Shown: piece by piece, positions 1 through 64,000 of the stretch
Layout of the letters: each line of letters begins with the position of its first letter
Numbering within the stretch: the first letter of the stretch is position 1
Assembly (NCBI GenBank): GCA_030693515.1
Contig: JAUYAK010000083.1
Location: 1 to 64,000 of the forward strand
Direction of reading: 5' to 3'
DNA length: 64,000 bases
Source: Opitutaceae bacterium
Lineage (GTDB): Bacteria; Verrucomicrobiota; Verrucomicrobiia; Opitutales; Opitutaceae
The notes under the pieces: generated by a model
Told to the model about the DNA's origin: nothing
Database searches by the model: none
What the model saw: the letters and a program-made list of their open reading frames with translations, nothing else
Position numbers and translations under genes: made by a program

Positions 1-6
1 GCGGCG

Positions 7-1314
7 GTGGCGCAGGCCGGCGTGCCGCACGGCTCGCGCGAGGGCGGCTGGCTGCCGGATTTGGTTTACACTGGGGAAAAATTTGAGAGCGGCCTCGCGT
101 TTTTTGCCGATGCGAACGGGCGTCTCACGCGATTCTCGCGCGAACCCGCCGATCTCACGGCGGCCCGCCGGCTGGAGGGGCAGGCCGCGCTGCCCGGGCT
201 CGTCAACGCCCACTCGCACGCCTGGCACCGCGCGCTGCGCGGCCGGGCCGAGTCGCTCGATCGCGCCTTGGCGGGGCTCGGTGACGAGGAGGTCTTCGAC
301 ACGGCCCGGATGGTGTTTCTCGAAATGCTCACCGCCGGCATCACGTGCGTGGGCGAATTCCATTTTCTCCGCGCGCGGCCCGATGGCTCGCCGTGGCCGG
401 AGCCGCACCACCTGGTGGCCGAGATCATCCGCGCGGCGCACGAAGTGGGTCTGCGCATCGCCCTGCTCAACACCGCCTGCGAGGACACCGTGCCCGGGCG
501 CTGCCGCCACGCGGGGGCCGAGGCGTGGGTGCGCGAGATGGAGGCGTTGCGCGGCGTGGTGGAGAAAAACTATCTCGCCGACGAGGTCTGGCTCGGCGCG
601 GGCGTGCATGCGCTCGGCGCGCTGCCGCCGGATCAGCTCAAGGCAATCGCGGGCCACGCGAGGGCGCAGCGCCTGCGGCTGCATGCGCACGTGGCGGTGG
701 CGACGGCCGCGGGCCGCACGCCCTTGGCTGAACTCGCTGAGTTGGGATTTCTCGACAAGCGCTTCACGGCCGTCGATGCGGGGCAGTTGGGTGACGAGGA
801 AGTGAAACTGCTCGGCACCGCGCGCGCGCTGGTGTGCGCGTGCCCCGGCGGCTCGCTGGCGGCGGGGCAGGGCGTCGCGCCCGTGGAGAAACTGCTCGCG
901 GCCGGCGCGGGCGTGGCGCTCGGCACCGACACGCACGCGCGCACCGACCTCATCGGCGAGGCCCGGCTGCTTGAGCTGCTCCTGCGCGGCGCGACCGGGC
1001 GGCGCAGTGCGCTGGCGGCGCCGGCGCTCTTTCATGCGGCGACGGTCGGCGGGGCGCGCAGCCTCGGCGCCACCGGCGGCGCGCTGGAGGTGGGGCGGCC
1101 GGCGGATTTTTTCACCGTGAACCTGCACGACCCCTCGATCGCGGGGGCCGACGCGGCGTCACTCTTGGCGGCGCTTGTCTTTGGCTTCGAGCGTCGTGCG
1201 ATTCGCGACGTGTGGATCGGCGGGCGCCAGCGCATCGCGGCCGGCCGCCATGTGATGCACGGCCCGATCATCGGGCGGTTTGCCGACGGGCAGAAGAAAC
1301 TCTGGGGCGGCTGA
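7..1314 (+). CDS. hutF: HutF-like formimidoylglutamate deiminase (amidohydrolase), 5' end possibly outside window
   Basis: Metal-dependent amidohydrolase. The closest match is N-formimidoyl-L-glutamate deiminase, which hydrolyses formimidoylglutamate to formylglutamate in histidine breakdown. The metal motif NAHSHAWHRAL (His69 and His71) and GITCVGEFHF (about residues 110-119) match the HutF subgroup. A histidine near 225 (LHAHV) and Asp in GTDTHARTD near 309 complete an amidohydrolase metal/catalytic set. Length, 435 residues, is near the usual 450. The frame stays open to the left edge and the start used here is a GTG, so the true start could lie upstream. No other hut gene is visible to the right. 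A related guanine-deaminase-type amidohydrolase cannot be excluded. Confidence 0.72.
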   Translation: MAQAGVPHGSREGGWLPDLVYTGEKFESGLAFFADANGRLTRFSREPADLTAARRLEGQAALPGLVNAHSHAWHRALRGRAESLDRALAGLGDEEVFDTARMVFLEMLTAGITCVGEFHFLRARPDGSPWPEPHHLVAEIIRAAHEVGLRIALLNTACEDTVPGRCRHAGAEAWVREMEALRGVVEKNYLADEVWLGAGVHALGALPPDQLKAIAGHARAQRLRLHAHVAVATAAGRTPLAELAELGFLDKRFTAVDAGQLGDEEVKLLGTARALVCACPGGSLAAGQGVAPVEKLLAAGAGVALGTDTHARTDLIGEARLLELLLRGATGRRSALAAPALFHAATVGGARSLGATGGALEVGRPADFFTVNLHDPSIAGADAASLLAALVFGFERRAIRDVWIGGRQRIAAGRHVMHGPIIGRFADGQKKLWGG

Positions 1315-1361
1315 AATTTAGGAACGAATCCGGCCGCCGCGGTTCATACCGCGTGCCTGCC

Positions 1362-1883
1362 ATGTCCGTCGTCCCGCGCGCCCTGCCCCTCGCGTTTTGC
1401 CTGATATCCGCGATTGGGCCGATCCAGGCCCAGACGGCGGAGCTGCCGCCGATCTTTGCGCCCCGCCCGGTGGCAAAGGAGAGCGCGGAGCCCGTTGCGA
1501 ACCGCGCGCCGTCGCGGATGCGTGCGCAGCTCAACGAGGCGATTCTCGCGCTGGTGGCGGTCACGCCCGCGCCCACTGCGGCAGCGGACGAAGCGGGAGG
1601 ATCACCGACGGTGACGGCTGACGGCGTGGTCATGATGAAACGTTTTCTCGTGAAATCAGTGGCGCCCAGCGCAAACGAGATTTCGCCGCCGCCGGCGCTG
1701 CGGCTACTGCATTTCGCGCCCGTCGAGCGCGCGGCGCGGCGGACGAAGCCGGCCTGGCAGATGCCGCTGCTCCATCTCGCAGGCGGCTATCTGCACCTGG
1801 ACGTGGTGAACGGCGGCGGGCAGGGCTTGGATCACGGCCGGGATTTCACGCGCGCGGAACTCGGTTTCACGAAGCGCTTCTAG
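1362..1883 (+). CDS. Small secreted protein of unknown function
   Basis: 173-residue protein that I do not recognise. It starts with a clear signal peptide (about residues 1-24, hydrophobic PLAFCLISAIG, cleavage near IQAQ-TAE), so it is probably exported. The mature part is Ala/Pro rich, with a short conserved-looking tail (LLHLAGGYLHLDVVNGGGQG) ending in Phe, as outer-membrane-associated proteins often do. The ATG at 1362 is preferred over the longer in-frame opening because the hydrophobic signal begins there. It lies 47 bases after the HutF-like gene. Function unknown. Confidence 0.55.
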   Translation: MSVVPRALPLAFCLISAIGPIQAQTAELPPIFAPRPVAKESAEPVANRAPSRMRAQLNEAILALVAVTPAPTAAADEAGGSPTVTADGVVMMKRFLVKSVAPSANEISPPPALRLLHFAPVERAARRTKPAWQMPLLHLAGGYLHLDVVNGGGQGLDHGRDFTRAELGFTKRF

Positions 1884-1957
1884 CGCCGGTGGAAAATGGC
1901 CCGGCCGGCGCGGCGTTCCTTGACCGCGGCGCAGGGCCCGGCTTTTTCTCGCGGCGC

Positions 1958-2833
1958 ATGTCCCTCACACTCGTCGTCCTCGCCGCCGGCATGGGCTCCC
2001 GCTACGGCGGCCTGAAGCAAATCGATCCGGTCGGGCCGGGCGGGGAGACGGTGCTGGACTATGCGGTGTTCGATGCCGTGCGGGCGGGCTTCACGCGCGT
2101 GGTCTTCGTGATCCGTCGCGATTTCGAGGCGCTCTTCCGGGCAAAAATTGGCGCGCGCTACGCGGGACGCATCGCGGTGGACTACGTGTTCCAGTCGCTG
2201 GACGCGCTGCCCGCGGGCTTCACGGTGCCCGCCGGGCGCGAGAAGCCCTGGGGCACGGGCCACGCGGTCTGGTGCGCGCGCGACGCCCTCGGCGGAAACT
2301 TCGCCGTGATCAACGCCGACGATTTCTATGGCGCGGACTCGTTGGCGCAGCTCGCGCGCTTCCTCGGCGCGGCGCGGGGCGGCGAGTTTGCCATGGTCGG
2401 CTTCCGGCTGGCCAACACCCTCTCGGAACACGGCCTCGTATCGCGTGGGGTCTGCGCGACGGGCCGCGACGGCGCGCTGCGCTCCATCGTCGAGCACACG
2501 GGTATCGCCCCGGCCGAAGTGGGCGCGGGCCGGAAATTTTCCGGCGACGAAGTGGTTTCGATGAACTGTTGGGGTTTCACCCCGGCGCTGTTCGCGGGGC
2601 TCGACGCGCAGTTCCGGGAGTTCCTTGCGGCGCGCGGCGCGGAGCCGAAGGCCGAGTTCTACCTCCCCGCCTCCGTCTCGACGATGATCGAGCGCGGCGA
2701 GGCGCGCGTGCGCGTGCTGCCGACGGAGAGCGCGTGGTTTGGCGTCACGTATCGCGAGGACAAGCCGCGCGTGGAGGCGGCGATCGCGGAGTTGGTGGCG
2801 CGAGGACTTTATCCGGCGAAGCTATGGGCGTGA
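1958..2833 (+). CDS. Sugar-phosphate nucleotidyltransferase
   Basis: 291-residue NTP_transferase-fold protein, cytoplasmic, expected to activate a sugar-1-phosphate or similar alcohol phosphate with a nucleotide. The N-terminal nucleotide-binding loop reads LAAGMGSRYGGLKQ (residues 8-21), a variant of GxGTR(L) with Ser for Thr. NADDFYG near 122-128 supplies the metal-binding aspartates. Substrate cannot be told from sequence. The ATG at 1958 is chosen because the loop must lie near the N-terminus; upstream codons in the same frame look like noise. It follows the small secreted protein by 74 bases. Confidence 0.75.
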   Translation: MSLTLVVLAAGMGSRYGGLKQIDPVGPGGETVLDYAVFDAVRAGFTRVVFVIRRDFEALFRAKIGARYAGRIAVDYVFQSLDALPAGFTVPAGREKPWGTGHAVWCARDALGGNFAVINADDFYGADSLAQLARFLGAARGGEFAMVGFRLANTLSEHGLVSRGVCATGRDGALRSIVEHTGIAPAEVGAGRKFSGDEVVSMNCWGFTPALFAGLDAQFREFLAARGAEPKAEFYLPASVSTMIERGEARVRVLPTESAWFGVTYREDKPRVEAAIAELVARGLYPAKLWA

Positions 2834-2841
2834 GCCGTCAA

Positions 2842-2900
2842 AGGTCGCACTTCCTGTTTCTCTTCTCCGTGCCGCTGTGTCTCTGTGGTTGAACTCCGTC
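2842..2900. repeat. Dispersed spacer repeat (TETQRH type)
   Basis: The spacer before the PIG-L gene holds CCGCTGTGTCTCTGTGG followed by TTGAA. On the minus strand this translates as TTETQRHGEE. From memory, that peptide signature recurs in spurious ORFs of many planctomycete, verrucomicrobial and cyanobacterial genomes because it comes from a dispersed noncoding repeat. No coding role is claimed. A GTG at 2885 inside the repeat is the longer alternative start of the next gene and is rejected. Confidence 0.4.
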
Positions 2901-2905
2901 TCGCC

Positions 2906-3769
2906 ATGAAGCTCTCCCGCCCCGAAGCCGACATCTTTCTCCCCCACGCGCAGCCCGGCCTCACGCCCGCCGCCGCGCTCGCGCGCACCACGAACCTCTG
3001 CGTGATCGCCCACCAGGACGACATCGAGATCAACGCCTACCCCGGCGTCGCCGAATGCTACGGCCGCGCGGGCAAGTTTTTCACCGGCGTCGTGATGACC
3101 AACGGCGCCGGCTCCGCCCGCACCGGCCGCTACGCCCAGACCACCGACGCCGAGATGCAGATTGTCCGCCGCGAGGAGCAGCGCCGCGCCGCCGAGATCG
3201 GGCGATACAACCTCCAGCTCCAGCTCGCGCACCCGAGCGGAGACGTGAAGCAATCCGGCCACCCCGGCGTCGCCGCCGATCTCGCCGCGATCTTCGGCGG
3301 CTGCGGGCCGGCGCTTGAGACCGTCTATCTCCACCAACCCGCCGACAAGCACGACACGCACGTCGCCTGTTTCCTCCGCTGCCTTGAGGCGATCCGCGCG
3401 CTGCCCGCCGCGCGCCGCCCGCGCCGCGTGCTCGGCATCGAGGGCTGGCGCGACCTCGACTGGCTGGCCGATGCCGACAAGGTCGCGATGGACGCGAGCC
3501 CGCACCCCGACCTCGCGCGCGACCTCGTCGCGGTCTTCGACTCGCAGATCGCCGGCGGCAAACGCTACGACCTCGCCGCCCTCGGCCGCCGCGTGGCCAA
3601 CGCCACCTTCTTCGCCTCCCATGCGACCGACACGGCGACGGCCGTCTCGTTCGCGATGGACCTCACGCCGCTCGTGCGCGATGACACGCTGAGCGTGCGC
3701 GACTTCACGCTGGGCCATATCGAGAAGCTGCGGGCGGATGTGGCGGGGCGGTTGGAGCGGTTTGAGTGA
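2906..3769 (+). CDS. PIG-L family deacetylase
   Basis: 287-residue protein of the PIG-L/LmbE zinc deacetylase family, which removes acetyl groups from GlcNAc-type substrates. The metal motif AHQDDIE (about residues 33-39) matches AHPDDE with Gln for Pro. The second metal site is KHDTHVA (about 149-155, the HxxH element). There is no signal peptide, so it is likely cytoplasmic. The ATG at 2906 gives the expected short lead to the motif. It follows the nucleotidyltransferase by 72 bases, containing a repeat, so co-transcription is possible but unproven. Substrate unknown. Confidence 0.82.
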   Translation: MKLSRPEADIFLPHAQPGLTPAAALARTTNLCVIAHQDDIEINAYPGVAECYGRAGKFFTGVVMTNGAGSARTGRYAQTTDAEMQIVRREEQRRAAEIGRYNLQLQLAHPSGDVKQSGHPGVAADLAAIFGGCGPALETVYLHQPADKHDTHVACFLRCLEAIRALPAARRPRRVLGIEGWRDLDWLADADKVAMDASPHPDLARDLVAVFDSQIAGGKRYDLAALGRRVANATFFASHATDTATAVSFAMDLTPLVRDDTLSVRDFTLGHIEKLRADVAGRLERFE

Positions 3770-3784
3770 GCGAAGGCGCGAAGA

Positions 3785-4378
3785 ATGAAGACCGAATTCT
3801 CAAAAGAAATTGCCGACATCCTTCGGAGGAAGCGGGGTTACGCTGACTATTTTCACTTCGGTGATGACAAGCCGGGCACCGAATGTGGGGTCGTTCTCGA
3901 TTGGCTTCATGCCCGATATGGAAATGGAGAAGAGCGTTTTACGACCATGGAGTTTTTGGCTCCTCCGCTTGATCCGCCGGATGTCATATTAGTCGATCAC
4001 GAGTCCTGCCGACATGGTTTGGAAGTTACCGAGTTGGTGGATCACTCAACACTTGCCGCGCACATCAAACACCAATCCTTGGATTGGAAGGAATATGAGG
4101 AGACTGAGCTTTCCCGTTTGATCGTTGAGCGAATCGGAAAAAAGGATGGCAAGCCGTTTAGGAACGGCCCGTTTTTCTCCAAAACATTGCTCATTTACTC
4201 CGATGAACCGGCTATTGCCGGCGGAGAAGGCGCGAAATTCCTTGGCCGATTTCCTCGCGTCTCGTCGGCGTTTTTTGACGAAATCTGGTTTGTCATTCCT
4301 CCCGAAACAAGCCCGCGCGGAGCGGTGTTTGGTTTGGTTCCCGAAGAGAACAACTGCCGAATTTATCAGCTTAAGTGA
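3785..4378 (+). CDS. Orphan protein with possible PD-(D/E)xK-like core, low GC
   Basis: 197 residues, no family recognised. The stretch PPDVILVD ... GLEVTELVD (about residues 60-86) resembles the strand-strand pattern of PD-(D/E)xK nuclease-like folds (acidic residue after Pro, then E-x-T), but the spacing and catalytic Lys are not secure, so this is only a fold suggestion. No signal peptide. Base composition is clearly lower in G+C than both neighbours and codon use differs (many AAA, GAA, TTT), which suggests recent acquisition. It lies 15 bases after the PIG-L gene and 16 bases before iolB on the same strand. Confidence 0.6.
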   Translation: MKTEFSKEIADILRRKRGYADYFHFGDDKPGTECGVVLDWLHARYGNGEERFTTMEFLAPPLDPPDVILVDHESCRHGLEVTELVDHSTLAAHIKHQSLDWKEYEETELSRLIVERIGKKDGKPFRNGPFFSKTLLIYSDEPAIAGGEGAKFLGRFPRVSSAFFDEIWFVIPPETSPRGAVFGLVPEENNCRIYQLK

Positions 4379-4394
4379 CTCGCTTTTGAACTCC

Positions 4395-5246
4395 ATGCCC
4401 CGCCTCCTCCGTGCCCGTGACAACCGCAACCAGCCCATCGTCGCCCCCGGCGACGGCGCGATCACGCGGCTCTGCTATTTCAATCTCCTGCGGCTGCGCG
4501 CCGGCGAGTCGGTCACGCTTGATGTGCCGAGCTGCGAGCTGCTCTGCGTCGTGCTCACGGGGCGCGCGGACATCGCGGCGTGCGCGCAGGAATTCAAGAA
4601 CGTCGGGCGCCGCGCGGATATCTGGGACGGGCCGGCGGACTCGGTTTATTGCGGGACTTGTCCGCGCGTGACGGTGCGCGCGGTGCGCGACGGCACCGAG
4701 GTCGCGGTCGCGGGCGGCGTGTGCTCGACGCCGTTTGCGCCGTTCCGCATCACGCCGGAGGAGGTCGAGATGGTGGAGGTCGGCTCGCACGACACGCATT
4801 CGCGGCGGCGGATTTTTCACATCCTCGGGCAGAATGGCGCGGGCCGCGCGGGCAACCTGCTCGTGAGCGAACTCTACGGCGACGCCGGCTGCTGGTCGGG
4901 CTACCCGCCGCACAAGCACGACACCGACCGCCTGCCCGACGAGACCAACCACGAGGAACTCTACCATTACCGCTACCGGCCGGAAAACGGCTTCGGCGCG
5001 CAGTTCTGCTACGCGGCCGACGGCGGCGGCGCGGAGCCCGAGGTCGTGATGACGCGGCACGGCGACACCTTTTGCATCGACCGCGGCTATCACCCGACGC
5101 TGCGCGCGCCGGGGCACGAAGGCTACATCTTCACCATCCTCGTCGGCGCGCGGCACCGCGGGCTCGTGCAGGCCTTCGAGCCGACGCATGAGCACCTGAC
5201 GGCAAAGATCCCCGGCATCCAGGCGATGCGGGACAAGTTTAGATAA
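4395..5246 (+). CDS. iolB: 5-deoxy-glucuronate isomerase
   Basis: 283-residue cupin-type isomerase converting 5-deoxy-D-glucuronate to 2-deoxy-5-keto-gluconate in myo-inositol breakdown. Family landmarks in order: VEVGSHDTHSRRRIFHIL, GNLLVSELY, CWSGYPPHKHD, EELYHYRYRPENGFG and DRGYHPTLRAPGHEGY. The histidines of HDTH and PPHKHD and the Glu of NHEEL are the expected metal ligands. Length matches the family (about 270). The ATG at 4395 gives the conserved N-terminus; the longer frame runs antisense-like through the preceding gene. No other iol genes are in the window, so the pathway partners must lie elsewhere or the enzyme serves a related sugar acid. Confidence 0.85.
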   Translation: MPRLLRARDNRNQPIVAPGDGAITRLCYFNLLRLRAGESVTLDVPSCELLCVVLTGRADIAACAQEFKNVGRRADIWDGPADSVYCGTCPRVTVRAVRDGTEVAVAGGVCSTPFAPFRITPEEVEMVEVGSHDTHSRRRIFHILGQNGAGRAGNLLVSELYGDAGCWSGYPPHKHDTDRLPDETNHEELYHYRYRPENGFGAQFCYAADGGGAEPEVVMTRHGDTFCIDRGYHPTLRAPGHEGYIFTILVGARHRGLVQAFEPTHEHLTAKIPGIQAMRDKFR

Positions 5247-5250
5247 GTGT

Positions 5251-5343
5251 CGAGGGTGGGGCCCGCTCTCCGAGCGGGCCTGAGTTCCAGCCGGCGAATC
5301 GCCTTACAGCCCAGGCCGGCTGCGGAGAGCCGGCCCCACCTCG
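5251..5343. repeat. Palindromic repeat, family A (copy 1)
   Basis: Imperfect inverted repeat of about 93 bases after iolB. The left arm has GGTGGGGC..GCTCTCCGAGC and the right arm reads back as its complement, around a centre containing GGCGAATCGCC. A second copy of the same family lies at 59682-59770. It could form a long hairpin and might act as a transcription barrier between iolB and the next gene. Confidence 0.8.
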
Positions 5344-5392
5344 ATCCATTCCGCGCTCGCGCCGTGAGGAGGAAGATCGTTTTGCTACCGCA

Positions 5393-7129
5393 ATGCCCAC
5401 CCTGCTTCCCCGCCGTGATTTTCTCCTCTCCACCGGCGCCGTCGCGGCGTTGGCCGCGCTCGCGCCGCGTCTGACGGCAGCAGAAAGCTCCGCCGAGGCC
5501 GGCAAACTCCTCCGCGACGCCATCGCCGCCAACGACGCGCAAATCCCTGCGCTCCTCGCGAAGCAGGAAAAGCGCGCCGGCCACCGCTGGATCGGCGGGA
5601 TGCCCGACGCCAACGGCATCCACACGGTCGCGGGCACGAGCGGTTTTGTCTCGGCGCTCGCCGCGGCGTCGTGCGCGCCGGGCTCGCGTTACCATCGTTC
5701 CACGGAACTGGTCGAGCCGATGCGCGCGGGCATCCGCTACATGCTCGCCGCGCAGCATGCGGACGGGACGGTCGATTACTACGCGACCAATTTCCACTCG
5801 ACACCCGATCTCGCGTTCATCCTCGAGGGCGCGTGTCCCGCGTGCACGCTCCTGCGCGCGAGCCCCGTGCCGGCGGTCGCGGCGGTGGCGGGAGAGCTGG
5901 GGAAATTCATCACCCGCGGCGGCGAGGCGCTCGTGGCCGGCGGCATCCACACGCCCAACCACCGCTGGGTCGTGTGCGCGGCGCTCGCGTGGGTGAATTC
6001 CCTTTTCCCCGACAAGCGCTACGTCGCCCGCGTGGACCAGTGGCTCGCCGAGGGCATCGATCTCGATCCCGATGGGCAATACACGGAGAAGAGCACCACG
6101 GTCTATTCGCCCATCGTGGATCGGGCGCTCATCAACGTCGCGCGGTTGCTGAACCGGCCCGAGCTTTACGAGCCCGTGCGCAAGAATCTCGAGATGACGC
6201 TCTACTACGTCCACCCCGACGGTGAGGTCGTGACCGAGGCCTCGCGCCGGCAGGACCGGGACCAGCGGGGCACGATGCACCGCTATTATTTTTCCTACCG
6301 CACGCTTGCGCTACGCGATGGCAACGGCCGCTTCGCCGCGATGTGCCGCCAGATCGAGGCGGAGACACAGGGGCGGGTGGGGGAGCTGATGACTTTCCTG
6401 CTTGAGCCGGAGTTCAGCCGGCCGCTGCCGCCGAGCGCGCCGCTGCCGACGGATTACGCCAAGGTCTTCGCGCACTCGGCGCTCGCACGCATCCGGCGGG
6501 GATCGGCCAGCGGCACCGTGCTCGCAATGAACCCGGCGTTTTTCTCTTTCCGCCGCGGCAGCGCGGCGCTCGGGGCGGTGCGGCTCGCGAGCGCGTTCTT
6601 CGGAAAGGGCCAGTTCGTGGGCGAGGCGCTCGAGGTGAGCGGCGGCCGCTACATTTTGCGCCAGCAACTCGAGGGGCCGTATTTCCAGCCGCTCACCGCC
6701 GCGCAGATCGCGGACGGCGAGCACACGCGCATGGCGCCCAACGGCACGCTCGCCAACGACAGCCGCGCCAAGCGCGCGCGCAGCGAGATTCAGACGCTCG
6801 AGACGACCGTGACCGTGACGGAAACAGCCGGCCGCTTCGCCCTCTCGATCGCGATCCGCGGCACGGCGTTTGTGCCGGTGGCGGTCGAGCTGGCGTTTCG
6901 GCACGGCGGGAAACTCGAGGGCGTCGAGCCGCTGCCCGACACGAAGGACGCCTATCTCCTGCGCGGCGCCAAGGGCCGCTACGTCTCCGGCAGCGACGCC
7001 ATCGAGTTTGGGCCCGGACTCGCCGAGCATACCTACGCGCAGGTGCGCGGCGCGTTGCCCAAATGGGATGGCCAAAGCGTCTATCTCACCGGCACGACCC
7101 CGTGCGAGTTCACCCTCAATATCGGCTGA
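5393..7129 (+). CDS. Tat-exported putative polysaccharide-active enzyme (alpha/alpha toroid-like)
   Basis: 578 residues. The N-terminus has a twin-arginine signal (RRDFLLSTGAVAALAAL, residues 7-23), so a folded protein is probably exported. The middle is helix-rich with GIHTPNHRWVV (about 183-193), followed by a YTEKSTTVYSPIVDRALI segment and a RGTMHRYYFSYR motif. The last 200 residues are beta-rich. This helical-toroid-then-beta layout is typical of heparinase-like polysaccharide lyases and related glycosidases, but no specific family is claimed. His, Tyr and Arg in the motifs named are candidate catalytic residues. It is followed after one base by a sulfatase, which supports a role in degrading a sulfated, uronate-containing polymer. 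Confidence 0.6.
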   Translation: MPTLLPRRDFLLSTGAVAALAALAPRLTAAESSAEAGKLLRDAIAANDAQIPALLAKQEKRAGHRWIGGMPDANGIHTVAGTSGFVSALAAASCAPGSRYHRSTELVEPMRAGIRYMLAAQHADGTVDYYATNFHSTPDLAFILEGACPACTLLRASPVPAVAAVAGELGKFITRGGEALVAGGIHTPNHRWVVCAALAWVNSLFPDKRYVARVDQWLAEGIDLDPDGQYTEKSTTVYSPIVDRALINVARLLNRPELYEPVRKNLEMTLYYVHPDGEVVTEASRRQDRDQRGTMHRYYFSYRTLALRDGNGRFAAMCRQIEAETQGRVGELMTFLLEPEFSRPLPPSAPLPTDYAKVFAHSALARIRRGSASGTVLAMNPAFFSFRRGSAALGAVRLASAFFGKGQFVGEALEVSGGRYILRQQLEGPYFQPLTAAQIADGEHTRMAPNGTLANDSRAKRARSEIQTLETTVTVTETAGRFALSIAIRGTAFVPVAVELAFRHGGKLEGVEPLPDTKDAYLLRGAKGRYVSGSDAIEFGPGLAEHTYAQVRGALPKWDGQSVYLTGTTPCEFTLNIG

Positions 7130-7130
7130 C

Positions 7131-8672
7131 ATGAAGACACTCCTCGCCCTGTCCGCGCTGCTCGTCGGCGCCACGGCCCTGTCCTCCGCGCCCGCGACCA
7201 AGCCCAACATCCTCTACATCCTCGCCGACGACATGGGCGTGGGCGATGTGTCGGCGCTCAATCCCCAGTCCGCCTGGAAAACGCCGCACCTTGACCGGCT
7301 CGCGCGCGAGGGCATGGCGTTCACCGATGCGCACTCCGCCTCCGGGGTCTGCACCCCGAGCCGCTACACACTGCTCACGGGCCGCTACTCATGGCGCTCG
7401 AAAATGAAGAAAGGCGTGCTCCAAGGCTACAGCCCCGCGCTGCTCGAACCGGGCCGCGTGACGGTGGCGGAATTTTTGCGCCGCCAAGGCTACGCAACGG
7501 CGGCCGTGGGCAAATGGCACCTCGGCCTTGATTGGGCGAAGACCGGTCCGCAGCCCGAGGACGTGGATTTTACGAAGCCTTTTGCCAACGGCCCGCGCGC
7601 GCACGGCTTCGAGCGGTTCTTCGGCATCAGCGCCTCGCTCGACATGCCTCCCTACGTGTGGCTGCGCGACGACCGCGCGACGAGCGTGCCGACCGGCACC
7701 ATCGGCGACAGCCCGGCGCCGAAGCTCTGGCGCGGCGGTCCGATCGCGGCGGACTTCAAGATGGAGGACGTGCAAACGCGGTTCACGGATGAGAGCATCG
7801 CCTTCATCGACGCCCACGCCGCGGCCCGCGACGGCCGGCCGTTCTTCCTCTATGTGCCGCTCGCCTCCCCGCACACCCCGGTGCTGCCGACCGGAAAATT
7901 CGACGGCCTCACGCGCACCACGCCCTACGGCGACTTTGTCGCGCAGGTCGATGCCGACATCGGCCGCCTGCTCGCCGCGCTGGATCGGCACGGCCTCGCG
8001 TCGAACACGCTCGTGATTTTCACCGCCGACAACGGCTTCGCGCCGCCCGGCGGCCTTGAGGCTTTGAAGAAAATCGGCCACGACCCGAGCGCCGGCTTCC
8101 GTGGCTACAAGGCCGACGTCTTCGAGGGCGGCCACCGCGTGCCGTTTCTCGCCCGCTGGCCGGGCGTCACGCCTGCCGGCACACGTTGCGCCGAGACCAT
8201 CGGCCAGCTCGATCTGTTTGCGACGTGCGCGGAAATCCTCGGTGCCAAGCTCCCTGCCGACACCGCCGAAGACAGCGTGAGTTTTCTGGGGCTGCTTCGC
8301 GGGCAAAACGCCCCGCGCGCCGCCTCGCTCGTGAACCACAGCGCCGACGGCGAATTCGCGATTCGCGACGGGAAATGGAAACTCATCCTCCACCCTGGCT
8401 CCGGCGGCTGGAGCGCGCCCACCGCCACGCCGTCGCAATGGCTCCCGGTCCCCAAGGCCGATCTCTCGAAGCTCCCGCCCTTTCAGCTCTACGATCTCGC
8501 GGCCGATCCGGCGGAGACGAAGAACCTCGCCGCCGTCCACCGGGAGGTCGTGCAGCGGCTCGGTCGCGCGATGCGGGAACTCATTGAGCGCGGGCGCAGC
8601 ACGCCGGGTGCGCCGCAGGCCAACGCCGGGGGCCCGTGGCCGCAGACGGCTTGGATGGAAAAATTCAAATGA
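7131..8672 (+). CDS. Secreted S1-family sulfatase (arylsulfatase-like)
   Basis: 513-residue sulfatase that hydrolyses sulfate esters, probably on polysaccharide substrates outside the cytoplasm. Signal peptide residues 1-20. The metal strand is NILYILADDMGVGD. The formylglycine-forming motif is CTPSR with Cys74, followed by LLTGRY. GKWHLG, FFLYVPLASPHTPV and TADNGF carry the other active-site residues. Length is typical for S1. Activity needs a formylglycine-generating enzyme encoded elsewhere. The start ATG lies one base after the stop of the preceding enzyme gene, so the two are almost certainly one operon. The stop overlaps the possible ATG of the next gene (ATGA). Confidence 0.92.
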   Translation: MKTLLALSALLVGATALSSAPATKPNILYILADDMGVGDVSALNPQSAWKTPHLDRLAREGMAFTDAHSASGVCTPSRYTLLTGRYSWRSKMKKGVLQGYSPALLEPGRVTVAEFLRRQGYATAAVGKWHLGLDWAKTGPQPEDVDFTKPFANGPRAHGFERFFGISASLDMPPYVWLRDDRATSVPTGTIGDSPAPKLWRGGPIAADFKMEDVQTRFTDESIAFIDAHAAARDGRPFFLYVPLASPHTPVLPTGKFDGLTRTTPYGDFVAQVDADIGRLLAALDRHGLASNTLVIFTADNGFAPPGGLEALKKIGHDPSAGFRGYKADVFEGGHRVPFLARWPGVTPAGTRCAETIGQLDLFATCAEILGAKLPADTAEDSVSFLGLLRGQNAPRAASLVNHSADGEFAIRDGKWKLILHPGSGGWSAPTATPSQWLPVPKADLSKLPPFQLYDLAADPAETKNLAAVHREVVQRLGRAMRELIERGRSTPGAPQANAGGPWPQTAWMEKFK

Positions 8673-9748
8673 GCGGGCGCGGCTCAGAGGTAGCGGCGGG
8701 CGTCCCTGCCCGCCGAGGTTTGGAAAGTAGGGCGGGTCTTCGACCCGCCCTCGGTGGCGAGCACTCAACGCGCGAAAGGGCGGGTCACAGACCCGCCCTA
8801 CTTCGGCGGGCCGGGACGCCCGCCGCTACGCGAGCGATCGGAGCTTTGCTCGCGTCCGTGATCTTCGGGGTTGTCGCCGCCCGTGCGCAGCAGATCGCGG
8901 ACACGGCGTTTGCGCCGCCCATTGCGTCGCCCGCCTTCGCCGAGGGCCGCGGCCCGGTCGTCGCAATCGACGAGGCGCACGGCAATTTTCACACGGCGAC
9001 GGGGCGCTATGTGGCTTTCGCCAATCTCGCGCGCCGCGACGGTTTCGTCGTGCGGGCGGCGACGGAAAAATTCTCTGCGTCCGCGCTGCGTGATCTCCGC
9101 GTGCTCGTGATCGCGAACGCCCTGCACCCGCGCAACGCCTCCGGCACCTGGTCGCTGCCCACGCCGTCCGCCTTCACGCCCGCCGAGATCGAGGCGGTGG
9201 CGGCCTGGGTGCGCGAGGGTGGCGCGCTGTTGCTCATCGCGGACCACATGCCGTTTCCCGGCGCGGCCGAGGCGCTCGCGGCGGCGTTCGGCTTCACGTT
9301 CAGCAACGGCTTCGCGCAGGATGCCGCGGGCAAGAGCCGGCTCGTGTTCCGCCGCGCCGATGGGTCGCTCGCCGATCACGCGGTCGTGCGCGGGCGCTCG
9401 GCCGCGGAGGCGATCACCGAGGTGGTCGCGTTCACGGGCAGCGCGTTTCGCGGCCCGCCGGAGGCGGTGTCGATCTTCGTGCTGGCGCGGGGCAGTGTGT
9501 CGCTGGAGCCGAAAGTCGCGTGGCAGTTTCCACCGGAGACGCCCCGGGCCGACGTGTCCGGCTGGTCGCAGGGCGCGCTCGTGAAAGCCGGCCGCGGCCG
9601 CGTGGCGGTCTTTGGCGAGGCGGCGATGTTCTCCGCGCAGCGCGCTGGCCCTGACAAACGCCCGATGGGCATGAACGATCCCGCGGCGAAACAGAATCCG
9701 CAGTTTTTGCTGAATGTCCTCCGCTGGCTTTCCGGTGTAATCGAATAG
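8669..9748 (+). CDS. DUF4350-like secreted protein, start disturbed by a palindromic repeat
   Basis: Up to 359 residues. The body (VVAIDEAHGNFHTATGRY ... VAAWVREGGALLLIADHMPFPGAAEAL) matches the DUF4350/GATase-like group: a Rossmann-like fold with GGxLLLIADH, usually near transport or surface proteins, no known reaction. A hydrophobic signal segment (GALLASVIFGVVAARA) appears only around residues 62-77 when translation starts at the ATG at 8669, which overlaps the sulfatase stop as ATGA. The stretch between is the nested palindrome at 8689-8829 read in frame. Alternative starts directly before the signal are TTG at 8846 or GTG at 8858. The longest coordinates are given; the true start is unresolved. 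Confidence 0.65.
   Translation: MSGRGSEVAAGVPARRGLESRAGLRPALGGEHSTRERAGHRPALLRRAGTPAATRAIGALLASVIFGVVAARAQQIADTAFAPPIASPAFAEGRGPVVAIDEAHGNFHTATGRYVAFANLARRDGFVVRAATEKFSASALRDLRVLVIANALHPRNASGTWSLPTPSAFTPAEIEAVAAWVREGGALLLIADHMPFPGAAEALAAAFGFTFSNGFAQDAAGKSRLVFRRADGSLADHAVVRGRSAAEAITEVVAFTGSAFRGPPEAVSIFVLARGSVSLEPKVAWQFPPETPRADVSGWSQGALVKAGRGRVAVFGEAAMFSAQRAGPDKRPMGMNDPAAKQNPQFLLNVLRWLSGVIE
8689..8829. repeat. Nested palindromic repeat, family B inside an outer arm pair
   Basis: Outer arms: GTAGCGGCGGGCGTCCC near 8690 and its complement ending near 8829, about 27 bases each with one mismatch. Inner arms: AAGTAGGGCGGGTC at 8725-8751 and complement at 8776-8803, about 26 bases. Each inner arm is itself a short palindrome (GGGCGGGTC..GACCCGCCC). 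The inner pair is the same family as the element at 27015-27097. The whole unit could fold as one hairpin of about 140 bases just after the sulfatase stop. Confidence 0.85.
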
Positions 9749-9775
9749 CTTGGCTGTGCTTCCCCTCCGCGCCCC

Positions 9776-11314
9776 ATGAAAACTCCGCTCGCCCTGCTTA
9801 TCCTCTCGCTCGCATGGGCCGGCACCGCCTTCGCGCAGCGCCCCGCGCCGCTCTATCCGGACATCGCGCCCGTGTGTGCGCCCGAGGATCTGCGCAAGGT
9901 CGCACTGCCCCACACGACCATCGAGGCGGTCACGGTTGATCAAGCGGAGGGCTCGGTGCGCATCACCGCGATCGTCACGCACCCGCCCGCGGGCGATCGC
10001 GTGAAGGTGTGGATCGCGCTGCCCCTGAAAAATTGGAACGGCCGCTTCATGGGCACGGGCGGCGGCGGCTTCACCGGCGGCAACCCCGGCAGTCTGCGCG
10101 GCCCGGTCGCGCAGGGTTTCGCCGCGGCTTCGACCGACACCGGCCACGAGGGCGGCAGCGGAGCCTATGCGCTGAATGCCAACGGCCGGCTCAACTGGCA
10201 GGAGATCCGCGACAACGCCTACCTCGGCATCCATGCGGCGGCCATCACCGGCAAGGCGCTCGCGACGGCGTTTTACGGCCAGCCGCCGCGCTATGCCTAC
10301 TTCGTGGGCAGCTCCACCGGCGGGCGGCAGGGCCTGATGGCGGCACAGCGCTACCCCGAGGACTACGACGGCATCGTCTCCGGCTGTCCCGCGGTCAACT
10401 GGGCGGCCATGGTGCCGGGGACGTTCTGGCCGCAGGTGGTGATGAACGAAGCGAAGCATTTCGTCGCCAAGGCCAAGCTCGACGCCGCCACCGCCGCCGT
10501 CATCGCGGCGTGCGACGGCGACGATGGCGTGCGTGACGGCGTGATCGATGATCCGATGCGCTGCACTTGGGATCCGCGCGCGCTCGTGGGCACGAAGATC
10601 GGCGACGACACGTTCACGGAGGCCGATGCGGACGTGGTGCGGAAAATTTGGGAAGGCCCGCGCGGTCACGGCGGGCGAGTGCTGTGGCACGGGCTCACGC
10701 GGGGCTCGAATCTCTTCGCGCTCGCGGGCACCGAGGGCACGCCGCTGACGGGCAAGCCGTTCGGGGTGGCGCATGATTGGCTGAAGTTCTTCCTCGTGCA
10801 GAACCCGCAGTGGGACTGGACGACGATCACGCGCGGCGAGTTCGAGCTGCTGATGAACCAAAGCGTCGAGCTCTTCGGCCCGACGTTCAGCGCGGACAAT
10901 CCCGATCTCACGCGCTTCCGCGAGCGCGGCGGCAAAGTGATCCTCACGCACGGGCTGGCCGACCAGCTCATCCCGCCGCAGGGGTCCATCGCCTACTACG
11001 AGCGTGTGCAGCAGCGGATGGGTGGGGCCGGGAAGGCGGCGGAGTTTGCGCGGCTCTTCCTCGTGCCGGGCGTCGATCACGGCTTCCGCGGCGTGGGCGC
11101 AACCCCGAGCCCGGCGACGCTGCAGACGGCCATCATCGCTTGGGTGGAGCAGGGCAGGGCGCCCGATCGGCTCCTCGGCGAATCCCGCGACGCCGCCGGC
11201 AAAGTGGTGCGCGCGCGGCCGCTGTTTCCTTACCCGCAGTTCACGAAATACCGCGGCACCGGGAGTCCGGACGAGGCGGCGAACTTCATCGCGGCGTCGC
11301 CGGCGGCGCACTGA
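9776..11314 (+). CDS. Tannase/feruloyl-esterase-family secreted esterase lacking the conserved cysteine pair
   Basis: 512 residues with signal peptide 1-20 (cleavage near AFAQ-R). The tannase family hydrolyses ester bonds of phenolic acids to sugars or aromatics. Seen: nucleophile region YFVGSSTGGRQGL with Ser180, acid region HGLADQLIPP (Asp near 397), base GVDHGFRG with His435, and a calcium-loop-like segment CDGDDGVRDGVIDDP. Known members carry a Cys directly before the Ser and one after the His (CS-D-HC motif) joined by a disulfide. Here these positions are Ser179 and Gly436, so both are absent together. The lid segment between 230 and 390 is present. Expected to act in the periplasm or outside; substrate unknown. 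Confidence 0.82.
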   Translation: MKTPLALLILSLAWAGTAFAQRPAPLYPDIAPVCAPEDLRKVALPHTTIEAVTVDQAEGSVRITAIVTHPPAGDRVKVWIALPLKNWNGRFMGTGGGGFTGGNPGSLRGPVAQGFAAASTDTGHEGGSGAYALNANGRLNWQEIRDNAYLGIHAAAITGKALATAFYGQPPRYAYFVGSSTGGRQGLMAAQRYPEDYDGIVSGCPAVNWAAMVPGTFWPQVVMNEAKHFVAKAKLDAATAAVIAACDGDDGVRDGVIDDPMRCTWDPRALVGTKIGDDTFTEADADVVRKIWEGPRGHGGRVLWHGLTRGSNLFALAGTEGTPLTGKPFGVAHDWLKFFLVQNPQWDWTTITRGEFELLMNQSVELFGPTFSADNPDLTRFRERGGKVILTHGLADQLIPPQGSIAYYERVQQRMGGAGKAAEFARLFLVPGVDHGFRGVGATPSPATLQTAIIAWVEQGRAPDRLLGESRDAAGKVVRARPLFPYPQFTKYRGTGSPDEAANFIAASPAAH

Positions 11315-11888
11315 CCGGCGCAGCCACAGGCAGGAACTGCACGGCATCGACGATCACGTATTTTCCCTCGGTGCCCGCGGTGCCGAGGCGCACGTGACCC
11401 CCGCGGCCGGCCTCGAAACGGAAAACTCCGAGTGTGCGCCACAGCCGCGCGTGCGGCGGCTCCTGCTGCTGGTTGATGCGCAGCGTGGTCTCGCCGTCGG
11501 CGTGACGGAGGGTGACCGGGGTGTTGGGGGCGCGGCGGACATTGTAGCAGTGCGCGAGGCGCACCTCATACCAGCCGGCGCGCGGCAGATCGGGCGTGAG
11601 CGTGGCGGACTTGGCGCCCTTGTCCTTGGCTTGGTCGTGGAGGTAGCCGAGGCCGACGTAGGGCGGCGTGTGCGTGGAGTATTGCCACGTGCCGGTGAGG
11701 ACCGCGGCGGTTTCATCGACCACGATGCCCGGCAGGCTCGCGGGATCGGCGACGATGAACGGCACGAGTTCGGGCCGATCGACTTCGCCGGGTGCGTGGG
11801 TGTTGGGCACGGCCTCGGGGTGAGGCGTGAGCTTGGTCGCGGCCCAGATGGAGCTCAGCGCGGCAAGGAAGAAAAACGCGAGACGCAT
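11286..11888 (-). CDS. Secreted golvesin-like carbohydrate-binding domain protein
   Basis: 200 residues with signal peptide (residues 1-16). The mature protein is essentially one golvesin C-terminal-like/Xly-type beta-sandwich: IVVDETAAVLTGTW, YVGLGYLHDQAKDKGAKSATLTP, LPRAGWYEVRLAH, NTPVTLRHADGETTLRINQQQ and GKYVIVDAVQF follow the family pattern in order. Such domains usually bind polysaccharide or appear as accessory modules of esterases, sulfatases and peptidases; here it stands alone. It is convergent with the esterase gene and their 3' ends overlap by 29 bases. Confidence 0.75.
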   Translation of the reverse strand: MRLAFFFLAALSSIWAATKLTPHPEAVPNTHAPGEVDRPELVPFIVADPASLPGIVVDETAAVLTGTWQYSTHTPPYVGLGYLHDQAKDKGAKSATLTPDLPRAGWYEVRLAHCYNVRRAPNTPVTLRHADGETTLRINQQQEPPHARLWRTLGVFRFEAGRGGHVRLGTAGTEGKYVIVDAVQFLPVAAPVSAPPATPR

Positions 11889-11989
11889 GGCGGGGTGCGG
11901 GAAACGCCGGCAGGTTCGCGGTTGCGGGCTGCAAGGCCGAGTTTTTTCGTTTCGTCCGCGCCACGGGGGCGTCTTGCTGGCGCCGCCCC

Positions 11990-13315
11990 ATGAAAACCTT
12001 CGCCCTGCTGTCAGCCCTCGTGAGTTTTGTTTCCGCCGCCATTGCGGCCGCGCCGGCCAAGCCGAACGTCGTGGTCATCCTCGTCGATGATTTCGGTTAC
12101 GAATGCGTGGGCGCCAATGGCGGCACCTCCTACCGGACTCCGCACATCGACCGCCTCGCGGCGGACGGCATGCGCTTCGAGCGCTGCTTCGTGCAGCCGC
12201 TGTGCACGCCGACGCGTGTGCAGCTGATGACCGGGATCTACAATATCAGGAACTACATCAATTTTGGAAACATGGACCCGGAGGCGGAAACATTTGCGCA
12301 CCACTTCCGCCGCGCGGGCTATGCGACCGGCATCGCGGGCAAGTGGCAGCTCGGCTCCGACCTCGGGCTGCCGAAGAAACTCGGCTTCGACGAAAACTGC
12401 CTCTGGCAACACACGCGCCGTCCGCCGCGCTTCGCCAACCCCGGCCTCGAATACGACGGCGTCGAGCGCGACTTCAGCAACGGCGAATACGGCCCCGATC
12501 TCGTGCAGGACTGGGTGCTCGACTTCATCCGCCGGAAAAAAGACGGCCCGTGGCTCGTCTACTACCCGATGATCCTCACGCACGATCCTTTCCAGCCGGT
12601 GCCGGGCGGCCCGGGCTGGGACCCCAAGGCGATCGGCGAGCGCGTGAACCGTGATGTGAAGTATTTCGCCGACATGGTCGCGCACACGGACAAGCACGTC
12701 GGCCAGCTCACCGCGCACCTTGAGCAACTCGGCCTGCGAGAGAACACGTTGTTCGTTTTTGTCGGGGACAACGGCACCGGTGTGTCCGTGACCTCGCGCA
12801 TGGGTGATCGCGTGGTGCCCGGCGGCAAGGGCAAGATGACCGCCGCCGGCATGCACGTGCCGCTGATCGTGAGCTGGCCGGGAAAAATTCCCGCCGGCCG
12901 CGTGAACGCCGACCTGATCGATTCGACGGATTTCCTGCCGACCCTGCTCGCGGCCGCCGGTCTGCCGGCGACCAAGACCGCGATCGATGGTCGCAGCTTC
13001 GCGCCCCAGCTCCGCGGCGAGCCGGGCACGCCGCGCGAGTGGTATTACTCGTGGTATTCGCGCAACGGCGATTTGAAGTCCGCGCGCGAGTTTGCGGCGA
13101 CGCAGCGCTACAAGCTCTACCGCACGGGTGAGTTCTACGACACGACCTCCGACCCCGAGGAGAAGCGTCCGCTGCCGATGGCGGCGCTCGCCACCGAGGC
13201 CGCGGCAGCGGCGAAGAAATTACAGGGGGTGCTTGCGCCATTCACGCACGCGCGCCCGGAGAAATACCGCAGCATCGCGCCGGCGGCAGCCGGCAAGGCC
13301 GGGCTGGACGAGTGA
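11990..13315 (+). CDS. Secreted S1-family sulfatase with CTPTR motif
   Basis: 441 residues, signal peptide 1-20. Second sulfatase of the window. Metal motif VVVILVDDFGYECVG, activating motif CTPTR (Cys72; Thr replaces the commoner Ser, still CxPxR), then GKWQLGSD, LVYYPMILTHDPF and GDNGTGV. Shorter than the first sulfatase and without its C-terminal region, so probably a different S1 subfamily and substrate. It runs divergently from the golvesin-domain gene, with about 100 bases between the two starts. Formylglycine modification is required. Confidence 0.9.
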   Translation: MKTFALLSALVSFVSAAIAAAPAKPNVVVILVDDFGYECVGANGGTSYRTPHIDRLAADGMRFERCFVQPLCTPTRVQLMTGIYNIRNYINFGNMDPEAETFAHHFRRAGYATGIAGKWQLGSDLGLPKKLGFDENCLWQHTRRPPRFANPGLEYDGVERDFSNGEYGPDLVQDWVLDFIRRKKDGPWLVYYPMILTHDPFQPVPGGPGWDPKAIGERVNRDVKYFADMVAHTDKHVGQLTAHLEQLGLRENTLFVFVGDNGTGVSVTSRMGDRVVPGGKGKMTAAGMHVPLIVSWPGKIPAGRVNADLIDSTDFLPTLLAAAGLPATKTAIDGRSFAPQLRGEPGTPREWYYSWYSRNGDLKSAREFAATQRYKLYRTGEFYDTTSDPEEKRPLPMAALATEAAAAAKKLQGVLAPFTHARPEKYRSIAPAAAGKAGLDE

Positions 13316-13391
13316 GAACGGGCGGCAGCACACAGGGCTTGACGCGCTGTGCCACCCGACCGCTTCTTGGGCCCACCCCTTCGACTGCCTT

Positions 13392-13826
13392 ATGATTCTG
13401 CGCGCGCTTTCCGTCCTGCTGTTGCTTCCTTTTGCCCTCCTGCGTGCCGCGGAGACAAAAGCTCCTCCCATGGCCGAAGTCGCCGGCACCTTCTCGGGCC
13501 GATGGTCGGCCGACGAAGGCGATGCCGCCGGCGGGTTAGAGCTGACGCTACGGCGCGATGAGAAAGCGATGTGGGCGGCCGAGGCGACGTTGGTCTTCGA
13601 AGGCGCCCGTGCGCCGACGTCCATAAAAAGCGTGAAGGTCGAGGCCGGAAAAGTCGTGATCGTTTTCGACTGGCGCATCCAGGATGCTTCCGGTCAAAGC
13701 AAGATCAGTGGCGAGCTGGCCGGCGACACTTTGAGCGGCGTCTACGAGTCCAGCAACGCCGAGGGCGTCACGCGGGGCAAATGGACCCTCAAGCGCGCCG
13801 CCGGGCCCTCGCCGAAGCAGTCCTGA
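13392..13826 (+). CDS. Small secreted protein of unknown function
   Basis: 144 residues with a signal peptide (MILRALSVLLLLPFALLRAAE). The rest alternates strands: GTFSGRWSADEGDAAGGLELTLRR, ISGELAGDTLSGVYES and GVTRGKWTLKR. This pattern is common in small beta-barrel lipocalin-like domains that report substrate-dependent weight change (xSGxYxx...GxW) and occurs in many uncharacterised Verrucomicrobiota proteins. No function assigned. The ATG at 13392 is selected by the signal peptide; the same frame is open further upstream inside the sulfatase gene. Confidence 0.55.
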   Translation: MILRALSVLLLLPFALLRAAETKAPPMAEVAGTFSGRWSADEGDAAGGLELTLRRDEKAMWAAEATLVFEGARAPTSIKSVKVEAGKVVIVFDWRIQDASGQSKISGELAGDTLSGVYESSNAEGVTRGKWTLKRAAGPSPKQS

Positions 13827-14283
13827 ATGGCGCTCGCGTCCCGGGGCTGCCTTCGCGGCTCCGCGTCCGCGACGGGGCCGGGTTGGTGGCGAAGCGGGGC
13901 GGCGAAATGGGGAATAGTTCGCGGTTCCATTCACCGCTTGGGGGAAATTTCGCGCGGGCCGGCAGGCCGCGCGGCGAGAGGTGCGCGGACGATTTTCCCT
14001 CGTAAAACGGAGTGCGCCGGTCCGTCGGCGTGGGCATGGCATGATCGATGCGCAAGGCGGCGCGTGTCGCTCTCCCTGCCCACGCCAGCGCCGCAGACCC
14101 GGCCGCGCCTGCGATCCGAAGGAACATTTCGCCTGCGGATCCGTTCGGAGTTTTCTCCCGTGACGACACTTATGCAGCGAACTCGCGTCTTGCGCTTTTA
14201 CATCCGCCGTTCGCTGCTGGGGGCGTGTCGCCTTGGAGCCCCCTCCCCTTCATCGAGTCGCTTCTGAAGAAATTTCTATCGTC
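13827..14283. other. Gene-free stretch before the NHL/Ig protein
   Basis: 457 bases. I see no convincing coding frame, RNA gene, repeat or hairpin terminator. G+C is high until about 14150, then drops slightly toward the start of the next gene, as a promoter region would, but no clear -35/-10 pair can be named. Confidence 0.5.
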
Positions 14284-17200
14284 ATGAATCGCATCCACAC
14301 CGCCTACGCACAGTCCGCCCCCCATCGCGCCTCCCGGATGAGGCGTTTTGCCAGTCTCGTTGCATGTTTGATGTTGCCGTTCTCGGCTCTCGGCCAAGTC
14401 GGAGTAACCACGCCCGCCGGATCGGCCGGCAGCACCGGCACAACCGACAATGCCGACGGCACGTTGGCGCGGTTCAACAATCCCGCCGGGCTCGCGGCTG
14501 ACGGCACCTATGTTTACGTGGCCGACTCCGCCAATAATCGGGTCCGGAGACTGACCATCTCCACCGGGGCGGTGGCGATTTTTGGCACGACGGTTTTCAG
14601 CGGTCCTTCCGGCGTGGCCGTCGACGGCTCTGGCAACGCCTACGTGGCCGACACGGGCAACCATGTCATCCGCAAGATCGACACGAGCGGCGTGGTGACG
14701 ATCGTCGCCGGTGCGGCGGGCGTCTTCGGCTCGGCCAACTCGACGCTCGCGCTCTCGCGTTTCAACAATCCGCAGGGCATTGCGGTGAACGCCGGGGGCA
14801 CGGTCATCTATGTGGCGGACACAGGCAACAACCTCATTCGCCGGATTGACGTCTCGGGCGACGCGGTCACGACAATTGCCTCAGGCTTCAAGCCGGTCGG
14901 CCTCGCGCTCAACTCCACCACGGATCTCTATGTGACCACGATCGATGGCAGCGGCGAGGGGCACACCATCCGCCGCCTTACGCTCCCCGGTCACGTGCTC
15001 TCGACCATCGCCGGCCTGGCCGGCACCTCGGGGAGCACCGACGCCAACGGCACGAGCGCCCGCTTCAACAATCCCAACGGCATCGCCATCGACAGCGCCG
15101 GTGATCTCTATGTGGCGGACTCCGGCAACCACACCATCCGGAAGATTGCGACCCCGACCGGGGTGGCGACCGTGACGACCATCGCGGGCTCCGCGGGATC
15201 GGTCGGCAACGCCAATGGCCTTGGGTCCGCCGCGCGCTTCAACACGCCTTTCGGCGTCGTGGCCACCGCGGTCAATTCGCTCTACGTCTCGGATGGCAAC
15301 AACCACACCATCCGCCGCGCGTTGCCGACCGCCGCGCCGGCCATCACGAGCGCGAACAACGCCACCTTCACCCTGAACTCCGCGGGGACGTTCACCGTCA
15401 CGGCGACCGGCTCGCCGGCGCCGACGTTCTCCATCACCGTCGGATCGCTGCCCTCGGGAGTTTCGCTCAATGCCACGACCGGCGTGATCTCCGGCACCGC
15501 CACGGCCGGCGGATCGTTTCCGATCACGCTGCAGGCCAGCAACGGCGTCGGCTCGGCGGCGACCCAAGCCTTCACGCTGACCGTCAACCAGGCCCCGCTC
15601 TTCACGAGCGCCAACAACGCGACCTTCTCCCTCGGCGTGGGCAGCACCTTTACGCTCACGGCCAGCGGCACCCCGGCCCCGACCTTCGGCCTCGTGAGCG
15701 GGAGTTTCCCGCCTTGGGCTTCCCTCAACACCAGCACGGGTGCGATCAGCGGCACGCCCAGCAACACCACCGGCTCGCCGTTTTCGTTTACGGTCTCGGC
15801 GACGAACACCGCGGGCTCGGTCACCCAAGCGTTCACGCTTACGGTGGGCGCCGCGAGCCCGGCGGCGATTGTCATCAACCCGTCCTCGACGGCCGTGAAT
15901 GTCGGGCTCAACGCCTCGTTCACCGCCGCCGCCAGCGGCAATCCCACCCCCACCCTCCAGTGGCAGCGCCAGCCGGCGGGCGGCGGCGGCTTCTCCAACC
16001 TCTCTGAGGGTGGCACCTACACCGGGACGACCACCGGGACGCTCACCGTCGTCGGGGTCACGGCGCCCATGAGCGGCGACCAGTTCCAGCTCGTGGCGTC
16101 GAACATCGGCGCCACCGTCACGAGCACGGCGGCGACGTTGAGCATCAACTCCGCCGTGCCGGCTTTTGTGACGCAGCCGCAGAGCACGACGGTCCTCATC
16201 GGCAACACCGGCCTGTTCACCGCCGTGGCGAGCGGCAACCCCACGCCTACGCTCCGCTGGCAACGCCTGCCGGTGGGCGGCTTTGTGTTTTCCGACTTGA
16301 GCGACGATGCCACCTACTCGGGCACGACCGGCAATGTGCTTTCGGTTTCGAATGCGACCATCGGAATGAACGGCGATCAGTTCCGTTCCGTGGCGACCAA
16401 CACCAACGGTGTCGTCCAGAGCAACGCCGCCACCCTCACCGTGAGCGCCAACGCCCCGGTGATCACGCTCCAGCCGGTGGCGGTCACCACGAACGTCGGT
16501 GCGCTCGTGACCTTCACGGCCAACGCCACGGGAGCGCCCGACCCCGCGTTCCGCTGGCAGCGCCAGCCGAACGGCACCACCGGCTTCGTGGATCTCGCGG
16601 ACGGTGGGCCCTATTCCGGCACGCAGACGACGACGCTCACGATCCCGGCCGCCACGGCGGGCATGAACGGCGATCTCATCCGGCTGGTGGCGATTAACGC
16701 CGGGGGCAGCACGCCCTCCAATGCCGTCCTCCTCACGCTCAATCTGGGCACCACCATCTCGCTTTTTGCGGGCCAGGCGACCGTCCCCGGCGCTTTCGAC
16801 GCCACGGGCTTGGCCGCCCGTTTCAACAATCCTTCGGCCATTGCCGTGGACACCTCCGGTAATTTCTACATCGCCGACTCGGGCAACAGCATCATCCGCA
16901 AGATGACGCCGAGCGGAGTAGTCACGACCCTCGCCGGCCTCGCCGGCGTGCGCGGGGCGGTCGATGGGCCCGCCGGCTCGGCGCGGTTTAATTCCCCGAG
17001 TGGCGTGGCGGTCGATGGGGTCGGCAACGTGTATGTCTCCGATACGTTTAACCACACCATCCGCGTCATCTCGTCCGGCGGCAATGTGACCACGCTGGCG
17101 GGCTCCAGCGGTAGCAGTGGCACCGCCGACGGCACGGGCGACGTGGCCCGGTTCTTCCTGCCCGGAGGCCTGGCGGTGGATGCGGGCGGCAACATCTACG

Positions 17201-20200
17201 TTGCCGACTCCTCCAACCATGCCATCCGCCGCATCACTAGCGGGGGCTCCGTCTCCACGCTGGCGGGCACCCAGGGTCTCTCGGGGTTTGTCAACGCGAC
17301 CGGCAGCACTGCGCGGTTCAACAATCCCCAATCGGTCGCCTTGGACAGCGCGGGCAACGTCTATGTCGCGGACTCCCTGAACAACGCCATCCGCAAGGTC
17401 ACGCCCTTCGGCGCGGTGACCACGCTGGCGGGCCATGTGGCCGGCTCTCCGGGCTCGGCCGATGGCAACGGGGCCGCCGCCACGTTCTTCCGCCCTTCCG
17501 GCATCGCGCTCGATGCCAGCGGCAACGTCTTCGTCTCCGAGACCATCAACAACACGCTGCGGCGCATCACGCCCGGCGGCGATGTCACGACCTTGGCCGG
17601 GCTTGCGACCGCGGTCGGGGCCACTGATGGCATTGGCAGCGTCGTGCGCTTCAACCGGCCCTTCGGCCTGGTCGTGGACATCAACGGCAACCTCTACATT
17701 GCCGACACCGGCAACCATACGATCCGGCGCACCGGATCCACCACGGCCCCGCAAATCACGACCCAGCCCGCCAACCGTGCCGCGGGCCTTGGGCAGAGCG
17801 CGACCTTCACGGTCGCGGCCTCGGGTTCGCCGACGCCGTCGAGCTACCAATGGCAGAGGCAGCCCGCCAACACCATCGGCTTCGCCAATATCGGCGATGG
17901 CTCGTCGTATGCCGGCACCGCGACCGCGAGCCTCACCGTCTCCGGCGTCTCGCTCGTGATGGTCGGTGATCAATTCCGCGTCGTGGTCTCCAACGGCGTC
18001 GCCCCGATCGCGGTCTCCGAAGCGGCGACCCTGACCATCGGGACCCCGCTCATCATCACCAGTGCGGACGCCGTGTCGTTCCGCGCGCTCCAGGCCAACA
18101 GCTTCACGGTCACAACCGACAGCGGCACGCCGGTCGCGTTCACCGCCTCCGGCTTGCCGGCCTGGGCCACGCTCAATTCCAACACCGGCGTCCTCAGCGG
18201 CAACCCGCCCGACACCGCTGGCTCGCCCTTCACCCTCACGATTGGGGCGACCAACGGCATCCTCGTCACGCAAACGTTCACCCTCACCATCCTGCCGGCC
18301 AATCTGCCCCCCACCATCGCCACGCAGCCTGCCGGCTCCGCGATCGATCCGGGCCAGAGCGTGGCGTTCTCCGTCGGTGTCACGGGCACTGCGCCGTTCT
18401 CCTACCAGTGGCGGCGCAACGGCACCGCCCTCGCGGGTGCGACGAGCTCCTCGTTCAACCTCACCGGTGTGCAGGCCGCCAGCTCCGGCGTCTACTCCGT
18501 CGTCGTCACGAATGCCTTCGGCACCGCCACCTCGGCGGGCGCGGCGCTCGTCGTCAACTCGGCGCCGGAGTTCACCCTCCAGCCCCAGCCGCAGATCGCG
18601 CAGGCCGGCGGCAGCGTCTCGTTCTCCGCGGCCGCCGGCGGCAGCGGCACGCTCGCCTACCAGTGGCGGCGCAACGGTGTCGCCATCGCCGGCGCCACCG
18701 GCACGAGCTTCGCCATTGGCGCCGTCAGCGCCAGTGAGGTCGGCAACTACGATGTGCAGGTGACCAACAGCATCGCGACCGTGCAGAGTTCCACCGCCAC
18801 GCTCGCGCTCGTCACCGCGGCCACGGCGCCGCAGACGACGCTCAGCCCCATCGGCCGCACCGTGCTTGTCGGCGGCTCGGCCACGTTCACCGCGGCCGCG
18901 ACCGGCGCGCCTACGCCCGCCTACCAATGGCGCAAGAACGGCATCGCCATCCCCGGGGCCAACGGCCCCACGCTAGCGTTCTCCAACGCTCAGGTCGGCG
19001 ACGCGGCGCTTTACGATGTGGTCTTCACCAACTCCGCCGGCACCGCCACCACGGCTTCCGCTGCGCTGACCGTGATCACGCGCAGCTACGCGGGCACCTA
19101 CTTCGGCACCTACGGTGGGGGCCTCGGCAGCTGGGCACTTTATGTGCGTGACGACAACACCGGCGTCTTCCTCAGCTACCTGCCCTTCTCTTCTGCGCCG
19201 ATCATGAGCCTCAACGTGATCGTGGGTGACAACGGCCAGTTCACCTTCTCGCAGTCCGCCATCGCCGCAGTCGGCGAGCCGGGCGGCCCGGCTCGCGCCG
19301 CGGCCCTCCAGCCCGTCACCCTCACCGCCACTATCGCCAGCAACGGCAACGTCACCGGCGAGGTGAACGGCGGCGCCGTCGGCGCGCTCAGCGGCACGGT
19401 GGCCCCGGTCAACGGCGGCACGCTTGGGGTCGCGGGCTTCTATCAGGCCGGCTCTTCGGCTAACAGCGCGGTCACCTACACGATCGCCGGGCCGAATGGC
19501 TTGGCCTACGTCGTGGCGCAGGCCGGGGCTGTCTTTGATGGCGGCGCAGGCACGGTGACCGGCGCGGGTGTGGTCAGCGTTTCCACGGGCCGCTCCATCA
19601 TTGTGGAAAACATCAGCGCGGATGCGGGCCTCATCTCCGGCAGCTCCACCGGGCTCATCGTGGCCTCGGCCCTCTCCGGCGGTTCGGACGTCGCGCTCGC
19701 GCGCCAGCGCCTGCTCAACATCTCGACCCGCGCCCGCGTCGGCACTGCCGAAAACGTCCTCATCGCCGGCTTCGTGATCTCCGGCCAGCAGTCGAAGCCG
19801 GTGCTCATCCGCGCCGTCGGTCCCACGCTCGGTCTCTTCGGTGTGCCGGGTGTGCTGGCGACACCGCGGATCGAGCTCTTCCGCGGCAATACGTCGCTCG
19901 CCGTTAACGCCGGCATCGCCGGCAACCGCGCCGCGATCGACGCCGCGGGTGTGCAGGCGGGCGCGTTTGCACTCGGCGCCGCCGGCACCGATGCCGCCAT
20001 CCTCGTCACGCTTCCGCCTGGTGCCTACAGCGCCCAGGTCAGCAGCACCGGGACCACGACCGGCATCGCGCTCGTCGAGGTTTACGATCTCTCGGCGCCC
20101 GCGCCGGGCCAGAAGCTGCTCAACATCTCGACCCGCGCGGCCGCGGGCGCTGCCGAGAACCAGCTGACGGCCGGCTTCGTCGTCCCGGGCGGCACCTCCA

Positions 20201-20505
20201 AGCGCGTGCTCATCCGTGGCGTCGGCCCCGGCCTCACGGTCTTCGGCGTCCCCGGCGTCCTCGCCCAGCCCACGCTCACGCTTACGCGCGGCGGCACGCA
20301 GGTGGCGACCAACACCAACTGGAGCACATCGGCGGATGCGGCCGTCATCACCGCCTCGTCGGCGCAGGTCGGCGCGTTTGCCCTCGCCAACAACGACTCG
20401 GCGGTCGTCGTGACCCTCACGCCCGGCAACTACAGTGCCACGGTGACCGGTGCCGCCGCCGCGCCGAACGGCGTCGCCCTCATCGAGGTTTACGAGCTGC
20501 CCTGA
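14284..20505 (+). CDS. Giant secreted NHL-repeat / Ig-domain surface protein with two C-terminal STR modules
   Basis: 2073 residues; the start is chosen for the signal peptide (hydrophobic FASLVACLMLPFSALGQ, about 24-40). Domain order by reading: NHL beta-propeller block 1 (about 50-346, repeats like ARFNNPNGIAIDSAGDLYVADSG), two putative-Ig He_PIG domains (352-522), three Ig-like domains (528-819), NHL block 2 with six or so repeats (823-1150), Ig, He_PIG, then three Ig domains with YQWRRNG signatures (1155-1599), a beta-rich segment (1600-1800), and two copies of the LLNISTRA...VEVYD module (1810-1938, 1945-2073). No catalytic motif seen. Probably a cell-surface or extracellular binding/scaffold protein. 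A strong hairpin terminator follows directly. Confidence 0.85.
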   Translation: MNRIHTAYAQSAPHRASRMRRFASLVACLMLPFSALGQVGVTTPAGSAGSTGTTDNADGTLARFNNPAGLAADGTYVYVADSANNRVRRLTISTGAVAIFGTTVFSGPSGVAVDGSGNAYVADTGNHVIRKIDTSGVVTIVAGAAGVFGSANSTLALSRFNNPQGIAVNAGGTVIYVADTGNNLIRRIDVSGDAVTTIASGFKPVGLALNSTTDLYVTTIDGSGEGHTIRRLTLPGHVLSTIAGLAGTSGSTDANGTSARFNNPNGIAIDSAGDLYVADSGNHTIRKIATPTGVATVTTIAGSAGSVGNANGLGSAARFNTPFGVVATAVNSLYVSDGNNHTIRRALPTAAPAITSANNATFTLNSAGTFTVTATGSPAPTFSITVGSLPSGVSLNATTGVISGTATAGGSFPITLQASNGVGSAATQAFTLTVNQAPLFTSANNATFSLGVGSTFTLTASGTPAPTFGLVSGSFPPWASLNTSTGAISGTPSNTTGSPFSFTVSATNTAGSVTQAFTLTVGAASPAAIVINPSSTAVNVGLNASFTAAASGNPTPTLQWQRQPAGGGGFSNLSEGGTYTGTTTGTLTVVGVTAPMSGDQFQLVASNIGATVTSTAATLSINSAVPAFVTQPQSTTVLIGNTGLFTAVASGNPTPTLRWQRLPVGGFVFSDLSDDATYSGTTGNVLSVSNATIGMNGDQFRSVATNTNGVVQSNAATLTVSANAPVITLQPVAVTTNVGALVTFTANATGAPDPAFRWQRQPNGTTGFVDLADGGPYSGTQTTTLTIPAATAGMNGDLIRLVAINAGGSTPSNAVLLTLNLGTTISLFAGQATVPGAFDATGLAARFNNPSAIAVDTSGNFYIADSGNSIIRKMTPSGVVTTLAGLAGVRGAVDGPAGSARFNSPSGVAVDGVGNVYVSDTFNHTIRVISSGGNVTTLAGSSGSSGTADGTGDVARFFLPGGLAVDAGGNIYVADSSNHAIRRITSGGSVSTLAGTQGLSGFVNATGSTARFNNPQSVALDSAGNVYVADSLNNAIRKVTPFGAVTTLAGHVAGSPGSADGNGAAATFFRPSGIALDASGNVFVSETINNTLRRITPGGDVTTLAGLATAVGATDGIGSVVRFNRPFGLVVDINGNLYIADTGNHTIRRTGSTTAPQITTQPANRAAGLGQSATFTVAASGSPTPSSYQWQRQPANTIGFANIGDGSSYAGTATASLTVSGVSLVMVGDQFRVVVSNGVAPIAVSEAATLTIGTPLIITSADAVSFRALQANSFTVTTDSGTPVAFTASGLPAWATLNSNTGVLSGNPPDTAGSPFTLTIGATNGILVTQTFTLTILPANLPPTIATQPAGSAIDPGQSVAFSVGVTGTAPFSYQWRRNGTALAGATSSSFNLTGVQAASSGVYSVVVTNAFGTATSAGAALVVNSAPEFTLQPQPQIAQAGGSVSFSAAAGGSGTLAYQWRRNGVAIAGATGTSFAIGAVSASEVGNYDVQVTNSIATVQSSTATLALVTAATAPQTTLSPIGRTVLVGGSATFTAAATGAPTPAYQWRKNGIAIPGANGPTLAFSNAQVGDAALYDVVFTNSAGTATTASAALTVITRSYAGTYFGTYGGGLGSWALYVRDDNTGVFLSYLPFSSAPIMSLNVIVGDNGQFTFSQSAIAAVGEPGGPARAAALQPVTLTATIASNGNVTGEVNGGAVGALSGTVAPVNGGTLGVAGFYQAGSSANSAVTYTIAGPNGLAYVVAQAGAVFDGGAGTVTGAGVVSVSTGRSIIVENISADAGLISGSSTGLIVASALSGGSDVALARQRLLNISTRARVGTAENVLIAGFVISGQQSKPVLIRAVGPTLGLFGVPGVLATPRIELFRGNTSLAVNAGIAGNRAAIDAAGVQAGAFALGAAGTDAAILVTLPPGAYSAQVSSTGTTTGIALVEVYDLSAPAPGQKLLNISTRAAAGAAENQLTAGFVVPGGTSKRVLIRGVGPGLTVFGVPGVLAQPTLTLTRGGTQVATNTNWSTSADAAVITASSAQVGAFALANNDSAVVVTLTPGNYSATVTGAAAAPNGVALIEVYELP

Positions 20506-20526
20506 TCGGCTGAAGTTTTGTCATCC

Positions 20527-20559
20527 AGCCCGGGCCTCAAAAAGGCCCGGGCTTTTTTT
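20527..20559 (+). terminator. Rho-independent terminator
   Basis: Perfect 11-base stem (AGCCCGGGCCT with its complement), loop CAAAA and then seven T, starting 21 bases after the stop of the giant NHL/Ig gene. This is the clearest terminator in the window. It also separates that gene from the convergent tex gene ending at 20571. Confidence 0.93.
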
Positions 20560-20570
20560 CGCCTGCTCGC

Positions 20571-22976
20571 TCAGCGCTTCTTTTGCAAAGCCGCGTTGAA
20601 CCAGTCTCCGCCCAGCGACTGCGGCGCGATCGGACGATTTGTAGGCGGGGTGCCCTCACCCCGCTTTTGCGGACCGGAGCGGGGTGAGGGCACCCCGCCT
20701 GCATTCTGCTTCGGCCCAATCTGTGGATTGCTCCGCATCGAGAGCGCGATCCGCTGCCGCGCCAGATCGATCTCGGTCACGGTCACGCGCACTTTCTGGC
20801 CGGGCTTCACCACGGTGGCGGGTTCCTTCACGAAACCGTCGGCCAGTTGCGAGACATGCACGAGCCCGTCCTGGTGGACGCCGATGTCCACAAACGCGCC
20901 GAAGGCCGTCACGTTGGTCACGATGCCCGGCAGCTTCATGCCGGGTTTCAGATCCTCCGGCTTGTTGACGCCGGCGGTGAAACTGAAAGCCTCGAACTGT
21001 TCGCGCGGGTCCCGGCCGGGCTTGGCCAGCTCGGCCATGATGTCGGTGAGGGTGGGGAGGCCCACGTCGGCGGTGACGTAATTTTCCAGTTTGATCGCGG
21101 CGCGGAGTTTTCCGTCGCGCAGCAGGTCAGGGACAGTCGCGCCGCAGTCGGCCGCCATTTTTTCGACGAGGGCATAGCGCTCGGGGTGGACGGAGCTGGC
21201 GTCGAGCGGATGCGCGCCGTCGTGGAGGCGGAGAAAACCGGCGGCCTGCTCAAACGCCTTGGGGCCGAGGCGCGGCACTTCCTTGAGATCGGCGCGCGAT
21301 TTGAACGGCCCTTTTTCGTTGCGGCGCGCGACGATCGCGGCGGCCGTGGCGCTGTTGAGTCCCGAGACGTAGCTCAGGAGCTGCTTCGAGGCGGTGTTGA
21401 GTTCGACGCCCACGCGGTTGACGGAGAGCACGACGGTGTCGTCGAGCGAGCGCTTGAGCGCCGCCTGATCGACGTCGTGCTGGTATTGGCCGACGCCGAT
21501 GGATTTCGGGTCGAGCTTCACGAGCTCGGCGAGCGGATCCATCAGGCGGCGCCCGATCGAGACCGCGCCGCGCACCGTGAGATCGTGATCGGGGAATTCC
21601 TCGCGCGCGGCCTCGCTCGCCGAGTAGATGGACGCGCCGGATTCGTTGACCATCACGATCGGGATCGTCGCGGGCAGGCCGAGCGTGCGCACAAACGCCT
21701 CCGTCTCGCGCCCCGCGGTGCCGTTGCCGATGGCGACGGCCTCGACCTTGAAGAACTGCACGAAGCCGAGGAGCTTCTCCTTCGCCTCCTCCGCGTGCCG
21801 GTCGGGGAAGATCACGTCGTTGTGCAGCAGCTTGCCCTGCCGATCGAGGAGCACGGTCTTGCAGCCGGTGCGGAAGCCCGGGTCGATGGCCATCACGGCG
21901 CGCTGGCCGAGCGGGGCGGCGAGGAGCAGCTCGCGGGCGTTGTCGGAGAAAATTTTAATCGCGGCCTCGTCGGCGCGCTTCTTCGACTCGAGGCGCATCT
22001 CGGTCTCCATCGCGGGCGAGAGCAGGCGCTTGGCGGCGTCCTGCACGGCGAGCGCGACGTGGTCCGAGCATGTCTTGGGGTAGGGCGAACCGTCCCCGGT
22101 GAGCCGCGGCTCGGCGGGGACGCCTCGCCCTACCTTCACAAACAACTGCTGCACTTCGGCGAAGGCCATCGCCTCATCGGGCAATTGCACGCGCATCATG
22201 AGAAACAGCTCCTTCTCCCCGCGGCGCATCGCGAGGATGCGGTGCGAGGGCGCCTTGGCGAGCGATTCGCTCCACGCGAAGTAGTCCTTGTATTTCGCGG
22301 CCTCGGGATCGGCTTCCTTCCCGGGCAGGACCTTCGACGAGACGACGGCGTCTTTTTGGAAGACGGCGCGGAGCCGGGCGCGGGCGTCTTTGTCGTCGGC
22401 GATGCGTTCCGCGAGGATGTCGCGTGCGCCGGCGAGCGCCTCATCGGTCGAGGTGATTTTGGCCGCGAGATTCTTGCCGTCGTCCGGGGTGTAGTCGCGG
22501 CCGACGTAGGCCTGCGCGGCCGCCAGCGGATCGGTGGCGGGGTCCTGCGCCCAGAGCAGCTCGGCGAGCGGCTCGAGGCCCTTCTCCTTCGCGATGGTCG
22601 CCCGGGTGCGTTTCTTGGGGCGGAAAGGCAAATAGATGTCCTCGAGGACCGCGAGCGTGTCAGCGGCGCTGATCGCCTTCTGCAGTGCGGGCGTGAGGAG
22701 ATTGCGTTCCTGCAGCGAGGCGAGAATCGAGGCGCGGCGCTCGTCGATGGCGCGCATCTGTTCGAGCCGGTCGCGGATGGCGGTGATCTGCACTTCGTCG
22801 AGTTCGCCGGTGACCTCCTTGCGGTAGCGCGCGATGAACGGCACCGTCGCGCCTTCGCCGAAGAGCTGCGCGGTGGCGGCGACTTGGAAGACCTTCACGT
22901 TGAGCTCGGCCGCGAGGCGGAGCACGTGGTCGGGATTCGGGGCGGTGGAATGGGCCGGGGTGGCGACAGCGGACAT
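20571..22976 (-). CDS. tex: Tex, S1-domain transcription accessory protein, with two in-frame palindrome insertions
   Basis: 801-residue nucleic-acid-binding protein of the Tex/YhgF family. N-terminal helical part (FIARYRKEVTGELDEVQI, LPFRPKKRTRATIAKEKGLEPLAELL), YqgF/RNase H-like core (AIDPGFRTGCKTVLLD, AIGNGTAGRETEAFVR), helix-hairpin-helix region (GVGQYQHDVD, LNSATAAAIVARRNEKGPFKSR) and a C-terminal S1 domain (PGIVTNVTAFGAFVDIGVHQDGL). Start is the ATG at 22976; the longer frame upstream runs through the divergent thioredoxin gene. Two unusual inserts: residues around 282-299, encoded by the palindrome at 22079-22134, and a tail of about 30 residues after the S1 domain, encoded by the palindrome at 20643-20700. 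No frameshift or stop interrupts the frame. Confidence 0.93.
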   Translation of the reverse strand: MSAVATPAHSTAPNPDHVLRLAAELNVKVFQVAATAQLFGEGATVPFIARYRKEVTGELDEVQITAIRDRLEQMRAIDERRASILASLQERNLLTPALQKAISAADTLAVLEDIYLPFRPKKRTRATIAKEKGLEPLAELLWAQDPATDPLAAAQAYVGRDYTPDDGKNLAAKITSTDEALAGARDILAERIADDKDARARLRAVFQKDAVVSSKVLPGKEADPEAAKYKDYFAWSESLAKAPSHRILAMRRGEKELFLMMRVQLPDEAMAFAEVQQLFVKVGRGVPAEPRLTGDGSPYPKTCSDHVALAVQDAAKRLLSPAMETEMRLESKKRADEAAIKIFSDNARELLLAAPLGQRAVMAIDPGFRTGCKTVLLDRQGKLLHNDVIFPDRHAEEAKEKLLGFVQFFKVEAVAIGNGTAGRETEAFVRTLGLPATIPIVMVNESGASIYSASEAAREEFPDHDLTVRGAVSIGRRLMDPLAELVKLDPKSIGVGQYQHDVDQAALKRSLDDTVVLSVNRVGVELNTASKQLLSYVSGLNSATAAAIVARRNEKGPFKSRADLKEVPRLGPKAFEQAAGFLRLHDGAHPLDASSVHPERYALVEKMAADCGATVPDLLRDGKLRAAIKLENYVTADVGLPTLTDIMAELAKPGRDPREQFEAFSFTAGVNKPEDLKPGMKLPGIVTNVTAFGAFVDIGVHQDGLVHVSQLADGFVKEPATVVKPGQKVRVTVTEIDLARQRIALSMRSNPQIGPKQNAGGVPSPRSGPQKRGEGTPPTNRPIAPQSLGGDWFNAALQKKR
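20643..20700. repeat. Perfect palindromic element (family C) within the 3' end of tex
   Basis: Two perfect 23-base arms, AGGCGGGGTGCCCTCACC and so on, at 20643-20665 and 20678-20700, around a 12-base loop. On the minus strand it is read as codons for GGVPSPRSGPQKRGEGTPP, directly behind the S1 domain of Tex, so the element supplies a tail rather than a stop. Confidence 0.93.
22079..22134. repeat. Palindromic element (family D) inside tex
   Basis: 56 bases, two 28-base arms differing at only four positions: GGTAGGGCGA..CGTCCCCG..GAGCC and its complement with no spacer. On the minus strand it codes for VGRGVPAEPRLTGDGSPYP between LFVK and the conserved VALAVQDAAKRLL helix of Tex, keeping the frame. 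Confidence 0.92.
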
Positions 22977-23079
22977 GCGGGAAAAGGCGCCGAGCACAGC
23001 GCGCGCCGCCGGCCGCGCAACCAGTAAAATCCTCGCGCGCGCGATTGCACGCGGCGCCGGCCCCCGGCAACGTGCGCAC

Positions 23080-23577
23080 ATGAGCCTGTTCCCCCGTGTC
23101 GTCCTCCTGCTCGTTTTGTTTTCGTGCCCGGGCCTGCGCGCCTCCGAGTCCTGGCTGCCGATGGAGCGCGAGGTCGCCGAGGCCGTGAAATCGCCGGAGG
23201 TCACCATCGTGCATTTCTGGGCGCCGTGGTGCCCCAACTGTCTCGCCGAGCTGAAGACCGGCGGCTGGAAAAAATTCCTCGCCGACAATCCCAAGGTGAA
23301 GGTCATCTTCATCACCGTGCGCGACGAGCGGGACGGCGCCGCCGAACTCGCGAAATTCGGCCTCGGGCCGCAGAAAAATTTCCAGCACCTCCAGCACCCG
23401 AATCCGTCGCGCCGGCCGGAGACGGAGATGACCTCGTTCATGGGCCTGCGCGTCGGCTGGACGCCCGCGACGTGGATCTACCGCAACAACCGCCAGCGCT
23501 ACGCGCTCAACTACGGCCAGATTCGCTTCCACATCCTCCAGCAGCTCGTCGACGACACGGATCCGAAATGGCTCTGA
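23080..23577 (+). CDS. Secreted thioredoxin-fold protein
   Basis: 165 residues: signal peptide (LFPRVVLLLVLFSCPGLRA), then a thioredoxin-like domain with redox motif FWAPWCPNC (CPNC) near residues 46-54 and cis-Pro region GWTPATWIYRNN near 127-138. Likely periplasmic thiol oxidoreductase of the TlpA/thioredoxin group; partner unknown. It is divergent from tex with 103 bases between the two starts, so the promoters face away from each other. The start is fixed by the signal peptide. Confidence 0.8.
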   Translation: MSLFPRVVLLLVLFSCPGLRASESWLPMEREVAEAVKSPEVTIVHFWAPWCPNCLAELKTGGWKKFLADNPKVKVIFITVRDERDGAAELAKFGLGPQKNFQHLQHPNPSRRPETEMTSFMGLRVGWTPATWIYRNNRQRYALNYGQIRFHILQQLVDDTDPKWL

Positions 23578-23668
23578 GCGCGGCGGCGGCGGTATGCCGG
23601 ATGGTGATGACGGGATCGCGCCTTGTCTCGCGGCGGCGAATGTGAGCCACTCGCGGGCTCCCGCGCCC

Positions 23669-25522
23669 ATGTCCGCCATCAACCGTTTCCTCCTCGAAAA
23701 CAACCTCCCCATCGCGACCAACCCGTGCGTGTCGCCGGATTTCTGCCTGGATTGGCCGACGCTGCGTGACGAGCTCCGGGCGGGCAAGCTGCTCAAGGTT
23801 TATCCGAAGAGTCGTTTTGAAACCAAAGCCGGCGCGTGGACGCTCGTCGAAAACACCCAAGGCGATTGTGCGTGGCGTCTCGAGGGTGGGGCAGCGAAAA
23901 CGGACGCGCTGGCCGATGGCATCGCGTTGCCCGACGGCGCGGCGGCTTTCCCCGCGACCTTCGCCAATCTCCTCCGCCTGAAAAATCTCGTGCAGGCGCA
24001 CAATCCGGCCTCGACGATTTTCGCCACGGCGGCGGAAAAACTCGGCCAGAGCACCCTCGGCATCGGCGCGCGTTTCACGACGCTGCACTGGCCCGCGGTC
24101 GATTGGGCGATGAGCGCCCTCTCGCTCGGCGTCACGGCCAACCAAAACTCCATCCCGCGCGAGCTCGTCTACGATGTGGACGTGATGCTCGCCGGCCAGC
24201 TCGACACCGTGCCGTTCCCCTTCATCGGCACCAACGTCCCCGAGGGCCACCAGGGCCAGAGCGTCGAGGGCATGAGCCACGGCTGCGTGCTCGCGAAACT
24301 GAAGACCGGTTTCCACCGCCGCGGCATCGCGTGGTCGTTCAACGCCGACCATCAGCCCATCGGCGGGAAATTCGACCGCCGCGAGGATGCGCTCGTCGCC
24401 GGCTGCGTGCTCACGAGCTACATCACCTTCGACCTCTCGCCCGAGCTGGCGCAGACCAGCGTTGCCGACGATGCGGCCGGCTGGGTGAAACAAAATGTCC
24501 CTGCCGCGCTCGTGACGACGGTGAAGGCCCGCGTCGCTTCCGTCGGGCTCGCGCTCAACGAGACCGAGTTCGCCAAGCTCCTCGCCTACGTCTGGCCCTC
24601 GTTGCAGAAGATGCAGCGCCGCGACGAAAAATACGCCGCCGCGCGCGCGCAGCATTTCACGACCGACGTCGGCCGCGCCTACCTGCGCGAACTTTCCATC
24701 GACGAGCTGCCCGGCCTCACCACGCCCGAGACGACCGCCATCATGCTCGCGCTCTGCGAGGCGCTCGGGATGAAGATCCACTTCGTCGCCCCGGCGTTCG
24801 GCTTCCAGAAGAACATGCCGTTCCCCGACAACGCGCAGCTCCGCGTGCTGGCCGAGAAGCAGTGGGCCGTGTGCCGGCAGTTTGGCGCGAGCATCGGCTT
24901 CCACTCCGGCTCCGGCAAATCCGCCGAGAATTACCAGGTGATGGGCTCCGTCACCGGCGGCCGCCTCGAGATCAAGACGAGCGGGCGCTACACCTACGAG
25001 ATGGGCCGCGCGCTCTTCGCGTCGAAAAACCCCGCCGACCAGGCACTGTGGCGCGACTGGTATAAATTCACCCTCGAGCTGGCGGTCGCCGGCGCGTTTA
25101 GCGCCGATGCCACCGAGCAGAAGATGGCGCGAGTCTTCATCACCGATGCGCTCGCCAAATCCAGCCAGGGCACGGAAGTCTTCGCCAACCCCACGGTCAC
25201 CCGCGCCGCGCTCGAGTCGCTGACGCCGAGCCCGGAGCACATGTTCTGGTTCGAGTATAACTTCCTCTTCGTGCTCGCCGCCCAGGGCCGCGCCGAGAAG
25301 GCCGCCCTCGGCGACCACACCGCGGCGGGTTACCGCCAGCGCGCCCGCTTCTACAGCGTGAGCGACGAGGGCCGGCTGCATTTCGCGAAGAACATCGCGG
25401 CCTACATCGTCTTCCTCGCCGAGCACACCGGCCTCGCCCCCGCCGCCACCTGCGCCGCGGCCGGCAAACTCCTCGCTGGCTACGCGACGCTCGACGCGAT
25501 GCTCAACGATATCTCGAAATGA
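23669..25522 (+). CDS. uxaE: Tagaturonate epimerase-like protein
   Basis: 617 residues. Best interpretation is the UxaE family, which interconverts tagaturonate and fructuronate in uronate breakdown of some bacteria. Supporting: FTTLHWPAVDWAM, NQNSIPRELVYDVDVML, a metal-type segment FPFIGTNVPEGHQGQSVEGMSHG, WSFNADHQPIGGKFDRRED and SIGFHSGSGKSAENYQV, which resembles the HSGSDKF segment of UxaE. It is longer than the roughly 480 residues I recall for the Thermotoga enzyme. The uronate isomerase gene follows 52 bases later, which is the expected partner. Start ATG at 23669 precedes SAINRFLLENN; upstream codons do not look coding. Confidence 0.68.
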   Translation: MSAINRFLLENNLPIATNPCVSPDFCLDWPTLRDELRAGKLLKVYPKSRFETKAGAWTLVENTQGDCAWRLEGGAAKTDALADGIALPDGAAAFPATFANLLRLKNLVQAHNPASTIFATAAEKLGQSTLGIGARFTTLHWPAVDWAMSALSLGVTANQNSIPRELVYDVDVMLAGQLDTVPFPFIGTNVPEGHQGQSVEGMSHGCVLAKLKTGFHRRGIAWSFNADHQPIGGKFDRREDALVAGCVLTSYITFDLSPELAQTSVADDAAGWVKQNVPAALVTTVKARVASVGLALNETEFAKLLAYVWPSLQKMQRRDEKYAAARAQHFTTDVGRAYLRELSIDELPGLTTPETTAIMLALCEALGMKIHFVAPAFGFQKNMPFPDNAQLRVLAEKQWAVCRQFGASIGFHSGSGKSAENYQVMGSVTGGRLEIKTSGRYTYEMGRALFASKNPADQALWRDWYKFTLELAVAGAFSADATEQKMARVFITDALAKSSQGTEVFANPTVTRAALESLTPSPEHMFWFEYNFLFVLAAQGRAEKAALGDHTAAGYRQRARFYSVSDEGRLHFAKNIAAYIVFLAEHTGLAPAATCAAAGKLLAGYATLDAMLNDISK

Positions 25523-25547
25523 TCCCAGCTTCCTGTCTCGCGCGCCC

Positions 25548-25571
25548 ATCGTAAATCCTCAATCGTAAATC
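25548..25571. repeat. Direct repeat ATCGTAAATC between uxaE and uxaC
   Basis: ATCGTAAATC occurs twice, 14 bases apart start to start (25548 and 25562), ending three bases before the uxaC ATG. It could be a small operator or simply a remnant of a dispersed spacer repeat. I cannot decide between these. Confidence 0.4.
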
Positions 25572-25574
25572 GAA

Positions 25575-27020
25575 ATGCCCGCCCGCCCCTTCATCCACGC
25601 CGACTTCCTCCTCGGCAACAAGCAGGCCCGCGAACTCTACCACCGCTACGCGGCGGCCGAGCCGATCTACGATTACCACTGCCACCTGCCGCCCGATCTT
25701 ATCGCGAAGAACCACCAGTTCGCCGACCTCTCCGAACTCTGGCTGGGCGGCGACCACTACAAATGGCGCGCGATGCGCACCAATGGCGTGCAGGAGAAAT
25801 TCATCACGGGCGATGCGTCGCCGCGCGAGAAGTTCCAGGCCTGGGCCGAGACCGTCCCCCACACCCTGCGCAACCCGCTCCACCATTGGTCCGCCCTCGA
25901 GCTTAAGCTCTACTTCGGCATCGAGGAGCTGCTCGACGGCAAGTCCGCCGAACGCATCTGGAAAAAAGCCAACGCCCGTCTCGCCCGGCTCCGCGTCCAC
26001 GATCTGATCAACATGTCCAACGTCGCCGTCATCTGCACGACCGACGATCCCGCGGACTCCCTCGCGCACCATCAGGCGATCGCGGCCCAGCCCGGCAAGC
26101 TCAAGGCCCGCGTCTATCCCGCGTTCCGCCCCGACAAGGCTCTCGCCGTCGGCAGCCCCGCCGGCTTCAACGCCTGGGTCGACAAACTCGCCGCCGCCGC
26201 GGGTGGCAGCTTCGCGAGCGCCGGCATCAAGACCTTCGATGATCTCCTCGGTGCGCTGAAAAAGCGCCACGACGATTTCCACGCCATCGGCTGCCGCGTC
26301 TCCGATCACGGCCTCGAGAGCGCACTCGCCGAGTCCTGCACGCACGCGCAGGCCCGGATGATTTTCGACGCCGCCCGCCGCGGCCGCGCCGCGAACGCCG
26401 ACGAAGCGGCGCGCTTCGGTTCGTATCTGATGCTCGAGTTCGGCCGCTGGGACGCCGCGCGCGGCTGGACCAAGCAGCTCCACCTCGGCGCGCTGCGCAG
26501 CAACAACACCCGCCTGCTCGCGAAGATCGGGCCCGACACCGGCTTCGATTCGGTCGGCGATTTCCCGCAGGCCGTCGCGCTCTCGCGCTACCTCAACGCC
26601 CTCGACTCCACCGACCAGCTCCCGCGCACGATCCTCTACAACAACAACCCCGTGGATAATTACGTCCTCGGGACGATGATTGGGAATTTCCAGGACGGCT
26701 CGATCCCCGGCAAGGTCCAGTTTGGCAGCGGCTGGTGGTTCCTCGATCAGAAGGAAGGCATGGAGTGGCAGATGAACGCGCTCTCGAACCTCGGTCTGCT
26801 CTCACGCTTCGTCGGCATGATCACGGACTCGCGCAGCTTCGTGAGCTACCCGCGCCACGAATATTTCCGCCGCACGCTCTGTAATCTCCTCGGCTCCGAC
26901 ATGGCCGCCGGCCTCGTCCCGAACGACCTGAAGGTCGTCGGCGCGATGGTGAAGAACATCTGCTTCGCCAACGCCCGCGACTACTTCGGCCTCACCCTCG
27001 CGAAGGAATTCTCCAAGTAG
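25575..27020 (+). CDS. uxaC: Uronate isomerase (glucuronate/galacturonate isomerase)
   Basis: 481-residue cytoplasmic amidohydrolase-superfamily isomerase that converts D-glucuronate to D-fructuronate and D-galacturonate to D-tagaturonate. Seen: N-terminal metal motif YDYHCHLPP (His36 and His38 region), DLSELWLGGDHYKWRAMR, NPLHHWSALELKLYFG, CTTDDPADSL, QLHLGALRSNN, LYNNNPVDNY, FGSGWWFLDQKEGMEWQMNA and GMITDSRSF with YPRHEYFRR. All match UxaC in order and length. The stop codon TAG lies inside the palindromic repeat that begins at 27015. Together with the UxaE-like gene it forms the core of uronate catabolism. Confidence 0.95.
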   Translation: MPARPFIHADFLLGNKQARELYHRYAAAEPIYDYHCHLPPDLIAKNHQFADLSELWLGGDHYKWRAMRTNGVQEKFITGDASPREKFQAWAETVPHTLRNPLHHWSALELKLYFGIEELLDGKSAERIWKKANARLARLRVHDLINMSNVAVICTTDDPADSLAHHQAIAAQPGKLKARVYPAFRPDKALAVGSPAGFNAWVDKLAAAAGGSFASAGIKTFDDLLGALKKRHDDFHAIGCRVSDHGLESALAESCTHAQARMIFDAARRGRAANADEAARFGSYLMLEFGRWDAARGWTKQLHLGALRSNNTRLLAKIGPDTGFDSVGDFPQAVALSRYLNALDSTDQLPRTILYNNNPVDNYVLGTMIGNFQDGSIPGKVQFGSGWWFLDQKEGMEWQMNALSNLGLLSRFVGMITDSRSFVSYPRHEYFRRTLCNLLGSDMAAGLVPNDLKVVGAMVKNICFANARDYFGLTLAKEFSK

Positions 27021-27097
27021 GGCGGGGTCTGTGACCCGCCCTCGCGTCCGATCGCGCTGTGGCGGTGCAAGGGCGGGTCACAGACCCGCCTTACTCC
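27015..27097. repeat. Palindromic repeat, family B, overlapping the uxaC stop codon
   Basis: Arms AAGTAGGGCGGG..TCTGTGACC at 27015-27042 and the complement at 27069-27097, each arm itself a short palindrome (GGGTCTGTGACCC). Same family as the inner part of the element at 8689-8829. The TAG stop of uxaC is the TAG of GTAGGGCGG, that is, part of the repeat. Confidence 0.88.
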
Positions 27098-27113
27098 AAA
27101 CCTTGCGCGCCCT

Positions 27114-27393
27114 TCACCGCCCCAACGCCGCCGCCACCGCGCGGAAGCTGGCGAGCCCGGCCTCGATGATCTCATCGGCGAGAACTTCCGGCTCGGGGAG
27201 GCGGTCCAGAACGGCGCTGTTACGTGCGCGCGCGCGCGAGGGTGCCGGCGCGGAGATAGACCACCGGTGTGTTGTGCATCTTTGCGAGCTTGACGGCATT
27301 TTTCCGGGCGTCGCGCAAGGCGGTGACAATACCGGCGGTGCGGGTGCCGGAGCGGACGCGGGAGGATTTCGAGGCGGTGGCGGTGATTTTCAT
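27114..27393 (-). pseudogene. Small partner gene of the zeta-like cassette, frame broken at a GC dinucleotide run
   Basis: From the ATG at 27393, 57 codons read MKITATASKSSRVRSG ... MHNTPVVYLRAGTLARART and stop at 27220. A plausible continuation in another frame (LPEPEVLADEIIEAGLASFRAVAAALGR, stop near 27114) begins at the same place. The junction is a run of alternating G and C (about 27227-27238), a slippage-prone tract. The start overlaps the stop of the zeta-like frame as ATGA, so coupling is expected. Either the short 57-residue form is the real product or the gene is truncated or phase variable. The family is not named with confidence; such small genes accompany zeta-toxin-type ATPases. 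Confidence 0.5.
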
Positions 27394-27897
27394 GGCGTCT
27401 CGCTCAAAAGGATTGGCGCTACCCCGCTCACGTCAAACACCCACGAGGCGTCCACCAGCGGCTGGTAGTGGCGCACGAGGTTTGGCCCAACTGCGCGGGA
27501 AACGCCGGCGCACATCCGCCTCCGGCACGTCGTGCCCGCCCGCGCGCACGCGGGTGGCGACGCGCTCCAGCGACAGACGCACATCGGTCAGTCTGAGGTA
27601 GATGATTTCGACGCGGTAGCCCGCCCGTTTCCACCGGCGGAGGCGGGGCAGATAACCTAGGCCGCTCAACGTGCTCTCGAAGGCGAAGTCCTCCCGTGCG
27701 ATCGCGAGACGGTCGAGTTCCGACAGAAAGAGGCGGCCGGCGGCGAGCTGCGCGGCGGGCGGGTCGAGTGGAGAGAGGCCGGCCGCAAGCAGATCGGCGT
27801 TAACGAAGCGGCGCACATCCACGCGAGGCAGGAAGGTGTGGGCGAAGGTCGTCTTTCCCGCCCCATTGGGGTCGGCGATGATCAAGCAGCGGGGCAT
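27390..27897 (-). pseudogene. Zeta-toxin-like P-loop kinase gene with frameshift
   Basis: The first part reads MPRCLIIADPNGAGKTTFAHTFL (P-loop DPNGAGKTT; most relatives have GPNGAGKTT), FVNADLLAAGLSP, DFAFESTLSGLGY, YRVEIIYLRL and VATRVRAGGHDVPEADVRRRF, the pattern of zeta-toxin-like AAA proteins. Near 27495-27505 the homologous continuation moves to another frame: GPNLVRHYQPLVDASWVFDVSG ends with the stop at 27390. The uninterrupted frame would end in an unrelated tail (154 residues). A single-base indel would restore the normal protein of about 170 residues. Probably inactive, unless the difference is a sequencing error. Confidence 0.7.
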
Positions 27898-28179
27898 GGG
27901 GATTTGGTTCGGCGCACGGCTTTAGCGACTGGGATGGTCAGGCGCATCCGCACGGATGCGGCGAAGAATATTGAGACGTGCTCGTCGGTGGGGTCGTGGG
28001 GAACAAGACGGTCGGCGAAGGCTTCTTCTGGAGAGCCTGCCGCAGGGGCGCGCTCTTCCGCTCGTTCCGTTTGATCGTCTCAATGGCTTGTTCGCGGACT
28101 TCACGGCCCAATCTGTGGAGCGCAGTTGCGCGTCGATGGGGTAGCAGGCGACCAACTCGTGAAAGGGGTTAGGCGACAT
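27882..28179 (-). pseudogene. Degraded small gene upstream of the zeta-like frame
   Basis: From the ATG at 28179 (GGGAGA eight bases upstream on the minus strand) the frame reads MSPNPFHELVACYPIDAQLR and DWAVKSAN, then looks coding only in a second frame (REQAIETIKRNERKSAPLRQAL) and then in a third (EEAFADRLVPHDPTDEHVSIF). The third frame stops at 27882, just inside the zeta-like gene. Three frames are therefore needed for one protein of about 95 residues. This fits an antitoxin-like or accessory gene decaying together with its partner. Assignment is by pattern continuity only. Confidence 0.5.
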
Positions 28180-28234
28180 GTTCTCCCGGCTCTCCGCGTT
28201 TTCGCCCTTCCTTGTTTCCGCGATCTTCTGCGCC

Positions 28235-29527
28235 TCAGAATCCCAGCGCCTTCGGCAGGGCCGTTGAGAGCGCGGGCCAGTAGGTCACGGCCAGCAGCAC
28301 GACGAGCATCGCGAAGAAAAACGGCAACAAGGGCCGCCACACTTTGGCGATCGTCGTGCCCGCCACGCCGCAGCCGACGAAGAGGCAGCTGCCGACCGGC
28401 GGCGTGCAGAGGCCGATGCAGAGGTTGAAAATCAGCACCATGCCGAAGTGCAGGGGTGTCATTCCGAATTTCGCCACGATCGGGAGCAGGATCGGCGTGA
28501 AGATCAGCACGGCGGGCGTCATGTCCATGAACGTGCCCACGATCAGCAGCAGCACATTGATGATGAGCAGCAGCAGAATCTTGTTGTCGGTGAGCGCGAG
28601 CAGCGTCTCGGTCACGGCCTGCGGGATGTTGGCCGACGACATCACCCACGACATGCCCATCGACGTGCCCACGAGCAGCAGCACGATCGCCGTGGTCGCT
28701 GCCGAGTCCGTGAGCAGCCCCGCCAGTTCGCGCCACTGGATTTCGCGATAGATCACGACCGAGAGCACGAACGTGTAGGCCACGGCGATCGCGCTCGCCT
28801 CGGTGGGCGTGAACCAGCCGAGGATGATGCCGCCCATCACCAGCAGCACGAGGAACAGGCTCGGGAGCGCCGCGAGGAAGATTCGCGCGCCCTCCGGCAG
28901 CGCGATGCGCTCGCCGACGGGGAGTTTTTTCCGTTTCGCCACGACGGCGACGACACCCATCAGCGCGAGCCCGAGCAAAATGCCCGGCACGTAGCCCGCG
29001 AGAAACAGCGCCGCGATCGACACGCCGCCGCTTGCCAGCGAATAGACGACCATGATGTTGCTCGGCGGGATGAGCAGGCCAATGGGCGCGGCGGCGATGT
29101 TGACCGCGGCGCTGAACTCGCGGTCGTAGCCTTCGCGTTTCATCATCGGCGCCATCGTGCCGCCGATGGCCGCGGCGGCCGCCACCGCCGAGCCGGAGAT
29201 GGAGCCAAAGAGCATGCTCCCGAGCACATTCACGTAGGCGAGCCCGCCGGGCAGCCGGCCCACCACCACCTTGGCCAGATCGATCAGGCGGCGCGCGATG
29301 CCGCCGCGGTTCATGAGCTGGCCCGACAAAATGAAAAACGGGATCGCGAGCAGCGCGAAGCTGTCGAGGCCCGTCGCCAGGCGCTGCGCCACGACGGTCG
29401 TCGCCGCCGCGGGATCGAGCGACATGAGCAGGGCCGCGAGCGCCGCCGTGCCGATCGCAAACGAGATCGGCACGCCGGCGAAAAGCAGGACCGCGAAGAC
29501 GAGCGAGAGGATGAGGGCTTCGGTCAT
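28235..29527 (-). CDS. dctM: TRAP transporter large permease
   Basis: 430-residue DctM-family inner-membrane protein with 12 or so hydrophobic segments, the ion-coupled channel subunit of a tripartite TRAP importer. Typical signatures: VPISFAIGTAAL near the N-terminus, FFILSGQLMNRGGIARRLIDLA, GSMLFGSISGSAVAAAAAIG, IGLLIPPSNIMVVYSLASGG and IGLCTPPVGSCLFVGC. It is the last gene of the dctPQM operon, two bases from dctQ. The gene lies near, but is divergent from, uronate catabolism genes, so a uronate or other sugar-acid substrate is inferred. Confidence 0.95.
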   Translation of the reverse strand: MTEALILSLVFAVLLFAGVPISFAIGTAALAALLMSLDPAAATTVVAQRLATGLDSFALLAIPFFILSGQLMNRGGIARRLIDLAKVVVGRLPGGLAYVNVLGSMLFGSISGSAVAAAAAIGGTMAPMMKREGYDREFSAAVNIAAAPIGLLIPPSNIMVVYSLASGGVSIAALFLAGYVPGILLGLALMGVVAVVAKRKKLPVGERIALPEGARIFLAALPSLFLVLLVMGGIILGWFTPTEASAIAVAYTFVLSVVIYREIQWRELAGLLTDSAATTAIVLLLVGTSMGMSWVMSSANIPQAVTETLLALTDNKILLLLIINVLLLIVGTFMDMTPAVLIFTPILLPIVAKFGMTPLHFGMVLIFNLCIGLCTPPVGSCLFVGCGVAGTTIAKVWRPLLPFFFAMLVVLLAVTYWPALSTALPKALGF

Positions 29528-29528
29528 G

Positions 29529-30035
29529 TCAGTTGAGCCCCGAGGATGGGCGCGCGGTTTCCGTTTCGCCGCGCAGCGCCTCGATCAGGCCGAGCGCGCT
29601 GTAGAAGACGATGAACGCGCCCGCCAGCGGCACCGCGAGATAGACGTAGCCGAGTTTCCACTGGAGTGCGGCCGACTGCTGGCCGAGCGTGAGCTGGATA
29701 TAGACCAGCCGCCCGCCGCCGCCGACCATCACCGCGAGCGCGAAGACCAGCACGGCCGCGTGAATGAAGAGTTCCGAGGCCCGCTTGCGCGCGCCCTCGA
29801 GCCGCGCGGTGATCAGGTCGAGCGCGAGGTGGGATTTTTTTCCGGCGGCATAGGCCGAGCCGAGCAGGCCGACCCAAATCATCATGTAGCGGGCGAGTTC
29901 CTCGGTGAAGCTCGAGGGCTGCCGTAGCACGAAGCGGGTGAAGACCTGCCAGAGGACATTGAGCACCATCGCGCCCAGCAGCGCACAGATGAAGCCGCCG
30001 AGCAGGCGGTCGAGGGTGTGGCGGAGCGCTTTCAT
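29529..30035 (-). CDS. dctQ: TRAP transporter small permease
   Basis: 168-residue DctQ-family subunit with four predicted membrane segments (about 13-32, 46-63, 88-108, 130-150). Typical signature SFTEELARYMMIWVGLLGSAYAAGKKSHLALDL near residues 41-73. It bridges the large permease and the binding protein. Its ATG overlaps the dctP stop (ATGA at 30032-30035), which fixes the start against a longer open frame. Confidence 0.92.
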   Translation of the reverse strand: MKALRHTLDRLLGGFICALLGAMVLNVLWQVFTRFVLRQPSSFTEELARYMMIWVGLLGSAYAAGKKSHLALDLITARLEGARKRASELFIHAAVLVFALAVMVGGGGRLVYIQLTLGQQSAALQWKLGYVYLAVPLAGAFIVFYSALGLIEALRGETETARPSSGLN

Positions 30036-31018
30036 GGCGTGGTCTCCGCGATGCGCCGGTCGAGCGGCCCGACGATGGGGTCCTGCTGCGCCCTGGCGTG
30101 CAGCTCGGCTACGGCGGCGCGGAAGGCGGCCTTGTCCGGCCGGATGATTTCGACGCCGGCTTTTTCGACGGCGGCGAGGGATTCCGCGGTCGAGGCGCCC
30201 CAGAGGTTGCGCTGGTGGACGGCGGATTCGTCGGCCGCCTCCTGCAGCCATTGTTGCTGCTGCGGCGTGAGGCTGTTCCAGAGATGCGTGCTGATCACGA
30301 GCACGTCGGGCACGATGGTGTGTTCGTCGAGCGAGTAGAATTTGCAGACCTCGTAGTGGCGCGCGAGGTGGAAGCTGGGCGGGTTGTTCTCCGCGCCATC
30401 GACCACGCCCTGCTGGAGGGCCGTGTAGAGTTCGCCAAACGAGATCGGCGTGGCCGAGGCGCCGAAGGCCCGGATGAGCGCGAAGGCCATCGGGCTTTCC
30501 TGCACGCGGATTTTGAGGCCGCGGAGATCGTCGGGCGTGCGGATGGGTTTCTTCGTGTAGAAGCTGCGGCTGCCGGCGTCGTAGTAGCACACGCCGCGGA
30601 GGAATTTGCCCTGCGGGGCGGCGAGGATCTCGCGGCCGATCGGGCCGTCGAGCACGGCGGCCTTGTGCGCGTCGTCGCGGAAAAGGTAGGGCAGGCCGAA
30701 GACTTTGAATTCCGGGGCGAAGCCCTCGAGCACGCTGGCGGAGACCTTGGTCATGCCGAGGCCGCCGAGCTGAACCAGCTCAAGGCACTCGCGTTCGCTG
30801 CCGAGCTGGCCGCTCGGATAAACCTCGGCCCGCAACGTGCCGCCAGATTTCGCGGCGAGCCGCTCCGCGAAAAACACCATGCCTTTGTGCACGCTGTGCT
30901 GCTGGTCGAGGCCGTGCGCGAGCTTGATGACCCGGCCTTCGATCTTCCGTCCGCAGCCGGCGACAAGCAGCCCGAGGGCGAGCGCGGCGGCGAGGTGGAG
31001 GCAGGTGCGGCGAAGCAT
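30032..31018 (-). CDS. dctP: TRAP transporter substrate-binding lipoprotein (DctP family)
   Basis: 328 residues. The signal ends in a lipobox (LLVAGC, Cys around 22), so the binding protein is probably membrane-tethered in the periplasm. Domain landmarks: IKLAHGLDQQHSVHKGMVFFAERL, EVYPSGQLGSERECLELVQ, KKPIRTPDDLRGLKIRVQESP with the ligand-contact Arg of KIRV, and GVVDGAENNPPSF. Typical DctP architecture. First gene of dctPQM. The longer upstream frame is ignored because the lipobox fixes the ATG at 31018. The promoter must lie in the 261-base gap to the divergent DUF1800 gene. Confidence 0.93.
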   Translation of the reverse strand: MLRRTCLHLAAALALGLLVAGCGRKIEGRVIKLAHGLDQQHSVHKGMVFFAERLAAKSGGTLRAEVYPSGQLGSERECLELVQLGGLGMTKVSASVLEGFAPEFKVFGLPYLFRDDAHKAAVLDGPIGREILAAPQGKFLRGVCYYDAGSRSFYTKKPIRTPDDLRGLKIRVQESPMAFALIRAFGASATPISFGELYTALQQGVVDGAENNPPSFHLARHYEVCKFYSLDEHTIVPDVLVISTHLWNSLTPQQQQWLQEAADESAVHQRNLWGASTAESLAAVEKAGVEIIRPDKAAFRAAVAELHARAQQDPIVGPLDRRIAETTP

Positions 31019-31279
31019 GGGGGCGGGGTCACGATGCGGAGAAGCGGCGCGTTTTGTCGAGTGTGCGATGCGCGAGCCTTTGCCAGTCACGGTGATCGCG
31101 AGCGGCGGGCGGATGGAAAGCCCCAGCCGGTGGGCGGGAGTGCGCGCTACGGGGCGGTGGTATTTACCCGGCATTTGCATCATCATGCTGGACACGGGTG
31201 CGAAGCGGGGGAAATTCGACGTCGGCCCCGCGGCCCCGGCGGAACTTTCCCGACCGGATTCCATCCACGATCCCGCCCG

Positions 31280-34200
31280 ATGAAAACCCACACCCGCCTC
31301 GCGCTGGCCTTGCTCGCCGGCCTCTCATCGCCGCTTTGGAATTCGTCCGCCCTCGCGGCAGAATACGATCAGCGGCTCGCCAATCTCTCCACCCGCGCCC
31401 AGGTCGGCACCGGCGCCAACATCATGATTACGGGCTTCGTCGTGCAGGAGGGCGCGCCGAAGCGGGTGCTCATCCGCGCGGTCGGAGCGCGGCTGGCGCA
31501 GGCACCCTTTGGTCTCTCGGGTGTGCTCACGGATCCGCAGCTCCAGCTGTTCAATTCCGCCGGGGTGCTCGTGCTCGCCAACGACAACTGGACCGTGGCC
31601 GACGCCGCGACGATGAACTCGGTCGGGGCCTTCGCGCTGACCAACGGCAGTCGCGACGCCGCGATTGTCGCCACGCTCGCGCCCGGTGCCTACACCGCGC
31701 AGGTGAGCGGAGTAAACAACGGCACCGGCGTCGCCATTCTCGAAATCTACGACGTGAGCGGCTCCGCCCGCCTGATGAACCTCTCGACGCGCGCGCTCGT
31801 GGGCGCCGGCGGCAACGGCCTCTTCTCCGGTCTCTCGGTCGCACCCGGCGGCGGCGCGCGCCGCGTGCTCGTGCGCGCGGTGGGCCCCGGTCTCGCGACG
31901 TATGGTGTGACCGGCGCGCTCACGGACCCCGCCGTCGCCATCACCGACACCGCCGGCCGCCAGATCGCGGGCGGCGCCAACGACAATTGGGAGAGCGCCG
32001 GCGCGGCGACGCTCGCCGCCGCGTTTGCCCAGGCGGGCGCCTTTCCGCTGCAGGCTGGCAGCCGCGACGCCGCGCTCGTCCTCGATGTGCCGCCGGGCAA
32101 CTACACCATCCAGGTCACCGGGGTCGCCGGTGCCACGGGCACGGCGCTCGTGGAGGTTTACGACCTATCCGCGGACAATCTCGCGACCATCAGCGTGCGC
32201 GCCACGGTGCCCTCGACCGACGCCACGTCTCGCACGGCCGCAGTGTTCACTTTTTCGCGGGTCGGTCTCGTGACGACCCCGGTCACGGTTGACTACACGA
32301 TCACGGGCAGCGCGGTCGCCGGCGTGGACTTCGATCCGGTGCCGGGCCGCATCACGATTCCGGCGGGCGCGACCTCCGCGAGCCTCAGCCTGCTGCCGCG
32401 CGCCAATCCGGAGAACCTCAACAACCGCTCCGCCACGCTGACGATCTCCGCGAACCCGGCCTACGGTGTCGGCGCTGCCGATCGGGCGGGCGTCACCATC
32501 TACGCCAATTCCGGCTCGCTCTTCATCTCCACACTGCGGGCGCTGCCGGGCATCACCGCCTCCACGGCCTACGGCACGGCCACGGTCCAGCTCGCGCCCG
32601 ATGAGCGGATGGCGTTCGTCAACGTCTCCTTCTCCAACCTCAGCTCGCCCGAGGTCGTCGCGCACCTCGCGATCGACGGCAACTACGTCTTCAACCTGCC
32701 GCAGGGCCAGGTCACCAACGCGATCTGGACCTTTGCGCCGGTCGGCACCTACAGCACCGCCGATCTCATCGCGGCGCTGAAGGCGGGCCGGGTGACCGTG
32801 AGCATCGACACCGCCAACTATCCCACCGGCGAACTCGGCGGCAGCTTCGTGCGCAGCAGCGGAGCGGCGGTTTTCAACCCTCCCGCCGCCCCGCCGGCCC
32901 TGGACCTTGCGCGCCCCGGGATCCTGGACGCCGCCCGCTTCCTCGCCCAGGCGACCTTCGGCCCCGATCAGGCCGAGATCAACGCCCTCATGGCCAAGGG
33001 CTACGCCGCCTGGATCAACGAACAGATGAGCCTGCCGGCCTCGAGTCACCGCGAGGCGACGATGGCGGATTTTGCCGCGATCAACGCCGGCGGCCTCAAC
33101 TCGATCAACGGCATGAACACCCGTCCCGGCGGCGCGCACCGCCAGGCCGCGTGGTGGAAGATCGCGGTCACGGGCCAGGACCAGCTGCGCCAGCGCGTGG
33201 CGTTTGCCCTGAGTCAGATCCTCGTGGCCTCCGACGCCAACTCCATCATCGGCCAGTGGCAGGAGGGTGCGGCCCATTACTACGACATCTTCTCGCGCCA
33301 CGCTTTCGGCAATTTTCGCCAGATTCTTGAGGAGGTCACGCTCAGCCCGATCATGGGCATCTACCTCTCGTCGCTGCGCAACGCGAAGGCGACGTTCAAC
33401 AACGCTGGCCAGCCGCTCACGGTCGCCGACGAGAACTACGCCCGCGAGATCATGCAGCTCTTCAGCATCGGCCTGCACGAACTCAACCCCGACGGCACTG
33501 TGCGCCTCGATCCCGCCGGCCAGCCGATCCCGACTTACACGCAGGCCACCATCGCCGAGCTGGCGAAGGTCTTCACCGGCTGGTCGTTTGCCAGCGCCAC
33601 CCCGGGCGCGACCGCCAACAACAACCTCTTCCGCGGCGCAGCCGGCAACTACATCGACCCGATGATGCTCTGGCCGGCTTTCCATGACGACACCGCCAAG
33701 ACCATCATCGGCGGCAAAGTCCTGCCCGCCGCGCAGGGCGGGGTGAAGGATTTGCAGGACACGCTCGACGCGCTCTTCGCGCACCCCAGCACCGGGCCCT
33801 TCATCAGCCGCCAGCTCATCCAGCGGCTTGTAACGAGTAACCCGAGTCCCGGCTACGTCTATCGGGTCGCGCAGGCCTTCGCCAACAACGGGGCCGGCGT
33901 CCGCGGCGATCTCGGGGCGGTGACCCGCGCAATTCTCCTAGATTACGAAGCGCGCTCCGGCGCGGTCGCCGCGACGGCGACATTCGGCAAGATGAAGGAG
34001 CCCCTGCTGCGGGCGACGGGGATGTTTCGCGCGTTTTACGCGGGCTCGAATCTCGGCCGCTTCAACATCGCCAACCCGGAGAGCAGCCTCCAGCAGGCCG
34101 CGCTGCGCGCGCCCACGGTGTTCAACTTCTACGAGCCGGATTTCGTGATGCCCGGCGACATCGCCTCGGCCGGCCTGTATGCGCCCGAGTTCCAGATCCT

Positions 34201-34525
34201 CACCGGTATTTCGGCGCTTACGCAACCCAACTTCTACTACACCTACATCTACAACAACCGCTCGGCGACCGATCCCAATCAGCAGACTATCGGCCTGAGC
34301 CTGCAGGCCTGGCTGCCGCTGGCGCGCACGCCGCAGCAGCTTGTGGACACGTTGAACCTGCTGCTCGCCAGCGGCTCCGTGCCCAAGACGGCGACAGATC
34401 GCATCGTCGCCGCCATCGCCGCGATGCCGGCCGGCACCGCCACCAACACAGCCAACGACCTCGAGCGCGTGCGCTCCGCGATCTACCTGTTCATCACCTC
34501 TCCGTTTGGCGCCATCCAGAAATAA
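31280..34525 (+). CDS. Secreted DUF1800 protein with STR, Calx-beta and CHRD domains (pair 1)
   Basis: 1081 residues. Signal peptide 1-27. Two STR modules (about 33-160 and 164-295; core NLSTRAQVGTG and VLIRAVG), a Calx-beta-like domain (297-410, TVDYTITGSAVAGVDF), a CHRD-type domain (412-530, STAYGTATVQLAPDERMAFVNVSFSNL ... YPTGELGGSF) and a DUF1800 domain (about 550-1080: ARFLAQATFGPDQAEI, QLRQRVAFALSQILV, DENYAREIMQLFSIGLHELNPDG, FTGWSF). DUF1800 proteins normally sit beside a DUF1501 gene; here that gene follows after 12 bases. Function unknown; probably surface-exposed. The ATG at 31280 is fixed by the signal; the longer frame is antisense to dctP. Confidence 0.9.
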   Translation: MKTHTRLALALLAGLSSPLWNSSALAAEYDQRLANLSTRAQVGTGANIMITGFVVQEGAPKRVLIRAVGARLAQAPFGLSGVLTDPQLQLFNSAGVLVLANDNWTVADAATMNSVGAFALTNGSRDAAIVATLAPGAYTAQVSGVNNGTGVAILEIYDVSGSARLMNLSTRALVGAGGNGLFSGLSVAPGGGARRVLVRAVGPGLATYGVTGALTDPAVAITDTAGRQIAGGANDNWESAGAATLAAAFAQAGAFPLQAGSRDAALVLDVPPGNYTIQVTGVAGATGTALVEVYDLSADNLATISVRATVPSTDATSRTAAVFTFSRVGLVTTPVTVDYTITGSAVAGVDFDPVPGRITIPAGATSASLSLLPRANPENLNNRSATLTISANPAYGVGAADRAGVTIYANSGSLFISTLRALPGITASTAYGTATVQLAPDERMAFVNVSFSNLSSPEVVAHLAIDGNYVFNLPQGQVTNAIWTFAPVGTYSTADLIAALKAGRVTVSIDTANYPTGELGGSFVRSSGAAVFNPPAAPPALDLARPGILDAARFLAQATFGPDQAEINALMAKGYAAWINEQMSLPASSHREATMADFAAINAGGLNSINGMNTRPGGAHRQAAWWKIAVTGQDQLRQRVAFALSQILVASDANSIIGQWQEGAAHYYDIFSRHAFGNFRQILEEVTLSPIMGIYLSSLRNAKATFNNAGQPLTVADENYAREIMQLFSIGLHELNPDGTVRLDPAGQPIPTYTQATIAELAKVFTGWSFASATPGATANNNLFRGAAGNYIDPMMLWPAFHDDTAKTIIGGKVLPAAQGGVKDLQDTLDALFAHPSTGPFISRQLIQRLVTSNPSPGYVYRVAQAFANNGAGVRGDLGAVTRAILLDYEARSGAVAATATFGKMKEPLLRATGMFRAFYAGSNLGRFNIANPESSLQQAALRAPTVFNFYEPDFVMPGDIASAGLYAPEFQILTGISALTQPNFYYTYIYNNRSATDPNQQTIGLSLQAWLPLARTPQQLVDTLNLLLASGSVPKTATDRIVAAIAAMPAGTATNTANDLERVRSAIYLFITSPFGAIQK

Positions 34526-34537
34526 CCCGCCCCCGCC

Positions 34538-35989
34538 ATGAATCCCAAGAATCCCACGTTCGATCCGAATCGTCGCAAGTTTCTCGGCGCGTGCTGCGCT
34601 GCCGTGAGCGCCACCGGCATGCTCTCCACGCTGGCGCAGTTGCGCATGATGGGTGCGGTGGCCAGCTCCGATCAGGGGGCGGTCGTCCCGCCGCGCGCCG
34701 GGGCCTTGCCGCCGGACTACAAGGCCCTCGTCTGCCTCTTCCTCGCCGGCGGCAACGACGCCAACAACATGATCGTGCCTTTCGACACGGCGGGCTACAA
34801 CGCCTACGCTGCCGCCACGGGCCGCGGGGCCATCGCCCTGCCGCAGGGGCAGCTGCAGGGCATCACGCCCGCCACCGGCGATGGCCGCAGTTGGGCGCTG
34901 CACTCGAGTCTGAACGCGGATGTCGCCGGCACCAACAACACCGGCCTCAAGTCGCTCTTCGACGCGGGCAAGATGGCCCTCATTGGCAACGTCGGCACGC
35001 TCGTCGTGCCCACGACCAAGGCCCAATACAGTGCGCGCTCGGTGCCGCTGCCGCCGCAGCTCTTTTCCCACAACGACCAGCAGGTCGAGTGGCAGAGCAG
35101 CGTGCCGGACCGGCCGTTTACGACGGGCTGGGGCGGCCGGCTCGCCGACCTGACCCATGCCTTCAACGGCAGCTCGACCGTCTCGATGTCGATCAGCCTC
35201 AACGGCCAGAACTCTTTCCAGGTCGGTCGCAACATCGTCCAGTTTTCCGTGAATCAGAACGGGGCCATCGCGCTGTCGGGCGCCTCCACCAGTCCGACGA
35301 CCGCCGCCGGCCTTCGCACTCGCGCTCAGAACGACCTGCTGGCCTCGGCCAACGGCCACCTGTTCGAGACCGCCTTCGCGGGCATGACCTCTAGAGCCGT
35401 CTCGGACAGCGCGATGCTCTCCTCGATTCTGTCCGGCAACCCGCCGTTTGCGACGACCTTCTCGAACTCCAACCTGGGCCAGCAGTTGCGCACCATCGCG
35501 CGCCTGATCAACGCCGCGCCCCAGCTTGGTCTCAAGCGCCAGATTTTCTTCGCCCGCATCGGCGGCTGGGATCTGCACGATGCCCAGCTCGGCGCCCACG
35601 CTAATCTCTTTGCCGATGTGAGCCGTAATGTCTCGGCGTTCTACCGCACTACGGTTGAACTTGGTTGCGCGGAACAGGTTACGACCTTCACGGCTTCGGA
35701 TTTCGGTCGCACCTACAATACCAATGGAGACGGCTCCGATCACGGCTGGGGCTCCAACCACTTGGTGGTCGGTGGGGCGGTGAAAGGCGGGGACATTTAC
35801 GGCAAGATGGCCGACCTCACCATCCGGGGTCCCGACGATACTGGGAGCCGTGGTTCTTGGATTCCGACCACGAGCGTGGATGAATATTCGGCCACGTTGG
35901 CGGCGTGGTTTGGGGTCAGCGCCACCAACCTCCCGGTGGTCCTCCCCAACATCGGGCGATTCGCCAAACCCAATCTTGGTTTCGTCTGA
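34538..35989 (+). CDS. Tat-exported DUF1501 protein (pair 1)
   Basis: 483 residues with twin-arginine signal NRRKFLGACC (residues 11-20). The DUF1501 family shares the alkaline-phosphatase/sulfatase fold. Seen: CLFLAGGNDANNMIVP, LFSHNDQQVEWQSS, GWGGRLADL and TASDFGRTYNTNGDGSDHGWGSNH with the metal-type residues Asp, Asp and His. It is an acidic-metal enzyme by fold, but no activity has been shown for the family. Tat export of a folded protein with a likely metal centre fits. Pairs with the preceding DUF1800 gene, same order as pair 2. Confidence 0.93.
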   Translation: MNPKNPTFDPNRRKFLGACCAAVSATGMLSTLAQLRMMGAVASSDQGAVVPPRAGALPPDYKALVCLFLAGGNDANNMIVPFDTAGYNAYAAATGRGAIALPQGQLQGITPATGDGRSWALHSSLNADVAGTNNTGLKSLFDAGKMALIGNVGTLVVPTTKAQYSARSVPLPPQLFSHNDQQVEWQSSVPDRPFTTGWGGRLADLTHAFNGSSTVSMSISLNGQNSFQVGRNIVQFSVNQNGAIALSGASTSPTTAAGLRTRAQNDLLASANGHLFETAFAGMTSRAVSDSAMLSSILSGNPPFATTFSNSNLGQQLRTIARLINAAPQLGLKRQIFFARIGGWDLHDAQLGAHANLFADVSRNVSAFYRTTVELGCAEQVTTFTASDFGRTYNTNGDGSDHGWGSNHLVVGGAVKGGDIYGKMADLTIRGPDDTGSRGSWIPTTSVDEYSATLAAWFGVSATNLPVVLPNIGRFAKPNLGFV

Positions 35990-36128
35990 CCCGTCGTAAT
36001 GGGCGGGGGTAGTTACCGTAGGGTTGCCGCCCAGGACTCGACATCGGCGGGATGGGCGGCCAGCTTCCGCGCGTTACCTAGGACCTTGAGCGGCGTCATT
36101 GTCGCACCCCAACCCCATTTCTCGTCCG

Positions 36129-39100
36129 ATGAAAACCATGTCTGGCCCGATGAGGGCTATTATTGCCTGCGCGCTTAGCGCGCTCACCGCGGTGCAAGCC
36201 GCCGAGTTCGATCAACGCGTGGCCAATCTCTCGACCCGCGCGCAAGTGGGCACCGGAGCCAACGTCGCCGTGGTCGGCTTCGTCATTGGACCCGGCTCGG
36301 CCAAGACCGTGCTGATCCGCGCGGTCGGCCCCGGGCTCGGCAGCTTCGGCGTCGCCGGCACACTCGGCGACCCGCGCATCGACCTCTACGACAGCTCGTC
36401 GCCCGCGCGGCTGGTGACTTCGAACGATAATTGGCAGACGACTACGGCCGGCTCCATTGCGGCCAACGCCGCGACCTTCGGTTCAGTCGGGGCCTTTTCA
36501 CTGAGCAACGGCAGCCGCGACGCGGCGCTCGTGGCCTCGCTCGCGCCGGGGGCCTACACGGCGCAGGTCACGGGCGTCGGCGGCACCTCGGGCATCGCGC
36601 TGGTCGAAGTCTACGATGTGACCGGCCCGGCTCGCCTGATGAATCTTTCGACGCGGGCGCAGGTTGGCACGGGCGGCGGCATCTTGATTTCCGGCCTTTC
36701 GATTGCGCCGGGTGGCGGCCTGAGAAAATTCCTCGTCCGGGCCGCCGGCCCGACTCTGGGTGCCTTCGGCGTGGCCGGTGCGCTCGCCGATCCGGCGATT
36801 GCTGTGCTCAATGCGGCGGGCCAGCAGGTCGAGGCCAATGACAACTGGGGCACGGGTAACGCCGCGGCCCTTTCGACGGCCTTTGCCCAAGCGGGAGCCT
36901 TCGGGTTCACGGCCGGTTCACGCGACGCCGCGATGCTCTTGGATTTGGAGCCCGGCAAGAACTACACGATTCAAGTCAGCGGGGTCGGCAACACCACGGG
37001 TCTCGCGCTCATCGAGGTCTATGATCTGACCTCCGACGGTGCCGCGTCGGTGACGGTCGCCACTCGCACCGCCACGACGGACGCGCGCGGCGCACCTCCG
37101 GCGGTCTTCACGATTACCCGCTCTGGCCCGACGACCGCGCCGCTGACGGTCTATTACCAAATTACCGGCACGGCTGTGCCCGGGGTGGATTATCTGGCTC
37201 TGCCGGGCAGCGTCACCATCCCCGCCGGGGCTTCGAGTGCCAGCGTCGTCGTCTCCGCCATCGCCGGCAGTGGCGAAAACGCCATCAACAAGGACACCAC
37301 GCTCTCCCTTACGTCTGGCCCCGGTTACACGATCGGCGACAGCAGCGCGGCGGGCGTGACCATTTTCTACAATTCCGGCACGCTCTATATCGCCGCCCTG
37401 CGCCCGCCGCCCTCGGCCACGGCCTCGACGGCGTTTGGCACCGCCACGATCCAGCTCAGCGCGGACAACCGGTTTGCCGTGATCTCGGTGAATTTCTCCA
37501 GCCTCAGCTCGCCTGAGACGGTGGCCTACCTGCGCTTCGGCACGGGCAATGAGGTGGGAGCTGAACTCCTCCGGCTCCCGAATGGTCAAGTCAGCGGGGC
37601 CTCATGGACCTTCACGGGTTCCGGAGCGCTGAGCGCGGCCGACATCGTGCAAGGCCTGAAAGACGGACGCATCTTCCTCAGCATCGAATCCGCACGGTTC
37701 CCTACCGGTGAGCTCCGCGGCACGTTCGTGCAGACGAGCGGATCGCTTACGTTCACGCCGCCTGCGGCCCCGCCGGCGCTCGGCAACGCACCGCTCTCCG
37801 CCACCGATGCGGCGCGGTTTCTTATCCAGGGCACCTTTGGCCCGACCAAGGCTGAAATCGACGCCTTGGCCGGCAAGACCCCCGCGGATCTCAATACGTG
37901 GATTTCCCAGCAGGTCGCGCTTCAGCCTTCACTGCACCTCACCGCGATCGACGCGGACTACCAGACCTACACTGCCACACTGGACAATCCCCAGTATTCG
38001 CAGGCCAATCGCCAGGCCGCATGGTGGAAACTCTCCGTGACGGCGCCGGACCAGCTCCGGCAGCGCGTGGCCTTCGCTCTTAGCGAGATCCTCGTGGTCT
38101 CGGATCTGAACGGCATGCTGAACACCAACGCGCGCGCTCTGGCCAACTACTACGACATCTTGGTCAAAGGAGCCTTCGGCAATTACCGGCAGGTGCTCGA
38201 GGAGGTCACGCTGAGCCCCATGATGGGCATCTATCTCACGTCGCTGCGCAACGGCAAGGCGACCTTCAACGCCGCAGGCCAGCAACTCACCGCCGCCGAC
38301 GAGAATTATGCCCGCGAGGTGATGCAGCTCTTCACCGTCGGGGTAAACCTGCTCCAACCCGATGGCACGTTGAAACTCGACCCGCTCGGCGTGCCGATCC
38401 CGACTTACGACAACACCACCATCACCGAGATGGCTAAGGTGTTCACGGGCTGGGGCTATTACTCAGCCAACCCGATGCCGAATTTTCGCGGCGAACCGGT
38501 GAACAACCTTCGTCCGATGATGCTTTACCCGGCGTTCCACGAAGACCGGGCCAAGACCATCATCGGCGGGCTCACGCTTCCGGCCAACCAAGGCGGTGCC
38601 AAAGACCTCAAGGACACCCTCGACGCGCTCGTGAATCATCCCAACACCGCGCCCTTCATCTCGCGGCAGCTGATCCAGCGGCTGGTCACGGCCAATCCGA
38701 GCCCCGGCTATGTTTACCGCGTGGCGCAGGCCTTCTCCAACAACGGCGCAGGTGTGCGGGGTGACCTCGGTGCGGTGGTCCGCGCCCTCCTGATGGACCA
38801 CGAGGCTCGTTCCAACGAAGTCGCCTCGACCGCCGCCTTCGGCAAACTCAAGGAGCCCCTGCTGCGCGCCACCGCGATCCTGCGGGCCTTCAACGGCGGC
38901 GCAAACAACGAACGCTTCACCATCTCGAATCCCGAGACGACGCTCGCCCAAGCCGCGCTCCGCGCTCCCACGGTCTTCAACTTCTTCGAGCCTGATTTCG
39001 TCCAGCCCGGCGTTTTGGCGTCGGCCGGTCTGGTGGCGCCTGAGTATCAGATCCTGACCGATACCACGGCCATCAGCATGCCCAACTTGCTGTGGAATTA

Positions 39101-39407
39101 TATCTACGCCGGGCGCACGGGCATTCCCGGTGCCACCACGGTCTTCAACCCCGCCGAGGCGACCGTCGGTGTGCGGTTCGATGCTGCGCTCCTCGCCCTG
39201 GCCCGCACCCCGCAGGCCCTGGTGGATTACGCGAATCTCGTCCTCGCCGCCGGCGCCCTGCCCAAGAGCGTGACGGATCGCTTTGTCGCCGCTATCACCG
39301 CGATGCCGACGAGCACCGCCACCGTCTATGGGGCCGCCGACCTTGAGCGGGTGCGCTCTGTCGTCTACCTCACCGTTTCCGTTCCCCAAGGCGCCATCCA
39401 GAAATAA
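36129..39407 (+). CDS. Secreted DUF1800 protein with STR, Calx-beta and CHRD domains (pair 2)
   Basis: 1092 residues with the same plan as pair 1: signal peptide, two STR modules (about 30-165 and 165-300), Calx-beta (305-420, VYYQITGTAVPGVDY), CHRD (420-540, STAFGTATIQLSADNRFAVISVNFSSL ... FPTGELRGTF), DUF1800 (about 560-1092: ARFLIQGTFGPTKAEI, QLRQRVAFALSEILV, DENYAREVMQLFTVG). It looks like a diverged tandem copy of the gene at 31280. The ATG at 36129 is used; a second ATG nine bases later (36138) also keeps the signal peptide. The DUF1501 partner starts eight bases after the stop. Confidence 0.9.
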   Translation: MKTMSGPMRAIIACALSALTAVQAAEFDQRVANLSTRAQVGTGANVAVVGFVIGPGSAKTVLIRAVGPGLGSFGVAGTLGDPRIDLYDSSSPARLVTSNDNWQTTTAGSIAANAATFGSVGAFSLSNGSRDAALVASLAPGAYTAQVTGVGGTSGIALVEVYDVTGPARLMNLSTRAQVGTGGGILISGLSIAPGGGLRKFLVRAAGPTLGAFGVAGALADPAIAVLNAAGQQVEANDNWGTGNAAALSTAFAQAGAFGFTAGSRDAAMLLDLEPGKNYTIQVSGVGNTTGLALIEVYDLTSDGAASVTVATRTATTDARGAPPAVFTITRSGPTTAPLTVYYQITGTAVPGVDYLALPGSVTIPAGASSASVVVSAIAGSGENAINKDTTLSLTSGPGYTIGDSSAAGVTIFYNSGTLYIAALRPPPSATASTAFGTATIQLSADNRFAVISVNFSSLSSPETVAYLRFGTGNEVGAELLRLPNGQVSGASWTFTGSGALSAADIVQGLKDGRIFLSIESARFPTGELRGTFVQTSGSLTFTPPAAPPALGNAPLSATDAARFLIQGTFGPTKAEIDALAGKTPADLNTWISQQVALQPSLHLTAIDADYQTYTATLDNPQYSQANRQAAWWKLSVTAPDQLRQRVAFALSEILVVSDLNGMLNTNARALANYYDILVKGAFGNYRQVLEEVTLSPMMGIYLTSLRNGKATFNAAGQQLTAADENYAREVMQLFTVGVNLLQPDGTLKLDPLGVPIPTYDNTTITEMAKVFTGWGYYSANPMPNFRGEPVNNLRPMMLYPAFHEDRAKTIIGGLTLPANQGGAKDLKDTLDALVNHPNTAPFISRQLIQRLVTANPSPGYVYRVAQAFSNNGAGVRGDLGAVVRALLMDHEARSNEVASTAAFGKLKEPLLRATAILRAFNGGANNERFTISNPETTLAQAALRAPTVFNFFEPDFVQPGVLASAGLVAPEYQILTDTTAISMPNLLWNYIYAGRTGIPGATTVFNPAEATVGVRFDAALLALARTPQALVDYANLVLAAGALPKSVTDRFVAAITAMPTSTATVYGAADLERVRSVVYLTVSVPQGAIQK

Positions 39408-39415
39408 CCATCGCC

Positions 39416-40870
39416 ATGAATCCCAAGACGGCCACCCCTGATCTCTCCCGCCGCAATTTCGTGGGCGCTTGCTGCGCCTCCGTCGGCGCCACCGGTTTCC
39501 TTTCCGCGCTTTCCCAGCTACGGCTGATGGGCGCCGCGGCCGCCGACTCGTCGTCGGAGCCTGCTCGGGCCGGCGCACCGCAATCGGACTACAAGGCCCT
39601 CGTGTGCCTCTTCCTCGCCGGTGGCAACGACGCCAACAACTTGGTCGTCCCCACGGATGATGCCACCTATGCCGCCTATACCGGCGGCCGCGGTGTCCTC
39701 TCGTTGCCGCGGAGTGCAGTGCTGCCCATCACACCTAGGACCAGCGACGGGCGCTCGTGGGGTCTCCACCCCGCGCTCGTCGAACTGAAGAACCGCTTCG
39801 ACCAAGGTAAATTCGCCGTGCTCGCCAACGTCGGCACCCTCACCCGCCCGCTGACCAAGCAGCTTTACCTCACCCGGCCCGACCTGCGGCCGATGCAGCT
39901 CTTCTCTCATAACGACCAGCAGGTCGAGTGGCAGACCAGCGTGCCCGACAAGCCTTTCAACGAAGTCGGCACCGGTTGGGGCGGTCGCATGGCAGACCTC
40001 ATCAATTCGATGAATGCGAATAACCGCATCTCGATGTCGCTCACCCTGAACGGCCAGAACACGTTCCAAGTCGGCAAGAGTGTTTCCCAGTATGCGGTTG
40101 GCACCACGGGCGCGATTGCCCTCACCGGCAGTGGCACCGGCACGTCGGTCAATGGCATCCGCACCGCGGCCTTGAACGACGCCCTCGCGGCGCAGAACGC
40201 CAACCTCTTCGAGACCGCCTTCGGTGGCCTCACCTCCGGGGCCCTCGGCAACAGTGCGCTGCTCTCCTCAATCATCACCGGCGCGAGTCCCGTGCAGACC
40301 ATCTTCAGCCGCGTGCCCAATTCCAGCCTCGCGCAGCAGCTCCACATGGTGGCGCGCCTCGTCAACGCCCAGGCCCAGCTCAATCTCAAGCGCCAGATCT
40401 TCTTTGTTCGCATCGGCGGCTTCGATCTCCACGACAACCAGGTGGTCCTCGGCAACACGGTCAGCGGCGCCCACGCCAACCTCCTGCGCGACATCAGCCT
40501 TTCGCTGAATGCGTTTTACGACGCGCTCACTCAGCTCGGCGCGCAGGATCAGGTCACCACGTTCACCGCCTCCGATTTCGGCCGCACCTACGACACCAAT
40601 GGCGACGGCTCCGACCACGGCTGGGGCAGCCACCACTTCATGCTCGGTGGCGCGGTCAACGGCGGCGACATCTACGGGCGCATGCCCGACTTCACGCGCG
40701 ACGGTCCGGACGACACCGGCCGCGGCCGCTGGATCCCGAGCACGAGCGTCGATCAGTTCGCCGGCACGCTCGCGAAATGGTTCGGCGTCAGCGCCACCAA
40801 CCTCCCGTTGATCCTCCCGAACATCGGCCGCTTTGAACGGCCCGACCTCGGGTTCATGAACAACGCATGA
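39416..40870 (+). CDS. Tat-exported DUF1501 protein (pair 2)
   Basis: 484 residues, twin-arginine signal SRRNFVGACC (residues 10-19), then CLFLAGGNDANNLVVP, LFSHNDQQVEWQTS, GWGGRMADL, TASDFGRTYDTNGDGSDHGWGSHH. Clear paralogue of the DUF1501 protein at 34538. The stop overlaps the next start by ATGA (40867-40870), which links the pair to the type II secretion-like operon that follows. Confidence 0.93.
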   Translation: MNPKTATPDLSRRNFVGACCASVGATGFLSALSQLRLMGAAAADSSSEPARAGAPQSDYKALVCLFLAGGNDANNLVVPTDDATYAAYTGGRGVLSLPRSAVLPITPRTSDGRSWGLHPALVELKNRFDQGKFAVLANVGTLTRPLTKQLYLTRPDLRPMQLFSHNDQQVEWQTSVPDKPFNEVGTGWGGRMADLINSMNANNRISMSLTLNGQNTFQVGKSVSQYAVGTTGAIALTGSGTGTSVNGIRTAALNDALAAQNANLFETAFGGLTSGALGNSALLSSIITGASPVQTIFSRVPNSSLAQQLHMVARLVNAQAQLNLKRQIFFVRIGGFDLHDNQVVLGNTVSGAHANLLRDISLSLNAFYDALTQLGAQDQVTTFTASDFGRTYDTNGDGSDHGWGSHHFMLGGAVNGGDIYGRMPDFTRDGPDDTGRGRWIPSTSVDQFAGTLAKWFGVSATNLPLILPNIGRFERPDLGFMNNA

Positions 40871-41400
40871 CCGCGCGGCGCACTCTCGCCGCCTGCGTCA
40901 TCGCGATCTGCCTCGGGATCGCCCTTTGGTTTTTTTGGCCGCGCCACGCGCCGCGCGCTTCCGGCGCAGCGTCGGCTCCCTCGACTGCGACGACACCTCC
41001 GCCCGGCGCTCCACCCGCCCGTCTCGCGGCGGCCGACGATCGCCCCATCGAAGGCGAAAGCCGGATTGCCGATGCCCTCAACGCTCCCGGCGGCGATATC
41101 CGCGCCGACCTTCGGATTCTCAACGAGGTCTTCGAGACGTGGCAGACCAACTTCGCCCAGACCGGCAACCCCGTCGGCGAAAACGCCGAGATTACCGCCG
41201 CGCTCACCGGCGAAAACCTCCACCGCTTTGCCTTCATCCCGCGCGGCCACCGCGCCATCAATGCCCGCGGAGAACTCACTGACCGCTGGGGCACGCCGTT
41301 CCGCTTCCACCAGATCAGCGGCCAGCAGATGGAGATTCGCAGCGCCGGCCCGGATCGCAATTTTTTGACTGACGACGACGCCTTCTGGCCGCCGCGCTGA
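40867..41400 (+). CDS. Membrane-anchored protein with GspG-like C-terminal pattern
   Basis: 177 residues. One N-terminal membrane helix (LAACVIAICLGIALWFF), a Pro/Ala linker (about 32-62) and a soluble C-terminal part. The end, LTDRWGTPFRFHQISGQQMEIRSAGPDRNFLTDDD, resembles the DPWGxPYxY ... SxGxDGxxGTxDD tail of major pseudopilins. There is no prepilin cleavage site (GFxxxE), so it is not a normal pilin. It overlaps the DUF1501 gene by ATGA and precedes the gspG-like gene by 76 bases. Possibly an adaptor between the DUF1800/DUF1501 pair and the secretion system. Confidence 0.6.
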   Translation: MTARRTLAACVIAICLGIALWFFWPRHAPRASGAASAPSTATTPPPGAPPARLAAADDRPIEGESRIADALNAPGGDIRADLRILNEVFETWQTNFAQTGNPVGENAEITAALTGENLHRFAFIPRGHRAINARGELTDRWGTPFRFHQISGQQMEIRSAGPDRNFLTDDDAFWPPR

Positions 41401-41476
41401 GGCTCGTCCTCGCGGGAACCTTCGTGTGCCGCGCGCGTCTCGACAACGTCCCGCGCCTCCGCATCGTTTTTCCGCC

Positions 41477-41944
41477 ATGCGCTTTCATCGAAAAAACTCC
41501 CGTCGCGCCGCCTGCACGCGCGGCTTCTCGCTCCTCGAGATTCTCGTGGTGCTCGCGATCATCGGTCTGCTCGTCGGTCTCGCGCTCACGAACGTCGGCA
41601 ACATCTTCGGCGGCGCGCAGATTGGCACCGCGCAGCTCTTCGTGCGCGAAAGCGTCAAGACTCCGCTCACCGCCTACCGCATTCACATGGGCGATTTTCC
41701 CTCCACGGCGGAGGGTTTGCAGGCGCTCATCACGCGTCCGTCCGCCAAGGGTGACAAGTGGTTCGGCCCTTACGTCGATGCCGGCAAGCTCGATAAGGAT
41801 CCTTGGGGCGAGCCTTACCAATACGCCTACCCTGGCACGCACAACAAGGGAACCTACGACATCTGGTCCAAGGGCCCCGACAAGCAGTCTGGCACCGCCG
41901 ACGACATCGGCAACTGGGATTCCGCGCCCACGGTCGCGAAGTGA
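41477..41944 (+). CDS. gspG: Type II secretion major pseudopilin GspG
   Basis: 155 residues. Prepilin cleavage site RG-FSLLEILVV with Glu at +5, hydrophobic helix, then the GspG core: PLTAYRIHMGDFPSTAEGLQALITRP, KWFGPYV, LDKDPWGEPYQYAYPGTHNKGTYDIWSKGPDKQSGTADDIGNW. The last stretch holds the calcium-binding acidic residues of the family. The start at 41477 gives the normal short basic leader. First gene of a GHIJK-L-M order. Needs a prepilin peptidase, not seen here. Confidence 0.95.
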   Translation: MRFHRKNSRRAACTRGFSLLEILVVLAIIGLLVGLALTNVGNIFGGAQIGTAQLFVRESVKTPLTAYRIHMGDFPSTAEGLQALITRPSAKGDKWFGPYVDAGKLDKDPWGEPYQYAYPGTHNKGTYDIWSKGPDKQSGTADDIGNWDSAPTVAK

Positions 41945-41967
41945 GGGCGCTGCGCGGCGCCGGCCCG

Positions 41968-42549
41968 ATGTCTTGGCCCACCACTCTCCGCGCCGCGCGC
42001 GGCTTCTCGCTGCTCGAGGTGCTGCTGGTCGTCGCCATCGTCGGGCTGATTGCGAGTGTGCTCGTCGGCGGAGCCGGAACGCTCATTGGTGAGCGGGCGG
42101 TCGCGCCCAACGATGTTTTCTGGAAAGCCGTGCAGGAGGCGCGCAAAACCGCGCTCAAGTCCGGCCATGAAATCCGCCTGAAGTGGGACAAGGAGAAGAA
42201 GCGCTTCCTGCTTCTCGATGGCACCGCGTCCGCCACGCTCGCGGCCGATGGCTTCACGCGCGAGGAGACGCCGTTGAAGGAATTTCCCGTGCCGGCGGAG
42301 GGCGGCGAACTCGCGGTGGAGTTTCTCGCGCCCGCCTCCAAGGGCGGGGGCGGCAACGCCATCCTCGTGGGCGGCGTGCTGCTCGAGGCCCGCACAATCC
42401 CGCACGTCACGTTTTTCCCCGATGGCACGTGCGCGCCGTTTCGCGCGCAGTTCGTCCGCGGCGGCGGGGTGACCGTGCTCGCCATCGACCCGTGGACGTG
42501 CGCCGAGATGCTCACGCCGCCCGATCCCTATGCGCTGCCGGCTTTCTGA
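41968..42549 (+). CDS. gspH: Type II secretion minor pseudopilin GspH-like
   Basis: 193 residues. Cleavage site RG-FSLLEVLLVVAIVGLIAS with Glu at +5, followed by a beta-rich soluble part (HEIRLKWDKEKKRFLLL, VTFFPDGTCAPFRAQF), like GspH. ATG at 41968 is used; a GTG at 41941 overlapping the gspG stop as GTGA would add nine residues and is equally possible. The gene overlaps gspI by 20 bases. Confidence 0.85.
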   Translation: MSWPTTLRAARGFSLLEVLLVVAIVGLIASVLVGGAGTLIGERAVAPNDVFWKAVQEARKTALKSGHEIRLKWDKEKKRFLLLDGTASATLAADGFTREETPLKEFPVPAEGGELAVEFLAPASKGGGGNAILVGGVLLEARTIPHVTFFPDGTCAPFRAQFVRGGGVTVLAIDPWTCAEMLTPPDPYALPAF

Positions 42550-43009
42550 GCATCGCCGCGCCCGCGGTTTCACGCTGCTCGAGGTCCTCGTGGGCCTCGC
42601 AATTGTGGCGATGGCGGTGATCGTGCTCGGCGCTTCCTACCTCAACGTCCTCACCAGCTATGAGGTCGTGTCGCGCGGCATGCAGATTAACGAGGATGTC
42701 GCCTTCGCCCGGCAGCAGGTCCTCCGCGAGCCCGATCGCAAGAAGCTCGAGCAGGGCGGCGAATTCGAGACCGCTGGTGGCCGGCGCGCCCGCTGGAGCG
42801 TCGAGATCATCTCGACCGGGCTGCCGGATGTCTTCGAGGTCGCCTTCACCTGCGAGATTGCCGAGCCGGCGCGGGCGGAGCCCGATAAGGTCATGCAGCG
42901 CTTCACCGTGCTGCGCCCCACCTGGTCCATTGACGCGGCGGAGCAGGGCAAGCTCCGCGAGGAAATAAAGAAACGCATCCTCGAGTCGCAGGTGAAGAAA
43001 TCCGCATGA
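42530..43009 (+). CDS. gspI: Type II secretion minor pseudopilin GspI-like
   Basis: 159 residues. Cleavage site RG-FTLLEVLVGLAIVAMAV with Glu at +5; short soluble domain. The position between gspH and gspJ and the size fit GspI, which nucleates the pseudopilus tip with J and K. The start is inside the end of the gspH frame; the stop overlaps gspJ by ATGA (43006-43009). Confidence 0.85.
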   Translation: MRCRLSEHRRARGFTLLEVLVGLAIVAMAVIVLGASYLNVLTSYEVVSRGMQINEDVAFARQQVLREPDRKKLEQGGEFETAGGRRARWSVEIISTGLPDVFEVAFTCEIAEPARAEPDKVMQRFTVLRPTWSIDAAEQGKLREEIKKRILESQVKKSA

Positions 43010-43671
43010 GCCCGCGCGCCGCCCCTTCCGTCCACGTTCGCGGTTTCACCTTTATCGAGGTTCTGCTGGCGCTCGCGCTGGTCGGGCTGCTGCTCGTGGC
43101 GATGAACACGTTTGTTTTTTCGATGGGCGAGCTCTGGGGCCGGCGTTCCGACGTGCGGCTCTTCGAGCAGCACGTGCGCGCCGTCACGCGGTTTCTCGAG
43201 CGGGAGCTGCGCTCCGCCGCGCTCCCGCCGGCCGCCCGCGCCAACTCGGCGCCCATCGCCCTGCAGGAAATCCGTCCGCGTGGCGGCCTCACCGAAAAGC
43301 TCCTCACCTTCGAGCTGCCCGGGGGCGGCCGTTTCTTTGACTGGCCGGAGCAGCCGCTGCCCGAGGTCGTGTGCTCGCTGCAAGCGCGGCGCGGCGAGGG
43401 GCTCGTGCTGCTCTGGCACTCGCGCCTCGAGCGCGATTTCGATTCCGATTCGCCGCGCGAGACGGTGCTCACGCCGCTCGTCACCGAGCTCGCCTACGAC
43501 TACTACGATGCCGACACGCGCCGCTGGAGCACCGAGATGCGCCTCAAGACCGACGCGCAGGGTCAGCCCATGACGCCGCAGCGCCTGCGCGTGAAGTTCG
43601 CTTACGGCCAGCTCACGCGCGAAGCCATCGTCACGCTGCCTTCGCCCGGGGAGGGGCTGCCCGTTTTTTGA
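43006..43671 (+). CDS. gspJ: Type II secretion minor pseudopilin GspJ-like
   Basis: 221 residues. Cleavage site RG-FTFIEVLLALALVGLLL with Glu at +5, then RLFEQHVRAVTRFLERELRSAALPP and a soluble domain with LVTELAYDYYDADTRRW, typical of GspJ. Overlaps gspI (ATGA) and lies two bases from the next gene. Confidence 0.86.
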   Translation: MSPRAAPSVHVRGFTFIEVLLALALVGLLLVAMNTFVFSMGELWGRRSDVRLFEQHVRAVTRFLERELRSAALPPAARANSAPIALQEIRPRGGLTEKLLTFELPGGGRFFDWPEQPLPEVVCSLQARRGEGLVLLWHSRLERDFDSDSPRETVLTPLVTELAYDYYDADTRRWSTEMRLKTDAQGQPMTPQRLRVKFAYGQLTREAIVTLPSPGEGLPVF

Positions 43672-43673
43672 CC

Positions 43674-44810
43674 ATGCGCGCGTTCGCGAAAACCTGCCGC
43701 GGCTCTGTGCTCGTGATCGTGATGATCACGCTGCTCTTTGCCACGGCCGCGCTCCTCCTGTTCATGGAGAAAGCCAGTGTCGATCTGCTCGTCGAGCAGC
43801 GCGAGTCGGTGGCGCGCCGGCTGCGGGTCGAGGCCTACTCTGCCCTCGAGGTCACGCTGGCGGTGCTGCACGAGTTTCGGACCGCCGGCAACGGCCTGCG
43901 CAACCCTGCCGAGGGCTGGGCCGACCCGCTGTCCTTTGCCGGTTATCAGCCCGGCGACGACCGCACCGTCCTGATCGAATTTGACGACGAGAGCGGCAAG
44001 CTCTCGCTCCCGCACACCAACGCCATCGTGCTTACGAATCTCTTCCGGGGGTGGGGGGTGTCGGAGTCCGATGCGGAGGCCGTCGCGGACGCCCTGCTCG
44101 GCTGGATGAAGCACGGGCACGTTTACACCTCGGCGCTGCGGCCGCGCTACGACTCCGCCTCGCCGGCCTTCGAGCCGCCCGGCCGGCCGCTCCGCTCCTA
44201 TACCGAACTCGCCGCGATCGAGCGGGTGCGCGAGCTGCTCTACGACGCCGACGGCCGCCCCAACGATCTCTGGAAACGCTTCGTCGCGGCCGTGTCGCTC
44301 CTCGATTTCCGCCAGCCCAACATCAACGGCGCCAAGCCCGACACGCTCGCCGCCCTCGGGCAGTTCGATCCATCGCAGCAGCAGCGGCTGGACGAGTATT
44401 TCCGCGGCGCCGGCGCCTACCAGGGCCGGGGTCCGCAATTCGTGCAGAACGCCGGCGAGGTGCAGCGCATCGCCGGCCCGGCCGGCGACTCCTCCGGCTT
44501 CGCCTCCACCATCAGCGCGCTGCGCATCACGGTCACGGTGCGGGACGGTCGCACGGAATTCCGTCTTTCCGCCGTGGTCGCGCCGCCCGGCGGCGCTACT
44601 ACCGTGCAGAAGACCGCCACCAAAGCCGTGACCACGACCGCCGCCGCCAAGTCCGCCGCCGAGGCCTCGAATCGGGAAGCCGCGGCCGCGGCCCAGCGCG
44701 CCCAGGCGGAAAAGAAGGCTGCCGCCAGCCTCCGCTACCCGTTTACGCTCTTGGAAATTAGGGAAAATGATGAAATCCCTCCTCCACCCCCGCCGCCGGC
44801 GGGACCCTAG
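43674..44810 (+). CDS. gspK: Type II secretion minor pseudopilin GspK-like with long Ala/Pro tail
   Basis: 378 residues. The N-terminus RGSVLVIVMITLLFATAALLLF is a pilin-type helix without Glu at +5, as usual for the tip subunit GspK. The soluble part matches GspK: DDESGKLSLPHTN, ADALLGWMK and SLLDFRQPNINGAKPDTLAALG. After about residue 305 there is a low-complexity Ala-rich coiled segment (AAEASNREAAAAAQRAQAEKK) and a poly-Pro end, which is longer than usual. Start at 43674; the larger open frame upstream is in a different role (antisense-like noise). Confidence 0.85.
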   Translation: MRAFAKTCRGSVLVIVMITLLFATAALLLFMEKASVDLLVEQRESVARRLRVEAYSALEVTLAVLHEFRTAGNGLRNPAEGWADPLSFAGYQPGDDRTVLIEFDDESGKLSLPHTNAIVLTNLFRGWGVSESDAEAVADALLGWMKHGHVYTSALRPRYDSASPAFEPPGRPLRSYTELAAIERVRELLYDADGRPNDLWKRFVAAVSLLDFRQPNINGAKPDTLAALGQFDPSQQQRLDEYFRGAGAYQGRGPQFVQNAGEVQRIAGPAGDSSGFASTISALRITVTVRDGRTEFRLSAVVAPPGGATTVQKTATKAVTTTAAAKSAAEASNREAAAAAQRAQAEKKAAASLRYPFTLLEIRENDEIPPPPPPPAGP

Positions 44811-44828
44811 CTTTTCGCCGCCCAAACC

Positions 44829-45992
44829 ATGTGCGCCTCGCCGCTGAGCTTCCTTCGATCCGGACCGCCGCCCCCACGGGTGGCGCTGCTGCCTGACGCG
44901 CTTTTTTTCACGCGTTCCGTGCCCATCTCGCCGGGCGCCACCCCCGCCGAGGCGGCGGCCCAGGCCGAGCTGGCGCTCGAGAGCCTCGCGCCTTTCCCGC
45001 TCGCGCAGCTTTACTACGGATTCTTCTGGATGCCGGGGGTGGACAACGCCCTTGTGTTCGGCGCCTACCGCCGGCGCTTCACCAGTGAGCAGACCGGGGA
45101 GTGGGGCGAGACCGAGCTCGTGATCCCGGGTTTTGCGGCGGCATTAGGTGCGGAGGTTGCGCCGGGCACGACGCTGCTGCTGGCCTCGGCCGAGGCGTTC
45201 ACCGCCGTGCAGTGGGAAAAATCCCCGGTGCCGGTGCGCGTCTTCACCGAGACGCTCGCGCCTGATCTTTCCGACGACGACCGCGCCCTCGCTCGGGAGC
45301 GCCTGATCGGATCGCTGGCGGGGGCCGGCCGCGTCATCGAGGTGGCGGCTCCGCTCACCGCCGAACCGGCGGCGAGCGACAGGGCGATGGGGTTTCGATC
45401 GGGGAGTTTTGTTTCCCAGCTGGCAGGGGCCACCGCGGCGCAGCTTGATGTGCGCGACAAGGCCGAACTCGTCGCCCGCCGCAACGCCGCCCGCCGCGAT
45501 GTGTTTCTCTGGCGCGTCGCGCTCGGCGCCGTCGCGGCCCTCGTCCTGCTCGCCGTGGCGGAGCTGGGGATCGTGGGGGCGCGGAAATTCTGGCAAGTGT
45601 CCCGTCTGACCCGGGTCGCCGCGCAGGCCCCGCGGGTGGAGGAAATCAAGAAATCGCACGCGCTCGCCAACCGCATCGACGACCTGGCGACCAAGCGCCT
45701 CCTGCCGTTCGAGATGATCGCGCTCCTCACCGAGGACAACCGCAAGCCCGGTGAGATCACCTTTGTCAGCGCCTCGGCCGGCTCCAACACCGGTCTCCAC
45801 ACCCTTTTTGTCGAGGCCGCGACCACGAGCATGGGCCAGCTCAGCGCCTACGTCGCCACGCTCCGCCGGCTCCCGATGATCCAGAGCGTCGAGACGCGCG
45901 AAGAAAAGACCCGCAACGACGGCGGCACCTTCCGCCTGATCGTGGTGTTCAAGCCCGGCAGCGTGAAACGCGCCGACTCCATCGCCCCATGA
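44829..45992 (+). CDS. GspL-like inner membrane assembly protein
   Basis: 387 residues. N-terminal cytoplasmic part with weak actin-like pattern (about 1-200), one membrane helix (VALGAVAALVLLAVAELGIVG, about 232-252) and a ferredoxin-like periplasmic end (TLFVEAATTSMGQLSAYVATLRRLPMIQSVETREE). Layout and position after gspK and before a GspM-sized protein fit GspL. Direct sequence similarity is weak, so only the context is strong. The stop overlaps the next gene (ATGA at 45989-45992). Confidence 0.65.
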   Translation: MCASPLSFLRSGPPPPRVALLPDALFFTRSVPISPGATPAEAAAQAELALESLAPFPLAQLYYGFFWMPGVDNALVFGAYRRRFTSEQTGEWGETELVIPGFAAALGAEVAPGTTLLLASAEAFTAVQWEKSPVPVRVFTETLAPDLSDDDRALARERLIGSLAGAGRVIEVAAPLTAEPAASDRAMGFRSGSFVSQLAGATAAQLDVRDKAELVARRNAARRDVFLWRVALGAVAALVLLAVAELGIVGARKFWQVSRLTRVAAQAPRVEEIKKSHALANRIDDLATKRLLPFEMIALLTEDNRKPGEITFVSASAGSNTGLHTLFVEAATTSMGQLSAYVATLRRLPMIQSVETREEKTRNDGGTFRLIVVFKPGSVKRADSIAP

Positions 45993-46528
45993 TCCCCGCC
46001 CTCCGCCTCTATTTTCTCACCCGGCGCCTGCGGGAGAAGTTTCTCCTCCTGGCCTTCCTCGTGATCGGCGTGCTCTGGTGGCTCTCGGCCTTCGGGGCGC
46101 GCGCGGGCACGTTCTGGCGGGAGCAGCGCAGCACCGGCGCCACGCTCGTCGAGCAGAAGCTCTGGCTCGATCAGCGTGAAATCGTGCAGAAGAGCGTGCA
46201 GGCCTCCGCTGCGCAGCTCGAACCCGGCAAGACGCTGGACCGCACCCAACTGCTCGACGCGATCAGCCAGGCCGCCCACGAGGCCGGCCTGCGCAACAAC
46301 TACGGGTCCAGCGCCGCGACCTCTGAGCCGAGCGGCCAGTTCACCGTGCATAGCGTGGACTATCAGGTCAACGGGGCGGATTTCGTGATGCTGCAGCAGT
46401 TCTATCTCAATCTCCAGAAACGCGCGCCCTACATCGGCATCGAGCGCTTCGGCCTCTCGGCCGCCCGCGGCAACGAGGCGAAACTCAGCCTCCAACTCCG
46501 TGTCACTGCGGTCGAACTGCCCCGTTAG
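45989..46528 (+). CDS. GspM-like inner membrane assembly protein
   Basis: 179 residues. One membrane helix (FLLLAFLVIGVLWWLSAFGA, about 18-37), coiled segment (EQKLWLDQREIVQKSVQ) and ferredoxin-like end (NGADFVMLQQFYLNLQKRAPYIGIERFGLSA). Size and topology fit GspM/PilO-type proteins. It is the last gene before a hairpin terminator. No gspD, gspE, gspF or gspC follows here. Confidence 0.66.
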   Translation: MIPALRLYFLTRRLREKFLLLAFLVIGVLWWLSAFGARAGTFWREQRSTGATLVEQKLWLDQREIVQKSVQASAAQLEPGKTLDRTQLLDAISQAAHEAGLRNNYGSSAATSEPSGQFTVHSVDYQVNGADFVMLQQFYLNLQKRAPYIGIERFGLSAARGNEAKLSLQLRVTAVELPR

Positions 46529-46538
46529 CTGGGGCGGA

Positions 46539-46560
46539 CCCGCGGCTGGCCGCGGGGTTT
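46539..46560 (+). terminator. Hairpin terminator after the secretion operon
   Basis: CCCGCGG CTGG CCGCGGG (46539-46556), perfect seven-base stem with a four-base loop, followed by GTTTGAATGTT. T-run is short, so strength is moderate. It separates the secretion operon from the DUF3570 operon. Confidence 0.6.
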
Positions 46561-46639
46561 GAATGTTCTGTTACCTTTCACCGGTTGCACCGTCGCCAGT
46601 GACGAATCCCCTTTTGGCTCCTTTGCTTTTAATCGTCTG

Positions 46640-47800
46640 ATGAATCTCCGCTTCCGCCCGGCCCTCCGTGCCGCCGCCCTCTCCACGTTGCTCCTGTGGC
46701 TCGCGCCGCGCGCCGCCCGGGCCGAGGAATATGTGCGCTACAAGTATCAGGATTACCGTGAGACCGGCGGCCGCGTCGCCATCGAGGTCCACAGCGTCGC
46801 CCTCGAAAAAGACCTCGGACCTACGATGCACCTGCGGCTCGAGGGCGTCATCGACGCGATTACCGGCGCCACGCCCAGCGGCCAGCCCGCGCCCGCCGGC
46901 AGCGATCAGGTCCCGCTCTCCAAGCTCACGGATCGGCGCAAGGCCTGGAACGGTGCGCTCTCGCGCCAGTTTGGCCGCGTCAACGTCACCCTCGGCGCCG
47001 GCAACAGCCGCGAGAGCGACTACGTGTCCGACGGCTGGTCGCTCTCCACGCTCACCGATTTCAACCAGAAGAACACCACGCTCCTCGCCGGCGTGGCCGG
47101 CACCCATGACGACGTGAAGGTCTTCTTCCAGCGCAGCCTCGCGCGCAAGCGCACCAACGACCTGATCCTCGGCGTCACGCAGCTGCTCGACCCGCGCACC
47201 TCGGCGACCTTCAACATCACCTGGGGCCGCCAGACCGGCTATCTCTCGGATCCCTACAAGCTCGTGCAAAAGGACACCGAGCTTTTCCCCGGCATCTCGC
47301 TGCCGCTCACCTTTCCCGAGAACCGGCCCAACGAACGCGACAAGTGGGTCGCCCTCGCCGCGCTCAACCGCGCCTTCCCCGCCGTGCAGGGCGCGATCGA
47401 CGCGAGCTGGCGCTACTATCGCGACACCTTCGGCCTCACTTCGCACACGATCGAGCTGGCGTGGTTCCAGCGGCTCGGCGAATCCGTCATTCTGCGGCCC
47501 GGCCTGCGCCTCTACGATCAAAGGGCGGCCGACTTCTACTACTACCGGCTCGAAGGCCGGCCCATCGTGCCCGTGCAGGGCCCGCCGCGGCCCCACGGGC
47601 CGTTCTATTCCTCGGACTGGCGGCTCTCCGCGCTGCGCAGCGTCAATTACGGCGTGAAGCTCATCTGGACGGTCTCGGCCGCGCTCGAGTTCGACGCCGC
47701 CTTCGAGATCTACGACATGCGCGGTCGCGACGGCGTGACGCCGCAGAGCGCCTATAGCCGCGCCAATATCCTCACGCTCGGCGCCAAATTCTCCTGGTAA
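46640..47800 (+). CDS. DUF3570 outer-membrane-like protein
   Basis: 386 residues. Signal peptide 1-30, then a protein made mainly of alternating strands with terminal aromatic residue (TLGAKFSW), as in outer-membrane barrels. KYQDYRETGGRVAIEVHSV near the mature start, a DAITGATPSG motif and RKAWNGALSRQFGRVNVTLGAG are DUF3570 features. From memory, this family recurs next to apbE, tlpA-type and DUF4266 genes. It is expected in the outer membrane. The ATG at 46640 is chosen over an upstream one (46559) because of the signal peptide. It is followed by apbE after five bases. Confidence 0.85.
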   Translation: MNLRFRPALRAAALSTLLLWLAPRAARAEEYVRYKYQDYRETGGRVAIEVHSVALEKDLGPTMHLRLEGVIDAITGATPSGQPAPAGSDQVPLSKLTDRRKAWNGALSRQFGRVNVTLGAGNSRESDYVSDGWSLSTLTDFNQKNTTLLAGVAGTHDDVKVFFQRSLARKRTNDLILGVTQLLDPRTSATFNITWGRQTGYLSDPYKLVQKDTELFPGISLPLTFPENRPNERDKWVALAALNRAFPAVQGAIDASWRYYRDTFGLTSHTIELAWFQRLGESVILRPGLRLYDQRAADFYYYRLEGRPIVPVQGPPRPHGPFYSSDWRLSALRSVNYGVKLIWTVSAALEFDAAFEIYDMRGRDGVTPQSAYSRANILTLGAKFSW

Positions 47801-47805
47801 ACCGC

Positions 47806-48795
47806 ATGGCCGTCATCGCCCAGACCCGCCGCACCCCGCCGCCGCCCGCCACCACGGAGGCCGACGCGCTGCCGCTGCGTCGCCTGTCGTTTGCCGCGCT
47901 AGGGACCCAGTGCGAGGTGCAGTATGCCGCGCCGGGCGGAGACGCGCAGGCGCAGGGCTTCGAGCGTGCCGCGGTCGCGTGGGTGGGCGCCTTCGAGGCG
48001 AAGTATTCGCGCTTCCGCCCCGACAGCCTCGTAAGCCGCATCAACGCCGCCGCCGGTCGCGAATGGATCGCGGTCGATGCCGAGATGGAGGGCCTGCTCA
48101 AACTCTGCGACACACTCCACTTCATGACGCAGGGCGTGCTCGATCCCACGGCGTTGCCGTTGCTGCGGCTCTGGGACTATAAGGCCGCCGTTCCCCGCAT
48201 CCCCGCGGCCGCGGAAATCGCCGCGGCGCTCGCGCTCGTGGGCTGGAAAAAAGTGCAGCGGGCGCCGGGCAAGGTGTTTCTCCCCGTGGCGGGCATGGCG
48301 CTCGACTTGGGCGGCTTCGGCAAGGAATACGCCGTGGACTTCGTGGCGCGCATCGCGGGCGAGCACAGCATCACGAGCGCGCTGGTGGATTTCGGCCACG
48401 ATCTACGGGCGCTCGGCCGGCCGCCGGGTCGCCCGGCCTGGCACATCGGTCTCGAGGATCCACGTCAGCCGGGCCGCACCGATGGCAGCCTCGCGATCCT
48501 CGGGCAAGGCGTGGCGTCGTCGGGCGATTACCTGCGCAGTTTCACGATCGAGGGCAAACGCTACGGCCATATCGTCGATCCGCGCACGGGCTGGCCGGTG
48601 GCCAACGGCTGCACGCAGGCGACGGTCGTGGCTTCGAGCTGCCTCCAGGCCGGCGTGTTGGCGACGACAGCGTTTGTCCTCGGGGTGCCCAAGGGCATCG
48701 ATTTCATCCAGGCCTGCCCCGGCGCCGAGGGTCTCATCGTCACGGATCGGGTGCGCGCGCAGACGCGCGGTTTTTATCACCATGTCGCCGCTTAA
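47806..48795 (+). CDS. apbE: FAD:protein FMN transferase
   Basis: 329-residue ApbE-family flavin transferase, which attaches FMN from FAD to a Thr/Ser of a target protein. Motifs: FEAKYSRFRPDSLVSRINAAAG, MALDLGGFGKEYAVD (about 163-177), SSGDYLRSF and HIVDPRTGWPV (about 256-266), and the magnesium-binding TTAF segment near the end. Unlike most ApbE proteins it has no signal peptide or lipobox at the predicted start (MAVIAQTRRTPPPPATTEAD), so it may act in the cytoplasm or the start may be wrong. It lies five bases after the DUF3570 gene. No target protein with a D(G)xxSGAT-type site is obvious in the cluster. Confidence 0.9.
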   Translation: MAVIAQTRRTPPPPATTEADALPLRRLSFAALGTQCEVQYAAPGGDAQAQGFERAAVAWVGAFEAKYSRFRPDSLVSRINAAAGREWIAVDAEMEGLLKLCDTLHFMTQGVLDPTALPLLRLWDYKAAVPRIPAAAEIAAALALVGWKKVQRAPGKVFLPVAGMALDLGGFGKEYAVDFVARIAGEHSITSALVDFGHDLRALGRPPGRPAWHIGLEDPRQPGRTDGSLAILGQGVASSGDYLRSFTIEGKRYGHIVDPRTGWPVANGCTQATVVASSCLQAGVLATTAFVLGVPKGIDFIQACPGAEGLIVTDRVRAQTRGFYHHVAA

Positions 48796-49312
48796 TCGAA
48801 TCATCCGCCTCGCCTCCCTGCTGGCTTTGATCGCCGCGGCCCCGGCCGCCGCCGCGATCAAGGTCGGCGACGTCTTTCCGCCAATCGCGGAGCCCGGTGT
48901 GACCGGCTTGCGGGGCATGACGGTGCCCGGCACTGCGGGCAAAGTCGTGCTCGTGGACTTCTGGGCCTCGTGGTGCGCGCCGTGCAAGGCGTCGTTTCCC
49001 GCGATGGCCAAGCTCCACGCCGCCTACGCGGCCCGCGGCCTGGTGATCGTGGCCGTGAGCATCGACGAAAAGGCTCCCGCTGCGGAGGCCTTCGCTAAGA
49101 AACTCGCGCCGCCATTTGCGACGCTGCACGATCGCCAGCAGAAGCTCGCGAAGCAGGTCGTCGTGCCCGCGATGCCGACGAGCTACCTGCTCGGCCCCGA
49201 CGGCCGGGTGCGTTTCATTCACCAGGGCTACCGCGGTGAGCCGACGGAACGCGAACTGCGCGCGCACATTGAACTCTTGCTCGCCGAACTGTCGCCGCCG
49301 CTTTCGCCATGA
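48782..49312 (+). CDS. TlpA-like thioredoxin-fold protein
   Basis: 176 residues. Signal peptide 1-25 (LASLLALIAAAPAAAA), redox motif DFWASWCAPCKASFP (CAPC around residue 64), cis-Pro VPAMPTSYLLGPDG near 132-145. Periplasmic thiol reductase of the TlpA/ResA group, probably for a c-type or copper protein or for maturation of a cluster member. It overlaps apbE by 14 bases and its stop overlaps the DUF4266 start (ATGA at 49309-49312). Confidence 0.86.
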   Translation: MSPLNRIIRLASLLALIAAAPAAAAIKVGDVFPPIAEPGVTGLRGMTVPGTAGKVVLVDFWASWCAPCKASFPAMAKLHAAYAARGLVIVAVSIDEKAPAAEAFAKKLAPPFATLHDRQQKLAKQVVVPAMPTSYLLGPDGRVRFIHQGYRGEPTERELRAHIELLLAELSPPLSP

Positions 49313-49545
49313 AAAATCGCCTTGCTCCTGTCCTCCTGCTGGCCGCGCTCGGCGCGATGGTTTCCGGCTGCACCCATCCCGCCCTCGTGCGCGTGCAGCC
49401 GTGGGAGCGCGCCACGCTCGCCGCCTACGAGATGCGCGCCGACCGCGATCCGCTGCAGACGGCCATGGCCGAGCATATCTACTTCTCGCGCGAGGCTGCG
49501 ACGGGCGGGCGCGGCGTCGGCGGCAGCGGCTGTGGCTGCAATTGA
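49309..49545 (+). CDS. DUF4266 small lipoprotein
   Basis: 78 residues. Lipobox VSGC (Cys near 21), then the DUF4266 signature: VQPWERATLAAYEMRADRDPLQTAMAEHIYFSREAATGGRGVGGSGCGCN. The C-terminal Gly/Cys end with two Cys is diagnostic of the family. Function unknown; the two cysteines could be a substrate of the TlpA-like partner or bind metal. It completes the operon DUF3570-ApbE-TlpA-DUF4266, held together by overlapping starts and stops. Confidence 0.85.
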   Translation: MKNRLAPVLLLAALGAMVSGCTHPALVRVQPWERATLAAYEMRADRDPLQTAMAEHIYFSREAATGGRGVGGSGCGCN

Positions 49546-49555
49546 TTTTTCCACC

Positions 49556-51127
49556 ATGAAGCGTGTCGCCCTTTTTTTTCACCGCCTCCAAGGCCGGCAT
49601 CTTTCCGCGGCGGCGCTCATCCTGCTGTTGCAACGCACCCCGGTGCTCCGCGTCGCGTCCGCTGCGGGCGAAGCGTTCGCGGCCTCGCCGCTCGGCGCCT
49701 TGCTCCGGCCCGCGCTCGGGACGCTGGCGTCGCTTGGGGCCGTGCATACGCTCGCAGGTGCGACCGAGATCGTTTTCAGCCGGACCCCGCCCATCAATGG
49801 AACCGTCGGCACGGCGATTACGCCCCTGCTCTTTACGGTCACGGGCACGCCCGGCGATCCGCCAGCCTCGTTTCAGGTCACGGGGCTCCCGCCGGGGCTG
49901 GTGCTCCTGGGGATCAACGGCAATGGCGTCCTGAATGCTTCCTCGGGCGCCATCACGGGAACACCCACCACGGCGGGCACCTTTCAGGCTTCGGTGCAAG
50001 CCTGGCGCTCCACCAATGCGCAGGGCGATACGATCGGGCCTGTGCCGCTGGTCTTCACCATCACGGGCAGCGCCAACGTCGCGCCGGCCATCACGATTCA
50101 GCCCGGCGACCAATCGGTGGTCGCGGGCGCGCTGGTGATATTTAGTTCGGGGGCCAGCGGTTCACCGTCGCCCACCTTTCAATGGCGGCGCAATGACACC
50201 GCCATTTCCGGTGCGACCAGCGCGTCGTTTACCATCGCGAGTGCGCAGACGGCCGATGCCGGCGACTACACCGTCGTCGCCACCAACGCCGCCGGCTCCG
50301 CGACGAGCAACATCGCCCGCCTCACGGTCACGCCGCCGCTGCCGCCGCCAATCGATCCGGCGGCGCGGCTCTCGAACCTATCCGTGCGCACCACGCTCGC
50401 CGTCGGGCAGCTACTTTCTTTCGGCGTCGTGGTCCGCGACGGCGCGCGCCAAGTGCTCGTGCGGGCCGCGGGTCCCGCGCTCGCGGGCTTCGGCTTGCCC
50501 GGGGCGATGGCGGACCCGCGCCTCGAGCTGTTTGAAGGCTCGACCTCGGTCTTCCTCAACGACAACTGGCCTGCGGTGCTCGCGCCTACGTTTTTGAGCG
50601 TAGGGGCGTTTCCGTTTGCCAACGGCAGCCTCGACGCAGCTTTCCTTCGCGACATCAGCGGGCCCGTCTCGGTGCAGACGCGCGGCACCGGCGCGGGCGT
50701 CGTCCTCGTCGAGGCCTATGACACCGGCCCGGCCACAGCCGCCCGCATGATCAACGTCTCCGCGCTCAATCGCGTCGGCACCGGCGACGACATTTTGATC
50801 GCGGGTTTCAACATCACGGGCGCCGGGGCCAAGCGCCTGCTCATCCGCGCCATCGGCCCGCAGCTTGCGGTCTTCGGTCTGGCCGGCGTGCTCGCCGATC
50901 CGGTGCTCGATGTTTTCAACGCCGCGGGCGTGCGCCAGACTGGCAATGACAACTGGGACGCGTCGCTCGCGCCGACGTTCACCGCCGTCGGGGCTTTTGG
51001 TCTTACGGTCGGCAGCCGCGATGCCGCGCTTGTGGCGATCCTCGCGCCGGGCAGCTACACCGCGCAGGTGCGCGGCGCCAGCAACGGCACCGGCGAAGCC
51101 CTGATTGAGATCTACGAGGTGCCTTGA
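49556..51127 (+). CDS. Secreted Ig-domain protein with two STR modules
   Basis: 523 residues. An N-terminal hydrophobic stretch (LSAAALILLLQRTP) is a weak signal, followed by a He_PIG domain (about 70-170), an Ig-like domain with FQWRRNDTAISGATSASF (about 180-262) and two STR modules (about 270-388 and 395-523). The first module is degenerate (NLSVRTTLAVGQ). Same module family as the giant protein at 14284 and the two DUF1800 proteins. It starts 10 bases after the DUF4266 gene, so may be read through with that operon. No enzymatic motif. Confidence 0.75.
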   Translation: MKRVALFFHRLQGRHLSAAALILLLQRTPVLRVASAAGEAFAASPLGALLRPALGTLASLGAVHTLAGATEIVFSRTPPINGTVGTAITPLLFTVTGTPGDPPASFQVTGLPPGLVLLGINGNGVLNASSGAITGTPTTAGTFQASVQAWRSTNAQGDTIGPVPLVFTITGSANVAPAITIQPGDQSVVAGALVIFSSGASGSPSPTFQWRRNDTAISGATSASFTIASAQTADAGDYTVVATNAAGSATSNIARLTVTPPLPPPIDPAARLSNLSVRTTLAVGQLLSFGVVVRDGARQVLVRAAGPALAGFGLPGAMADPRLELFEGSTSVFLNDNWPAVLAPTFLSVGAFPFANGSLDAAFLRDISGPVSVQTRGTGAGVVLVEAYDTGPATAARMINVSALNRVGTGDDILIAGFNITGAGAKRLLIRAIGPQLAVFGLAGVLADPVLDVFNAAGVRQTGNDNWDASLAPTFTAVGAFGLTVGSRDAALVAILAPGSYTAQVRGASNGTGEALIEIYEVP

Positions 51128-51266
51128 CTGGCTTGGCGGTGGGGCTTCCTGGCTTGCAGCCATGGAGCTCTTCTCGGGGATGATCTTTGCTGCGGAACAA
51201 TAATCGTGCGCCTCCGTCGCCCAGCCTGTCTGTTGGAACGTTTGTCCCTATATTTCTTCAGTCTTG

Positions 51267-51295
51267 GCGCCGCGAGAGCCGCGGCGCGTTTCATT
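51267..51295 (+). terminator. Hairpin, probable terminator
   Basis: GCGCCGCG AGAGC CGCGGCGC: perfect eight-base stem with five-base loop, then GTTTCATTT. The T-run is broken, so it is a moderate terminator for the gene at 49556. Confidence 0.5.
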
Positions 51296-51402
51296 TGCTG
51301 CCTGCGATTTGAATGAGGCCGTCATCGTGGCCCTTTGGGCTACGATGCCTGTATATATGACACAGAAGCCGATTATGTCTGCCGCATCGGGCTTGCATTA
51401 GC

Positions 51403-51413
51403 GGGGGGGGGGG
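51403..51413. promoter_or_regulatory. Homopolymeric G11 tract upstream of the 51448 gene
   Basis: Eleven consecutive G, 34 bases before the ATG. Runs of this length in promoter or leader regions are hypermutable in many bacteria and can change promoter spacing or transcript structure. Phase variation here is inference. Confidence 0.5.
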
Positions 51414-51447
51414 TAGGCAAGGATGCGTTCAGATACCCCGCCGCCCC

Positions 51448-52572
51448 ATGAATGTTGTGTGTTTCGTATCCACGTGCCTTGGTCGCACGCGCGTCGCGCT
51501 GGCTCTGCTGGTGCTTGTCTCGGTTTCGCTCTGCACCCAGGCCCCCGGCTCGACTGCCGCCGCCCGGCAGGCCGCCGCCGATACGGCGTGGGCGGCAGTC
51601 GGGGATCGGGTCAGGGTCGCGGGTGACACCAAGGTGTCCGTCGGCCCCGTGGCGGTCGCCATCCTCAAGGCCGAAAAGAACCAGCGCGCGCACAACTATC
51701 GCGCCGCCGCGCAGGGCGCGCGCGATTTTGCGGCCCAATATCCCGAGCACGGCAAGGCGGGCGAGGCGCGCAAAACCGCAGTGCTCGCCGAGCTCGAAGG
51801 CACGCTGAGCGGCGACAAGACCCACGAACGCGCGGCGGTCGCGGCGGCCGCTGCGTTCCGCAGCGACAAGGCCAACCCCGTTCCCGCGCGCTACGAGGTG
51901 GCTCATGCGATGGACCGGCGTGACGTGAGCAAGAAAATCCTCTGGCGGCCGTGGTATGCGCACACCCCGCTCGCCGAGCAGATGCTCGACCGGCTCCATG
52001 CGGAGTTCGGCGGTATTCCCGAGGTCTATGCCGGTTACCTCGCGCTCGCCGAGCATACCAACTGCGACAACGGCCGCGATGTTGCGCTCAAGCTCGTGCA
52101 GTCATCCGCGCCCGCCGCCACCAAGGCGGCGGCGCAGCGCCTTCTCGACCGCTACGCCCTGGTGCGCCAGCCGCTGGATTTTCCCCTCGTGCCGACGCAG
52201 GGACCGCGCACGACGCTCGCGCAACTGGCGGGCAAGCGCACGGTCGTCGTCTTCTACGATGGCACCCGTTCGCCGGCCGGACCGCCGGGACTGCACGATT
52301 TCAGGAAGAATCCCACGCCCGATACCCGCTGGGTTTACATCGCGCTCGGCACGCCAGCGGCGCTTGCCCCGGGCAAAAAACCCAACGCCGCCCCGCCTGG
52401 CACCCTGTGTGTGGAGCCGCTCGGGTTGCGGAGTCCGGTGGCCGCGCAGCTCCGCCTGAACCGGCTGCCCTTCGCCCTCGTCCTCGATGAGCAGAAGCGG
52501 CTCTCCAGCTACGGCCGCATCGACGAGCTGCCGTGGATGCTCAGCACCACCCACCGCGTGATCGCGCGCTGA
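51448..52572 (+). CDS. Secreted protein with helical repeats and a thioredoxin-like end lacking CxxC
   Basis: 374 residues. Signal peptide 1-32. The middle (about 60-240) is helical with TPR-like pattern (HNYRAAAQGARDFAAQYPEHGKAGEARK). The end (about 250-370) looks like a thioredoxin/AhpC fold (LAGKRTVVVFYDGTRS, LNRLPFALVLDEQKRLSSYGRIDEL), but the redox cysteines are replaced (DGTRSPAGPP), so it is probably not a thiol enzyme. It starts 34 bases after a G11 tract and precedes the giant hydrolase-tailed protein by five bases. Function unknown. Confidence 0.65.
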   Translation: MNVVCFVSTCLGRTRVALALLVLVSVSLCTQAPGSTAAARQAAADTAWAAVGDRVRVAGDTKVSVGPVAVAILKAEKNQRAHNYRAAAQGARDFAAQYPEHGKAGEARKTAVLAELEGTLSGDKTHERAAVAAAAAFRSDKANPVPARYEVAHAMDRRDVSKKILWRPWYAHTPLAEQMLDRLHAEFGGIPEVYAGYLALAEHTNCDNGRDVALKLVQSSAPAATKAAAQRLLDRYALVRQPLDFPLVPTQGPRTTLAQLAGKRTVVVFYDGTRSPAGPPGLHDFRKNPTPDTRWVYIALGTPAALAPGKKPNAAPPGTLCVEPLGLRSPVAAQLRLNRLPFALVLDEQKRLSSYGRIDELPWMLSTTHRVIAR

Positions 52573-52577
52573 ACGCC

Positions 52578-55500
52578 ATGCCTGCCTCCGCCTCCCTGCA
52601 TCGCGTCCCGGGCCTGCGCTACCGGGCCCTCCGCTTTTTTCTTCTCACGGTTCCTGCCGCGCTTCGCTCGGTCGTTTCCGTGTTCACGCTTTGCCTCGCC
52701 CTGTTTGCCGCGGGAGCTGCTTCCGCCCAGGCCGCCAACAGCATCCAATGGAACTCGATTGATCTCCCGGCGACCGGCCTCGGTGGCACCACGATCAGTT
52801 TCACCGCCACCGTCGAGAATACGGGCGATGACACGTGGGGCTGGAACCACTACCTGGAGCTGAAGGCCATGGCCGATGGCGCGCACCTCTGGTATCCCTC
52901 CGTGGATGGCCTTGAGCCGGGCCAGCAGACCACCGTGACCTTCTGGCTCGAACTTCCCGCCGCCGGCGGCACTCACACCTACGGGTTCACGGGCATGGAG
53001 CACAACGTCGAGTATTTCGGCGGCACGCAGACGCGCACCATCACGGTGACGCCGGCGCCCGTCTATGCTGGCGTGAATCTCTCCAGCACCACGCTAGACC
53101 CGGCCGCGCTGCCGGTGATTTCCACGACGGATGCGATGACGCCGTTCTACCGGCTGCGGACGAAGATCCTCGATGGCACCGGCTGGGGCTTCCACGCGGC
53201 GACGACGTGGATGAACAACGGCCTGCGGCTCGATCTGGCTCCCCCCGCCGGCTACTACCAGGCCGCGCTCTACTGGCTCAAATACGATGCCGTGAGCGGC
53301 AACCTGCTCCCTCACGGCCAGGGGCCCGATCGCATGGTGTCCCTCACGGTCCCCGCCAAAGTGGAGCTGACCGCCTACAATTTCGACCTCGCGGCCGGGC
53401 CGAGGATTTTTTCCACGCGGCAGTTTGGAGGGACCTATTTTGAACTCCACGCGGAGTTTCGCAACGCCGCCGGCGCAGTGTGGCATGCGCAGAGTCCCCG
53501 GAACCAAAACATGGCGGAACTCAGCGTCCTCCCGCCCGCCGGCAACTATCAGGTGACCCTCTTCTGGAAATTGTTTTGGAACATGGTCGATTGGGTTCCG
53601 TATGAGGTCGGCCCGCCCAACGTCATGCCCGTCACGATCTCCAGCAATGCGATCCCCGTGCTCGACCAAGCCGGTGAAGTGAGGCGGGAATACACGGAGG
53701 ACGAGGAGGGCAACGGGTCCGACTACACCGTGCCCGGTGTGCATGACTTCACCGTGCCGGTCGCCGGGACTTTGCGCCTCGCCACGAGCGCGCTCTACAG
53801 CACGAGACTCCATTTGATCGAGATGCCGAGCGAGTCTGGTTTGAGCTCGGGCGACGATGCGCTCACCCTGCAGGTGGCGGCCGGGAGCTACCGTGTGGTC
53901 GTGGACACCAATGAGTGGACGTCCGGCCCCTATCAGATCACGGGCCGGCTCGTGCCCGCGATGGCCAAGCCCGTCCTGACCAACGGCGACACCGCCACGG
54001 GAACCTTTGGCGTCGCCTACACCGCCGCCAACCCGCTGCACACCATCACCGCCACCGGCCCAGGCTCGGTTTCATATTCCGCGTCCGGCCTGCCCGCCGG
54101 CCTCGTGATCGACCCCGCCAGCGGCAAAATCACCGGCACCCCCACCGCCGCCGGCACCTACTCGCAAGTCTGGGTGCAGGCCGCCAACCCCGCCGGGCCG
54201 ACCGGGAAATTCATCACGATGATAGTCGCCAAGGCCACGCCTGTCTTGGTGCCGGGCTCGTTCGTCAAACAAGAGCGTTTTGACGTGCCGTATTTTTCCG
54301 TCACGCCCGCGATGCTAAACGCCCAATTCACCCATCCTGCTGGCTTCAGTGTGGGCCCGCCTAGTCCCGTGACTTACCGTGCTCTTTCGGTTCCTGGAGG
54401 CCTCGTAAGCAATCCTTTCACTTGGAATTCTTATGCCGGCATCGGTTATGCAGACAGCCCGCTACTCGTAACCGCGATTTCCCCGGAAAATGAGAACTAC
54501 AATCGCTTCGAGGTCACGGTGCCCTTCGACTGTGTGGACAGCGAGCCTCCGGCCACGCCCAATGCGCGGGTCGTCCTGCGCACGCCGAGTTCTTTTTCGG
54601 TGAGTTGGGATCGCCCTTTTGATAACGTCGGCGTGATCGGCTACGAGGTGGTCCTCAACGGCGGGGCGCAGACGTTCACGCCTGTCCTCCCCAACCAGCT
54701 TTTCACCGGCCTCGCGCCCAGCTCCACCCATACGGTCCGCGTCCGCGCGCGGGATTACCGGGGTAACTGGTCGCAACCCGTCACGGTCACCGCCATCACT
54801 CTCGCGGCGGGGCAGTCGCCGGTTTACTCCGCCCTTTGGCAGGACGTAAACGGCGACGGCCTGCGCGACGAAATCGCCGATGCGCCCGATGCGCTGGAGG
54901 TTTTTGCCGTGCAGGAAACCGTCGAAACCGTGACCTACTCGAACTGGGTGCAGGACTTCATCCAGCTGCCTGGCACTTGGTATTATGAAAGCGTCACCCG
55001 TCGCTTCCGGGAAGGGGTTCAAACCTACTACTATCCCTACTATGAGCCGGGCGAAATCGTGCCCTTCTGGACAGAGGAGACTCAGACCATCGAAGTCGAA
55101 AAAACGCTGCCGCAATTCCGCTTCGTGGCGCAGGGTGGCGAGCGCTACACCGTCGTTCGGGTGTTTACAGGCAGCGATGGTGGGGTGCGCTATGGCACGC
55201 TTTTCCCACCCACAGTTTTCGAGGAGAATCCCCTCTCGCCGGCCGCGGTGCATTGGTGGGAGCCTGCCAATTTTTGGCCGACACTGGCTGTGCATGCCTT
55301 TCCCACCAAAGTGGTGCGCCTCTCCCAGCCACCGGCGGGCGTGCAGCTGAACATGCCCGGGCTCGGGCAAGTCTCGTTGCGAACTGGGACAGGCGGCGTC
55401 TCCGGCACGATGACTTTGCCGGGTGGCGTTACCATCGACGCCGGTGCCAATGGCGTCTCGATTTCCAACGGCACCGCCACCGTGTCGGTCAATGGCGGCA

Positions 55501-57746
55501 CCACGTCGGTCAACATCTCGCTGCCGGGCGGGTATCAGGTCACCGGCGTCTCCAACGGCACGGTCACGATCTCCGGCCCGGGTGGCGCGAGCATCGCCAC
55601 GGGGCCCGGCGGCACCACGATTACGATGCCGGGCGGAACCTCCATCACCGTCAACGGCAGCGGTGCCATCGGCGTCACGCTCCCGCAGGGCCAGGGCGCC
55701 GCGCTCGGCAATGCCATCGATATGCTCGGCCGTGCGCTCGGCATCGACCTAGGCAACGGCATCGGGACCAGGACCAAAATCGTGCCGCAGGGCGGCGACC
55801 CCAGCCTGATCATTTGGGAGAACAGCGCCGGGGTCGACCTCGGCAACCGCCCGCCCGGCGTTTACACCGTCGGCACGACCAGCGATAGCCGCGGCATGTC
55901 CGAGACCGGCCCCCAGCCGACGGCGCAGAATATCGTGTGGTTCACCCTGACGATTCGGCCGCCCACCATCAGCCTATCGGGTCCGACTCACATGTGGATT
56001 AATGACGACACTGATTCTGGCGATTTCGGCGCCGGTGATGTGCCGTCTCCCTCGGCACCCAATTTTTCTGACTCGGTCGTCAACGGCATACGCGACTTGG
56101 TGGATTTTTTCCCTGTCGTGCTCAACCTACGGGATCATGTGCTCGCGATGCCGCCGGGGCCAGATGTGAAATACAAGCTGAAGCATGCGGGCGGCGCATT
56201 GAACTTCGTCTATTCCAACCTTACTTCCGCCAACGCCGATTCCTACCACCGTCAGGTTCTGCCGACAGGGTTTGGTAGTAATTTCAACCAACCTGCGGGA
56301 GAGGCGCAGACCCAACAAATCACGGCGGCTGGCGTGGAACTGGCCGCCTCCTTCCTGACGCGTATCGGGAACGGCACCGGCAACGTCATCCTCATTGAGG
56401 GCCGGGCGCAAAGCAGCACCACCTTGGTCCTTTCAGTTGAACGGGCCGATGGCGCGGTCATTTCATCGTTTGAAATGCCGCTGCGAATCAGCGCCGTCGA
56501 GACCATGTTCCGCCATGTCGATCTTTCGAACTTGAACCAGGAATATGAGGGTGCGCCCATTTCACCGTCGCCGGCCGCGCGGGTGTCGCAAAGCGGCAAC
56601 CCCGGCGATCCCTATCCGGACGGAATGACCAATGGGAAATATTTTGTCTTCCTGCACGGCTACAACGTCGATGGCCAGCAAGCCCGTGGCTGGAACTGCG
56701 AAGTCTTCAAGCGCCTCTACCAAATGGGCAGCCGTGCGCGATTCGTCGGCGTGACGTGGCACGGCGCCACCGGGTTGGATTACCACAAGGCGGTTTACCA
56801 CGCTTTCCAAACGGGCAGCGTGCTCGGCGCGCATCTCAGTGCGTTCGGTGTGTCCGGCGATGTGACAGTTGCCGCCCACAGCCTCGGCAACATGATGGTG
56901 AGCCACGCCATCGCGAGCGGCGGATTTCTGCCGACACGCTACTTCATCATCAACGGCGCAGTCCCCATCGAGGCCTACAACTACAATGAGGTCGATGCCG
57001 TCCAACGGGGGAAAATGATTGAGGACGATTGGCAGACGAGGGACCGGCGTTTCTACGCTGCCAACTGGCACGAACTTTTTCAGCACACGACCGATGATGT
57101 TCGCAATCAGTTGAAATGGAAGAATCGGTTTTTTCCCGCCATCGAAAACACCGCTGTTTACAACTTCTATTCTCCTGGTGAGGACGTCGTCGCAAAAGCC
57201 GAGACCGCGACTGCGGCGGTCTTGGTTTCTGTTCTCCGGCAAGGATTCAATTTCACCCGCGGCGCGTGGACAGCCCAAGAATTGATCAAGGGCGTGAATT
57301 GGACTACCTCAATGGGTGCGCTTTTCTTGGAGCGAAAACAAGCAGGTTGGAATGCGCGTATTCTTCGGTATGGAACTAATCCCGGCGGGGAAGTTGCGAA
57401 CGACACACTTAAAACCGAGCCGTATTTCGAGCGCTTTTTGGAGCAGGAATTGATGCACACAGATTGGACAATCGCCTCGGCGAAAGCGGCGACCGGAAAG
57501 GTGCGAAACGATCTGCTGGCCCGTGCCATTCCAGCCTTATCCTACGCCGTCGCCGTCGATCAGCTGCCTGGATTACCTGCAGGGCGAAATTTCAACATGG
57601 AGTTTGAGGGGAGGCAGGGCGGCTGGCCGACGGATGGGCACTCTGGTCAGAATGCCAACCGCTGGTTGCACAGCGATTTTCGCAATGTGGCCCTTCCCTA
57701 CGTGCATCCCATGTATCTCAAGATGATCGAACTTGGAGGACTATGA
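52578..57746 (+). CDS. Giant secreted multidomain protein with C-terminal alpha/beta-hydrolase
   Basis: 1722 residues. Signal peptide about 20-50. Order by reading: Ig-like domain of NBR1/NEW3 type (53-160, VENTGDDTWGWNHYLEL), beta-rich region (160-455), He_PIG (460-555), fibronectin type III (658-740), a region with DVNGDGLRDE calcium-type loop near 755, a Gly/Ser/Thr-rich stretch with short repeated strands (933-1040, GGTTSVNISLPGG), then an alpha/beta-hydrolase (about 1355-1530) with oxyanion segment YFVFLHGYNVDGQQARG and nucleophile AHSLGNMMVSHAI (Ser near 1435). The final 200 residues have no family match and lower GC. The hydrolase suggests lipase or esterase activity on an outside target. 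Gene starts five bases after the 51448 gene and overlaps the next one. Confidence 0.75.
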   Translation: MPASASLHRVPGLRYRALRFFLLTVPAALRSVVSVFTLCLALFAAGAASAQAANSIQWNSIDLPATGLGGTTISFTATVENTGDDTWGWNHYLELKAMADGAHLWYPSVDGLEPGQQTTVTFWLELPAAGGTHTYGFTGMEHNVEYFGGTQTRTITVTPAPVYAGVNLSSTTLDPAALPVISTTDAMTPFYRLRTKILDGTGWGFHAATTWMNNGLRLDLAPPAGYYQAALYWLKYDAVSGNLLPHGQGPDRMVSLTVPAKVELTAYNFDLAAGPRIFSTRQFGGTYFELHAEFRNAAGAVWHAQSPRNQNMAELSVLPPAGNYQVTLFWKLFWNMVDWVPYEVGPPNVMPVTISSNAIPVLDQAGEVRREYTEDEEGNGSDYTVPGVHDFTVPVAGTLRLATSALYSTRLHLIEMPSESGLSSGDDALTLQVAAGSYRVVVDTNEWTSGPYQITGRLVPAMAKPVLTNGDTATGTFGVAYTAANPLHTITATGPGSVSYSASGLPAGLVIDPASGKITGTPTAAGTYSQVWVQAANPAGPTGKFITMIVAKATPVLVPGSFVKQERFDVPYFSVTPAMLNAQFTHPAGFSVGPPSPVTYRALSVPGGLVSNPFTWNSYAGIGYADSPLLVTAISPENENYNRFEVTVPFDCVDSEPPATPNARVVLRTPSSFSVSWDRPFDNVGVIGYEVVLNGGAQTFTPVLPNQLFTGLAPSSTHTVRVRARDYRGNWSQPVTVTAITLAAGQSPVYSALWQDVNGDGLRDEIADAPDALEVFAVQETVETVTYSNWVQDFIQLPGTWYYESVTRRFREGVQTYYYPYYEPGEIVPFWTEETQTIEVEKTLPQFRFVAQGGERYTVVRVFTGSDGGVRYGTLFPPTVFEENPLSPAAVHWWEPANFWPTLAVHAFPTKVVRLSQPPAGVQLNMPGLGQVSLRTGTGGVSGTMTLPGGVTIDAGANGVSISNGTATVSVNGGTTSVNISLPGGYQVTGVSNGTVTISGPGGASIATGPGGTTITMPGGTSITVNGSGAIGVTLPQGQGAALGNAIDMLGRALGIDLGNGIGTRTKIVPQGGDPSLIIWENSAGVDLGNRPPGVYTVGTTSDSRGMSETGPQPTAQNIVWFTLTIRPPTISLSGPTHMWINDDTDSGDFGAGDVPSPSAPNFSDSVVNGIRDLVDFFPVVLNLRDHVLAMPPGPDVKYKLKHAGGALNFVYSNLTSANADSYHRQVLPTGFGSNFNQPAGEAQTQQITAAGVELAASFLTRIGNGTGNVILIEGRAQSSTTLVLSVERADGAVISSFEMPLRISAVETMFRHVDLSNLNQEYEGAPISPSPAARVSQSGNPGDPYPDGMTNGKYFVFLHGYNVDGQQARGWNCEVFKRLYQMGSRARFVGVTWHGATGLDYHKAVYHAFQTGSVLGAHLSAFGVSGDVTVAAHSLGNMMVSHAIASGGFLPTRYFIINGAVPIEAYNYNEVDAVQRGKMIEDDWQTRDRRFYAANWHELFQHTTDDVRNQLKWKNRFFPAIENTAVYNFYSPGEDVVAKAETATAAVLVSVLRQGFNFTRGAWTAQELIKGVNWTTSMGALFLERKQAGWNARILRYGTNPGGEVANDTLKTEPYFERFLEQELMHTDWTIASAKAATGKVRNDLLARAIPALSYAVAVDQLPGLPAGRNFNMEFEGRQGGWPTDGHSGQNANRWLHSDFRNVALPYVHPMYLKMIELGGL

Positions 57747-57748
57747 CT

Positions 57749-58759
57749 ATGAAAAATGTCGCTTGGATCGCTTTCGTATTTGGGTTCGCCACGCTGCGAG
57801 GTGAAGTAGTTCGTGTGCGCGTCACTGACGATGACGCGCGCCCTATCGCGGGCGCGCAAGTGCGGGTGATTTTCGGCGCCACGCTCGCCGATGGCACACG
57901 CGACGTGACTGTGCCATTCTTGACTGACCAACGCGGCACCGGCGTAGCACGTGGTCGGGCCGAGTTCAGGACCTCGGTTTTTCTATCCAAGCCGGGCTTT
58001 TACGATGTGCGCGTTGATGGCTTACGCGCGGGTCAGGACCACGACTTGGCCCTCGTGCTGCGTGAGCGCAAGAATCCGATCTCGCTATATGTGGCACGTG
58101 TAGGAAGCGATCGTGTGGAGTGGTTCCCGAAGCGCGGCGTATGGCTGGGCTTCGATTTTTCGGCTGCAGACTGGATTGCGCCATACGGAAAAGGGAAAAG
58201 TGAAGATATTCGTTTCAGGTTTCAGAACGTGTTTCGAGACTACGATGAAAGGGTAAAAGAAAACCTCGCGGACTCCATGATGCGGAACAAACGAGCTTAC
58301 ATTGCTCGTGGCGAGGAATGGACTGAGGAAAAATACAAACTGGAGTTCGGAAAATGGGACGCCGTGCTCGAAGTCTCTTTCCCCGGAGAACAGGATGGGC
58401 TGATCGAAGAGACGCTGCGCTACCTGCCCTACAATGAAATGAGACTGCCGCACGAGGCTCCCTCTGAGGGTTATGTTCCCACTTGGCGCACTGAGACCAA
58501 CAGCTACGGGCCGCCCCAGCGCCGCGAAAACGTGGGTTTTTTCCTGCGCACCCACACCAAGCTCGACAGCCGCGGCAACATCGTCTCCGCCCACTACGCC
58601 AAGTTAACCGGCGACATTGAGGTCGATGCGCGTGGCTCCATCCGGTTCCACTGCTATTTTAACCCCGTCGCCAACGACCGCAACCTCGAGTTCGACTATG
58701 AACGGAATCTCTTTCCCAAAGACATGGTCGGAGCCCGCAACGTGCCCCTCAGGCCCTGA
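57749..58759 (+). CDS. Secreted protein of unknown function, partner of the giant hydrolase
   Basis: 336 residues. A signal peptide (MKNVAWIAFVFGFATLRGE) is followed by a carboxypeptidase-regulatory-like Ig segment (VVRVRVTDDDARPIAGAQVRVIF ... GFYDVRVDGL, about 18-105) and a C-terminal part without recognised family (WFPKRGVWLGFDF, YFNPVANDRNLEFDYERNLF). GGAGG at 57735-57739 sits nine bases before the ATG at 57749, which is preferred over the ATG at 57743 that overlaps the preceding stop. G+C is lower than the window average, as in the end of the preceding gene. The coupling suggests that the two work together. Confidence 0.65.
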   Translation: MKNVAWIAFVFGFATLRGEVVRVRVTDDDARPIAGAQVRVIFGATLADGTRDVTVPFLTDQRGTGVARGRAEFRTSVFLSKPGFYDVRVDGLRAGQDHDLALVLRERKNPISLYVARVGSDRVEWFPKRGVWLGFDFSAADWIAPYGKGKSEDIRFRFQNVFRDYDERVKENLADSMMRNKRAYIARGEEWTEEKYKLEFGKWDAVLEVSFPGEQDGLIEETLRYLPYNEMRLPHEAPSEGYVPTWRTETNSYGPPQRRENVGFFLRTHTKLDSRGNIVSAHYAKLTGDIEVDARGSIRFHCYFNPVANDRNLEFDYERNLFPKDMVGARNVPLRP

Positions 58760-58798
58760 CATTGCGCTGGCCAGAAGACCCCTGGCTTCACCTCCATT

Positions 58799-59650
58799 AT
58801 GAATCACGCATTATCAATCAGTCTCCTCGTCTTTCTGGCTTCGGACATTTGCGCGCAGACTCTCACGCCGCGAACGCTCGCCCCCCTCGGCCTCCTGCGC
58901 CTGAAAGACGATCCCAAGCCCGGCGAAGCCGCCAAGCTCACCGCGACTAAATTCACCATCGACGACCTCGCTGCCAACGCCGCGCCCGGCGCGGCGTTGG
59001 GCAAGAAGGACGACGTCGATGTGCTCACGCTCAATGCCGGCCGCGAATGGTCGCGCAACCTCCGCGGCTCCCCGCGCGACGTGACGTTTGTCTCGTTCCA
59101 ACTTCACGCCTCCGCCGGCACCATCGTCGACATCGCGGGCGCGCGCCTCGGCATCACGGCCAGCGTGGTGGACCGCAGCCTCCAGCTCATGTATGACGAC
59201 TCCACGACCGGGCTGCTCCAGTGGAAATCGTTCAACCTCCACCTCGGCTCCGGCCGTTACGAGGGCCAGACCATGGCCGCGCTCACCACGCTCACCGTGC
59301 GCATCGATCCGACCACGGGCACGTGGGACCTCTACTCCGGCTCCCGCCTGCTCGCGGACCGCCTGCCCCTCATCGACTCAAAGAAGAACGACCGCCGCTT
59401 CGTCCTCCGCGCCGGCAGCGAGGGCGCCTGGCTCACCGGCCTCGTCTTCGCCGACGAAAACCCGCTCTACGAAGACGCCAATGCCAACGGCATCGACGAC
59501 CGCTTCGAACTCCAGACCCGCGGCACGCTGCTCCCCGCCAACGCCCCGCTCGAATTGCAGAAAGCCATCGCGCAGGAATGGAAAACCGCCCAGCGCAAGA
59601 AAGCCCCGCCCGCCCTCCACGTGCAGCGCCCCCGTCCCGACTCCAAGTAA
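58799..59650 (+). CDS. Secreted protein with calcium-type loop
   Basis: 283 residues. Signal peptide 1-20 (LSISLLVFLASDICAQ). Beta-rich body (REWSRNLRGSPRDVTFVSFQLHASAGTIVDI, LQLMYDDSTTGLLQWKSFNLHLG) with concanavalin/laminin-G-like pattern, followed by YEDANANGIDDRFEL, an EF-hand-like calcium loop often found at the end of surface proteins. No specific family assigned. 39 bases after the preceding gene. Confidence 0.6.
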   Translation: MNHALSISLLVFLASDICAQTLTPRTLAPLGLLRLKDDPKPGEAAKLTATKFTIDDLAANAAPGAALGKKDDVDVLTLNAGREWSRNLRGSPRDVTFVSFQLHASAGTIVDIAGARLGITASVVDRSLQLMYDDSTTGLLQWKSFNLHLGSGRYEGQTMAALTTLTVRIDPTTGTWDLYSGSRLLADRLPLIDSKKNDRRFVLRAGSEGAWLTGLVFADENPLYEDANANGIDDRFELQTRGTLLPANAPLELQKAIAQEWKTAQRKKAPPALHVQRPRPDSK

Positions 59651-59975
59651 TACCAACGTCCCGTATTATTTAGACTTTTCCAAGGTGGGGCTGGCTCTCC
59701 GAGCCGGCCTGGGTTGCAGGGCGATTCGCGACTGGAACCCAGGCCGCTTACGGAGAAGCGGCCCCATCTTCCTGAAGTCCAAATTTCAAGGGCCCTTGGT
59801 ATGAGGCCCAACCTCGCGTCCGCGCTGCAACCCGACGACGCGCGAGGGCGAGACAGGTCGGAGCCGGCTGCGGCAGGAATCGTGTTCGGCCGAGCCGACA
59901 CTCTTGACCCTGCGCGCCGGGTGGAAACGCTTCCGCCCTGCGCCGGTGTCGTTTCCCCTGAGGACGTCGGCGGAC
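59651..59975. other. Gene-free stretch with repeat and possible promoter
   Basis: 325 bases. It holds the family A palindrome (59682-59770) and then about 200 bases of mixed sequence. A TTGACC at 59904 could be a -35 element for the two-component operon, but no good -10 is visible. Confidence 0.5.
59682..59770. repeat. Palindromic repeat, family A (copy 2)
   Basis: Left arm AAGGTGGGGCTGGCTCTCC and right arm ending GGCCCCATCTT, around GGCGATTCGCG. Shares GGTGGGGC, GCTCTCCGAGC and the central GCGA.TCGC with the copy at 5251-5343. Confidence 0.85.
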
Positions 59976-60653
59976 ATGCGCATCCTCGTGATCGAAGACG
60001 AAAAGCAGCTGGCCGGGCACGTCTCGCGTGCGCTGGTGCGGCATGGCCACACCCTCGCCACGGTGCACGACGGGGCGGAGGGCCTCAAGGCCGCGCTCGC
60101 CGATCCGCCGGATCTCGTCGTGCTTGATCTCAGCCTGCCGGGGCTCGACGGGCTCTCGGTGCTCGCGCGGTTGCGCGAAGCGCAGAGCCCCGCCCGTGTG
60201 CTTATCCTCACGGCGCGCAGCGAAGTGGAGCACCGGGTGCGCGGTCTCCATGCCGGCGCCGACGACTACCTCGCCAAACCCTTTGCCATGGACGAGCTCG
60301 CCGCGCGCGTCGAGGCGCTCGGTCGCCGCGGCGCGGCGGGCACCACGGCCGACCTGCTGCGGGTGGCTGATCTGCACATGGACGTGCGGCACCGTCGCGT
60401 CGCGCGCGCGGGCCGGGCGATTGCGCTTTCGCCGCGGGAGTTCGACGTGCTCCAGGTGCTCATGCAGGAGCCGGGCCGGCCCTTCTCGCGCACGGAACTC
60501 TGCGAACGCGTGTGGCAGCGCGACCACGAATACGACACCCGCACCGTCGAAATCTTCATCACGCGACTGCGGAAGAAAATCGACTCGGGTTTCTCCGCGC
60601 CGCTGATCCACACGCTCCGCGGCGTGGGCTACACCCTGAAGGCCTCCGCATGA
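59976..60653 (+). CDS. OmpR-family response regulator
   Basis: 225 residues. Receiver domain with acidic pocket EDE (8-9 region), phosphoacceptor Asp51 in LVVLDLSLPG, Thr79 (ILTA) and Lys101 (AKPF). C-terminal winged-helix DNA-binding domain (about 130-222) with LSPREFDVLQVLMQEPGRPFSRTEL and TVEIFITRLRKKI. A longer open frame upstream is not used: the ATG at 59976 begins the receiver strand MRILVIEDE. Stop overlaps next start (ATGA at 60650-60653). It is expected to be phosphorylated by the kinase two genes downstream. Confidence 0.95.
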   Translation: MRILVIEDEKQLAGHVSRALVRHGHTLATVHDGAEGLKAALADPPDLVVLDLSLPGLDGLSVLARLREAQSPARVLILTARSEVEHRVRGLHAGADDYLAKPFAMDELAARVEALGRRGAAGTTADLLRVADLHMDVRHRRVARAGRAIALSPREFDVLQVLMQEPGRPFSRTELCERVWQRDHEYDTRTVEIFITRLRKKIDSGFSAPLIHTLRGVGYTLKASA

Positions 60654-61279
60654 TCGTCCGCGGCCTTTTCCTGCTCGCCGTCGTGGTCGCACCACTCGCC
60701 GCCGCCACGATCGAGGGCCGCGTGGCCCTGCCCAAGGCGCGCGCCACGCCGGTCGTCAACCAGCGCTACGAGATCGTCGCCAAGGCCGGCGTGCTCTCGA
60801 CGAATCCCCCGGTCGCGGTGGTTTACCTTGAGGGTCCGTTTCCGCGCCCGGCGACGCCGCCGGTCGCGAGCATCCTGCAAAAAGATCTTACCTTTGTGCC
60901 GGCGCTATTGCCGGTGCAGGCGGGGACGCGTGTGGAGTTTCCCAACCTGGATGACACGTTCCACAATGTCTTTTCCTTTTCGCCGGCGAAGCGCTTCGAC
61001 CTCGGCCGCTACCGCGCCGACGAGCGGCCGGTGCCGGGAGTGCTGTTCGACACGCCGGGGATGGTGACGCTGCGGTGCGATGTGCATGAGCACATGCGCG
61101 CGCTCATCCTCGTGCTCGACACGCCGTATTTTGCGATCACGGCGGCCGACGGGACGTTCCGCCTCACGGGCCTGCCGCCTGGCCGCCACACGCTCCGGGC
61201 CTGGATTGACAGCAAGCAGACCAAGGCGCACGCGGTCGATCTCGCGGCCGGCGCGGCCTTGCGGGTGGATTTCCCGTGA
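60650..61279 (+). CDS. Cupredoxin-like exported protein with a type 1 copper-type site
   Basis: 209 residues. Signal peptide 1-19. Cupredoxin/methylamine-utilisation-like domain with candidate ligands His105 (TFHNVF), Cys143, His146, His148 and Met149 (LRCDVHEHM), then a carboxypeptidase-regulatory-like end (FAITAADGTFRLTGLPPGRHTLRAW, about 165-200). Likely a periplasmic copper-binding protein. It lies between the response regulator and the histidine kinase, overlapping both (ATGA and GTGA), which makes a sensing or copper-related role plausible. Exact function unknown. Confidence 0.8.
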   Translation: MIVRGLFLLAVVVAPLAAATIEGRVALPKARATPVVNQRYEIVAKAGVLSTNPPVAVVYLEGPFPRPATPPVASILQKDLTFVPALLPVQAGTRVEFPNLDDTFHNVFSFSPAKRFDLGRYRADERPVPGVLFDTPGMVTLRCDVHEHMRALILVLDTPYFAITAADGTFRLTGLPPGRHTLRAWIDSKQTKAHAVDLAAGAALRVDFP

Positions 61280-63045
61280 AGGCGCCGCACGAGCCGCAGG
61301 CCGCCCGCGTGGCGGGCTTCCGCACCCAGCTGCGCGTGGCCACGATGGTCGTCGTTACCTTGGTCACGGTGCTCGGCCTCTACGTCGGCGAGCGCAGCCT
61401 CGCGGGCAACGCCGAGACGGACATGCGCCGCGAGTTCCAGGGCGAGCTGGCCGTGCTGCGCAACGCCCGCGCGATTCGGCACGCGGGCCTCGTCGAGCGC
61501 TGCCGCACGCTGGTGCGGCGCTCGCGCATCCAGTCGGCGCTTGAGGACGACGCGCTTGATCTGCTTTACCCGAGCGCGGAAAACGAGCTGCGCGACGTGA
61601 TGGCGCCCCCCGCGGATCTCGTGCCGGGGACCGCGGCGCCGGGCCTCCAGGCGCGGTTCTACCGCTTCCTCGGGCGCGATGGCACTGTAATCCCGGCGAC
61701 CAATCCGAGGGCGGTCGGCATGCTCTCGCCGGCCGAGGAAAAACAGCTCGCGCTGCCCGCGCTGCCCGCCGAACCGCAGACCGGTTACCTCACGCGCGAG
61801 ACGGGGGGCGGCCCGGCCGCCATCTTCGAGGTAATCGCGATGCCGATCTTGTCGATGGAGACGGGGGAGCCCATCGCCGCGCTCGTGCTGGGCTTCGAGC
61901 CGCCGGCCGTGGGCCGGCGCGAGGCGCGCTCGGGCATGAAAATCGGCGTGCAGGTGGCCGGCCGGCTGCACTCCGCGGCGCTGTCGCCCGCCGCGGAGGC
62001 CGCGCTCGCGCGCGAGGTGCGGGAGGATCAGGCTGCGCCCGTGCGCGTGCTGCTCGAGGGTGAGCCGCACTTGCTCTTTGCACAGCGACTCAACGCCGAT
62101 TCGCTCTACGCGCCGGCGCTTGAGGTCTGCGTTTTTCCGCTGGCCGAGCTCGATGCGCGGCAGGCCCGGCTGCGCTGGCAGGTGCTCGGGGCCGGCGCCT
62201 TGCTCCTGCTCGTGGGCCTCGGCGGCAGCCACGTGGTCTCGGCGCGTTTCGCCGCGCCCGTCGAGAAGCTCGCGTCCGACTCCGAGGAGAACCGCGCCCG
62301 GCGCGACCGCGCCGAGGCCGCGCTGGAGATGACCAGCGCCGATCTGCAACGCTCGGCCCGTTTCTCCGCCGATGCCTCCCATCAGCTCAAGACGCCCGTC
62401 ACGGTCATGCGCGCCGGCCTCGAGGAGCTGCTGGCGAACGACAACCTCACGCCGGCAGAGTGCGACGCGATCTCGGCGCTCATCCATCAGACCTACCGGC
62501 TCTCAAGTCTCATTGAAGACCTGCTCCTCCTCTCGCGGATGGATGCGGGCCGGCTCAAGCTGGCCTTTGCGCCCGTCAATCTGACCGCCCTCATCGAAGC
62601 CTCTCTGGACGATCTGGGCGCGGTGCCCGATGGGCTGGCGGTGCGCGTCGAGACGGATTTTCCGCCGGACCTCCACATCGTCGGCGAGAAACGCTACACC
62701 GCGATCATCCTGCAAAACTTGCTCGAGAACGCGCGCAAATACAACGTGCCCGACGGCCGCATCCGCATCGCCGCCGCCGTCGAGGGTGAGGTCGTCACGC
62801 TCACCGTCGCCAACACCGGCCGCGCCATCGCGCCCGCGGCGCAATCGCATATCTTCGAGCGCTTCCACCGCGGTGCGATGGGCGAGAATGTCCCCGGCTA
62901 CGGCCTCGGGCTGAATCTGGCCCGCGAGTTGGCCCGGTTGCACTTGGGCGATTTGCGGCTGTTGCGCTCCGATGAAAACTGGACTGCCTTCGAGGTGCGC
63001 CTGCGCTGGTCGCCGTCGCGTGTCCGCCCTGCCTCCTCCCCTTGA
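61276..63045 (+). CDS. Sensor histidine kinase
   Basis: 589 residues with GTG start overlapping the preceding stop (GTGA at 61276-61279). Two membrane helices (about 24-41 and 305-323) with a large periplasmic sensor part between. Dimerisation/phosphoacceptor segment ADASHQLKTPVTVM with His369, N box LLENARKYN (near 480), and G2 box GYGLGLNLA (near 545). Partner of the response regulator at 59976. The region before the first helix is short, so the sensing region is extracytoplasmic. Signal unknown; the copper-site protein encoded just before it is a candidate accessory. Confidence 0.93.
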   Translation: MKAPHEPQAARVAGFRTQLRVATMVVVTLVTVLGLYVGERSLAGNAETDMRREFQGELAVLRNARAIRHAGLVERCRTLVRRSRIQSALEDDALDLLYPSAENELRDVMAPPADLVPGTAAPGLQARFYRFLGRDGTVIPATNPRAVGMLSPAEEKQLALPALPAEPQTGYLTRETGGGPAAIFEVIAMPILSMETGEPIAALVLGFEPPAVGRREARSGMKIGVQVAGRLHSAALSPAAEAALAREVREDQAAPVRVLLEGEPHLLFAQRLNADSLYAPALEVCVFPLAELDARQARLRWQVLGAGALLLLVGLGGSHVVSARFAAPVEKLASDSEENRARRDRAEAALEMTSADLQRSARFSADASHQLKTPVTVMRAGLEELLANDNLTPAECDAISALIHQTYRLSSLIEDLLLLSRMDAGRLKLAFAPVNLTALIEASLDDLGAVPDGLAVRVETDFPPDLHIVGEKRYTAIILQNLLENARKYNVPDGRIRIAAAVEGEVVTLTVANTGRAIAPAAQSHIFERFHRGAMGENVPGYGLGLNLARELARLHLGDLRLLRSDENWTAFEVRLRWSPSRVRPASSP

Positions 63046-64000
63046 AGCCGCTTTGTCTCATCGCCTGCCTGCTGATCGCGCCGGCCGTGCCGCGCGCGGC
63101 GGACGATTTTTTCGACCGGCTGGGTGAGGCGCTCACCTTCAGCGCCAGCGAGGGCCGGATCCGCGCCCGCGTGAGCGGCCTGCTCGATCTCGAGGTCTAC
63201 GATCTGCAGCACCCGGCCGCGCCGGGCGTGATCGACACCAAGGACCGGCGGCTCTTCGCGCCACGGCTCACCACGTTTCTCGATGCCCAGCTCGGGCCGC
63301 GCACCTACGCGTTTGCGCAGCTCCGCGTTGATCGCGGCTTTGATCCCGAGGCCTCGGACCTGCGGGTGCGGTTCGACGAGTATGTGCTGCGCCTCGCGCC
63401 CTGGGGCGGCCGGCGGCTGAGTTTGCAGCTCGGCAAGTTTGCCACCGTGGTTGGCAACTGGGTCAACCGCCACGGCGCGTGGACCGATCCTTTCATCGTC
63501 GCGCCGCTGCCCTACGATCATCTCACGCCGCTCTGGGATACGCAGGCTGCGCCCGCCAGCGCCACCTTGCTGCGCTGGGGCCACGTTCGCCCCGGCTTGC
63601 TGGCCACGACCGAGGCGGTGGAAAAAGACCGCCGTTTCCCGATTGTGTGGGGGCCGTCGTATGCGATCGGGGCGGCCGCCTCCGGGCAGGTGGGGTATTT
63701 TCGCTACGCGGCCGAGGCCAAGCTCGGTTCGCTGTCCTCGCGGCCGGATGCGTGGTCGCACCCGGCCGAGCAAATCAACCACCCGACGGTGAACGTGCGG
63801 CTCGGCTGGCGGCCGAGCCCGATGTGGGATTTCGGCGTGTCGGCGAGCGACGGGGTTTATCTCCGCGAATATGCCGGCGTCTCCGTGCCGGCCGGGCTCA
63901 GCCGGGCGAGCTATCGCCAGCGCGTGATCGCGCACGATGTGGCGTTTGCCTGGCGGCACGTGCAGGTGTGGGCCGAGATTTACGCCACGCGCTTCGAGAT
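63042..64000 (+). CDS. Porin-like outer-membrane protein, TTG start, 3' end beyond window
   Basis: At least 319 residues, open to the right edge. It has no ATG or GTG at the right place; a TTG at 63042 overlaps the kinase stop (TTGA), directly followed by the signal peptide MKPLCLIACLLIAPAVPRAAD. The mature part alternates strands (VSGLLDLEVYDLQH, RTYAFAQLRVDRGFD, RRLSLQLGKFATVVGNWVNRHGAWTDPF) typical of a barrel. GKFATVVGNWVNRH resembles porin or TonB-independent barrel segments. It continues a four-gene overlapping operon and would be missed by gene callers that need ATG/GTG. Confidence 0.72.
   Translation, partial: MKPLCLIACLLIAPAVPRAADDFFDRLGEALTFSASEGRIRARVSGLLDLEVYDLQHPAAPGVIDTKDRRLFAPRLTTFLDAQLGPRTYAFAQLRVDRGFDPEASDLRVRFDEYVLRLAPWGGRRLSLQLGKFATVVGNWVNRHGAWTDPFIVAPLPYDHLTPLWDTQAAPASATLLRWGHVRPGLLATTEAVEKDRRFPIVWGPSYAIGAAASGQVGYFRYAAEAKLGSLSSRPDAWSHPAEQINHPTVNVRLGWRPSPMWDFGVSASDGVYLREYAGVSVPAGLSRASYRQRVIAHDVAFAWRHVQVWAEIYATRFE

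Follow-up and report, generated by a model that had tools for sequence, protein, structure and literature searches.

The 64,000-nucleotide window, which is the whole stretch of DNA analysed here (positions 1 to 64,000 of contig JAUYAK010000083.1 of an Opitutaceae bacterium, assembly GCA_030693515.1), holds a tex gene with a near-palindrome inside its coding frame. The question raised by this locus is what kind of DNA the near-palindrome is and how it came to be read as part of a protein.

A near-palindrome read in frame in tex

The features of the window on which the argument draws are the following.

20571–22976, minus strand: tex, 801 aa, open, with Tex_N, Tex central region, Tex_YqgF, HHH_3, HHH_9 and S1
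22079–22134: REP dimer of family A, head-to-head, in frame in tex as residues 282–299 (repeat search and fold)
22080–22105, plus strand: REP half 1, GTAG head and hairpin GGC-GA-ACCG-TCCC-CGGT-GA-GCC (pattern and fold)
22106–22107: spacer GC, 2 bp, separating halves 1 and 2 (sequence)
22108–22133, minus strand: REP half 2, GTAG head and hairpin GGC-GA-GGCG-TCCC-CGCC-GA-GCC (pattern and fold)
20641–20703: another REP dimer in tex, of family B (GTAGGCGGGGTGCCCTCACCCCGC), read in frame within the Tex C-terminal tail (repeat search, alignment and fold)
8690–8829: two intergenic REP dimers, one enclosing the other, each of a different further family (inner dimer 8727–8803 folded, outer one by eye)
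27017–27094: REP dimer 3' of the open reading frame 25575–27020 (repeat search)

The inverted-repeat arms, 22079–22106 and 22107–22134, are 28 nt long with a gap of 0 and are 86% complementary, 24 of the 28 positions pairing. The 54-bp GTAG..CTAC unit (22080–22133) has its first base at a codon boundary and encodes VGRGVPAEPRLTGDGSPY, 18 codons of tex. Because the unit is self-complementary, insertion in frame 0 in opposite orientations gives nearly identical peptides, VGRTVPGEPRLGGDASPY or VGRGVPAEPRLTGDGSPY. The sequence-only reading had described a near-perfect 56-base palindrome read in frame within tex. The in-frame position at 22079–22134, read as 18 codons, is borne out and so is the near-palindrome; the single long unit is not, since it consists of two head-to-head REPs. 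This two-hairpin substructure had been overlooked, as had the second tex palindrome at 20641–20703. Palindrome scores of 16 for the linker element and 23 for the tail element compare with a maximum of 12 in 60 codon-shuffled whole genes, and tex without both elements scores 7.

That Tex keeps its frame and all its domains was confirmed: the 801-aa frame is stop-free, six Tex-related Pfam domains were found above cut-off, and a coding signal is present on both flanks of the insert. An NCBIfam profile search matched 31 families, and the best 25 of them include no Tex model. An AlphaFold model, built with 23 sequences (mean pLDDT 75.8, pTM 0.55), shows the insert residues 281–300 at pLDDT 51–53 as a coil between helices 268–279 and 303–351, and residues 761–790 of the tail as a low-confidence end at pLDDT 31–33. 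Both tex inserts are thus predicted to lie in low-confidence loops.

Anatomy of the element

Each half consists of a GTAG head, unpaired in the single-half fold, followed by the hairpin GGC-GA-NNCG-TCCC-CGNN-GA-GCC. The GTAG heads occupy both outer ends of the dimer, which therefore begins with GTAG and ends with CTAC. The halves differ from each other (ACCG/CGGT versus GGCG/CGCC), and the differences compensate inside each half's own hairpin, for which reason one long palindrome was rejected as the unit. A terminator was rejected because the element sits inside a gene, and a rickettsial-type RPE because the ends are GTAG and not CGTC.

Compensation was quantified with the two stem pairs that the search pattern leaves unconstrained. 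In the 30 halves from the genus (all rows at 2 mismatches, the 3-mismatch own-genome rows C37 and C43 being excluded) these pairs are standard in 52 of 60 cells, cells counting sequences, which are related, against a shuffled mean of 34.9, and none of 20000 shuffles was as good. When only distinct halves are taken (n = 21), 34 of 42 cells are standard versus 24.0, with 10 of 20000 shuffles as good. Among the family matches listed, which include at least 108 rows with zero mismatches, 211 of 216 free cells are standard and five complementary forms occur; GT/AC (47), GG/CC (36) and AC/GT (17) are commonest among the listed rows, and CC/GG and GC/GC are found too. A non-standard stem pair is present in 4 of these listed zero-mismatch rows.

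As single-stranded DNA the whole element folds at -28 kcal/mol (z -7.2, equalled by 0 of 200 shuffles). This is far more stable than either half hairpin and counts against the REP-dimer reading. The half hairpins alone are unremarkable, with -5.8 and -6.9 kcal/mol, z-scores of -1.95 and -1.89, and 11 and 13 of 200 shuffles matching them. Since single-hairpin energies are not remarkable, the identification as REP is based on the covariation. The stretch 22079–22134 comprises two head-to-head GTAG-tagged REPs that form a 54-bp REP dimer of the REPIN/BIME type.

Other palindromic elements in the genome

The second tex element (20641–20703) has arms of 26 nt that are 96% complementary and is located upstream of the conserved end DWFxAALxKKR. 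In relatives that reach it, the C-terminal Tex tail is variable and of low complexity. Family B has 11 matches in the own genome and 0 in the control. At 27017–27094, the GTAG head of the dimer provides the TAG stop (27018–27020) of the open reading frame 25575–27020, which we take to resemble uxaC.

A survey for palindromes with arms of 20 nt or more covered 857,004 of the 6,646,699 bases of the genome, namely the window and contigs known for a family-B copy or a Y1_Tnp match, which is not a random sample. At least 44 were found, a lower bound because the known palindrome 27025–27087 was missed, and 5, one of them the tex linker element, were flagged as lying in an open reading frame with coding signal on both sides. 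In-gene elements are accordingly a minority. The tex tail element was detected in the survey and was left unflagged by the coding filter. Survey palindromes within a Pfam domain match occur in an Fe-ADH gene (C108:113100) and in a DUF1016/YhcG gene (C42:45844); the DUF1016/YhcG-type nuclease gene L304:5407-6714 has an in-frame palindrome in the stretch matched by the N-terminal domain model. The palindrome at C42:48877 follows closely on the final domain of a galactarate/altronate dehydratase and possibly stands between two genes that share a frame, and the one at C42:22762 belongs to an open reading frame without known family.

The tex linker in relatives

The insert peptide is carried by none of the 27 other aligned Tex sequences that cover the site; a 28th row, L116, stops short of it. 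There is thus no relative among these 27 that shares the residues without the palindromic DNA; such a relative would have refuted the sequence-only reading, and the outcome therefore favours it. The linker stretch is 138 nt in the window and 87 nt in 15 of the 27, which fits better with extension of the linker than with its replacement, the two options that had been proposed from the sequence. The net gain in tex is 51 nt for a 54-bp unit, and there is no clean empty site, which counts against an insertion. A small loss or drift at the tex site is possible. Taken with uvrA, where a 53-bp unit goes with a net gain of 45 nt (see below), the shortfall in tex indicates that insertion was imprecise or that the linkers have drifted.

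One Tex alignment comprised 22 of 80 named Tex loci and the window. In the codon-shuffle test a strong palindrome was found in two of 23 Tex linkers of the genus, that of the window and that of genome G005 (L114). The latter element is family-B-like with a GGAG head; the tex match of G005 spans residues 1–511 only, with a TAG reported within the matched stretch, and judged by its sequence this tex may be incomplete. Several candidates were not counted. A third linker REP in L100 (G008, GTAGGCGGGGCGACCCCGCC) scored 8 against a shuffle maximum of 10, the L106 linker exceeded its shuffles only with an 8-bp stem, and the Tex tails of L094 and L108 were marginally above their shuffles. Other linkers in the genus are longer or of low complexity by eye, for example with CTCAACT-type repeats in L096 and L106.

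Dispersal of family A

The sequence-only reading had proposed that the same palindrome be sought elsewhere in the genome, and it was indeed found. With the exact-ends pattern 5 places were detected, one of which (C36) has a different core. With the half pattern, 3 mismatches being allowed, there were 9 matches (4 in the reversed control), and contig C90 was added; the 3-mismatch match in C43 was taken as chance, while C37 is backed by the exact-ends pattern. This leaves about five family-A dimers (C37, C68, C75, C90 and the window), a low copy number. The tex copy is the only one with coding signal on both sides; the other copies examined are extragenic.

In the genus, 30 matches at 2 mismatches occur in 6 of 27 genomes, compared with 7 single reversed-control matches in 7 genomes. 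Genomes G000, G005, G010 and G011 have 6–9 matches each and G023 has one at 1 mismatch; the lone 2-mismatch match of G016 is no better than control. At the level of the family, with 1 mismatch, 43 of the 200 genomes, from 17 of the 49 genera, gave matches, while the control matched once overall; the highest count in the family survey was 90 halves, in G071. The compact asymmetric dimer with GC spacer recurs on own contigs C68 and C75, in G010 and in two other genera (L362, L363), and the flanks of the printed copies appear unrelated by eye. Two inverted REPs recur as one unit in G000, G010 and the two other genera; movement of the unit is what we infer.

In-frame insertions in other core genes

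The purL gene of G010 contains a family-A dimer in frame, with a peptide (VGRGVPAEPRLTGDGSPYL) almost as in tex. Its identity as purL is given by NCBIfam PRK05297 (520.8 bits, one stretch, residues 2–358 of 358). At this site the frame is kept in 23 of 23 readable genomes, with lengths of 123–219 nt. By eye, the inter-domain linker of purL (L223, L224, L227, L234, L243) holds differing palindromes or short tandem repeats by species, all in frame, which suggests that linkers of the purL type acquire repeats repeatedly.

In uvrA of G011 a family-A dimer is present in frame in a different reading, AGRTVPVSRGSSRTPRPT. The stretch measures 177 nt there, and 20 of 26 genomes, among them G000, have 132 nt, in a comparison that omits L278 (misaligned) and L281 (which repeats genome G010). 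In uvrA of G014 the in-frame element is a lone family-B REP. Separately, a second uvrA linker (L269, L270, L276) shows palindromic-looking in-frame inserts by eye, unrelated to family A.

Among the side results, the greatest surprise is an entire RAYT read in frame inside alaS. On own contig C44 (L147:305-3601) a complete RAYT with ends that look REP-like by eye lies within the alaS frame, and it matches NCBIfam NF047646 with about 82.2–82.9 bits (cut-off 80). Only one alaS was matched in the own genome. In 21 of 21 other readable genomes of the genus the RAYT is absent from the site, which is 81–258 nt long versus 663 here. We know of no precedent for an essential enzyme with a transposase as an internal domain. 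A literature search joining alanyl-tRNA synthetase and transposase with two further terms had PMC3733652 as its sole match, a paper in which alanyl-tRNA synthetase does not occur as a term.

Association with RAYT genes

In genome G138, the GT/AC subtype of the family-A REP stands on both sides of a RAYT open reading frame (L335:1366-1938, stop-to-stop) and so brackets it. Each side has a pair of REPs whose GTAG heads point inward, and both frame ends are overlapped by REP halves. Ten relatives gave 75 RAYT matches, of which 30 loci were scanned, and L335 is the only one with such bracketing. At 28 of these 30 loci a family-A copy is absent at up to 4 mismatches, and the RAYT locus L348 has a 2-mismatch copy farther off. 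In the own genome, neither family A (4 mismatches) nor family B (3 mismatches) was detected within about 1.5 kb of 12 RAYT loci that match NF047646, and seven Y1_Tnp loci, for which only family A was sought, are without a copy at 4 mismatches. The association with a RAYT is therefore seen for the GT/AC subtype in G138 and not at the 12 RAYT-model loci of the own genome. As a separate observation, a RAYT-like gene broken by a TAG (L146, own contig C89) adjoins repeats of the type CACGTCAGGTCTTGACTCTTGAC.

Possible origins of the insertion

In view of the above, the element is probably a non-autonomous GTAG REP dimer that was moved by a RAYT and landed in a loop of tex with the frame kept. In this mechanism, the REP dimer would be mobilised as single-stranded DNA by a RAYT transposase (HUH, IS200/IS605-like), and one copy would have inserted in tex, in a loop of the Tex central region that has a helix on either side. 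With 54 bp, equal to 18 codons that are open in frame, the unit would preserve the tex frame, and the protein would gain a Gly/Pro/Arg-rich, probably disordered loop. Insertions that are out of frame or disrupting would be purged, selection having kept the in-frame case. We infer that a RAYT made the tex insertion, that Tex is produced and functions in its enlarged form, and that the insert is neutral.

A different possibility, to which we give little weight, is that the palindrome has a role of its own at the level of tex mRNA or DNA, for example by slowing ribosomes, by stabilising or cutting the mRNA, or as a gyrase site, and is retained for that role with the peptide as by-product. The very stable fold of the whole element would suit such a role, and the main text of PMC3733652 considers REPs in the role of RNA elements and, with reference to other work, in that of gyrase targets. 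However, 22 of 23 tex linkers in the genus are without the element, hence no conserved role in tex is apparent. Moreover, of the roughly five family-A dimers in the own genome the tex copy is alone in having coding signal on both sides, and the remaining in-frame copies are in unrelated proteins.

Spread could also have occurred via general recombination or gene conversion between repeats instead of a RAYT. The own genome, at the loci scanned, is without a RAYT beside family A or B, as this would predict, but the seemingly unrelated flanks of the printed copies and the bracketing of a RAYT by a family-A subtype in G138 make it improbable. Two insertions in one gene, in a draft genome of 130 contigs, might point to a decaying tex pseudogene or a misassembled contig; given the stop-free frame of 801 aa, the six Tex-related Pfam domains and the coding signal flanking the insert, we regard this as very improbable. 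The idea that the linker is ancestral protein sequence and palindromic by chance finds some room in the variable linker length of the genus, where several Tex are longer, yet it is hardly credible with a score above all 60 codon shuffles and is refuted by the dispersed copies of the 54-bp unit, found between genes and in purL.

Relation to known elements and significance

The window dimer, which we favour as a RAYT-moved REP dimer, belongs to a known type, in that intragenic GTAG REPs have already been reported, mostly in Opitutus terrae. The main text of Di Nocera et al. (2013; PMC3733652) describes them in several species, with most in O. terrae, which makes the view that palindromes in coding DNA are known chiefly from Rickettsia out of date. 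According to the same text, two uvrA genes of O. terrae have double insertions in each, head-to-head GTAG-17 dimers of this species have spacers of 1–2 bp, and REPs supply TAG stops for neighbouring genes. The authors propose that linkers tolerate REP insertions, and they argue that those in repair genes may be more than coincidence, a view that keeps a function conceivable. Common to the O. terrae elements and those described here are the GTAG tag, the small hairpin, the head-to-head dimer, uvrA as target and the idea of linker tolerance. The main text does not mention tex, purL or alaS; the paper's target ORFs are listed in its Additional file 3.

Similarities to REPINs, as portrayed in the text of Bertels and Rainey (2011; PMC3116915), are the inverted REP doublet as unit, the hairpins, the compensatory changes and the RAYT link. 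The REPINs described there are mainly extragenic, whereas the window dimer is in a gene and has a spacer of only 2 bp. With RPEs the dimer shares that palindromic repeats are in frame in open reading frames of likely functional proteins. The R. conorii RPEs are CGTC-ended and CGTC repeats are unlinked to transposase genes in the main text of PMC3733652, in contrast to the GTAG ends and the RAYT-linked subtype found here. A RAYT open reading frame bracketed by REPs, as at L335, corresponds to the RAYT/REPtron arrangement in the texts of Nunvar et al. (2010; PMC2817692) and PMC3733652. The differences are that the bracketing unit at L335 is a family-A subtype in another genus, that the GTAG heads point inward and that REP halves overlap the frame ends.

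A bolder proposal, which we consider a long shot, is that REP dimers of Opitutaceae-like bacteria are portable linker cassettes that repeatedly lengthen the linkers of core proteins, the RAYT in alaS now being an inserted domain of an essential enzyme. If this were true, the alaS fusion would tie the survival of the transposase to that of the host. If the fusion of alaS and RAYT is real and expressed, a transposase would be kept as a domain of an essential enzyme. The present analysis adds tex, purL and alaS as sites of in-frame REP-type DNA, for which no priority in print is claimed. The results suggest that, in this lineage, core-protein linkers acquire differing repeats from species to species with the frame kept, and tex, purL and alaS form a natural experiment on which loops of a protein can accommodate mobile DNA.
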